A model generated the notes under the pieces. That model made no database searches. It saw only the letters and a list, made by a program, of their open reading frames with translations, and was not told the DNA's origin. The translations under genes were made by a program, and so were the position numbers. Below are positions 1-36,690 of a stretch of DNA of 36,690 bases, in pieces. Source of the DNA: Methanocalculaceae archaeon (GTDB lineage: Archaea; Halobacteriota; Methanomicrobia; Methanomicrobiales; Methanocorpusculaceae); NCBI GenBank assembly GCA_031262705.1, contig JAISHD010000074.1, positions 1 through 36,690 of the forward strand, read 5' to 3'. Position 1 is the stretch's first letter, and each line of letters opens with the position of its first letter.

Positions 1-119
1 GGTTCATGCGGCTCAACATTGAAGAACCAGACACAAAAATTTCCAAACAACAAAAATATACCATTCCGGTCGAATCGTACGGGGGCGCTGACAATCAGAG
101 TCGCATATATTTCCGGAAA

Positions 120-140
120 AATCAAACCCAGCAAAAAAGG
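120..140 (-). terminator. T-rich 3' end of the feo operon
   Basis: Just past the stop of the last feo gene the minus strand reads through a T6 run followed by further T-rich sequence, the usual form of an archaeal transcription termination signal. No stem-loop is evident. Positions 1-143 hold no gene that I can support. Confidence 0.4.
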
Positions 141-143
141 AAC

Positions 144-344
144 TTATTTCTTCAAAGGAGAGTGGTGATGGGAGGTCCCCTTACAGTGGCAGCATCCATC
201 ATTCTTTCCCCCTGAATAGGGGCACCCGCCGCAACAGGAACTCGCATCACACAGATGCTTTTTCACCATCCGCACAAACAGGATGACAATCACCACAGCC
301 GTCAGGACAAACAGTACTGTCCAGACAGGATCACCCGAATCCAA
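144..344 (-). CDS. FeoB-associated Cys-rich membrane protein
   Basis: Small membrane protein of 66 residues that follows feoB. It has one N-terminal transmembrane segment (about residues 8-24, TVLFVLTAVVIVILFV), then a tail with Cys pairs (SSCCGGCP, GCCHC) and a His/Lys-rich end, the typical layout of the small Cys-rich proteins encoded after feoB. They are thought to bind metal at the membrane beside the transporter; their exact role is not established. I chose a TTG start at 344 because GGGAGGAG lies about six bases upstream; the open frame reaches back to 392 with other TTG codons. This start overlaps the feoB stop by 14 bases, which suggests translational coupling. Identification as this family is good; the start is an inference. 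Confidence 0.75.
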   Translation of the reverse strand: MDSGDPVWTVLFVLTAVVIVILFVRMVKKHLCDASSCCGGCPYSGGKNDGCCHCKGTSHHHSPLKK

Positions 345-2310
345 GAAGAACTCCTCCCTGATAGACAATACAGGAAACAATCCAGGCAACAACGCACATC
401 AGTACGGCAGCCCCTGCGGCAAACCTCCAGGAAGTTTCCTGCTTGACCATCAGCATCGCCGCAAGACAGGGCATGTAGAGCAGTACGAACACCATCAGCG
501 AATACGCCGACAACGGAGTAAACACACCCGCCAGGGTACTGCCGAGCATCTCCTCGCCGACACCGAAGAGCGTTCCAAAGGAAGCCACAACCGTCTCCTT
601 GGCCAGCAGACCCATGAGAACGGCAACCGCAGCCTCCGGAATACCCCAGCCGAGCGGAACAAAGATCGGGGCAATAGCCGAACCAATCATACCAATGACA
701 GACTCCGAAGACCCGTACTCAACACCGTAGGGAAGAGTTGCAAGCAGCCAGATCAAAAGAACCGCCGGGAAAATGATAAGTCCCGCCTTTCTCAGGAACA
801 GACCGCCGTGTTCAAGCGCATGGATAACCACACCTTTCACAGTCGGAATGCGGTAAGGCGGCATCTCAATCACAAAGGATGACGACTCGCCTTTCATTAC
901 GGTCTTCTGCATGATCAGACCCACAATCAGTGCAACAAGAATACCCAGCAGGTAAATCGAGAACATCACAAGACCCTGAATCTGCGGAGCGAAGAATGCA
1001 CCAACCAGCAGAATAAACACCGGAAGCCGTGCAGAACAGGACATGTACGGTGTCATCAGAATAGTTAGTTTGCGTTCCCGTTCCGTCTCCAGCGTACGGG
1101 CAGCCATAACTGCCGGAACACTGCATCCGAATCCGAGAATCATCGGAATGAATGACTTCCCGTGCAGACCAATCTTGTGCATAATCCTGTCCATGATCAC
1201 GGCGACACGCGCCAGGTATCCGGAATCCTCAAGGATTGCCAAAAGCAGGAACAGGAGCAGAATGTTTGGCAGGAAGACCACGACCGACCCGACACCTCCG
1301 ATCACCCCGTCACAGAGAAACGACACAGCCCAGTCGGGCATGCCGGAACCCAGCGACTCACTCACAAACGCAGCAGCATCGCCGAAGACGGTCTCAATCA
1401 GATCCATGAACGGTGTCGCACTCGTAAACACGATCTGAAACACCCCGTACATCACCAGAAGGAATATCGGGAAACCCAGCCACTTGTTGGTAACGAACCG
1501 ATCAATACGTTCCGACTGATTTTTACCACCAGAATCCTTGTGGTAATGGACTGCATCGTGAAGGATACCTGCAATATATCCGTAACGCTGATCCGCAAAG
1601 ATCTCCTGCGTTGATGTTCCGAACATCTCCGTCAGGTGTTTTTTGGTCGATTCAATCCGGGACTTTGCCGGAGCCGGCATATCCTCTGTCGGACCGTGGA
1701 TCAGATTCTGGATAATATCCCAGCGCGTGTAATCCGGCAATGCCTCCGTGAGTTCTGCAAGATGTTTCTCCACCTCATCCCCGTAGTGCGGGGGATGTGT
1801 AGAAGGACCGGGGCCTCCGAGAATTTCCTGAATCAGCTGATCCTTGCCGGTGTTGTCAATCGCCTCAATACGGACGACCGGAACGCCCAGCATAGCAGAC
1901 AGCTTCTTCGTATCAATGATGACACCCTCGGAATCGGCATATCTGTTCAGATTCAGCGCCACAATGATCGGAACGCCCAGCTCGATTAACTGGAGCGTCA
2001 GATACAGGTTCCGTTCAAGATGGGCGGCATCAATAATATTGACCACCACATCCGGCTTTTCGGTGATCAGATACTCAACGGCAATCTCCTCTTCAAGGGA
2101 TCTGCTGCTGAGACTGTAGGTTCCCGGAAGATCCACAATCTCAAGCGTCGTACCATCATATGTTGCCTTACCGTCTTTTCGCTCAATTGCAACGGTTTTT
2201 CCCGGCCAGTTTCCCACATGCTGGCGCATGCCGGTTAAATTATTGAAAAGTGTCGTCTTGCCGCAATTTGGATTTCCGGCAAGGGCCACCACAACCCGTT
2301 TTTCACTCAT
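331..2310 (-). CDS. feoB: Ferrous iron transporter FeoB
   Basis: GTP-dependent Fe(II) uptake permease of 659 residues, near the usual size for archaeal FeoB. The N-terminal G domain shows the P loop GNPNCGKT (12-19), the switch region HVGNWPGKT (31-39) and DLPGTYSL (60-67). A helical spacer follows, then a polytopic membrane domain with the two Gate regions; conserved CSVPA and CSARLP segments (near residues 400 and 430) carry the Cys residues expected in the core. The G4 position reads NLNR instead of NxxD (N120-R123), which is unusual. The start overlaps the feoA stop by four bases (ATGA), so the two are translated in tandem. The neighbouring DtxR-like regulator suggests iron control. Confidence 0.97.
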   Translation of the reverse strand: MSEKRVVVALAGNPNCGKTTLFNNLTGMRQHVGNWPGKTVAIERKDGKATYDGTTLEIVDLPGTYSLSSRSLEEEIAVEYLITEKPDVVVNIIDAAHLERNLYLTLQLIELGVPIIVALNLNRYADSEGVIIDTKKLSAMLGVPVVRIEAIDNTGKDQLIQEILGGPGPSTHPPHYGDEVEKHLAELTEALPDYTRWDIIQNLIHGPTEDMPAPAKSRIESTKKHLTEMFGTSTQEIFADQRYGYIAGILHDAVHYHKDSGGKNQSERIDRFVTNKWLGFPIFLLVMYGVFQIVFTSATPFMDLIETVFGDAAAFVSESLGSGMPDWAVSFLCDGVIGGVGSVVVFLPNILLLFLLLAILEDSGYLARVAVIMDRIMHKIGLHGKSFIPMILGFGCSVPAVMAARTLETERERKLTILMTPYMSCSARLPVFILLVGAFFAPQIQGLVMFSIYLLGILVALIVGLIMQKTVMKGESSSFVIEMPPYRIPTVKGVVIHALEHGGLFLRKAGLIIFPAVLLIWLLATLPYGVEYGSSESVIGMIGSAIAPIFVPLGWGIPEAAVAVLMGLLAKETVVASFGTLFGVGEEMLGSTLAGVFTPLSAYSLMVFVLLYMPCLAAMLMVKQETSWRFAAGAAVLMCVVAWIVSCIVYQGGVLLGFG

Positions 2311-2777
2311 GATAAGAATTCCACCAGAATATTTTCTGCTTCACGGCGGCGGACAGCAAACTGACATCCGCGAACTGAGATCGTCATCGGATCTCCAAGA
2401 GGAGCAGCACCGGTAATGCGGATGCTGCTTCCTTTCGTTACACCCAGTTCAAGAAGACGCGACGTAATCTCAGTATCCGGCCGGACTTCCGTGACCCGGA
2501 CAATGTGACCAGCAGGAACTGTGTCAAGTGTCCAGACTCCGTCCTTCACGACAGATATCTGCCCGGCTTCTGCTTTTCTCATCGCTATCTGACAACCGCG
2601 AATACGTACAAACATTGGATCACCAAGCGGCGCTTTCCCAAGAACCGTCAGATGAGTTCCCCGGGTAACCCCCAGTTCAAGCAAACGCTTGGTAATCTCA
2701 GCCCCGTGATGGAGTGACACTACCGTTGCCTGAGAACCACAAGGAATACAGTCCAATGCGATTGATTGAGATGTCAT
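2307..2777 (-). CDS. feoA: FeoA protein with two tandem FeoA domains
   Basis: Accessory protein of ferrous iron uptake with an SH3-like fold. It is 156 residues from the ATG at 2777, about twice a normal FeoA, because it contains two copies of the domain: RLLELGVTRG...APLGDPMFVRIRGCQ in the first half and RLLELGVTKG...APLGDPMTISVRGCQ in the second. Such domains bind the cytoplasmic part of FeoB. The frame is open back to 2828 (TTG) and has another ATG at 2783, but neither has a ribosome binding site; the ATG at 2777 overlaps the stop of an 11-codon mini-ORF that does, so I prefer it. Its stop overlaps the feoB start by four bases. Confidence 0.92.
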   Translation of the reverse strand: MTSQSIALDCIPCGSQATVVSLHHGAEITKRLLELGVTRGTHLTVLGKAPLGDPMFVRIRGCQIAMRKAEAGQISVVKDGVWTLDTVPAGHIVRVTEVRPDTEITSRLLELGVTKGSSIRITGAAPLGDPMTISVRGCQFAVRRREAENILVEFLS

Positions 2778-2809
2778 TTGCATATACAAGTGTATCCTGT
2801 TAGGATCAT
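2774..2809 (-). CDS. Putative 11-codon leader mini-ORF before feoA
   Basis: The sequence GGGGGGAGG lies four bases before an ATG on the minus strand. The frame encodes MILTGYTCICK and its TGA overlaps the feoA ATG (ATGA). It would let ribosomes recruited at the strong ribosome binding site reach feoA by termination-reinitiation. The same bases can form a small hairpin (AGGAT-atatg-ATCCT) with the start codon in its loop. This is an inference from layout; no homolog evidence is available for a peptide this short. Confidence 0.35.
   Translation of the reverse strand: MILTGYTCICK
2794..2806. promoter_or_regulatory. Dyad ATCCT-N3-AGGAT in the feo leader
   Basis: Perfect 5-3-5 inverted repeat (ATCCTGTTAGGAT on the plus strand) between the putative feo promoter and the feoA start. 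The same half-sites with the same 3-base spacing occur twice upstream of the pilin gene near 36.3-36.5 kb. It may be an operator; the binding protein is unknown. Confidence 0.45.
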
Positions 2810-2849
2810 ATATCCTCCCCCCTAACAATATTTGGATTGCTTATTATTG

Positions 2850-2885
2850 CCGAATATGTTTCGGATTTTTTCAAAATATCCGAAA
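2850..2885. promoter_or_regulatory. Array of CCGAA half-sites between feoA and the DtxR-like gene
   Basis: Three half-sites lie in the divergent intergenic region: CCGAA at 2850-2854, TTCGG at 2860-2864 and CCGAA at 2880-2884. Their spacing of about 10 and 20 bases puts them on one face of the helix. The outer pair is extended to TTTCGGAT-N11-ATCCGAAA (2859-2866 and 2878-2885). The position suits an operator of the adjacent DtxR-family protein controlling both directions; this is inferred. Confidence 0.5.
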
Positions 2886-2921
2886 ATTTCTAAAGCAAAC
2901 GCTCATAATCTCGTATGATAA

Positions 2922-3383
2922 ATGATATACCACATGGATGCAATGCCGCAAACAGCACACTGCAAACGCCTCACCATGAAAGAGGAGGATTATCTTGAGG
3001 CAATCCTTAACATCTCACGGGAGAAAGGTTATGCAAAAACCCGGGATGTTGCAGACGAGCTGGGGCTCTCGCCCCCCTCGGTTGTGGAGATGTTTGCAAA
3101 ACTCGATCAAAAAAAACTGGTTGTGTACCGAAAATATGAAGGAGTAACTCTCACGGATGCAGGCAGGACCATAGCTGAACAGATCAAGTACCGCCATGAT
3201 GTGCTGGTAGGATTTCTCCGGCTGATCTCGGTCCCGGAGGATATTGCAACCAAGGATGCCTGTTTCATGGAACATGAACTCAACGCAGAAACAATTCAGA
3301 AAATAAAACAGTTCGTGGAGTATGTGGGCGTCTCGAAATCCGCACAGATAGAGATGAAGCGGTTCACCGAATCCTGCAAATAA
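2922..3383 (+). CDS. DtxR/MntR-family metal-dependent transcriptional regulator
   Basis: Metalloregulator of 153 residues from the first ATG; family members of this size lack the C-terminal SH3 domain. The N-terminal winged helix (residues 19-80) starts with MKEEDYLEAI and includes DVADELGLSPPSVVEMFAKL as the recognition region. The dimerisation/metal domain follows, with H92 and the CFMEH motif (C114, E117, H118). D23 and E26 match the MntR positions, while C114 matches DtxR, giving a mixed metal site. It is divergent from feoAB, so it most likely represses iron uptake when Fe(II) is plentiful. ATGs at 2934, 2943 and 2976 are alternative starts; no clear ribosome binding site decides between them. 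Confidence 0.9.
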   Translation: MIYHMDAMPQTAHCKRLTMKEEDYLEAILNISREKGYAKTRDVADELGLSPPSVVEMFAKLDQKKLVVYRKYEGVTLTDAGRTIAEQIKYRHDVLVGFLRLISVPEDIATKDACFMEHELNAETIQKIKQFVEYVGVSKSAQIEMKRFTESCK

Positions 3384-3506
3384 CTTTTTTGAAAAACGGG
3401 TGTTGCCCGTAAAGATTGTTTACCGGCAATTACATTGTTCGTCTGTGATCGTATTTTCATGAACTGCATGTTCAGAAGGAGAACTTAACAGTACCAGAGA
3501 ATTCGG

Positions 3507-4193
3507 TTATTCACCCGATCCGAACCTTTTCTCCGTGTACCGCTGCCAGAGTTTCCAGCAGATAACGGCAGCCGCAAGCACGGCAATCACTGCGATAATT
3601 GCATACAGAGGATTGGCAGCCCATAATTCAAGGACAGCATGCATTCCAACCGCCATAGTCAGGGTTGCAAGAATACTGCCGACAAGCACAATCGCAAGAA
3701 GAGTCTTCGGAGGTACGGAGAGCAGACGTCCCACAAGAGTAGTGTTGATCGCACTCGAACCCATGAACGGGATGTACATAAACAGGAACAGGCCGATAAG
3801 CGACAGGCCTTTAATCCACAGATGCTTCTGGAGCACTTCGTTTGTTTTGGAGGTGAAGTAGGGGAGAACCCGTCCTATCAGAGGGATACGCAGCAGCAGA
3901 TCAAAGTTGTAGGCGATGATTATCGCAAGCACCATATCGCCGACAATAATGCCGACGGTAATCTGCCACCAAGGAATACCTAATGCCATTGAAAGGGGAA
4001 CAATGCTTTCTTTCCCAAACCCCGGCATCATATACAGTCCTAAAAATCCGATGAACTCATAAAAAATGTTGAGCGGCATCGTCAAAAAGAAGATACTGAG
4101 CATCCCACCAAAAACAGCAAGAACACCACCCGTTGCAATGAGCCGGGTACGGAGGGGCGGCTGATAGTATGGCGATATCGTTTCTTCCGTCAT
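3507..4193 (-). CDS. Small multidrug export-type membrane protein (PF06695-like), copy 2
   Basis: Integral membrane protein of 228 residues with about six hydrophobic segments. It carries the family motif PGFGKESIVPLSMALGIP (near 57-74) and YIPFMGSSAINTTLVGR (near 140-156). The family is called putative small multidrug export protein on thin evidence; substrate and direction of transport are unknown. It lies 21 bases after its paralog at 4215-4970 on the same strand and aligns with it along most of its length, so the pair arose by tandem duplication. Function is unproven. Confidence 0.75.
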   Translation of the reverse strand: MTEETISPYYQPPLRTRLIATGGVLAVFGGMLSIFFLTMPLNIFYEFIGFLGLYMMPGFGKESIVPLSMALGIPWWQITVGIIVGDMVLAIIIAYNFDLLLRIPLIGRVLPYFTSKTNEVLQKHLWIKGLSLIGLFLFMYIPFMGSSAINTTLVGRLLSVPPKTLLAIVLVGSILATLTMAVGMHAVLELWAANPLYAIIAVIAVLAAAVICWKLWQRYTEKRFGSGE

Positions 4194-4214
4194 GTGATTT
4201 TTATCTATTGGAGC

Positions 4215-4970
4215 TCATGGAAGAATATCTTCCTCATTCGAGTCACACGAACACGCAGGATTTTCAGGAGAGAATCGTTTTGTGTATCTCCGCCATATCA
4301 GAACAACTGCGATGATCACTGCGGCAATCACCAGAACCGCAAGCACGGCAAGCCAGGGATTGATCCGCCAGAGTTCAATGATCGCAGCAGCACCGAATGC
4401 AACCGACAGCGTGGAAAGGATACTGCCGACGGTTACGATCCAGAACACGGTCCGTGCCCGCATGCCGAACAGTCTGCCGAGAATGGTGGTGTTGGTTGCG
4501 CCGGAACCCTGCAAAGGGATGTACATGAAGATCAAAAGACCCAGATGCGACAGCTGTTCAATCCAGGGTTTTTTCTTGCGAACACTGTTTTCCCCGTTCA
4601 TGAATCTGCAGATGAGGCCTCCGACAAACGGAATCTTCTCCAGAAGATCGAAGTTCAATGCGATAAGAATGGAACTTATCATGTCCATCAGGATAATGCC
4701 GAGGCAAATGATCCAGATTGGATACCCGAGACCAAGAGCAATGGGAATAATAGATTCTTTCCCGAACGGCGGGACAAGATAGGCAATAAAGAGGCCGAAC
4801 AGCGTCAGATACTCCTGGCTCGGCTGGCCGATGATACCGGTTGCCGGCGGGTACACAAACCACATGGCAAAGAGAAAAACACCGTAAACGACAATGGGAC
4901 CTCCGAGAAAAAGGATTCGGCGGAGGATAACCTTCGTCCATTCCTGTGCACTGCTCCCCTCTTCAGCCAT
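4215..4970 (-). CDS. Small multidrug export-type membrane protein (PF06695-like), copy 1
   Basis: Paralog of the downstream gene, 251 residues, with about six membrane segments and the shared motifs PPFGKESIIPIALGLGYP and YIPLQGSGATNTTILGR. The N-terminus is hydrophilic for about 15 residues; the C-terminus is charged and ends with a short Cys/acidic tail (CSCDSNEEDILP). A TATA-like CTTTATAG lies 30-38 bases upstream of the ATG on the minus strand. The two copies probably form one transcription unit and might work as a heteromer; that is an inference. Confidence 0.75.
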   Translation of the reverse strand: MAEEGSSAQEWTKVILRRILFLGGPIVVYGVFLFAMWFVYPPATGIIGQPSQEYLTLFGLFIAYLVPPFGKESIIPIALGLGYPIWIICLGIILMDMISSILIALNFDLLEKIPFVGGLICRFMNGENSVRKKKPWIEQLSHLGLLIFMYIPLQGSGATNTTILGRLFGMRARTVFWIVTVGSILSTLSVAFGAAAIIELWRINPWLAVLAVLVIAAVIIAVVLIWRRYTKRFSPENPACSCDSNEEDILP

Positions 4971-5066
4971 AACGAATACATATATACACTGATCGGCGGC
5001 TATAAAGGATTATGGGAATAAAGGCGCAAAACCGAAAGAGCAGAACGTACCGGAAAATATCCAACT

Positions 5067-5080
5067 CTGGTAAATACCAG
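5067..5080. promoter_or_regulatory. Perfect dyad CTGGTA-AA-TACCAG
   Basis: Fourteen-base inverted repeat ending 18 bases before the acetyltransferase start. It shares the core GTAAATAC with a second dyad upstream of the L30e gene (26012-26035). It could be an operator overlapping the transcription start; there is no direct evidence. Confidence 0.3.
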
Positions 5081-5098
5081 TACAGCGTATAGAAAATC

Positions 5099-5584
5099 AT
5101 GGAGATCATCTGCAAACCGTATACCTCAGATGACAAAGAAGCGGTAACTGCTATCTGGAACGAGATTGTTCACGATGCAAACGCATTTCCCCAAGAGTTT
5201 CCCTTCACCAATGAAGAGGGGGATGCATTTTTTCTCTCCCAGACGGCAACGGTTGTTGCATTTGTAAACGGAGAGGTTGCAGGATGTTATATTCTGCATG
5301 ACAATAATGTTGGCCGTTGTTCCCACACGGCAAACGCGTCGTACGGTGTTGCAAAAAAGTTTCGCGGATGCGGGACGGGAAAAGTTCTCGTTTCCGATTC
5401 ACTTACAAAAGCAAAAGAATGCGGCTATAAGAGCCTGCAGTACAATGCGGTGGTCAAGTCCAACTTTGGAGCAATCACGCTGTATCTCAAACTCGGTTTT
5501 ACTATCATCGGAACAATTCCGGAAGGCTATCGCAGGGCGGACGGGATGTTTGAAGATCTGTTGATCTTCCACAAAAGGTTGTGA
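5099..5584 (+). CDS. GNAT-family N-acetyltransferase
   Basis: Cytoplasmic protein of 161 residues with the GNAT fold, transferring an acetyl group from acetyl-CoA to an unknown amine. Motif A is visible as VAKKFRGCGTGKVLVSDSL (about 83-101), containing the R/QxxGxG/A acetyl-CoA pyrophosphate loop as RGCGTG. The C-terminal AITLYLKLGFTIIGTIP segment is the typical motif B with the conserved Y and GF. It stands alone between divergent and convergent neighbours, so the context gives no substrate. Confidence 0.85.
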   Translation: MEIICKPYTSDDKEAVTAIWNEIVHDANAFPQEFPFTNEEGDAFFLSQTATVVAFVNGEVAGCYILHDNNVGRCSHTANASYGVAKKFRGCGTGKVLVSDSLTKAKECGYKSLQYNAVVKSNFGAITLYLKLGFTIIGTIPEGYRRADGMFEDLLIFHKRL

Positions 5585-5626
5585 GACGAACGGAACATGT
5601 TCTGCTGAAATTTTTTGGAAAAAAGA

Positions 5627-6037
5627 TCAGTTGGTGATGACGCGGGTGTTTCGTCCCATCAGTTTCCCGCAGTGAATCTTTCCCATCACCAGAATATTTT
5701 CACCGTGCACCTCATCGGAGACGATCCCCGGACGAAGCAGAACGTTTCCTGCCGACCGGATAACCCGTATCCGTGCCCCGTCGCACACTGTCAGCTGATC
5801 AGTCCCCGCATCCAGCTCCCCTTCCACCAGACATCCGCGGGAGATTACCGCACCGTTACAGGTAATGTTGCCGCCCACTCTTGAACCGACACCGAGGGAA
5901 AGATGACCGGTCACCACGAGGTCTTTCCAGAACTGGGTTTTGGGGGGTACAATGAAATCTCCGTCAATCTTAACCGACTCCTTGAAGTAGGATCCCGGTT
6001 CTGCCAAATAGGTCGTATCCTTTACGAAAACTTTCAT
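5627..6037 (-). CDS. Bactofilin-like / polymer-forming beta-solenoid protein
   Basis: Protein of 136 residues made of short repeated turns (DGDFIVPP, KDLVVTGHLSLGVGSRVGGNITCNGAVISRGCLVEGEL) of the kind that form a right-handed beta-helix in bactofilin-type (DUF583) proteins. There is no signal peptide or membrane segment. Archaeal members are of unknown function; bacterial relatives polymerise into cytoskeletal filaments. It is convergent with the acetyltransferase upstream in the window and is followed on the other side by the UbiA gene. The family call rests on the repeat pattern only. Confidence 0.55.
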   Translation of the reverse strand: MKVFVKDTTYLAEPGSYFKESVKIDGDFIVPPKTQFWKDLVVTGHLSLGVGSRVGGNITCNGAVISRGCLVEGELDAGTDQLTVCDGARIRVIRSAGNVLLRPGIVSDEVHGENILVMGKIHCGKLMGRNTRVITN

Positions 6038-6104
6038 CGATTACCCCTGTTACGTATAATAACCTTCTTTCTCACGGTATTAATATGTTGCCCATCACGT
6101 TTTC

Positions 6105-6965
6105 TCATAAGACTTTCACAATGATCCCATACCACAGTTCCATTGCGAGGAACAGGAACAGTGCCGCAAACATACCGTACTTAATCAGGCTCGTGGATTT
6201 CGTGGCGATCAGTTCCGCCGGTGTCCTGCAGCGGACAGATTTTCCCGCCGCATACAGGATGAACAGATCGATTACCGCAATCAGAACAAGATACACCGCA
6301 CCCCAGCGGGAATACGGCAGAACACTTGCCGCAATGGCACAGAGAATGAGGATGACCGCAAGGTATCCGCTTTTCTGTACGCCAAGAATCATCGGAAGTG
6401 TCGTTGCCCCGCCTGCCGCATCACCTTCGATGTCCTCTGCGGCCTTGAGAATTTCGCGGGCGAGCGTCCCGAAGAACGTAATTCCAAACAACGGCAGCGT
6501 TACCGCAAACGACTCCGGACCGACAAGGACACCGCCGAAGAGAAACACGCTGCCGGAGAGGTAGGCAACCGAAAGGTTGCCGAACAGCGGCATCTTCTTC
6601 AGCTTCGCGGCATAGGTAATCAACAGGAGTGAGTTGAATACGGCGATTGCAAGACACCAGAGGTTGGTGGCAAGGCCTGCAAGAATGCCGAGAATGAACA
6701 GAATGCCTGCCCACACAGCGGCACTTTTGGATGTGACGGCACCGGATGGAATTGGTCTGTCCGGCCGATTGATTGCATCGATGTCCCGGTCAAAGTAGTC
6801 GTTGAGCACATTTCCCGCACCGCAGATGACGGTTACAATGAAGAACAGTAGAAACGCGGACAGCGGGTTCGTTCCCGATGCGATCAGATAGGCAATGATG
6901 GCGGTGATACCGGAAACAACCGCGTTTGCCGGACGAATGATCGTAACATAGGGCGAAAGGCTCAT
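6105..6965 (-). CDS. UbiA-type digeranylgeranylglyceryl phosphate synthase
   Basis: Membrane prenyltransferase of 286 residues that adds the second geranylgeranyl chain to geranylgeranylglyceryl phosphate in archaeal ether-lipid synthesis. The first Asp-rich motif [21 protein letters not shown] (about 54-74) and the second motif [13 protein letters not shown] (about 168-180) are intact; both bind the Mg-diphosphate of the prenyl donor. Eight or nine membrane segments are apparent. The Arg/Asp pattern [10 protein letters not shown] is typical of the DGGGP synthase branch of UbiA proteins. It appears to be a single-gene unit. Confidence 0.9.
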
Positions 6966-7010
6966 CTTGAAACTATTATTTGGCCCCGTAATGTAAAAAA
7001 GGGAGATGTC

Positions 7011-7589
7011 TCAGACCGCAGGTCTGAGATCATCACCACGGCGCAGGAACGGAATATAATACAGTTCATGACCGAGAATGGAGAAGGTGTACTCCAGCTC
7101 CTGCAGTGTTCCGGAAAGATCGATCTCATGTTTGAGGAACAGGAACTCGGCATCCTTCTCTGCAGTCCTGGAACTCTTCACCGCAGGCATGTGCAGGATT
7201 CCGCGGAAGTCCGGGATTTCAGTAGCTTTTGGGAAGTTGCGGGTAAACTCAAGATTCCATCCGGCGGTTTTTCTCGGGAGCAGATCTGCGGCGCAGACAT
7301 AGAAGCGGCAGGCCCCCCGCATGGGTTTTTTGGTGATACGGAGGAATCCGCCGACGGTGTCTTCATGCATAACAACAACGTCCGCGTCGATTCCCCAGAA
7401 CGGAAGATAGATGAGATCTTTGTCCTCCCGAACCGGGGCAAGGATGTGGGGCGAGACTTCGCCGACGTCGCTATCTTTGAACTCCATTGTTTTTCCGCAG
7501 GAGGTACAGAAGAGTATCAAGTCCGCCTCCTTTGCTTTGAGCGGTGCTCCACAGCTGCTGCATTTGAGATTTTTGACTATCATTGCCAT
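7011..7589 (-). CDS. Zinc-ribbon protein, third gene of the YLPFW operon
   Basis: Unrecognised soluble protein of 192 residues. An N-terminal zinc ribbon (CSSC...CTSC, about residues 10-33) is followed by LIYLPFWGIDADVVV (about 58-72), a second mixed alpha/beta part and a C-terminal LYYIPFLRRGDD. The YLPFW and YIPFL pair resembles the paired aromatic motifs of the two upstream genes, which have membrane segments; this one has none. It starts one base after the stop of the preceding gene (alternative ATG two codons later). It may be the cytoplasmic partner of the two membrane proteins. No function can be assigned. Confidence 0.75.
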   Translation of the reverse strand: MAMIVKNLKCSSCGAPLKAKEADLILFCTSCGKTMEFKDSDVGEVSPHILAPVREDKDLIYLPFWGIDADVVVMHEDTVGGFLRITKKPMRGACRFYVCAADLLPRKTAGWNLEFTRNFPKATEIPDFRGILHMPAVKSSRTAEKDAEFLFLKHEIDLSGTLQELEYTFSILGHELYYIPFLRRGDDLRPAV

Positions 7590-7590
7590 G

Positions 7591-8598
7591 TTATCGTTCG
7601 ATCTCCCGGACAGTTTTCTGTCCGAATCCTTTCATTGAGAATGATATGCCTCCGGTGAGTTTTCCTTCGGTGACCTCTGACCCGAACCGGAACATCCAGT
7701 ACCCGGCGAGGACAAGAATGAGACCTATGACAAGACCGGAGAGACCGGCAAGCGCATACTCGGAGTCGGAAAACATCGCATACGCAATGCCGAGACCAGC
7801 AAACAGACCGCCGAATCCTGCACCAAGGCCTGCGGCAAGCGCCTGATAGGTCTGATCTCCCGGTGCCCGTCCTGATACGGGACTGCCGGAAACGCCGTCC
7901 AAAACGACGAAGTAGTCGCGTTCGCGGTACTGGTAGCGGATAATCCAGTAGGGGTAATAGAGGAGGGAGAACTCGCGGGGGATGCAGAAGGTTTTGGAGA
8001 ACGTGAGTGTTTCAATGCCCGATGCAGCACGCCGATGGGCTTCCATTCTGATGTCGGTGTCGGCCTGGTCGTAGGCTTCGTCCCGCGATGAGGTGGTTTC
8101 AAAGACGGGGATGTCCCCCTCAGTATAGGGCAGAAGTCTGCCGTTCAGTTCCGGAGGCGTGACAATACCAAGATCACCGGTCTGGCAGGCGATGACGCTC
8201 CAGAGATACTCTGCATCAGAGCTGTCCTCGTGATAGGTTGTCTGGGTGTGCCCGTCTTTGTTGGTATGGGTGGAGTAACCGCAGGCGATTCCTTTGCCGG
8301 TACCGACCATGCTCCAAAAGGGGAGATACATAGGGAAGATCTCAGTGATGACGGCGGTTGCAGCAAGGTCGCGGGCTTTGGGGAATGCCCCGAACCATTT
8401 GCGGGCAGCGCTCTCCGCCTCGGTTTCGGTGACATCCATTTTGTACATGAGACGGGCAACGCCTGCATCATCAGCGATAATGGCAAGAGCCGAGCCGCAG
8501 TAGGGGCAGAATGCGAGTCTGCTTCCTTCGGTTACGTCAACGGCACCGCCGCAGCCGGGGCAGGAGAGACCGATAAGGAGGTTAGGGACGCTGCTCAT
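7591..8598 (-). CDS. Zinc-ribbon membrane protein, second gene of the YLPFW operon
   Basis: Unrecognised protein of 335 residues. It opens with a zinc ribbon (CPGC...CPYC, about 13-34), has MYLPFWSMVGTG near residue 90, then a Tyr/His-rich stretch and LLYYPYWIIRYQYRERDYFVVLDG near 215-238. A Gly/Ala-rich membrane hairpin follows (about 255-305) and the C-terminal tail is basic. The order ribbon, YLPFW module, second YYPYW module and membrane hairpin is the same as in the gene upstream. Its start overlaps that gene's stop by four bases. Probably membrane-anchored with the ribbon in the cytoplasm; function unknown. Confidence 0.8.
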   Translation of the reverse strand: MSSVPNLLIGLSCPGCGGAVDVTEGSRLAFCPYCGSALAIIADDAGVARLMYKMDVTETEAESAARKWFGAFPKARDLAATAVITEIFPMYLPFWSMVGTGKGIACGYSTHTNKDGHTQTTYHEDSSDAEYLWSVIACQTGDLGIVTPPELNGRLLPYTEGDIPVFETTSSRDEAYDQADTDIRMEAHRRAASGIETLTFSKTFCIPREFSLLYYPYWIIRYQYRERDYFVVLDGVSGSPVSGRAPGDQTYQALAAGLGAGFGGLFAGLGIAYAMFSDSEYALAGLSGLVIGLILVLAGYWMFRFGSEVTEGKLTGGISFSMKGFGQKTVREIER

Positions 8599-9356
8599 GT
8601 GCTGTCGCCTCCTTCAGGAGTACGGACTACGGCACGCCCGGTCAGCATGGCAAGGGCTGCTCCTGCAAAGACAAGGACGTAGAAGAGCGGTGTTGTGACA
8701 AATCCGAGGATACCGCCGATGAATGCGAGGAGGAATCCTCCACCGACGACGAGGGCATACGGGGCTGCGGAGCGTCCGGGGAATCCGGAGGTGTGAACGC
8801 GCCCGGATGTTCCTCCCATGACGGAGATGTAGTCGGTTCCCTGATACCGGTACCGGAAGACGAAGAACGGCAGATAGAGAAGTGCCTGTTCCTTTGCGGT
8901 GCCGGGGAGGTCTGCAAGATATGTCTCAACACTGATCTCAGGCGAAATAACCTCAGCCCCGCGGGTAGAGACAGAGGAGTCAAAAACCCTGATGTCGCCC
9001 GGCGGGATCACCTGGCTCTGGAGTCCGGGCAGCGTGGTTCCTTTGGCAGGTTTGATGATGGATTTTTCCTGACCGCCGACAACGCGGCGGAAGAGGAAGA
9101 CGGGGAAATAAATTTTTTCAACGGAGGTTATCTGTGCTTCCCGTTCAAGATCTTTTGCAAGGGACGGACCTGCACACCACCGACGGAAGACGGCACGCGC
9201 CTTGTCTTCATCAAGGATGAAGGGCATGATGTAGTTGAAGATGACGCTGCTTCGATCAATGTAAATGACGGTCCCGCAGTTTTCACAGGTGGTGTACTGC
9301 TTTGCGTGTTCAGCACTGGCCGGAGCACCGCACTTCGGACAACGGAGTTGCGACAT
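8595..9356 (-). CDS. Zinc-ribbon membrane protein, first gene of the YLPFW operon
   Basis: Unrecognised protein of 253 residues with an N-terminal zinc ribbon (CPKC...CENC, residues 6-27), KIYFPVFLFRRVVGG near 90-105, LLYLPFFVFRYRYQGTDYISVMGG near 160-183 and two membrane segments near 197-240. It is the first gene of a three-gene unit whose members share this plan, so the operon looks like an old duplication with divergence. An AT-rich TATA candidate lies about 75-85 bases upstream on the minus strand, flanked by the dyad AGAGA-TG-TCTCT (9446-9457). Confidence 0.8.
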   Translation of the reverse strand: MSQLRCPKCGAPASAEHAKQYTTCENCGTVIYIDRSSVIFNYIMPFILDEDKARAVFRRWCAGPSLAKDLEREAQITSVEKIYFPVFLFRRVVGGQEKSIIKPAKGTTLPGLQSQVIPPGDIRVFDSSVSTRGAEVISPEISVETYLADLPGTAKEQALLYLPFFVFRYRYQGTDYISVMGGTSGRVHTSGFPGRSAAPYALVVGGGFLLAFIGGILGFVTTPLFYVLVFAGAALAMLTGRAVVRTPEGGDST

Positions 9357-9710
9357 GGATATGAAGATATTTTGGCGCTGATAGGGAGTTAATCTGTTGG
9401 TGGCAGTGAGAGAGATGGGAAAGAAAATCCGATAAATGTTCCATTAGAGATGTCTCTTTCCATAAAAATCACTCCCAAATAAACCATATAACGATATATG
9501 CGATGATTCGTCATCCAGCGGTTGCAACAAGGCAGACCTGAACGGAAAACAGACCTCAATGAGAAGACGTATTATGTCAAATATCACACTACTAATCTAA
9601 CAGTACCAAAGCAAACGGTACCTGAACGTCCATGAGGTTGAAAACCTCGTGAAACAACATCTCACGTGCAAGAAGCACGCAGACAAAACAATGGAGGTCC
9701 AATAATATAC
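9357..9710. other. 354-bp intergenic region with several hairpins
   Basis: Holds the divergent control regions of the zinc-ribbon operon and of the plus-strand gene at 9711. TATA-like sequences (CATATAACGATATATG) lie at 9485-9500. After them come a perfect stem with a TTCG loop (GATGA-TTCG-TCATC, 9502-9515), an eight-pair stem CATGAGGT/ACCTCGTG with a five-base loop (9631-9651), and CGTGC-AAGAA-GCACG (9665-9679). The spacing and loops suggest a structured leader or small RNA of roughly 200 bases; I do not recognise a known RNA class. Confidence 0.5.
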
Positions 9711-10241
9711 ATGACGCTTGGCAGCAGTGGTGACTCCCCGAACGGAAAAGAAGGCAGCACAGTTCCACCGTCCGAAACCAGCAGCAGAGTCAAACAGATC
9801 ATCTGTCCCGGCTGCTTTGAAGAGATGGCAAAAGAGGAGCTCATCGGAAACAAATGTCCTCTCTGCGGCTATCGTCTCGCACCTGAGGATATGGATGAGG
9901 AGATCCTCGAAACTAGTGATGAAGAACTCGCATGGATGCTCACGCAGAATTTGCAGCGGACACTCCTCACTTGGCTGATGGATCTGGGTGCTGCCCCCCT
10001 TGCAGCATACCGGATTGCCTCAAGAGTCTGCGAACAGGAAAACATTCCTGTAAAAAGCGGCAAAACAACTGCATTCTCCTTCACTGCACGGATGACGCCC
10101 GAGGAAAAGGCCGCAGAGAAACAGTGCAGAATCTGCGGCAGAACATTTTCCGCAGGCGGCAGAAAAATCGTGTCAGGTGATCTTTTCGAGCCGGAGCCGT
10201 CCGTTGAATACTTCTGCGATGCCTGCCGTCCGCAGAACTAA
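9711..10241 (+). CDS. Hypothetical protein with two zinc-binding modules
   Basis: Unrecognised protein of 176 residues. One CPGC...CPLC module lies near residues 32-53 and a second CRIC...CDAC near 142-173. Between them is an acidic linker and a helical stretch (ELAWMLTQNLQRTLLTWLMDLGAAPLAAYRIASRV). There are no membrane segments. I chose the ATG at 9711, with GGAGGTC about 12 bases upstream, somewhat far; a GTG at 9666 would add 15 residues. The long, structured region upstream may be its leader. It could be a regulatory adaptor protein, but nothing shows this. Confidence 0.7.
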   Translation: MTLGSSGDSPNGKEGSTVPPSETSSRVKQIICPGCFEEMAKEELIGNKCPLCGYRLAPEDMDEEILETSDEELAWMLTQNLQRTLLTWLMDLGAAPLAAYRIASRVCEQENIPVKSGKTTAFSFTARMTPEEKAAEKQCRICGRTFSAGGRKIVSGDLFEPEPSVEYFCDACRPQN

Positions 10242-10260
10242 ATTTTTTTATTTTTGGGGA
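10242..10260 (+). terminator. T-rich terminator after the zinc-module gene
   Basis: T7 followed by T5 begins within a few bases of the stop codon, the common archaeal termination pattern. No clear stem precedes it. Confidence 0.4.
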
Positions 10261-10421
10261 AGCGAACAAATGCATTGCTCTGAACATGGTTCATCGTGAT
10301 CCTTTTCTGAAAAATACAGAGCAACTCCCGAGTACCACAAAAGAACGTGATGCCCGATATCATACTTCACTACCTGATTTTTCACGAAACTGCAGGAATG
10401 CCGCAGGTATAATACAGAGCT

Positions 10422-10434
10422 AAAAGTATATATC
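10422..10434 (+). promoter_or_regulatory. TATA promoter of the coiled-coil zinc-ribbon gene
   Basis: AAAAGTATATATC forms a strong BRE/TATA-like element about 35 bases upstream of the ATG at 10466, predicting a leader of roughly ten bases. Confidence 0.55.
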
Positions 10435-10465
10435 CGCATCTTTCCCATGTTGAAAGAGAACAGTC

Positions 10466-10825
10466 ATGGGTGATTTTTTAGGTGATCTCAAAAAAGGCCT
10501 CAACAAATCCGTTGAAGACCTCAATAAATCCGTAAAAACACTGGAGATTCAGTCAAAGATCAACAATCTCAAAAAAGATGCCGACGCCGTGTATGCCGAG
10601 ATAGGCAAACGTGCTGTTGAGGAAAGCGGACCGGAGAGATACGGCGAACTCGGGGAAAAACTGCAGGCAGTTTTAGCAGACATCAAAACCGAAGAAGAAA
10701 AACTTCCCCCAGATGCAGCCGAAGCAAAGAAAACAAAAACCTGTCCGGGATGCAGCGCGGAAAATCCGGACGACGCACGGTTCTGCTCCTGCTGCGGCGA
10801 GATGCTTGAAGATCAGAATCTCTGA
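10466..10825 (+). CDS. Coiled-coil protein with C-terminal zinc ribbon
   Basis: Small soluble protein of 119 residues. The N-terminal 85 residues are highly charged and helical with heptad-like spacing (coiled coil likely); the C-terminus is a zinc ribbon (CPGC...CSCC, about 92-112). The architecture resembles many uncharacterised bacterial and archaeal zinc-ribbon proteins. Its 3' end overlaps the convergent surE by 13 bases, so the two transcripts are antisense at their ends. Function unknown. Confidence 0.75.
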   Translation: MGDFLGDLKKGLNKSVEDLNKSVKTLEIQSKINNLKKDADAVYAEIGKRAVEESGPERYGELGEKLQAVLADIKTEEEKLPPDAAEAKKTKTCPGCSAENPDDARFCSCCGEMLEDQNL

Positions 10826-11604
10826 TCCGCAAGCAGCTTTTTGAGATCCCCGCACGCGACAAAGGCCGTGTTGTCCAGTGTCAGCGGCGTTACCGACACG
10901 CGGTTGTTCCGGAGCGCCGTAACATCCGAGTGCGGTTCGGGCGTATAGATCACATCCCCGTTGATCCAGTAGTACGGCTTTCCGCGGGGATCAATCCGTT
11001 TTTCCACATATGTATCAAACAGCCGTGTCCCAAGCGTGGTTACCTCGTAGCCTTCCATGCAGCAGGCCGGGATATTGATATTTACCAGATGGCAGTTCTT
11101 CGGCAGACCGGACGCAAGAAACATCCGTGTCAGATTTGCCACGACCTTTTTTGCCTGGGAAAAGTCCTGGGTATGACACCTTGGATCAGTGAACTTGTTG
11201 CCTTGATCACTCATCTGCAGTGAGTAGGCAAGCGCCGGAACTCCCTGATTTGCAGCTTCCATCGCAGCACCGACCGTGCCGGATGTGGTAATCGACTCAT
11301 ATGAAATATTTTCGCCGAGATTGATCCCGCTCACCACCAGATCAGGTTTGAGGTTCAGTCCGTAGAGACCAAGCAACAGCGCATCCGTCGGCCTGCCTTC
11401 CACACTGTAAGCCGATCGATCACCGATGCGTACCTCGTTCATCCGGAGCGGTTCAAAGATCGAGATCGATCTGCCGACCGCGCTCTGCTGCACGGCGGGC
11501 GCTACCACCGTCACATCCGCAAACGCAGACATCGCCTCGTAGGCTGCCCACAACCCGCCCGAGTTCACACCATCATCATTGGTGAGAAGAATTTTCGGCC
11601 GCAT
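10813..11604 (-). CDS. surE: 5'/3'-nucleotidase SurE
   Basis: Metal-dependent phosphatase of 263 residues acting on nucleoside 5'- and 3'-monophosphates in the cytoplasm. The N-terminal ILLTNDDGVNSGG (5-17) carries the metal-binding Asp pair, APAVQQSAVGRSIS supplies the Ser/Gly loop, and VSGINLGENISYESITTSGTVGAA (about 90-113) gives the conserved Asn and the SGTVGAA signature. Length is normal for SurE. It is the last gene of a five-gene minus-strand unit and starts directly after the stop of the small Cys-rich gene (TAAATG). Confidence 0.95.
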   Translation of the reverse strand: MRPKILLTNDDGVNSGGLWAAYEAMSAFADVTVVAPAVQQSAVGRSISIFEPLRMNEVRIGDRSAYSVEGRPTDALLLGLYGLNLKPDLVVSGINLGENISYESITTSGTVGAAMEAANQGVPALAYSLQMSDQGNKFTDPRCHTQDFSQAKKVVANLTRMFLASGLPKNCHLVNINIPACCMEGYEVTTLGTRLFDTYVEKRIDPRGKPYYWINGDVIYTPEPHSDVTALRNNRVSVTPLTLDNTAFVACGDLKKLLADQRF

Positions 11605-11793
11605 TTATTTCCGGCTGCCTTCGAGGAACTCAGCAGGAACCGCGTGGTCAAAGGTTGCACGAACATCCTGCGCCCGCAGATAGCGGATCATCACGTTCAC
11701 CGCACAGTCTTTCCACTCATCGTTCCACCACTGGCAGTCCTCTGCAGTACAGGTACTGCCGTTTCTCATCGGGCATCCGCGTAGTTTATCCAT
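11605..11793 (-). CDS. Small Cys-containing hypothetical protein
   Basis: Protein of 62 residues with four Cys (C7, C15, C20, C30) and several Trp, a pattern that suits a small metal-binding domain (RGCPMRNGSTCTAEDCQWWND). It lies 24 bases after the IMPACT-family gene and its stop touches the surE ATG. The tight packing supports it as a real gene although it is short. Function unknown. Confidence 0.65.
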   Translation of the reverse strand: MDKLRGCPMRNGSTCTAEDCQWWNDEWKDCAVNVMIRYLRAQDVRATFDHAVPAEFLEGSRK

Positions 11794-11817
11794 GCTACTA
11801 TTGTTTCCTTTCTGGGG

Positions 11818-12195
11818 CTATAACTTCTTCCGCGTCTTCTGGTACTCCGCCACCGCGCCGGCACCGGCTTCGCGGAACGCACGGGCAACTCCGGCGGGTC
11901 CTAGCTTGATGCCGCCGAAGATGCGGGAGACCATAAGGACATGCGAACCGAGATTGTTTCGCTCCATCACTTCGGCAAGCGCACGGCCGGGCGAGCCGAC
12001 CTCGCCGTCGGCACGGCTGTCGGTAACGGTTCCGCAGACCATCGCGTAGCAGTGATGGGCAGCTTTTTTGTAGAGTTTGTCGTGGATTGCCCGTACCTCC
12101 AAAACATCATCGACGGTGTCGATCTCATAGAGATGTGCGTAGAACTTGGACTTCATCTCGTCCAGCCGGACGACGGAAACCTCGCGGACGGCCAT
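11818..12195 (-). CDS. IMPACT/YigZ-family (UPF0029) protein
   Basis: Protein of 125 residues corresponding to the N-terminal domain of YigZ/IMPACT proteins. The signature SRADGEVGSPGRALAEVMERNNLGSHVLMVSRIFGGIKLGPAGVARAF (about 60-107) matches the conserved family core. The C-terminal ferredoxin-like domain of bacterial YigZ is absent. The eukaryotic relative IMPACT acts in translational control through Gcn2; the prokaryotic role is unknown. The ATG follows the stop of the upstream gene directly (TGAATG), so it is translationally linked to the DUF5591-like gene. Confidence 0.85.
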   Translation of the reverse strand: MAVREVSVVRLDEMKSKFYAHLYEIDTVDDVLEVRAIHDKLYKKAAHHCYAMVCGTVTDSRADGEVGSPGRALAEVMERNNLGSHVLMVSRIFGGIKLGPAGVARAFREAGAGAVAEYQKTRKKL

Positions 12196-12795
12196 TCATG
12201 CATCCCTCACGCGGATGAGTGCGGCGCGGAACTCGTCAAGATACTCCTGCATGGAAAGACTTCCTTCCGGGAACGGGCAGTCGGCATCGTAGAGTTTGTC
12301 AATCACCGGACGGGTCGGATAAATCTCAATCGGAATCCGTGTTTCCGCAACCGCCGCCTCCATTGCGGCGCGGAAGATGCCGATGCAGTAGGCGATGCGC
12401 TTTTCGTAGGTGAACCTCGTTTTTTCAAGGTATCCTACGATGCGCCGAGTCTCGATACGGAGAAAATCATCTTTGATGCGCTGGTCTCTGACGTTGCCGA
12501 GCATGTAGTGGTAGTGGGCGTACGGATACATCAGCTCAAGTTCGGCGGGAACGGTACCGCAGGTACCGAAAACGATCACATGATACAGATCGGTGTCCGG
12601 GAAAACTTCGCCGAACATTTGGTGGAAGAGTTTGTGGCTCGGACTCTGGCTGTAGGGTTTGCGGACGGCACAGGGAATGAAGACTGCCGTCTCACGGGGT
12701 GCTATGGTATATTCGTCGATGATGTAGCGGTATGCCTGTTCAAACTGCGGGAGATAGAACGGCGGTTCGGTGAGATCGTGTGCATGATCCTGCAT
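12196..12795 (-). CDS. DUF5591 protein, core domain related to archaeosine synthase ArcS
   Basis: Protein of 199 residues built around FIPCAVRKPYSQSPSHKLF (about 39-57), the PCxxRKPYSxSxSH motif that marks the catalytic core of archaeosine synthase ArcS and related TGT-family proteins. The TGT-like and PUA domains of full-length ArcS are missing, so this is a stand-alone core. ArcS acts on preQ0 at position 15 of archaeal tRNA; whether this short protein does the same is not shown. It has a good ribosome binding site (AAGGAG) overlapping the stop region of the PspC gene, six bases upstream. Confidence 0.65.
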   Translation of the reverse strand: MQDHAHDLTEPPFYLPQFEQAYRYIIDEYTIAPRETAVFIPCAVRKPYSQSPSHKLFHQMFGEVFPDTDLYHVIVFGTCGTVPAELELMYPYAHYHYMLGNVRDQRIKDDFLRIETRRIVGYLEKTRFTYEKRIAYCIGIFRAAMEAAVAETRIPIEIYPTRPVIDKLYDADCPFPEGSLSMQEYLDEFRAALIRVRDA

Positions 12796-12801
12796 CGGGT
12801 C

Positions 12802-13059
12802 TTACTCCTTTACCTCAAACTCGGCGTCGATAACGCCCGGGTCTTCGATGGTTTTTCGTGCCGGAGCTTCGGGGAGAAGAAAGATTGCGGCAATATAGAC
12901 AAGAATGCCGATGATCACCGAGAAGGGGATTGCAACAAGGCACAGGGCAACAAAGAGCAGTCTGATAAGTATTGACGGAATTTTTGTGTATTCAGCGATG
13001 CCTCCGCAGACTCCTGCAAGCCAGCGGTTGTTTGCAGAACGGTAGAGGGGGGGTTCCAT
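12802..13059 (-). CDS. PspC-domain membrane protein
   Basis: Protein of 85 residues with YRSANNRWLAGVCGGIAEY (about 6-24) and a membrane region (about 30-62, IRLLFVALCLVAIPFSVIIGILVYIAAIFLLP), the standard PspC layout, followed by an acidic tail. In bacteria PspC takes part in the membrane stress response; in archaea its role is unknown. The frame is open back to 13272, but the ATG at 13059 matches the family start and lies 28 bases from a TATA-like sequence, fitting a leaderless message. It heads the operon that ends with surE. Confidence 0.85.
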   Translation of the reverse strand: MEPPLYRSANNRWLAGVCGGIAEYTKIPSILIRLLFVALCLVAIPFSVIIGILVYIAAIFLLPEAPARKTIEDPGVIDAEFEVKE

Positions 13060-13094
13060 ACTGACATATTGTCCTGCTGCAAAAATATAGTTAT
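13060..13094. promoter_or_regulatory. 35-bp divergent promoter with two crossing TATA elements
   Basis: Only 35 bases separate the ATGs of the PspC gene (minus) and the flavoredoxin-like gene (plus). ACTATATTTTT on the minus strand is centred about 28 bases from the PspC start, and ACATATT on the plus strand (13064-13070) is centred about 28 bases from the other start. Both messages would be leaderless and the two promoters overlap completely. Confidence 0.55.
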
Positions 13095-13670
13095 ATGAAG
13101 CGTGAGTTACCTGCCTATGCAGTTCTGCCGCCCTGTCCGGTGACGGTTGTCTGTACCTATGATGCCGGAGAGAAACCGAATGGCCTTGCCGTATCATGGA
13201 CGGGAATCGCAGTGTCCGAACCGCCGCATGTGATGATTGCTGTACGACCCGGCCGCTACAGTCATGCAGCATTGTGCGAGCGGGGAGAGTTTACGATGAA
13301 TATTCCGTCCGGGGATCAGATGCGCGAGGCCGACTACTTCGGTATCACGAGCGGCCGGAAAACGGATAAGTTCAAGAATTTGGGGCTTACGCCCGTTCCC
13401 GCGGAGCATGTACGCGCGCCGATGATTGCGGAGTTTCCGCTGTCGCTGGAGTGCCGGGTGGTGTCGCGACAGGAGATCGGATCGCACTCGGTGTTTATCG
13501 CGGAGATTCTCGCGGTGCATGCGGATGAACGCATTCTTGACGAGAAGAACACCATCGATGTGACCGCGATGCAGCCGCTTTCCTATGATCATGCGAAGTA
13601 CCTGTATCTGGGACAGGGGCCGGTTCTCGGCAGGGCGTTTTCTGCGGGAAAGGAACTGAAAAAAGAGTAA
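13095..13670 (+). CDS. Flavin reductase-like FMN-binding (flavoredoxin) protein
   Basis: Protein of 191 residues with the FMN-binding split-barrel fold. The opening PCPVTVVCTYDAGEKPNGLAVSW and the later EPPHVMIAVRPGRYSHAAL and FTMNIPS segments form the FMN site in flavoredoxin and HpaC-like reductases. No other domain is present. The partner and substrate are unknown. It is read divergently from the PspC operon and convergently with the aldo/keto reductase, so it is a single-gene unit. Confidence 0.88.
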   Translation: MKRELPAYAVLPPCPVTVVCTYDAGEKPNGLAVSWTGIAVSEPPHVMIAVRPGRYSHAALCERGEFTMNIPSGDQMREADYFGITSGRKTDKFKNLGLTPVPAEHVRAPMIAEFPLSLECRVVSRQEIGSHSVFIAEILAVHADERILDEKNTIDVTAMQPLSYDHAKYLYLGQGPVLGRAFSAGKELKKE

Positions 13671-13682
13671 GCGGGTAACAGA

Positions 13683-14834
13683 TTATTCCGTCTGTTCGTG
13701 CGGCGCAGGAATTTCAAATGCCTTCGCCACATCTTTGAGGAGATCAACAATCTTCAGGTGCTGGGGACAGTGCTCCTCGCAGGCACCGCATTCGATACAG
13801 TCGGATGCTTTGCCGTAGGTTTTGGCGTAGTTTTCGTAGTACTGCTGCTGGGAATAGTAGAAGAGATCAATGGTCTGCATTTTGTTGTTGTAGAGCGAGA
13901 AGTACTGCGGGATAGGAATATTTTCCGGGCAGGTATCAAGGCAGTATCCGCAGGTGGTGCAGGGAACGGCGATGTTTGCGGTGATGAACGCCGCGGCCTC
14001 CTGCACAATCCGGTGTTCCTCGTCATTGAGCGGGACGAAGTTCTGCATGTATGCGGTATTGTCCAGCATCTGCGCAATCGTGGACATGCCGGAGAGAACC
14101 ATAACAACACCGTCAAGCCCCGCTGCGTAGCGGATAGCCCAGGATGCGGGGGACGCATCCGGGTTGTACTGCCGGAACAGCTTCTCCGCTTCTTTGGGGA
14201 CACCGGCAAGGGTTCCGCCTTTCAGCGGCTCCATGACAATAACCGGAATCTGGTGTTTTCGCGCAACCTCATAGCATTTTCCGGACTGAATATCGGGATT
14301 GTTCCAGTCCAGATAGTTGATCTGGAGAAGAATGATCTCAATCTCCGGGTGGGCATTCAGCACTTCCTCCAGCAGTTCCGCGTTGTCGTGGTAGGAGATA
14401 CCGAGCGTTTTGATCTTTCCTTCGGCTTTCAGCTGTTTCAAAAATTCAAAGGTGTGAAGCTTTTGTGCGGTCTGATAATTTTCCCCATTGACGTTGTGCA
14501 GAAGGTAGATGTCGAAGTAATCAACGCCGGCACGTTCAAGCTGTTCCCGGAACACTTTTCCCTGTTCTTCTTCGGTGGAGATGGCAAATATCGGGAGTTT
14601 ACTAGTGAGCGTGAAGCTGTCACGAGGGTAGCGTCTGACCAGCGTCTCACGGATTGCCTCTTCGCTTCCGCCATACACATACGCAGTGTCGAAGTAGGAG
14701 AAGCCGCGTTCCATGAAGACATTGATCATATCCTGCAGGGTTTTGGTATCGATGTCAGTCATATCGTCCGGGTTATTGAGCGGCAGGCGCATGAGGCCGA
14801 AGCCGAGTTTTTTTGCAAACGGATTGTCCATCAT
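13683..14834 (-). CDS. Aldo/keto reductase with C-terminal 2[4Fe-4S] ferredoxin domain
   Basis: Protein of 383 residues. The N-terminal 270 residues form an aldo/keto reductase barrel: FDTAYVYGGSE (catalytic Asp/Tyr), TLTSKLP (Lys) and IYLLHNV (His). The C-terminal part has CTTCGYCLDTCP (about 291-302) and CIECGACEEHCP (about 345-356), two 4Fe-4S clusters as in bacterial-type ferredoxins. Such fusions are common in anaerobes and probably couple an organic substrate to ferredoxin electrons; the substrate is not known. A longer antisense frame over this gene is a shadow. Confidence 0.92.
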   Translation of the reverse strand: MMDNPFAKKLGFGLMRLPLNNPDDMTDIDTKTLQDMINVFMERGFSYFDTAYVYGGSEEAIRETLVRRYPRDSFTLTSKLPIFAISTEEEQGKVFREQLERAGVDYFDIYLLHNVNGENYQTAQKLHTFEFLKQLKAEGKIKTLGISYHDNAELLEEVLNAHPEIEIILLQINYLDWNNPDIQSGKCYEVARKHQIPVIVMEPLKGGTLAGVPKEAEKLFRQYNPDASPASWAIRYAAGLDGVVMVLSGMSTIAQMLDNTAYMQNFVPLNDEEHRIVQEAAAFITANIAVPCTTCGYCLDTCPENIPIPQYFSLYNNKMQTIDLFYYSQQQYYENYAKTYGKASDCIECGACEEHCPQHLKIVDLLKDVAKAFEIPAPHEQTE

Positions 14835-14956
14835 AATTCCTGAAGATCAGGTTTTGAATGCCATACCAATAAGTTTCTCATTGAAAGGGTTTGCATCGGG
14901 AGTTGGGATACTTGCTTTGGTTTTGCTTGGAGTGATCACTGAACGCATGCATTCGG

Positions 14957-14983
14957 TGTGATGTGATGAAAGTATTTCGTCAG
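14957..14983 (+). repeat. Dispersed TGTGATGTGAYGAA repeat, copy 1
   Basis: One of four copies of an intergenic motif. This copy has T in place of C at the eleventh base and continues into GTATTTCGTCA, making the dyad TGATGAAA-GTA-TTTCGTCA with one mismatch. It lies between the FKBP gene and the aldo/keto reductase gene. Confidence 0.5.
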
Positions 14984-15015
14984 ACAGCACCCAAAAAAAG
15001 AGAGTATTTCTGAAG

Positions 15016-15456
15016 TTATTCAGCGGCAATCTCTATAAGCGTGACGGTGAAGACCAGATCTTTTCCCGCAAGTTTGTGGTTTGCATCAAGTGTAACCGTC
15101 TCCTCATCTATCTGGGTGATGGTCACCGGAATCTGGTTGCCGTCACCGAGCTGAATTAACAGCTGTTCGCCGATCTCTGCGGTGAAGCCCTCGCCGAACT
15201 CGCCACGGGGGATGGCGACGATCATGTCTTCGGATTTTTTGCCGTAGGCATCCTTTGCCGGAATCTCAATGGTGCGGGTCTCGCCGACCTCCATGCCGAC
15301 AACACCGTTGTCAAATCCGGGGATCACCATGCCGCTGCCGACGACGAACTCAAGGGGGTCGCGGCCTTCGGATGAGTCAAACTGAGTGCCGTCGGTAAGT
15401 GTTCCGATGTAATGAACGCGTATGGTATTGCCGTTTGTAACAGACATACGGGTCAT
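15016..15456 (-). CDS. FKBP-type peptidyl-prolyl cis-trans isomerase, SlyD-like
   Basis: Cytoplasmic prolyl isomerase/chaperone of 146 residues. The FKBP half-domain IRVHYIGTLTDGTQFDSS starts at about residue 12, the inserted-in-flap domain (AYGKKSEDMIVAIPRGEF...TITQIDEETVTLDANHKLAGKDL) covers about 68-132, and LVFTVTLIEI returns to the FKBP core. The His-rich tail of bacterial SlyD is missing. The first ATG is at 15456; the third codon-triplet later (15447, MSVTNG) lies about 31 bases from TTACTTAA and is an equally good leaderless start. Confidence 0.93.
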   Translation of the reverse strand: MTRMSVTNGNTIRVHYIGTLTDGTQFDSSEGRDPLEFVVGSGMVIPGFDNGVVGMEVGETRTIEIPAKDAYGKKSEDMIVAIPRGEFGEGFTAEIGEQLLIQLGDGNQIPVTITQIDEETVTLDANHKLAGKDLVFTVTLIEIAAE

Positions 15457-15491
15457 GTGGGTTGTGCGCAGTTAAGTAATTTCGGAAAATG

Positions 15492-15519
15492 TGGTGATGT
15501 GACGAAAGTATTTCGTTGG
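15492..15519 (+). repeat. Dispersed TGTGATGTGACGAA repeat, copy 2
   Basis: Copy located about 40 bases upstream of the FKBP start (first base of the core is G here). The core is followed by AGTATTTCGTTGG and a T7 run, so it contains the dyad ACGAAA-GTA-TTTCGT. Confidence 0.55.
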
Positions 15520-15619
15520 TTTTTTTAATCTTTTTTTCTGGAAATTGTTGGCGGGCAGATGCTGAGCAGCAATTAAACTATGTCAGGACATCTTGAAAAG
15601 AGAACCTGCAGGTACAGAA

Positions 15620-15673
15620 TCCAAAAAAAAAGAAAAAAATATTATGCCGACTTCGTCGGGTTGACCCGACGAA
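15620..15673 (-). terminator. Hairpin plus T-tracts ending the RNA polymerase operon
   Basis: The last codons of rpoA2 contain TTCGTCGGGT and its perfect complement separated by two bases (15652-15673), a ten-pair stem. About 13 bases later the transcript enters T7 and T9 tracts (15621-15639). The combination looks like an intrinsic terminator built into the end of the coding sequence. Confidence 0.65.
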
Positions 15674-17243
15674 CCATCAGCTTCACATCGCCGGTACCCA
15701 GCAGAATCGGCTGACCGACAATAACGTTCTCCGTCACACCGGACAGTTCATCAAACTCATGGGCAACCGCTGCATCCAGCAGATGATTGACCGTAACCTC
15801 AAAGGATGCACGGGAAAGAACCGACTCCTTCTCGCCTGCAATACCGTGACGACCGATCTGCTTGACCTCGCCGTCCATGCACATAATATCTGAAACGAGC
15901 ATAATGTGGCGGAGATCCACCGAGATACCCTGCTCTTTCAGCGTCGAGAACGCCTCATAGATGACAGCGGAACGTGCTGCTTCAATACCGAGCGTATTTG
16001 CAATCTCAGCAATATTATTCGTCCGCGTTCTCGTACAGTCCACACCCTCGATCTCAAACACATCCTTCAGGTTGGAACCTTCCGTATGGAGAATATACTC
16101 ATCATTCTCCTTGCGGACCACCACACGGCGGATATCATCAATACCCTGCACAATCACCTGACGGACATGCTCTGCCAGCTGGAACAGATTCTGATACGAC
16201 TCCTCATTCTTCGGAAGGAAACGGAGGATGCCATCCTTCTCGTCAACTTCTACCTCGAAATCACGGTAGTGGCGCTTGTCCTTAATTTTCTGTGGGGCAC
16301 GCTCTAAAATCTCAGAGACCGCAATCTTTCTCTTCTTGCACACTTCGCGGTTGATCTGCACAATCACGCACATATCCGCAATATCCGTCTCAATATCACC
16401 GAACTCGTGCAGCGGGGCGGCTTCAATCTTCCAGGAAACCTCACGGGCTTTATCACGGTCCTCACGGTATCCCTTCTCTAAGAAGATCGTCATCGTCGGC
16501 GTGGACGGCTCTTTCCTGGCATCCATAATCTCAATGAGACGCGGCAGACCAAGAGTAACGTTAATCTCAGCCACACCCGCATAGTGGAACGTACGCATCG
16601 TCATCTGCGTACCCGGCTCACCGATCGAGTGCGCAGCATTAATGCCCACTGCCTCACACGGCTGAACACGCGTACGATCATATTCTGCATTGATACGGGA
16701 CACAATCTCCTCGAACTGATCGTCCGTCACCTCATGCCCGGCATCAAACTTGGAAGTAAGAATCTTCGTCAGCTCGGTCGTTGTCGAGACCGGCATATCC
16801 TCATCCACCAGACGGCGGACACGGGTCTTTAACCGATCAAGATCAACAGCTTCCAGCTCCTCAGGAGGCTTGGCCTCAAGCCAGACATGGATCTGATCAA
16901 ACAGTGTTCTCGGAAGATCCCATGTGTGCAACAGCTTCGCGATCTCGCTTTCCGGATTTTCCTCAGCATTCGCACCTTTCTTTCCTTTGCGGGACTTCGG
17001 CTTTTCCTCAGATTCAGAATCATCCTCCGGTTCAGAAGTCTCCTCAATAACCTCTTCGATCTCCTCAATCTCTTCCACTACCTCAGGGATACCTGCCTCG
17101 TACTCGCCAATCACTGCATCTTCCAGAGAATCGCCGAAGCGGTCTTCTTCCTCGACCGGTTCCATGGGGACATCCTCTTCGATAAAGGCAGGTTCTGCAA
17201 ACGGGGCAGGTTCCTCTTCAGCCTTCTTCTTTCTTGGCGCCAT
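15642..17243 (-). CDS. rpoA2: DNA-directed RNA polymerase subunit A''
   Basis: C-terminal part of the largest RNA polymerase subunit. The catalytic core from about residue 105 onward is typical: QPCEAVGINAAHSIGEPGTQMTMRTFHYAGVAEINVTLGLPRLIEI is the bridge/trigger-loop region, and the C-terminal DLRHIMLVSDIMCMDGEVKQIGRHGIAGEKESVLSRASFE is the clamp end. At 533 residues it is well over 100 longer than most archaeal A'' subunits because of an N-terminal tail rich in Glu, Pro and Lys (residues 1-100). The ATG lies two bases after the rpoA1 stop. It closes the rpoH-B''-B'-A'-A'' unit. Confidence 0.97.
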   Translation of the reverse strand: MAPRKKKAEEEPAPFAEPAFIEEDVPMEPVEEEDRFGDSLEDAVIGEYEAGIPEVVEEIEEIEEVIEETSEPEDDSESEEKPKSRKGKKGANAEENPESEIAKLLHTWDLPRTLFDQIHVWLEAKPPEELEAVDLDRLKTRVRRLVDEDMPVSTTTELTKILTSKFDAGHEVTDDQFEEIVSRINAEYDRTRVQPCEAVGINAAHSIGEPGTQMTMRTFHYAGVAEINVTLGLPRLIEIMDARKEPSTPTMTIFLEKGYREDRDKAREVSWKIEAAPLHEFGDIETDIADMCVIVQINREVCKKRKIAVSEILERAPQKIKDKRHYRDFEVEVDEKDGILRFLPKNEESYQNLFQLAEHVRQVIVQGIDDIRRVVVRKENDEYILHTEGSNLKDVFEIEGVDCTRTRTNNIAEIANTLGIEAARSAVIYEAFSTLKEQGISVDLRHIMLVSDIMCMDGEVKQIGRHGIAGEKESVLSRASFEVTVNHLLDAAVAHEFDELSGVTENVIVGQPILLGTGDVKLMVRRVNPTKSA

Positions 17244-17245
17244 AC

Positions 17246-19915
17246 TTACACAGCCTCCTTTAACACCGACTCGGCAATACCCTTCACATCAACCGGCAGA
17301 CCGGATGCGGACTTTGCCGGATCGGTTCCATCCTCACCGTACTTGAACTGAATGATCTTGCCTCCGGTACTGCGGACAGTACCGTCGTATGCGACCTTCA
17401 GATCCTGCAGAGCATTAATCATACGCCGCTGCAGATAACCGGACTGGGACGTACGGACTGCAGTATCCACAAGACCTTCACGACCACCAATAGCGTGGAA
17501 GAAGAACTCGGTCGGCGTTAACCCGGACTTGTAGGAGTTGCGCACGAATCCGTGTGCATCCGAACCCTTGTCGCCGCGCTTGAAGTGCGGCAGAGTCCGG
17601 TCCTCATATCCACGAACGATACGCTCACCACGCACCGCCTGCTGACCGATACAACCGGCCATCTGTGCCATGTTCAGCATAGAACCACGGGCACCGGACA
17701 CAGCCATCACCACAGCAGAGTTCTCGAAACCCAGATGACGGGATGCAATTTCTCCAGTACGGTCACGCGCCTTACCAAGCTCCTTCATCACCTGCATTTC
17801 CAGCGTCTCTTCCTGGGTTCTTCCCGGCATCGGCTCAAGGTGTCCCTGTTCATAAATGTTGATACGCTGGGCCACATCAGCTTCTGCCTTGTCGAGCACA
17901 TCGCGGATCTGCTTGTACTCCTCCTTACCGAGATCGGTATCGTTGATACCATAGGAGAAACCGTTGATCATGATTGCACGAATCGACAGCTTGGTTAAAT
18001 CATCGATGTACTCGCGGGCGCGCTTCATACCGTGCAGACGAATGATACGGTTCAGAATCGCACCGTCCATTGCTCCGACGGACTTCTTGTCAATAGTTCC
18101 GGAAAGCAGCTGACCGTCAACAATTCTCACGTATGCATCGTGCGGGCAGTATGTGTCCTTCGTACAGGGATCGCAGTTTCTACAGCAGGTTGTCTTGTAG
18201 AACATGTTGACATCAGCCGGCAGAATAATCGAGAATGCCTGCTTGTTACTCCAGTAGGGAATGCCGTCCTCAACTTTGCCGGGTTCGGGCAGATGCTCCA
18301 TATCCGTGTACTTCAGCAGATACAGGAACTGGGACTTGGTGTACCATTTGACCTGATTGGTCAGCAGGAAGATACCCGAGATATGGTCGTGCAGACCGCC
18401 GATAATCGGACCACCGAAACGCGGTGAGAGAATGTTTTCCTGCACCGCAACCAGAAGTTCTGCTTCCGCACGGGCCTCTTCGGTCTGCGGAACGTGCAGG
18501 TTCATTTCATCACCATCAAAATCTGCGTTGTACGGAGGGCAGACCGCCGGGTTTAAGCGGAATGTTCTGCCGTTCATCACTTTGATGTGATGGGACATGA
18601 TGGACATTCTGTGTAAGGAAGGCTGACGGTTGAACAGCACAATATCGCCGTCGCGAAGCTGGCGGTCGATCTTCCACCCCGGTTCGATCATCTCGGCAAC
18701 GGTGTCGCAGTTGCCTTCCACTCCTGCAATCAGACGGATACGGCGGCCATCCGGACGGTTGACGTAGTTTGCACCGCACGGATCACGGAGCGTAGGACGG
18801 TTAGGGCCGATCCGGATCATAGACCGGATATCTTCGATATTCTGTTTGGTGACACGAACCGGAACCGACATCTCATTCGCAATTGCGAGCGGGACACCGA
18901 CCTCACCGATGGAGAGGTTCGGGTCCGGCGAGATGACCGTACGCGATGAAAAGTTCACACGTTTACCGGAAAGGGAACCGCGGAACCGTCCGTCCTTGCC
19001 TTTCAGCCGCTGGGACAGAGTCTTCAGCGGTCTTCCCGACCGATGGCGGGCGGGCGGACAGCCGGCAACCTCGTTATCCAGATACGTAGTAACATGGTAC
19101 TGCAGAAGTTCCCACAGATCCTCAATGATCAGCTGCGGTGCACCTGCATCCTGATTCTCCTTGAACCGCTGGTTGATACGGATAATATCCACCAGCTTGT
19201 GGGTCAGATCATCCTCGGATCTCTGACCGTTCTCCAGAATAATCGACGGGCGCACCGTTACCGGTGGAACCGGAAGGACGGTAAGAATCGTCCACTCAGG
19301 CCGTGCAACAGTTGGGTCGATGCCGAGCAGACGGAGATCATCATCAGTGATCTTCTCCAGCCGCTCGCGGATGTCTGCAGAGGTGAGCTTGTGCTCGGTC
19401 TTGTGCACCTTACCGTCCTCGCCGGTTTCAGTGACAACTTCAACGAAACTCGTCGGCTTTTCGAAGTTGATCTTGAACTGCTGGTCGCCGCAGTACGGGC
19501 AGATGCGTTCCTTCTTGATATCCTTCTCGCCGATGGTCTCAGCCGAGTAGGGATCATCTTCGAGTGCGCTGAACCGCTCGATCTCCTCTTTGTCAAGCAG
19601 AAGTCTGCCGCATTCGCGGCAGGTCACACGCAGAAGTTTTCTGATGAGTCTCGTATAGCCGACGTGAATCACCGGTTTTGCAAGATCAATGTGGCCGAAG
19701 TGACCGGGACAGTCGCCCTGTTTCTGACCGCAGGTTTTGCAGCGGAGACCCGGATCGATAACACCAAGGCTTGGATCCATCAGACCTTTCGGGTACGGGA
19801 AACCATCATCATCGTAGGTGTCAGGCCAGATGACCTTACAGACACTCATATCGCGGATCGCTTTTGGGGAGAGCAGACCGAACTCAATCTTTCCGATTCT
19901 CTTTGGGCTGGTCAT
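17246..19915 (-). CDS. rpoA1: DNA-directed RNA polymerase subunit A'
   Basis: N-terminal part of the largest subunit, 889 residues, normal for archaea. Zinc-binding motifs lie near residues 58-75 (CKTCGQKQGDCPGHFGH) and 97-150 (CREC...CPYC). The Mg-binding active-site motif NADFDGDEMNLHVP is at about 458-471. The tail of the subunit contains the bridge-helix start GGREGLVDTAVRTSQSGYLQRR. Packed between rpoB1 (one-base gap) and rpoA2 (two-base gap). No intein is present. Confidence 0.98.
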   Translation of the reverse strand: MTSPKRIGKIEFGLLSPKAIRDMSVCKVIWPDTYDDDGFPYPKGLMDPSLGVIDPGLRCKTCGQKQGDCPGHFGHIDLAKPVIHVGYTRLIRKLLRVTCRECGRLLLDKEEIERFSALEDDPYSAETIGEKDIKKERICPYCGDQQFKINFEKPTSFVEVVTETGEDGKVHKTEHKLTSADIRERLEKITDDDLRLLGIDPTVARPEWTILTVLPVPPVTVRPSIILENGQRSEDDLTHKLVDIIRINQRFKENQDAGAPQLIIEDLWELLQYHVTTYLDNEVAGCPPARHRSGRPLKTLSQRLKGKDGRFRGSLSGKRVNFSSRTVISPDPNLSIGEVGVPLAIANEMSVPVRVTKQNIEDIRSMIRIGPNRPTLRDPCGANYVNRPDGRRIRLIAGVEGNCDTVAEMIEPGWKIDRQLRDGDIVLFNRQPSLHRMSIMSHHIKVMNGRTFRLNPAVCPPYNADFDGDEMNLHVPQTEEARAEAELLVAVQENILSPRFGGPIIGGLHDHISGIFLLTNQVKWYTKSQFLYLLKYTDMEHLPEPGKVEDGIPYWSNKQAFSIILPADVNMFYKTTCCRNCDPCTKDTYCPHDAYVRIVDGQLLSGTIDKKSVGAMDGAILNRIIRLHGMKRAREYIDDLTKLSIRAIMINGFSYGINDTDLGKEEYKQIRDVLDKAEADVAQRINIYEQGHLEPMPGRTQEETLEMQVMKELGKARDRTGEIASRHLGFENSAVVMAVSGARGSMLNMAQMAGCIGQQAVRGERIVRGYEDRTLPHFKRGDKGSDAHGFVRNSYKSGLTPTEFFFHAIGGREGLVDTAVRTSQSGYLQRRMINALQDLKVAYDGTVRSTGGKIIQFKYGEDGTDPAKSASGLPVDVKGIAESVLKEAV

Positions 19916-19916
19916 G

Positions 19917-21830
19917 TTACACCATATCCTCCAGTTTCAGTCTGGGTGCAATTCCCATACTCTTCATCTCATCAAGCAGCAGCTTGAATGCATAGCTCAT
20001 CTCTACTTCGTAGATGTCGGTATCGGCACCGCAGGCAAGACAGCGGGTAGTCTTCTGCTTTGCATCATACATTGCAACCATACCGCAGCGGGCGCAGACA
20101 TACTGCTTGACCGCATCGGATTCGTCGAGAAGACGTTCCTTCAAAGCCATTGCCGCACCGTGACCGATCATCACATCACGCTCCATCTCTCCGAAACGAA
20201 GACCTCCTTCACGGGCACGTCCTTCGGTCGGCTGACGGGTTAAAACCTGCACCGGTCCACGGGACCGTGCGTGCATCTTGGTGGACACCATGTGGTACAG
20301 CTTCTGGTAGTAAATGACACCGACGTAGATATCTGCCTGGAATTTGCGGCCGGTGATACCGTCATACATGACTTCACGACCGGTGTGGGCAAATCCTGAC
20401 TCGGCAAGCTCGTGGCGGAGTACCTGCTCACGATTAAGCGTACTGTCCGCAACATCCTTACCGATCTCTTTGTCGTTAAGCAGCCGCTCCTGTGCGAACG
20501 GGCTGTCAAAGATCTGCTGAACCGGTTTTTTGCGAAACGACGTTCCATTGACACGAGTTCCCATCAGGGAACCAGCTTTTCCGCCGATCATTTCCAGCAT
20601 ATGACCGACGGTCATACGGGACGGGACTCCGTGCGGGTTGATGACGAGATCCGGGGCAATACCTGCCTCGGTGAAGGGCATATTTTCCTGCAACGTAATG
20701 AGACCGCAGACACCCTTCTGACCGTGACGGGATGCAAACTTGTCACCGATCTCCGGCACCCTGAGGTCACGGGTACGGACCTTGACCAGACGCGAGGAGT
20801 TCTCCGATTCGGTCACAATCACGGTGTCCACAATACCGGTCTCGTTGCTGAGCATGGTAATCGAGGTATCGCGGCGCTTCTCAACAGCAATCAGCTCACC
20901 GGTAGGCTCTTCAAGGAACCGGGGGGGCGAGGTTTTTCCGATCAGAACATCCTTTTCCATCACACGGGTCTCGGGGTTGATGATACCATCGGTGTCGAGA
21001 TTTGCATAGGAACCAGGACCATGGGAACCCTGAACGTCATCGTCCGGAACCTCGATTCTGTCAACCTGTCCTCCCGGATAGCGGCGTTCCTCCCCTTCAT
21101 AGGTTCTGAAGAAATGGGATCGTCCGAGACCGCGTTCAACCGATGCCTTGTTGATGATGAGTGCGTCTTCAATGTTGTATCCTTCGTAGGAGATAATTGC
21201 CACGCAGAAGTTCTGTCCCTGCGGACGGTTGTCGGAACCGATCAGTTCCGCAGCCTGCGTGTGTACCATCGGCACCTGTGCATAGTGCAGCATGTGGCCG
21301 CGGGTGTCGGGCCGCAGTTTCATGTTAGACTGGGCGAATCCGAGTGCCTGCTTAATCATACCAGCACCCATGGTCACACGCGGAGATGCGTTGTGTTCCG
21401 GGAACGGAACATGTGCTGCTCCGATACCGAGGATAAGCGACGGATCGATCTCAAGATGTGTGTGTTCGGGGGTTAAATCCTCTTCATAGACAGCGATGTA
21501 GAGATCATCCTCTTCCTCTGCATCGATGAACTCAATCTTGCCCTGTTGGACGAGCGAAAAGAACTCGTACTCACCGGATCTGACCATCTCAATGTCTTCG
21601 GGGGTAACAGTCGGAACACCGTTTTCCACCACGATTAACGGGCGGCGGGCGCGTCCGCGATCGGTATTGATGACGATCTCGTTACTATAGTCTTTATAGG
21701 AGATGTTGACCTCGATCGGAATCTGACCGTTCCGGCGCATCCGGCGGAAATTTTTGGTAAACCCTTCTGCATCGTCAACTTTGCCGAACAGTGCACCGTC
21801 AACGAATACTCTTGCCATTTTCTTTTCCAT
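19917..21830 (-). CDS. rpoB1: DNA-directed RNA polymerase subunit B'
   Basis: C-terminal part of the second-largest subunit, 637 residues. Recognisable are [57 protein letters not shown] and [16 protein letters not shown], all near the catalytic centre, and a zinc ribbon CARC...CLAC near the C-terminus. The B split (B'' then B') is characteristic of methanogens and relatives. The first ATG directly follows the rpoB2 stop (TAAATG); a second ATG four codons on (MARVFVDG) is an alternative start. Confidence 0.98.
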
Positions 21831-23384
21831 TTACTCACTCCGGATTGGTTCAATATCCATACTGCGGATGATGTGCAGCATCTCTTCTTCGTCTTCGATT
21901 CCTTTACTGATCTCAACGAGCTGGGCGAAGTTCTTCACCAGACCGCAGTTTGGTCCTTCCGGCGTTTCGGACGGACAGATTCTACCCCATTGGGTCGGGT
22001 GCAGATCACGGGCCTCGAAGTGAGGCTGGGATCTCGACAGCGGCGAGATGATACGGCGCAGGTGGGAGATAACGGACATGTGGTCCACACGGTCCATCAG
22101 CTGCGAAACACCAGTTCTGCCGCCGACCCAGTTTCCGGTCGCAAGCGGGTGAATTAACCGTTCGGTTAATACATCTGCACGGACGACGGTTCCAATCGCA
22201 AGCTCTCTGTGGCGCATACTCGCACGTTCCAACTGGTATTTGACATCGCGCGTGAGTCTGTTTAAGGAGATACGAAAGAGATCTTCCATTAAATCGCCCG
22301 CAAGTTTCAGGCGCTTGTTGGAGTAGTGATCCTTGTCGTCGATTCTCCTCTTGTTTAAGGCGAGATCGAAACAGGCTTCGGCCATTCTGCCGAGGAACTC
22401 TGCCTTCGCGACGCGGACATCCTTCGCATACAGCTCATAGTTTTCATCGCCCGGCTTTAAGTGGGACGGGATGAGGTAATTCAAGTGCGGCAGGAGGTAG
22501 CTGTCGAGGACAAACTCGGCGCGTTTTCTCTGATAGTCCTTGGTCTGGTTCGGCGCGAGTTTCTTACCGACATACATGATACCTTCTTCAGAGGTTGCAC
22601 ACTCGGACTCCTCAAGGTTCTGCATCATGTAGGTTAAGACGTCTTCAGAGAGGGAAACTGCGGACACAACCTCTTCATCGGTCTCAAGGCCTAAGGCGCG
22701 CATCAGGTCCGCAAAGCGGAGATGACCGGCAACGGACGGAAAGCTGACGTCAAGGAGATTTTTTTTATTTTTCTCGACAACAACAAGGGCGCGGTATCCA
22801 CGGAACTGCGAGAACACCTTTGACACATGAATCTGTTCGTTGTACCGCTCAGTGTACTCGGTCATGATCTTGTTGGAGGCAAGGTCCTCGAGTGTCATTA
22901 ACACACGCTCGGTTCCGTTTACGATGAAATATCCTCCGGGATCGCTCGGGTCCTCTCCCTGCTCAGTTCTCTCCGCTTCGGTAAGTCCGCAGAGATTACA
23001 GACTTTGGATCCGATCATGACCGGAAGCTGGCCAATCGTCGTCTCCTGCGGCTCAAACTCCTTTTCACCCTGATGAAGCGTCATGGTAAGAATCATCGGG
23101 GCTGCATAGGTAAGGTTACGCAGACGTGCTTCAGTCGGGTATAATTTACTCTGTGATCCGTCCGCCTCACGGACGATCGGCTTTTCTACTCGGAGTTCTC
23201 CGAGTTCAACCCATACGGGTTCCTGGTTCTTTCCCCGGTTTACGATCTCTGTCTCAACAATGCGCTGTTCGTTGACGACTTTCTGGAGATTGTACTCCAC
23301 AAAGTTGTTGAACGAATCCAGCTGGTGACGGGCGACGTGCTCCTGGGAAAAGTACGCTCCGGAAAGTACACTTCTATCAATCAA
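21831..23384 (-). CDS. rpoB2: DNA-directed RNA polymerase subunit B''
   Basis: N-terminal part of the second-largest subunit, 517 residues. Family sequence includes FNNFVEYNLQKVVNEQ, GYFIVNGTERVLMTLEDLASNKI, ATGNWVGGRTGVSQLMDR and the conserved CPSETPEGPNCGLVKNFA near the C-terminus. The start codon appears to be TTG: no ATG or GTG lies between the rpoH stop and the conserved IDRSVLSGAYFS segment, and GTGGAT is placed four bases before the TTG. That is an uncommon start for an essential gene. It lies 15 bases after rpoH. Confidence 0.96.
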   Translation of the reverse strand: MIDRSVLSGAYFSQEHVARHQLDSFNNFVEYNLQKVVNEQRIVETEIVNRGKNQEPVWVELGELRVEKPIVREADGSQSKLYPTEARLRNLTYAAPMILTMTLHQGEKEFEPQETTIGQLPVMIGSKVCNLCGLTEAERTEQGEDPSDPGGYFIVNGTERVLMTLEDLASNKIMTEYTERYNEQIHVSKVFSQFRGYRALVVVEKNKKNLLDVSFPSVAGHLRFADLMRALGLETDEEVVSAVSLSEDVLTYMMQNLEESECATSEEGIMYVGKKLAPNQTKDYQRKRAEFVLDSYLLPHLNYLIPSHLKPGDENYELYAKDVRVAKAEFLGRMAEACFDLALNKRRIDDKDHYSNKRLKLAGDLMEDLFRISLNRLTRDVKYQLERASMRHRELAIGTVVRADVLTERLIHPLATGNWVGGRTGVSQLMDRVDHMSVISHLRRIISPLSRSQPHFEARDLHPTQWGRICPSETPEGPNCGLVKNFAQLVEISKGIEDEEEMLHIIRSMDIEPIRSE

Positions 23385-23399
23385 GTATATCCACTCTGA

Positions 23400-23648
23400 T
23401 TATTTTTTCGGCCGTCTGACCACAAGGCGGTAGGATGTAGCTTCACCTGCTGTCTGGCTTTTGCGCGTGATGCAGATGACCATTCCCGGTTTTGCTCCGC
23501 AGGCTTTAACGGCAGGATCGTCATGATACATTTTGGGAAGGTGCTCTTCGGTAATGTCATAGTCGGCAAGAAGTTTTGCAACTTCTTCCGGGGTCATGAT
23601 CTGGTGATCGGGGACCATCTCATGGAGTAATACGTTTAGTCGTGTCAT
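23400..23648 (-). CDS. rpoH: DNA-directed RNA polymerase subunit H
   Basis: Archaeal counterpart of the C-terminal domain of eukaryotic RPB5, 82 residues, first gene of the RNA polymerase unit. [69 protein letters not shown] is typical throughout. The ribosome binding site AGGAG lies four bases before the ATG. A TATA candidate (TTTTATG, about 23712-23722) lies about 65 bases upstream. Confidence 0.97.
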
Positions 23649-23711
23649 GGAGCTCCTAATTTAAGATCTTGATAGATACGGATGTCTGTGCTTGTGTTCA
23701 GAGTTCTCACC

Positions 23712-23722
23712 ACATAAAAGTC
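23712..23722 (-). promoter_or_regulatory. Probable promoter of the RNA polymerase operon
   Basis: GACTTTTATGTGG on the minus strand is the best TATA-like sequence upstream of rpoH and would give a leader of about 45 bases. No other strong candidate lies between rpoH and the tRNA-Lys gene. Confidence 0.4.
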
Positions 23723-23847
23723 TCAGAATTTTTTTGTTGACGCATGTTCTGATGTCCAACGGACGCGCCAATACACGCTGCCGGAAAGTAAATAGGATTG
23801 ACCAGTTGATTCCAATGATCTCCTAAAAACCCATGGCGACGTGCAAA

Positions 23848-23921
23848 CGGGCCAGGAGGGAGTTGAACCCCCGACCTGCGGATTAAAAGTCCGACGATCT
23901 GCCTGACTGATCTACTGGCCC
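23848..23921 (-). tRNA. tRNA-Lys (anticodon TTT)
   Basis: Full cloverleaf on the minus strand: acceptor GGGCCAG/CTGGCCC, D stem GATC/GATC, anticodon loop CTTTTAA with TTT, five-pair T stem with TTCAACT loop, discriminator G. The first anticodon-stem pair is a T-C mismatch. CCA is not encoded and there is no intron. A strong TATA (TGTATATATATTTT, 23961-23974) lies about 45 bases upstream. Confidence 0.95.
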
Positions 23922-24402
23922 TTGTTGTCCTCTGGAAGGTAGCATCATTATTGGGATTGAAAAATATATATACATGCCGGTTGGCTCCATATAGTACAAG
24001 CTCCGCATGTTCCACACGGAGAAGTTTTTTTCCCGCACGGCCCCCCAATTATGCCTTCGCATTAAGTAGTTTGTCAGTTCGCAAATAATAAAGTGTCTGG
24101 TTTGTTGCGGGAAGCGCTCTGCCGGAGTCCGAGTGAATAAGCCCTGTACCTTTACGTATGAACAGACCACAGAACACACGAAAATTTTCAACAGCATGCC
24201 GATGGCCGGTGGTTTTACGCATGCTCCGTGAGATTCTATTTTTCTGTGTACCTCATGGGCTGACATACGATCAGTCACGAACTTAGGTTGTCAATAAACC
24301 AATTCAGGTACAAGACCGGGTGAACCTCTATCATTATATTGATGAGGCTGCCATAGTTAGAGTACACGACGCGGACGTTCTCCCTCGTGACGGAAAATAG
24401 AT
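23922..24402. other. 481-bp intergenic region between tRNA-Lys and the PsiE gene
   Basis: Contains the tRNA-Lys promoter (TATA at 23961-23974, minus). I see a stem CTCCG/CGGAG (24001-24021) followed by T7 on the plus strand, and a bulged stem CCTC-T-ATCA/TGATGAGG (24325-24347). No convincing gene is present; open frames here lack coding character. The region before the PsiE start has no clear TATA. Confidence 0.4.
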
Positions 24403-24867
24403 ATGATTCAAGATTCCGAACCGTTTGCCTGCACCCGTTCTGCTCTTGCGAAAGGATGTGGTGCGGTTACGATTGCGATTTATGTGCTGATCGCAATTCT
24501 TCTGGTCGTTGCAGCGCTGATGGGCGTTGCGGAGACGGTGACGCTGGTGATGACGGCGCTACAGAATCCTACACAGCATGCTTTGTCAAATGTTCTGCAG
24601 GCAATTCTTTTGATCATTGTGATCGCAACGCTGGTGGATATGGTTGCGTCCTATGTCCGTGCGGGACGAGTTCTGGTCAGACCGATTCTGATTGCGGGGA
24701 TTACGACGATGGTCAGGCGGCTACTGGTGAGCGATCTGACGTTTATTGATATTATCGGGACGACGATCGTGATTCTCGGACTGACGGTTGCCATGGTGTA
24801 TGTGGGTCGTGACGAACTGGAGATGGTGGAGCATCTGAAGGATATGAAGCGGTCAGAGGACCAGTGA
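24403..24867 (+). CDS. PsiE-family membrane protein
   Basis: Integral membrane protein of 154 residues with four hydrophobic segments (about 20-43, 63-84, 94-110 and 119-136) and a charged C-terminus, the layout of the phosphate-starvation-inducible PsiE family (PF06146). The conserved RRLLVSDLT segment and the paired membrane helices support the call. Function is unknown, also in bacteria. It lies upstream of the tRNA-Pro gene with its own unit. Confidence 0.75.
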   Translation: MIQDSEPFACTRSALAKGCGAVTIAIYVLIAILLVVAALMGVAETVTLVMTALQNPTQHALSNVLQAILLIIVIATLVDMVASYVRAGRVLVRPILIAGITTMVRRLLVSDLTFIDIIGTTIVILGLTVAMVYVGRDELEMVEHLKDMKRSEDQ

Positions 24868-24957
24868 TCCCTTTTGTTGTCGGTGTCAAAGTAAAAACTA
24901 ATAAGGGACGCACATCCTATATGTATGATACTTCATCCCAAGGGGAGAGGAGTATGA

Positions 24958-25030
24958 GGGGCCGTAGGGTAGCCTGGAATCCTAGGAGACTGGGGGTCTT
25001 CTGACTCGCGTTCAAATCGCGGCGGCCTCA
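24958..25030 (+). tRNA. tRNA-Pro (anticodon GGG)
   Basis: Cloverleaf of 73 bases: acceptor GGGGCCG/CGGCCTC (one G-T pair), D arm GGGT...ATCCT, anticodon stem GGAGA/TCTTC with loop CTGGGGG, T arm TCGCG/CGCGG with loop TTCAAAT, discriminator A. CCA is not encoded, no intron. A TATA-like CCTATATGTA (24916-24925) lies about 35-40 bases upstream and a T8 tract (25036-25043) follows. Confidence 0.93.
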
Positions 25031-25061
25031 TCTGATTTTTTTTGTGTTTGGAGATGATGTT

Positions 25062-25920
25062 ATGAGACTTGCACCGGAATGCAGAGCATGTCTGCTCTCA
25101 AGGGTTGTTGCAGAGGCAGAGTATGCGGGTGCGAATGCAGAGATTGTGGCTACGGCGTTGGAACGCTGTACGGAGCTGTATGATTCCCGTGAGGATGAGC
25201 CGGTCGGTGCATCGGTGATTGCAGGAGCGGTGCACCGCTGCTGTTATGCTGTTATCGGGTCAGATGATCCGTATGCGGATCTGAAGGTGCAGGACAATGC
25301 AGTTGCCGCAGGGGTTGCCGAGGCGGTGCGGCCGATGCGTTCCTCGGTGCATGACTACATTGTTGCGGCAGTTATCGGGAATGCGATGGATTACGGAGTG
25401 GCGGGCCATGAGATTGCAAAGGATTTCACGAGATATTTCCGTGAGATGTTTGAACATGGTCTTGCACAGGATGATACGGAGAAAATTCTTGCTTCTTGCC
25501 GAGCGGGTTGTGTACTGTACCGATAACTGCGGTGAGGCGGTGTTTGATAAACTGCTGTGCGCGGAGCTTCGCAGGCGCGGAAGTCATGTGACAATTGTGG
25601 TAAAGGAAAGACCGATGCTCAATGATGTGACGATGCAGGAGGCAAAGAGCCTGCATCTGGATGAGGCAGCAGATGCGGTGTATCATGCAGGAGGAGGAGC
25701 ACAGCTTGGTCTGCATCCAGATGTGTATCCCCTAGAAGTTGTTTCTGCGATGCGGGATGCAACACTGATCATTGCGAAGGGTCTTGCAAATTATGAGAGT
25801 CTGACGGAGTATGAGGGGCTGCCCCCGGTTGCCTATCTGATGACAGTGAAGTGCGAACCGGTTGCACGGCATGTGGAGGCAGAGAAGGGTGATCTGATCG
25901 CGGTGCTGCGGTATCAGTGA
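25062..25920 (+). pseudogene. DUF89 (ARMT1-like) damage-control phosphatase, frameshifted
   Basis: Metal-dependent phosphatase family thought to remove damaged phospho-metabolites. The N-terminal half (MRLAPECRACLLSR with CxxC, helical up to about residue 145) is in one frame and stops at 25526; the C-terminal half, with YCTDNCGEAVFDKLL, ERPMLNDVT and IIAKGLANYESL, is in the +1 frame up to 25920. A single extra base near 25491-25498 (GCTTCTTGCC) explains the break: removing one T joins EKILAS to AERVVYCTDNCGE. The joined product would be about 285 residues, the usual size. Start at 25062 is supported by GGAGATGAT. It may be a true pseudogene, a sequencing error or a programmed shift. Confidence 0.75.
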
Positions 25921-25966
25921 ACGATTTCTCAGAGGCAGGATACATTCATTATCTGCAGAGTACAAT

Positions 25967-25974
25967 ACATATAG
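25967..25974 (+). promoter_or_regulatory. TATA promoter of the L30e-nusA unit
   Basis: ACATATAG lies about 155 bases upstream of the L30e start, predicting a leader of about 130 bases that includes the dyad at 26012-26035. Confidence 0.45.
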
Positions 25975-26011
25975 AGTTTCTTCGAAAAGCCCTAGAGTGG
26001 ATCGAATGACT

Positions 26012-26035
26012 GCTGCATTGTAAATACAATACAGC
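26012..26035 (+). promoter_or_regulatory. 24-bp dyad in the L30e leader
   Basis: Eleven-base arms with one mismatch around a central AA; the core is ATTGTAAATACAAT. In RNA it would form a stem; in DNA it resembles an operator. A further short pairing (CCACC/GGTG) lies at about 26064-26080. Confidence 0.4.
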
Positions 26036-26124
26036 TCCTGCGGGAAGATTCGGATTTTATGGGGGCCACCTCCCCTGGTGCCGTATCGGAGTGCAGAACT
26101 ACCACAAAAACTGGTGAATCTACA

Positions 26125-26415
26125 ATGGATTTCAACTTATCCCTGAGAAGGGCAATCAAGACCGGCAAGGTCGTTTTAGGACAGAACAGCGTTGAGAAAG
26201 TTGTTGCAGAGAACAAAGCAGAACTCGTCATCGTTGCAAAGAATGCACCGGCAAAAGTCCGGGCAATGATTGCTGCAGCGGAAAATCTCCCGCTCTATGA
26301 ATTCAACGGCAGTTCCCGCCAGCTTGGCAAAGAGTGCGGTCGCGATCACATGATCAGCGTCCTTGCTATCGTTGATGCAGGCGAATCCGACATTCTGAGC
26401 CTGAAGAGAGCATAA
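26125..26415 (+). CDS. rpl30e: 50S ribosomal protein L30e
   Basis: Ribosomal protein of 96 residues from the ATG at 26125, which has GGTGA eight bases before it; the frame reaches back to 26059 but the family starts at MDFNLSLRRAIKTGKVVLG. The L7Ae/L30e RNA-binding fold is seen in ELVIVAKNAPAKVRAMIAAAENLPLYEFNGSSRQLGKECGRDHMISVLAIVDAG. It is one base away from nusA. In many archaea this pair directly follows rpoA2; here it lies apart, on the other strand. Confidence 0.95.
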   Translation: MDFNLSLRRAIKTGKVVLGQNSVEKVVAENKAELVIVAKNAPAKVRAMIAAAENLPLYEFNGSSRQLGKECGRDHMISVLAIVDAGESDILSLKRA

Positions 26416-26416
26416 T

Positions 26417-26890
26417 ATGAGTGAAATAACAATTTCCGAAGATGCAATGCGCATGATCGCGCAGTTTGAGAACCTGACCGGTGCAGGTGCACGCGACTGT
26501 GTGGTTGATGACAAATTTGGCCGCATTCTCTTCGTTATCAATCCAGGAGAGATGGGCCTTGCAATCGGAAAGAAGGGTGCAAGCATTAAGAAGGCATCCG
26601 ATGCGTTTGGCAAGAAGGTTGAGGTTGTTGAGTACAACCCCGATAAGGTTCAGTTCATTCGCAACTGTTTCCTACCGATGCAGGTTATGACCGTCACGTT
26701 CGAGGAAGACGAAGATGGTGAGATCGCATATGTTGAGGTCCGTGACGATGACCGCGGCCTTGCAATCGGCAAAGAAGGCAGAAATATTATCAAAGCAAAG
26801 AAACTCGCATTCCGCCAGTTTGATATCAACAATGTTGAGCTCAAGCAGGACGAAGCAGAGGAAGTAGACGAGTTCAACGACGAGCTATAA
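26417..26890 (+). CDS. nusA: Archaeal NusA-like KH-domain transcription factor
   Basis: RNA-binding protein of 157 residues with two KH domains: GAGARDCVVDDKFGRILFVINPGEMGLAIGKKGASIKKA (first GxxG as GKKG) and DDRGLAIGKEGRNIIKAKKLAFRQFDINNVEL (second GxxG as GKEG). It is the archaeal NusA homolog lacking the bacterial N-terminal and S1 domains, associated with transcription termination/antitermination. Read with L30e. The C-terminus is acidic. Confidence 0.95.
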   Translation: MSEITISEDAMRMIAQFENLTGAGARDCVVDDKFGRILFVINPGEMGLAIGKKGASIKKASDAFGKKVEVVEYNPDKVQFIRNCFLPMQVMTVTFEEDEDGEIAYVEVRDDDRGLAIGKEGRNIIKAKKLAFRQFDINNVELKQDEAEEVDEFNDEL

Positions 26891-26907
26891 ATTCAGCCCG
26901 TTGTTTT

Positions 26908-26925
26908 CTTTTTTTGTGTTTTCTT
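26908..26925 (+). terminator. T-tract terminator after nusA
   Basis: T-rich run (TTTTCTTTTTTTG) about 15-25 bases after the nusA stop. No clear stem. Confidence 0.4.
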
Positions 26926-26956
26926 CAGGAGAGTGTGTAAGTTTTTTTCTAAAAAA

Positions 26957-26985
26957 CCAATGAAATATATTCGTCACATCACACA
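26957..26985 (-). repeat. Dispersed TGTGATGTGACGAA repeat, copy 3
   Basis: Minus-strand copy between convergent nusA and hisB. As in copy 2 it extends to TATTTC-ATTGG and a T6 run, so it stands where the his transcript would end. Confidence 0.55.
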
Positions 26986-27044
26986 AAGAAGAAATATCAT
27001 AACTCTCTTGGAAAAAAATAACTTTACAATTTTTCAGAAAAAAT

Positions 27045-27626
27045 TCAGAGTGTCCCTTTCGTACTCGGGACATCATCGCATCCGGGTACAAGTGCCACAC
27101 TCTTGCCGAGCGCCACACCAAATGCCTTGAAGATTGCCTCACACTTGTGGTGATCATTCACGCCTGAGAAGATCATATGCGCGGTGATCCCTGCATTGAT
27201 GCAGAGGCTGTAGAAGAAATGTTCAAAGAGATCGTTAGGGATGCCGCCCGTCATAATCCCTGTGAACGCACCATCCATTACCAGATACCCGCGACCGCCA
27301 ACATCAAGCGCAGCCGTCGCCCGGGACTCATCCATCGGAATGATCGCATGGGCAAACCGGCTCATACCGCGTCCGTCACCGACCGCCTGCTTGATTGCCG
27401 AACCAAAAACAATGCCGACATCCTCAATAGTGTGATGGGGATCAACCTCCAGATCGCCCGTTGCCGATACCGTGAGGGAAAATCCTCCGTGACGGGCAAA
27501 GGACTGCAGCATGTGATCAAAGAACGCCAGTCCCGTATCAACGACAATCTCACCGCGCTGATCCGGATTGAACACAACCCGGACACTCGTCTCTTTCGTC
27601 TCCCGTACAACTTCTGCTGATCTCAT
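27045..27626 (-). CDS. hisB: Imidazoleglycerol-phosphate dehydratase
   Basis: Histidine biosynthesis enzyme of 193 residues. Family motifs include [16 protein letters not shown] (33-48), [11 protein letters not shown] (His ligands), [11 protein letters not shown] and the C-terminal [14 protein letters not shown] metal motif. It is the stand-alone dehydratase without the HolPase domain. The ATG at 27626 overlaps the hisA stop by four bases; the open frame reaches 27698 but that part overlaps hisA and is not family-like. T-rich sequence and repeat copy 3 follow. Confidence 0.96.
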
Positions 27627-28351
27627 GATTCGTATGCCTCTTTCAGTGCCTCTTCCAGATGAATCTTTCCGCTGTAGAGTGCCGAACCAAGCACACATCC
27701 GGCAGCGCCAAGCCGCCGGAGGGCTACAACATCGGCAGCAGAGCTCACACCGCCCGCAACAACCACCGGAATGGAAACGGCCTCAATCAGTGCCTTCACC
27801 GGCTCCTGCGCGATGCCTGCCTGCAGCCCTTCCACATCCACATTAGTGTACAGAAGCGACCCTGCGCCGAGCTGCTCAAACAGCTGCGCCCACTCAATAT
27901 AGTCTCCCGCAGTCTCTTGCCATCCGGAAATGGCAATCTCCCCCGCACGGGCATCCACACCTGCCATGATCCGCTCACTGCCGAACTCGTCCGAGAGCGT
28001 CGTGATGGCTTTTGGTTCTTTGGTTGCAAAGGTGCTCACAATGATCCGGTCAACACCCGCATCCAGCCAGCCGCGGGCATCGCAAGACTGCGTCGCAAGA
28101 CTGCGGATGCCGCCGCCGATCTGCACAAACACCTCGGTCTCTGCAACAACCTCGCGGATCACCTGTACGTTCTCCGACGAAGTGGAAAATGCGCCGTCAA
28201 GATTTACCACATGGAGATTACGGGCACCGCGGCTGATCCACCGCGCAGCGTTTTCGATCGGCGTTCCGTACACCGTCGCGGTGGAACGCTCGCCCTGCAC
28301 GAGCTGCACACACATGCCGCGCAGTACATCAATGGCAGGGAAGATCTCCAT
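27623..28351 (-). CDS. hisA: Phosphoribosylformimino-5-aminoimidazole carboxamide ribotide isomerase
   Basis: TIM-barrel isomerase of histidine biosynthesis, 242 residues. [18 protein letters not shown] at the N-terminus carries the first catalytic Asp (D8); [14 protein letters not shown] near 130-143 the second. Phosphate loops are QIGGGIRS and [11 protein letters not shown]. Length is normal. It follows hisG without a gap and overlaps hisB by four bases. Confidence 0.96.
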
Positions 28352-29221
28352 TCAGCGCACCATCCTAGTAATATCAAGAACAAGAATGTCGCGGGCGCCG
28401 CTGCGCTTGAGCAGATTGATCAGCTGATACACCCGCTCATGGGGAACAACCGCATGCAGTGCAACAGAGTCGGAACCGGCAATTTCCATAATAGTCGGAC
28501 CTCCAAGACCGGGGATCAGACCACGGATATCATCGAGTTTTACCTTCTCAACGTTCAGCATCAGATAGCACTGGCCTTTTGCAGCAATCACACTTTCAAA
28601 GGCGAGCAGAATCTCCTCGATCTTTTCGTGCTTGTCACGAAGTGAATCGCGGTTTGCGATGACGTTCGTGGTACTGGAAAGGAGTTCTTCGACGACTCTG
28701 AGTTTATTGATCTCAAGTGTTGTGCCCGACGAGGTCAGATCCACAATCGCGTCGGCAACACCAAGCTGCGGCGCTGCTTCACACGCGCCGCTGACTTCAA
28801 TGAGGGTAACGTCAACGCCGGCATCTGCAAAGTACTTTTTGCAGATACCAGGGAACTCGGTTGCTACCCGCAGACCTTTGAGGTCCCGCAGCGTTCTGAC
28901 CGGCGACTTCTCCGGCACCGCAAGAACCAGACGGGCAGACCCGAATCTGAGATCAAGGAGGGTCTCAACATTCGAACCGCGCTCGGTGACCATATCAACA
29001 CCGGTGATGCCGATATCGGCAACACCTTTGGCGACGTACTCGGGAATATCAATCGGTCGGACGAAGAGTACTTCGATCTGAGGATCGACGGTCTTTGCAA
29101 TCAGCTGACGGGATGCACTCATCAGGATGTGAATGCCTGATTTGTTCATCAGGTCATTGATCGGCTCAGCTATCCGTCCCTTGTTGGGAATGGCAAGCCG
29201 GACTTTGGCTGCATCTGACAT
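28352..29221 (-). CDS. hisG: ATP phosphoribosyltransferase, long form
   Basis: First enzyme of histidine biosynthesis, 289 residues, so the long hexameric form with its own C-terminal regulatory domain and no HisZ. The opening VRLAIPNKGRIAEP, the PRPP-binding DAIVDLTSSGTTLEINKLRVVEE (about 155-177) and the C-terminal ACT-like feedback domain (about 215-289) are all recognisable. It lies three bases after the mat stop, so histidine synthesis appears to be co-transcribed with AdoMet synthesis. Confidence 0.96.
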   Translation of the reverse strand: MSDAAKVRLAIPNKGRIAEPINDLMNKSGIHILMSASRQLIAKTVDPQIEVLFVRPIDIPEYVAKGVADIGITGVDMVTERGSNVETLLDLRFGSARLVLAVPEKSPVRTLRDLKGLRVATEFPGICKKYFADAGVDVTLIEVSGACEAAPQLGVADAIVDLTSSGTTLEINKLRVVEELLSSTTNVIANRDSLRDKHEKIEEILLAFESVIAAKGQCYLMLNVEKVKLDDIRGLIPGLGGPTIMEIAGSDSVALHAVVPHERVYQLINLLKRSGARDILVLDITRMVR

Positions 29222-29224
29222 GCT

Positions 29225-30442
29225 TTAGAAGGTCTTTAATTTACCGTCGATAACGAGGCGAGTGATGTCAGAGATGTTTTCAAGACGGTGGTTAACGATC
29301 TCTTCAACCTCGGACTGGTACTCCTTGAAGTCGTATCCGCGTTTGGTGATGCACTGAACGCTTGCGACCAGAGGGTAGTCGACGGGATGACCGATCTGGG
29401 AAAGGAGTCTGACATACATCTCTTCGATGCCGTCAACCTTCTGACAGGACTCGCGGGCAATTTCCGTTGCGAGGAGGTTGTAGATCTTACCTATGTGGTT
29501 GATCGGGTTCTTTCCGGAGGTTGCTTCCATGGACATGGGTCTGTTCGGCGTAATAAGTCCGTTGCAACGGTTGCCGCGTCCGACAGAACCGTCGTCTCCC
29601 ATTTCTGCGGAGGTTCCATTGACGGTGAGGAAGACGGAGGTGGTCTTCTTTCTGATGATGTCTGCGGCATTGATCTCGACTTTGACTTTGCGGTCAGTGT
29701 ATTTCTTGGCGACTTTGGTGAAGGATTCCTCCATCTTTTCCTTCATTTCAACATATTCAGTGATGTCTGAGCAGTAGCGGTCAACCATTGCTGCTGCGAT
29801 GGTGATGGTGATAGTGTTGATCTCACGCAGTCCCATGAGTTTGATGTCATAGCCGAGGATCGGGTTTTTGGGACGGAACTCGTTTGCGATGTAGTCGTCA
29901 AGTCCAAGGATGATCTGTTCAACCTGAGAGAAGGGTGCATGGCCGACGCCGAACGAGGTGTCGTTTGCACGTGGGACGGAGGTGTGACCTTTTTTGGTAT
30001 TAAAGACATCACAGAGATCGGTTGAGCCGGAACCCATGCGGCAGTCAACAATAATGTCACGATCCATATCAACGGTTGGGATGGTGGTTTTCAAGTACTC
30101 ACGTGCTGCGTTAACAGCGATTGCGTCGGTTGCGAATACTTTGTCGCCGAACCTGCGGGTTGCACGACCAGTGAGGAGGAAATAGATCGGTTTGATGATC
30201 TTTCCGCCGCCGAATGCAGGCGCGGACTCTCCTGCAACTACTTCGCCTTGGTCGGTGTTGTGGTGGAGAACTCCGCCGTTACATTCTGTCATGTATTCTC
30301 TGCAGAGTGCACGGGAGACGGCTTCTGCAACACCATCTGCAAGGCTGTCAGGGTGGCCGATGCATTTACGCTCGACAAGTTCGACTTTCTGTTTTTCAAT
30401 CGGAGTCTGGGAGAGATGCTTGACGCTGATATTTCTCTTCAC
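29225..30442 (-). CDS. mat: Archaeal S-adenosylmethionine synthetase
   Basis: Makes S-adenosylmethionine from ATP and methionine; 405 residues, archaeal (AdoMet synthetase type 2) family. Visible family segments are [28 protein letters not shown] near the N-terminus, [30 protein letters not shown] and [41 protein letters not shown]. The start is GTG, with GTGAT upstream. A TATA-like TTTTTATAC lies about 35-45 bases upstream. First gene of the mat-hisG-hisA-hisB run. Confidence 0.96.
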
Positions 30443-30788
30443 TTTTTAATCACTTCTCAATTATCTGACGTTTAAGTATAAAAATATGTGTATTGAAAAT
30501 TACAATATTTTGCCATATAGGATGTATATGAGGTGATAATTCGGGATGTTCCAGAAAGGGAACTGCGTTTCGGATCGGGATAAAAGGGTTTGACGAGGTT
30601 TTGAGGGATATTTCCGGAACCGGGAGATGATGTTTTTTTTCGTTTTTGGAGCAAACATATCACCGCTACTTGAGATCCGATCACCCATCAGTTTTATGTT
30701 CAGAAAAACTGATCCAATACATTTCATACCTGCATACAAACAATTTCCGGAATACGGGTTCTGGAAAGAAAAAGAAGGAAAGAGGGAT
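30443..30788. other. 346-bp intergenic region between mat and ferritin
   Basis: Holds the mat promoter (TTTTTATACTTAAA near 30473-30486, minus strand), a stem GTTCC-AGAAAG-GGAAC (30548-30563) and a pyrimidine-rich stretch after the ferritin stop on the minus strand that may end the ferritin transcript. I see no gene here; short frames lack coding character. Confidence 0.45.
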
Positions 30789-31286
30789 TTATTCTTTCTG
30801 GGAACCAAACTGGTGATCGATGAAGATCAGTGCTTCAGGGAATTTGCCTGCTTTTTCGAGCATGACAACGATATCTCTTGCGGTTTCTTCTTCCTCAACC
30901 TGTTCGGTGACAAACCATTGGAGTTCGGCGACGGCGGCATAGTCCTTCTCGGTGACCGCGGTCTCCATGATTTTGTTGATCATTGCGGTGACTTTGATTT
31001 CGTGACCGTAAACTGCTTTGAAGATCTCAAGAAGGTCTTTTGCACCGGTAACAGGTTTTTCGATTGCATCGAATTTGACATCGACTCCTTTTCGGATAAG
31101 GTAGTCATAGAACCGAGTTGCATGGGCCATTTCCTCGGCAGCGTGGGCACGGAGCCATGCTGCTGCACCGTTCCATTTCATTGCGTTTGCATCTGCGGAG
31201 AACTGCAGGTACAGGTATGCGGAGTACATCTCTGCATTGATCTGCTTCAAAATTGCATCATATACGCCTGATTTTTTTGTTGCCAT
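30789..31286 (-). CDS. Ferritin, non-heme iron storage protein
   Basis: Four-helix ferritin subunit of 165 residues that stores iron as ferric mineral in a protein cage. Ferroxidase residues are in place: E19 (NAEMYSAYLY), E52 and H55 (EEMAHA), E near 95 and the QWFVTEQVEEE segment (about 124-134) with Gln and Glu. There is no signal peptide. A TATA-like TTTAATA on the minus strand near 31355-31361 implies a leader of about 45 bases with GGAGATC before the start. With feoAB and the DtxR-like gene it forms the iron theme of this window, although 28 kb away. Confidence 0.93.
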   Translation of the reverse strand: MATKKSGVYDAILKQINAEMYSAYLYLQFSADANAMKWNGAAAWLRAHAAEEMAHATRFYDYLIRKGVDVKFDAIEKPVTGAKDLLEIFKAVYGHEIKVTAMINKIMETAVTEKDYAAVAELQWFVTEQVEEEETARDIVVMLEKAGKFPEALIFIDHQFGSQKE

Positions 31287-31304
31287 GGTTTTTCAGATCT
31301 CCTG

Positions 31305-31323
31305 CCGGAATGGTTCACTCCGG
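31305..31323. promoter_or_regulatory. CCGGA-N9-TCCGG dyad in the ferritin leader
   Basis: Inverted repeat just downstream of the predicted ferritin transcription start. Its half-sites resemble, but do not equal, the CCGAA half-sites in the feoA/DtxR region. A role as iron-responsive operator is only a guess. Confidence 0.3.
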
Positions 31324-31383
31324 TATTGGATATTACCATATTCTGCACGAAAGTGTATTAAAGTGAGGTTGGGGGCAAAATAG

Positions 31384-31468
31384 TTTTTTTTACCAGAGAC
31401 AGTATGATGAAGAATCGGCGTTTGTAATCGATTTTTCTCAGAAGATACTGTCTCAAATACGAAAAAAA
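31384..31468. repeat. 85-bp element with perfect 10-bp inverted ends between T8 and A7
   Basis: GAGACAGTAT (31396-31405) and ATACTGTCTC (31445-31454) are perfectly complementary, 39 bases apart, and flanked outward by T8 and A7. It may be a miniature inverted-repeat element or a large bidirectional hairpin between the ferritin promoter and the end of the substrate-binding protein gene. Confidence 0.45.
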
Positions 31469-31489
31469 GAAACGGTTTTAAAGAAACCG
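31462..31489 (-). terminator. Intrinsic-type terminator of the substrate-binding protein gene
   Basis: Right after the stop, the minus strand forms CGGTTT-CTTTA-AAACCG (31473-31489) followed by TTTC and T7 (31462-31468). Confidence 0.6.
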
Positions 31490-31491
31490 CC

Positions 31492-32721
31492 TTACTGTTT
31501 CATCGTGACGACGGTAATACCTGCATCTTTGAGTGCGGCCTTTAACATCACATCCTGAATGGATCCAAGCTGCGGGTCAGCAATGACAACATTGTCGCCT
31601 GCCGCACTGCGGTCGCTGATCCACTGCACGAAGCCGGCCCAGTCGTTTGCCGGAGAGTTCATGCTTGCAACAAGTCCGGAGCCTTCAAGCTGGATCGGAG
31701 CAAGGATCTTTAAGGTAATTGAGCCCGTGTTCTTATCGATTGCACTGATGTACGGAGGGGTTCCGGCAACAGCGTACTGAATAGTATTCTGCGAGAGCAG
31801 GGTCATCAGCTGCGGTCCACCGGATCCTTCAACGAACCTGACATCAGCGATCTTTTCACCGTTGATGAACAGTTCCGCTTCGGAAACCTTTCCTGCCTTG
31901 TCAATGGTTGGTTTGAGGTAGGAGTTATAGGTGTCCTTGAAGTACTGCCAGTCTTTCAGCAGAACAAACAGCGGGGCGTCATGATCGCTCGGGAGGTAGC
32001 CGATCGAGATCGGATTTGATATCGGGGCAGGAGTGGTAAGCTTGCCTGCTGCAATCTGTGCGGTTGCCGCCTCGTACGGGCCGAAGTCGTAGAGCAGATC
32101 CTTGGACTCCTCTGCGGAAGTGGAAGCGAGTTTTCCAGTGATCAAATTCAGTTCACGCTGGGACTTTATGAACTCCTCGTTGCTCGCAAGCCATGCATCC
32201 GTGACTTTACTTGAGAACATGATCGTCGGAATCGAGGCATTCATGGCGTCAACGGAATTGACCGTGATGTTGCCGTAAACCATGTCCTGTTTGGAGAACA
32301 GCCAGTCGGCGGTAAATTCTGCGGATTTTTCGGGATAGTCGTTGATGTACTTGTCACCGAGGATTGCCAAGGCAACAACGCTGGTCGTGAGATCGGTATT
32401 CTTCAGTGCTTCGGAGTTTGCACCAATGGCACAGCAGGTGTGCTGTTCCCACATTCCTACCGGCGGGAGGTCCTGACTGTAGGATACTACCTTTCCGACA
32501 TCTCCTTCAACACCGACAGCAACGAACGGCTGCCAGATGATGTATCCGTCAATTTTTCCGGTTGCAAGAAGTCCCGGCATGGTTCCGGCTCCAGTGTAGA
32601 GAATCTCTACAGTCGGAGTTTTGTCAGTGTTTGCCGGTTCGGAAATGCACCCGGCAGCAAAAATCATTGCGACACACACGACAAGAAGACCTGCAACTGC
32701 GAGCAGATGCTTTTTGTGCAT
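31492..32721 (-). CDS. ABC-type substrate-binding lipoprotein (NMT1/SsuA type) with swapped halves
   Basis: Exported lipoprotein of 409 residues: lipobox-type signal peptide (KKHLLAVAGLLVVCVAMIFAAGC, Cys at about 24), then a nitrate/sulfonate/taurine-type binding domain. The order is unusual. The part that is normally the second half (GAGTMPGLLATGKIDGYIIWQPFVA, then HTCCAIGANSEALKN) comes first; the part that is normally first (IGYLPSDHDAPLFVLL, GGPQLMTLL, VAGTPPYISAI, VIADPQLGSIQDVMLKAAL) comes last, joined by a short TTPAPISNP linker. The ATG at 32721 is about 27 bases from a TATA (TTAAATAC), so the message is nearly leaderless; the frame is open to 32886. No permease or ATPase gene lies nearby. 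Confidence 0.85.
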   Translation of the reverse strand: MHKKHLLAVAGLLVVCVAMIFAAGCISEPANTDKTPTVEILYTGAGTMPGLLATGKIDGYIIWQPFVAVGVEGDVGKVVSYSQDLPPVGMWEQHTCCAIGANSEALKNTDLTTSVVALAILGDKYINDYPEKSAEFTADWLFSKQDMVYGNITVNSVDAMNASIPTIMFSSKVTDAWLASNEEFIKSQRELNLITGKLASTSAEESKDLLYDFGPYEAATAQIAAGKLTTPAPISNPISIGYLPSDHDAPLFVLLKDWQYFKDTYNSYLKPTIDKAGKVSEAELFINGEKIADVRFVEGSGGPQLMTLLSQNTIQYAVAGTPPYISAIDKNTGSITLKILAPIQLEGSGLVASMNSPANDWAGFVQWISDRSAAGDNVVIADPQLGSIQDVMLKAALKDAGITVVTMKQ

Positions 32722-32743
32722 ACATTTCTGTATGCTGACAAGA

Positions 32744-32751
32744 GTATTTAA
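32744..32751 (-). promoter_or_regulatory. TATA box of the substrate-binding protein gene
   Basis: GGGTTAAATACTC on the minus strand, centred about 27 bases from the ATG at 32721; fits a leaderless transcript. Confidence 0.55.
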
Positions 32752-32874
32752 CCCATCGTAAAGTATGAGATATATTGTGGAAACATTTTTGTTACAAGTG
32801 ATGACTGGAAGGGATATCTTGTATAATACTTCTGCATGAGAATATCTTATTCGAAGATTCACCGTTAGGATCTT

Positions 32875-32886
32875 TTGGCGCGCCAA
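32875..32886. promoter_or_regulatory. Perfect palindrome TTGGCGCGCCAA
   Basis: Twelve-base palindrome about 45 bases upstream of the panE-like start, where an operator or activator site could lie. The composition (GC core in an AT-rich spacer) makes it stand out; no known regulator is assigned. Confidence 0.35.
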
Positions 32887-32931
32887 TGGTTTTACTTAAT
32901 GTAGTCGCAGGACGAATATTGTTCCGCGATT

Positions 32932-33840
32932 ATGCGGATACTGATACTCGGTGCAGGGGCAGTTGGCCTTCCCGTTGCGGCAAAGCTTTCGGCGCATGCG
33001 GAAGTATATGCGGTCTGCCGGAAAAGATATGCAGATGCGATAGCAGCTGCCGGATTTGTGATGACCGGCATCTGGGGGGAGGGAACCTATCATTTTCCCT
33101 GCGGTGAGTATGCGCCGGCGGGTCCGTGGGATTATATTATCATCGCGACGAAGTCTGCGGCAACCCGCGAGATCTGTGAGAGCTATCAGCATCTGTTCGG
33201 TGATACCGAGGTGGTGAGCCTGCAGAACGGCATCGGCAATGAGGAGGTTATCCGCGAGTACACAGGCCGCGTGATCGGGGCTATGATCATTACGGGGTTT
33301 GAGTGGCGGGCGGATAATGCGGTGCATGTCTCGGTGGACGGCGGCGAGACAGTGTTCGGCCGATTCCCGTACGGCAGCGATGCAGCAGTTCGGACTCTTG
33401 CGGATCTGTTCTCTTCTGCCGGGATGCGTTCTCTTGCAAGTCCTGCGGTGCAGAGTGTTGTCTGGTCGAAGGCGTTCTACAGCTGTTCTTTAAATCCGCT
33501 TGGTGCGGTGCTGGGGTGTCCATACGGGGATCTGCTGAAAACACCGGCATGGAATATTATTACGGAGATTGTGTGCGAGGCGTTTGCGGTTGCAACGGCT
33601 GCGGGGGTTGCGCTGCCACAGAAGAGTGCGGAGGAGTATCTGGAGTTTCTGCAAAACGAAAAGATTCCGCCGACCGCTGGACATTACAGTTCGATGTATC
33701 AGGATATTGTGGGCGGGAGACGAACAGAGGTGGACTACATCAACGGGGCTATTGTCCGCCTTGGCGAAAAACACGGGATTGCAACTCCGGTGAACCGTAC
33801 TATCGTAAATCTGACGCATTTTAAGGAGGAACTGCGATGA
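32932..33840 (+). CDS. panE: 2-dehydropantoate 2-reductase family protein
   Basis: NADPH-dependent reductase of 302 residues that makes pantoate from ketopantoate on the way to coenzyme A. The N-terminal Rossmann motif MRILILGAGAVGLPVAAKL (GxGxxG, 7-12), IIIATKSAATREICE with the conserved Lys, LQNGIGNEEVI and the C-terminal helical domain with WSKAFYSCSLNPLGAVLG (catalytic Lys) and YSSMYQDIVGGRRTEVDYINGAIV are all typical. The stop overlaps the mobA-like start by four bases. Substrate is inferred from family only; related archaeal reductases exist. Confidence 0.9.
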   Translation: MRILILGAGAVGLPVAAKLSAHAEVYAVCRKRYADAIAAAGFVMTGIWGEGTYHFPCGEYAPAGPWDYIIIATKSAATREICESYQHLFGDTEVVSLQNGIGNEEVIREYTGRVIGAMIITGFEWRADNAVHVSVDGGETVFGRFPYGSDAAVRTLADLFSSAGMRSLASPAVQSVVWSKAFYSCSLNPLGAVLGCPYGDLLKTPAWNIITEIVCEAFAVATAAGVALPQKSAEEYLEFLQNEKIPPTAGHYSSMYQDIVGGRRTEVDYINGAIVRLGEKHGIATPVNRTIVNLTHFKEELR

Positions 33841-34469
33841 CGGGGGTTGTGCGTTCGGCGATGATTCTTACGGGCGGTGATGCGAAACGGGTGAACGGAC
33901 GTGAGAAGTATTTCTTCTTCTACAAGGGATGTTCGTTTATTTTTCGGCTGGTAATGGCGTTTTCGGGAATTTGTGATGAGATTTTGATTGTGGCGAAGAG
34001 TCCAGAACAGGCGACGCATTTTGACGGGTTGCCAGTGCGATGCACGTGGGATAAGAAGCGGGGGTTGGGCCCTATCGGTGGTATTTCTTCAGGTATTGAG
34101 GAGGTGAAGGGGGATTTTGTGTTTATTGCTGCCTGTGATATGCCGACGATTCACCGTTCGATTGTGACGTATCTGTTTGAGCATATCGGCGAGTATGATG
34201 CAATTATTCCCGAGTGGGAAAACACAGATATTGAGCCGCTGCATGCAGTATACCGTGTTTCTGCAGTGCGACGGTATGTGGAGGGGCATGAGTCGCTGTC
34301 GCTTCGAGATATGGTGAACTCCCTGCATACGCTTCGAGTGAGTTCTGAGGAGTTACGGCGGTTTGATCCAAATCTTGAGACGTTCCAGAACATCAATACG
34401 CTGGATGAGCTACAGGCACTCGGCTCGGATGCGGCGTATCAGGAGAAGCATCCGGAAAACCGAGTATAA
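33837..34469 (+). CDS. MobA-like nucleotidyltransferase
   Basis: Protein of 210 residues with the MobA/NTP-transferase fold. The N-terminal signature is altered: MILTGGDAKRVNGREK instead of the usual LAGGxSxRMGxxK, but Gly-Gly, Arg and Lys remain. GPIGGISSGIEEVKGDFVFIAACDMPTIHRSIV (about 80-113) is the conserved middle part with the metal-binding Asp. MobA links GMP to molybdopterin to make the guanine dinucleotide cofactor, used for example by formate and formylmethanofuran dehydrogenases in methanogens. Ribosome binding site AGGAGG is inside the end of the panE-like gene. Confidence 0.85.
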   Translation: MTGVVRSAMILTGGDAKRVNGREKYFFFYKGCSFIFRLVMAFSGICDEILIVAKSPEQATHFDGLPVRCTWDKKRGLGPIGGISSGIEEVKGDFVFIAACDMPTIHRSIVTYLFEHIGEYDAIIPEWENTDIEPLHAVYRVSAVRRYVEGHESLSLRDMVNSLHTLRVSSEELRRFDPNLETFQNINTLDELQALGSDAAYQEKHPENRV

Positions 34470-34487
34470 TTTTTTTTGATTTTTTCA
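34470..34487 (+). terminator. T-tract terminator after the mobA-like gene
   Basis: T8 directly after the stop codon and T6 eight bases on. Convergent with rfcL. Confidence 0.45.
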
Positions 34488-34495
34488 GGTGTTTT

Positions 34496-34519
34496 TGTGA
34501 TGTGACGAAATGGTTTAGG
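34496..34519 (+). repeat. Dispersed TGTGATGTGACGAA repeat, copy 4
   Basis: Exact core copy between the convergent mobA-like gene and rfcL; the extension (AATGGTTTAGG) differs from the dyad seen in copies 1-3. Confidence 0.55.
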
Positions 34520-34537
34520 AGGTAAAAACAGGATGTA

Positions 34538-35983
34538 TTAAAAGAAGTCCAGTGTTGCCTGTGCGGGAGCTTTTTTCTTTTCTTCCTGCGGGGGTTCGAT
34601 GATCTCCGTAACAGAGTCTGAGGCAGGTTCCGAGGGTGCGGGAGAGTTTTCCCGGCGGAACTTTTCGAGTTCTGCTGCACATTCTTCCTCGGCTTTTCGT
34701 GCGGCGGCACGTTTTGCGGCGGAGATTTTTTTCATCTTGGTCTCTTTTTCCTTGGCGATCTTCTGGGCTTCCTTGAAGACTGCGGCAGCTTCAGTTTTGT
34801 CGTGCAGGAGAATGGTGAGCTGGTCGGCGTCCAGATCATGACGTTCGCAGAAAGTAAGGGGGGAATCTGCGGCGAAGCGGGAAAGGAGATCGAGATAGAT
34901 TTTCTGTATCTGGGAGTCGGGGATGCTGTAGCCTTCGCCGAGTTTTGCGGCAAGGGTTCTCCTGACGGTCTTCTGTTTTTTCGCGGTACCCATGCGTTTC
35001 CACCGTGAGGGCGGCATGATTCTCGGGCGGAATCCTGCTCCGGCAAATTCTTTGCCAACACCGGAGGTCATCAGGGAGGTTGCGTAGCGCCAGAGGGTGT
35101 AGTACTGCCGCCGCATGGTCCTGCCGAGATAGATGTCGGCGCGGGAGAGTGCGGTGTATGCGCTTCTGCGCTGGTATTGGTTCGCGACCGCCGATGCAGA
35201 CTCTTCGATCCACTGCATGACAGTGTCGGGCTTTTCTTCGCATTCGCGGGAGAGCTTCTGGATTTTTGCGTCAGGTGCTCCTGCGTAGACACCTGCAACG
35301 AGGTCGAAGATGCTTGCCCGTTCATCCTTTTGTGAGGTGTTGACGTCAGCTGCTGCGATCGCGGTTTTGCCGGTTGCGGAGGCAAACAGCATGTTGACCG
35401 CAGATCGCATGTCGCCTGCGGCACTTTCTGCGATGGCATTTAAGGCGTCGTTGCCGCAGGAGATCTGTTCTGCGGAACAGATTTCCCGCATGCGTTTTTC
35501 GAGCGTTGATGCGGTGATGGCGCGGAAGGGGATGGGATCGCAGAGTTTGCGGATGGTGTCGGATACGCCGTATGCGTCGTTTGCGATGAGGATGACCGGC
35601 TGGCGTGATTCTTTGAGTATTTCGGCGATAGCCCGTGCTCCACCGCGGTCAGCGTTTCCTTCAAGGTTGTCGGCTTCGTCGATGATGATGAGTTTGCGGT
35701 CGGCGCCGAAGAGGCTGGTGGTGGTCGCGGAGTTTCCGGCGACGCGTTCGATGACGGTTTTGGTGCGGGTGTCCGAGGCGTTGAGTTCGAGGACTTCCCA
35801 GTTCATGTCGCGGGCCAGGGCTAGGGCTGCCGAGGTTTTGCCGATGCCCGGTTTTCCGGTGATGAGAAGGGGACGCGAGTGCGTTGTCCAGTTCTGTGCC
35901 CAGTCCATCATCTGTCTGACTGCGGCGTTGTTGCCAAGGATGTCTGCGAGATGTTCGGGCCGGTATCGTTCTGCCCAGTCCAT
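34538..35983 (-). CDS. rfcL: Replication factor C large subunit
   Basis: Large subunit of the clamp loader that places PCNA on DNA; 481 residues. Walker A is GKPGIGKT (43-50), Walker B LIIIDEADN (near 100), RFC box-type WAERYRPEHLADILGN at the N-terminus. A lid/collar region follows, then a long charged tail (about 420-470), and the protein ends in QATLDFF, a PCNA-interacting PIP box. The gene stands alone between the mobA-like gene and the pilin region; the small subunit is not in this window. Confidence 0.96.
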   Translation of the reverse strand: MDWAERYRPEHLADILGNNAAVRQMMDWAQNWTTHSRPLLITGKPGIGKTSAALALARDMNWEVLELNASDTRTKTVIERVAGNSATTTSLFGADRKLIIIDEADNLEGNADRGGARAIAEILKESRQPVILIANDAYGVSDTIRKLCDPIPFRAITASTLEKRMREICSAEQISCGNDALNAIAESAAGDMRSAVNMLFASATGKTAIAAADVNTSQKDERASIFDLVAGVYAGAPDAKIQKLSRECEEKPDTVMQWIEESASAVANQYQRRSAYTALSRADIYLGRTMRRQYYTLWRYATSLMTSGVGKEFAGAGFRPRIMPPSRWKRMGTAKKQKTVRRTLAAKLGEGYSIPDSQIQKIYLDLLSRFAADSPLTFCERHDLDADQLTILLHDKTEAAAVFKEAQKIAKEKETKMKKISAAKRAAARKAEEECAAELEKFRRENSPAPSEPASDSVTEIIEPPQEEKKKAPAQATLDFF

Positions 35984-36060
35984 GATTGATGGTTAGTTCT
36001 TGGTTGCGGAACGTGATAAACGTGAATGAATGGGGACGGAGAGGTTTTGCGGGAGAGGAG

Positions 36061-36083
36061 TGTAACCGACGGGATCGGTTACA
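36061..36083. promoter_or_regulatory. Inverted repeat TGTAACCGA-N5-TCGGTTACA
   Basis: Perfect nine-base arms separated by five bases, about 78 bases upstream of rfcL. Further half-sites lie at 36147-36154, 36214-36221 and 36292-36311. Confidence 0.5.
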
Positions 36084-36291
36084 AAGCCAGCTGATGTTTG
36101 GATGGTATTTTGCATTCAAACTGAGTCTGTCGGTGTTTGATTTTTTTGTAACCGGGGGTTTTACTATTGTGCTTTGATGTCTTGAAAAAAAATTATGCAC
36201 AGTACTGTTTTTGCGGTTACACCGATTACAGTTTTTGGAAAATCATTGGATTTTTGGTGTTTTCCGATTTCATCTGTTTTTCCTGGATTTT

Positions 36292-36311
36292 TGTAACCGT
36301 TCGATCGGTTA
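36292..36311. promoter_or_regulatory. Inverted TGTAACCG / CGGTTA half-sites
   Basis: TGTAACCG at 36292-36299 and CGGTTA at 36306-36311 form a second inverted pair of the same motif, with six bases between them. Confidence 0.4.
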
Positions 36312-36323
36312 TAGGAGGATTGA

Positions 36324-36336
36324 ATCCTCTTAGGAT
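36324..36336. promoter_or_regulatory. ATCCT-N3-AGGAT dyad, pilin-distal
   Basis: ATCCTCTTAGGAT, followed directly by another AGGAT half-site, about 190 bases upstream of the pilin start. Same half-sites and spacing as in the feo leader. Confidence 0.45.
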
Positions 36337-36457
36337 AGGATTCATACATTTCGTGTGGAATTTTCCAGCATTAGAGGTAAATCTGCATGAGATTTTCCCG
36401 ATACCGGCTAAGGAAACTCTCTGGGAGATACCCCGAACAGGATGCAGAGTGGCTCAA

Positions 36458-36466
36458 CTATATATC
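36458..36466 (+). promoter_or_regulatory. TATA box of the pilin gene
   Basis: CTATATATC, 62-70 bases upstream of the ATG; the transcription start would be near 36487, inside the ATCCT-N3-AGGAT dyad. Confidence 0.6.
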
Positions 36467-36478
36467 TGCATGATTCCT

Positions 36479-36491
36479 ATCCTAATAGGAT
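36479..36491. promoter_or_regulatory. ATCCT-N3-AGGAT dyad over the pilin transcription start
   Basis: ATCCTAATAGGAT begins 13 bases after the TATA box, so a protein bound here would cover the predicted start site and act as a repressor. Confidence 0.5.
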
Positions 36492-36527
36492 GTATTTCGA
36501 TCAAACTATGATCGATTTCAGAAGAAT

Positions 36528-36690
36528 ATGATACCATATACCAGAGACAACGGGGTTTCGCCGGTGATTGCGGTACTGCTTATCCTTGCCATAACAGTGG
36601 TGGTTGCAGGAATTGTTGCGGTGGTGGCTACCGGTATGACGGGCGATCTCCAGAACGGAAAGCAGGTCGGTCTTATCGTGAAGCCTGCGG
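36528..36690 (+). CDS. Archaeal type IV pilin-like protein, N-terminal part (cut by the window end)
   Basis: The first 54 codons are present. The short charged leader and RDNGVSPVIAVLLILAITVVVAG hydrophobic helix match the archaeal pilin N-terminal domain (Pilin_N, PF07790): conserved SP after the prepilin peptidase site, then a 20-residue helix that packs in the pilus core. Cleavage would be near the Gly-Val at residues 9-10. The start has a weak GAAGAA before it. A short frame (ATG at 36508, MIDFRRI) ends on its start codon. The rest of the gene is outside the window. Confidence 0.85.
   Translation, partial: MIPYTRDNGVSPVIAVLLILAITVVVAGIVAVVATGMTGDLQNGKQVGLIVKPA

Follow-up and report, generated by a model that had tools for sequence, protein, structure and literature searches.

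Among binding proteins, natural circular permutation has mostly been recognized in structural pairs that are distantly related, and no permuted SsuA was described for methanogens in the open-licence papers that we searched. One of the closest described systems, the SsuABC transporter of Methanosarcina acetivorans, has been called a coenzyme M (CoM)-specific ABC transporter and is induced on CoM starvation (PMC12068725). Here we analyze a gene in a 36,690-nucleotide stretch of DNA (the window) from a Methanocalculaceae archaeon (GCA_031262705.1, contig JAISHD010000074.1), the product of which carries the two halves of an SsuA-like protein in exchanged order. Our overall explanation, drawn from sequence comparison and held with a probability of roughly 0.7, is that the gene encodes a working, permuted SsuA-type substrate-binding protein (SBP) of an importer of the SsuABC/TauABC kind, which would take up CoM or a related sulfonate.

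Under this explanation, the gene product would be the substrate-binding lipoprotein of such an ABC importer. Its chain would start in lobe II, at about profile position 166-167 (a region uninterrupted in unpermuted relatives), proceed to the old C-terminus, cross a short linker and continue through lobe I from the old N-terminus. Permuted and normal forms would share a two-lobed clamp fold that holds a common ligand between its lobes, presumably CoM or a close sulfonate, and would pass it on to a cognate permease. In the clade of the window, where the SBP gene is separated from the permease-ATPase pair, the protein would serve that pair in trans.

Arrangement of the binding protein

The features of the gene are listed below, with reference to the Pfam profile NMT1_2 (PF13379), to an alignment (A1) and to a profile HMM built from 29 unpermuted relatives only (A3).

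31492..32721 (including the stop codon), minus strand: permuted substrate-binding lipoprotein, 409 amino acids, ATG start; supported by profiles and by homologues over the full length in 32 of the 33 genomes of the family
32647..32721, minus strand: lipoprotein-type signal peptide, residues 1-25, with lipobox AAGC at 22-25; read from the sequence, GC conserved in A1
32059..32628, minus strand: first half, residues 32-221, with the HTCC motif; corresponds to the C-terminal region of normal-order SsuA-type proteins (A3 166-333, NMT1_2 154-240)
32023..32058, minus strand: linker, residues 222-233, connecting the ancestral C- and N-termini; between both profile matches and variable in A1
31513..32022, minus strand: second half, residues 234-403; corresponds to the N-terminal region of normal-order SsuA-type proteins (A3 34-167, NMT1_2 6-150)
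within 31513..32022, minus strand: second-half motifs GYLPSDHDAP, GTPP, GSGL and GSIQD
31495..31512, minus strand: new C-terminal tail, residues 404-409, beyond the last profile match; in unpermuted relatives, profile positions 402-405 lead directly into 35-36

The initial annotation had described an intact frame with a signal peptide, followed by second-lobe motifs and ending in first-lobe motifs. The 409-residue open frame and its lipoprotein-type signal are confirmed, all the motifs it named are found in the order given, and the swapped profile matches bear out their assignment to the two lobes. The AAGC lipobox is conserved and preceded by a hydrophobic stretch, as is required of the binding protein of an SBP-dependent ABC importer.

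The NMT1_2 profile matches the protein twice and in swapped order, positions 8-176 of the second half aligning to profile positions 6-150 and positions 4-95 of the first half to 154-240. When the protein is rotated, the match becomes one stretch (profile 6-240) and its score rises from 56.9 to 68.3 bits, both above the gathering cut-off of 24.7 bits. The NCBIfam model SsuA_fam likewise goes from 30.1 bits in the native order to 40.1 bits after rotation, below its cut-off of 163.5 bits either way, whereas the normal-order relative L069 scores 171.3 bits; whole-protein models such as this one miss the permuted SBP. With A3, residues 32-221 of the native protein match positions 166-333 (59.4 bits) and residues 234-403 match positions 34-167 (50.5 bits), while the protein rotated at residue 223 yields a single uninterrupted match of 118.6 bits. 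A rotation scan in steps of four residues peaks at cuts 223-235, at about 118 bits, and declines smoothly on either side. TauA (PDB 6ssy) is also matched out of order by the permuted profile, positions 275-352 aligning to chain residues 12-91 and positions 36-132 to residues 128-219. In normal-order relatives, a permuted-profile match ending at 400-405 runs almost directly into a match starting at 33-38, which is the junction predicted by a circular permutation.

The linear order of SsuA/TauA-type proteins (start of lobe I, lobe II, return) is absent from the window protein, its halves being swapped; judged by its sequence, the protein is of the SsuA/TauA type (NMT1_2) by homology and not a member by topology. 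The circular permutation proposed in the initial annotation is backed by four independent profile comparisons (NMT1_2, SsuA_fam, A3 and TauA) and by conservation in independent assemblies, and on these grounds the protein is almost certainly a circularly permuted SsuA/NMT1-type binding protein. A structure prediction from an alignment of 4 close sequences only gave a pLDDT of 33.9.

It is exceedingly improbable that the swapped order reflects an assembly or annotation error, or that the halves are separate, unrelated domains. The genome of the window is a draft of 84 contigs, 79% complete, but full-length permuted homologues occur in 32 of the 33 genomes of the family, among them the single-contig genomes G013 and G031, and the isolate Methanocorpusculum petauri has the same order at 93% identity; moreover, rotation brings both halves into a match with one continuous profile. 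An assembly join inside the gene, which had been named as one outcome that would speak against the permutation, is therefore excluded.

Spread and origin of the permuted form

In 393 genomes of the phylum, many of them draft assemblies, a profile search and subsequent domain analysis of the loci it yielded returned three arrangements: the normal one, that of the window, and a different cut in one protein (L111, in genome G266). The window's arrangement occurs in its own taxonomic order (about 100 of 232 genomes), in genome G369 and, outside that order, in a second clade of the phylum (family codes f9, f26, f28, f31 and f36), so that the search of related genomes suggested in the initial annotation recovered the same order well beyond the family. 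Plasmid and viral collections searched for relatives yielded none. The permuted form is old and widespread.

On the SBP tree the window's arrangement needs two changes, and none of the 200 bootstrap trees examined unites the two permuted clades, which favours independent permutations with the same cut in Methanomicrobiales and in other orders of the phylum. We consider this history the less probable one: the AU test does not reject a single permuted clade (p = 0.137), the permeases of both clades fall on one side of a branch (SH-aLRT 76), and the cut site is the same within profile resolution. A single origin of both permuted clades is possible. A permuted SBP of the type found in the window's order also lies within a CoM biosynthesis cluster in a genome that belongs to a different family of the phylum (L102; G369:C58), for which horizontal transfer or a mis-binned contig may account.

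The remaining arrangement, L111 (L111:6371-7456; G266:C93:10370-11452), is a second, different circular permutation in the same family, with the lobe I block at the C-terminus. Its blocks are 70% and 84% identical to those of L113, the normal orthologue of a sister genome. The five residues just ahead of the moved lobe I block in L111, SGTPK, align with the lipoprotein linker TGTPG of L113, and L111 also has a signal and linker at its own start; such a linker remnant is what a tandem duplication would leave behind once the outer parts are lost. Of the four genomes of this family, one has the permutation and its three sisters have normal-order orthologues; the operon is intact. The permutation appears to be recent and needs confirmation. 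Two adjacent full-length permuted SBP genes precede one permease-ATPase pair at L059:6070-8642 (G028:C61) and in G010:C65. Because of the linker relic in L111 and of such tandem permuted copies in other genomes, tandem duplication with loss of the outer parts, the route suggested in the initial annotation, is by analogy a plausible one for the window gene.

The transporter locus

The permuted and normal forms occupy a conserved locus, gatE-gatD-argH-HTH regulator / SBP-permease-ATPase-rpl10e-fumA-korA-korB, in which the names gatE, gatD, argH, rpl10e, fumA, korA and korB were read from the sequences of the neighbours and are not database matches. Among the 232 genomes of the order, 100 carry the permuted form, 117 the normal one, none both and 15 (mostly incomplete) neither; these classes were assigned by hand from search tables, include partial genes at contig ends and leave the distant permuted paralogue group uncounted. 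The permuted SBP thus occupies the locus of the CoM-type SBP, with shared neighbours, and excludes the normal form (0 of 217 genomes with both), the SBP of the window's clade having left that locus. Since the genomes are related, a Fisher p for these counts would not be a fair probability, and a better argument is the alternation of normal and permuted SBPs at the locus within three genera (g40, L218 versus L216 and L217; g30, L220 versus L219; g34, L223 versus L222 and L224).

The tree of the HTH regulator is unclustered by SBP form (6 changes, against a shuffled mean of 6.5), and that of the permease splits completely by it. At the Methanomicrobiales synteny loci, permease identity to that of L041 is 60-65% beside a permuted SBP and 36-39% beside a normal one; for the ATPases, identity is 60-66% with either form. 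The flanking regulator follows the species, and SBP and permease swap as a pair; we infer that the locus stays in place and that its SBP and permease are replaced together as matched partners. A broader proposal, that permuted and unpermuted CoM-binding proteins are interchangeable alleles, repeatedly swapped with matching permeases at one address beside a vertically inherited regulator, is put forward tentatively, at somewhat less than even odds.

A divergent HTH_3 gene beside the SBP (L041:7607-8245, L112:5829-6371, L103:8203-8673 and L215) adjoins permuted, normal and third-topology loci, as well as the M. acetivorans ssu genes, and is likely the regulator of the transporter. Three normal-order SBP genes (G192:C1:1419087-1420121, G165:C7:250751-251773 and G203:C53:55150-56145) are each interrupted by one in-frame stop and are perhaps decaying copies. 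A further normal-order SBP, L182:1193-3601 (G412:C158), is fused to a long C-terminal extension that contains Thr/Pro-rich repeats, for a total of 802 amino acids.

The initial annotation had noted that no transporter genes are adjacent to the window gene, which is true locally; a permease and an ATPase do exist on another contig of the same genome (G000:C38:45116-46653), and the check for these partners that it had called for thereby found them. They are 79% and 81% identical, respectively, to the pair beside the SBP in the sister species G013. In most relatives SBP, permease, ATPase and the ribosomal protein L10e-like gene stand in a row; in the window's clade the SBP stands alone, and the permease-ATPase pair has kept the L10e-like gene as its neighbour at another site. 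G013 retains all four genes in one place, which puts the break between SBP and permease. A complete loss of these partners is rejected, and with a cognate permease and ATPase in the genome, the window protein is very probably a component of a working importer. The absence of transporter genes beside the SBP throughout the window's clade might instead suggest that it has left the importer, as a stand-alone receptor or a decaying gene; this is improbable, given that the frame is open, that clade members share 76-93% identity and that the permease and ATPase have been kept as a pair in every genome of the clade that was searched.

Ligand and comparison with known systems

Genome G536, which we take to be Methanosarcina acetivorans, encodes a normal-order SBP at 73719-74720 and a permease at 72783-73571. 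These coordinates fit the ssuC and ssuA genes of M. acetivorans, for which deletions in ssuC (72928-73101) and across ssuB-ssuC-ssuA (72032-74051) have been described (PMC10750270), and the normal-order protein is therefore M. acetivorans SsuA. Two permuted relatives, L102 and L110, are located inside CoM biosynthesis operons. In L102, ComA-like, ComB-like and ComDE-like frames (named from their sequences and from clustering with the ComDE of L110) are followed on one strand by SBP, permease and ATPase; the CoM cluster of L110 contains a cysteate synthase (TIGR03844) and a sulfopyruvate decarboxylase alpha subunit above the curated cut-offs, with the beta subunit slightly below. In the same cluster, L110:5950-6828 (G356:C3) encodes a normal-order SBP homologue of 292 amino acids without a signal peptide, which overlaps the ComDE stop and is followed by the permuted SBP; its product may bind a sulfonate in the cytoplasm.

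By locus and operon association, the ligand is probably CoM (2-mercaptoethanesulfonate) or a related sulfonate. Eleven family genomes keep the permuted SBP without a sulfopyruvate decarboxylase or cysteate synthase above cut-off, and in the order 48 of the 49 genomes that are at least 90% complete and have no sulfopyruvate decarboxylase carry the permuted or the normal form; as nearly all genomes carry one form of the transporter, its presence in apparent auxotrophs amounts to consistency and not to contrast. The genome of the window encodes sulfopyruvate decarboxylase and cysteate synthase (C80:6193-7898), so CoM import is not obligatory there, and CoM auxotrophy of this species is unsupported.

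A permuted SBP of the same importer type could bind taurine, another alkanesulfonate, a nitrate- or bicarbonate-like anion or a thiamine precursor, and the relatives found by profile in the PDB do include TauA, SsuA, nitrate and bicarbonate binders and THI5-like proteins. There are, furthermore, permuted paralogues of a second group (about 30% identity), which coexist with the normal form in some genomes, for example G207 and G119, and one shared ligand for all permuted proteins is not required. Such a different ligand is nonetheless rather unlikely in view of the exclusive replacement of a protein of the M. acetivorans SsuA type at one locus, under the same regulator, and of the CoM biosynthesis operons around L102 and L110. 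CoM or a related sulfonate remains our preferred reading. The second group itself (L050, L052, L053, L055, L064, L065, L072 and L073), which shows that level of identity to the window protein, has its own permease and ATPase and in some genomes occurs together with a normal-order SsuA.

If the ligand is CoM, about half of the sampled Methanomicrobiales would import this methanogenesis cofactor by way of a permuted protein, and the inhibitor analogue bromoethanesulfonate would probably be imported as well. Sister species have permuted or normal forms of one family at a shared locus, and the permease changes along with the SBP; this exchange amounts to a natural experiment that asks whether delivery to the permease depends on the order of the chain and on where it is anchored.

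CPSARST has likewise linked the folds of glycine-betaine-binding and molybdate-binding proteins through a circular permutation (PMC2395249), but that is a structure comparison of distant families with less than 24% identity and different ligands, neither of the SsuA type. TpMglB-2 (Tp0684) of Treponema pallidum, designated 'Type Ic' (PMC4990184), is also a natural circular permutant and a lipid-tethered ABC binding protein, and it has kept its ligand binding; it differs in having a Type I sugar-binding fold permuted within the N lobe, whereas the window protein matches type II SsuA/TauA-family profiles, and for it no locus has been described at which permuted and unpermuted forms replace each other. 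TauA and SsuA of Escherichia coli (PDB 6ssy and 2x26) belong to the same type II family, and TauA aligns with each half of the permuted profile, but in these proteins the halves stand in the opposite order. SsuA of M. acetivorans (PMC12068725, PMC10750270) has its halves in the normal order, about 28% identity to the window protein after rotation and a permease of a distinct clade; it nevertheless shares with the window protein the TIGR01728/NMT1_2 superfamily, the set of SBP, permease and ATPase, the motifs H-x-CC, GTPP/GSAP, GS(G/D)LV and G(S/T)IQD once the latter is rotated, and a homologous divergent HTH regulator, which adjoins the gene in relatives.
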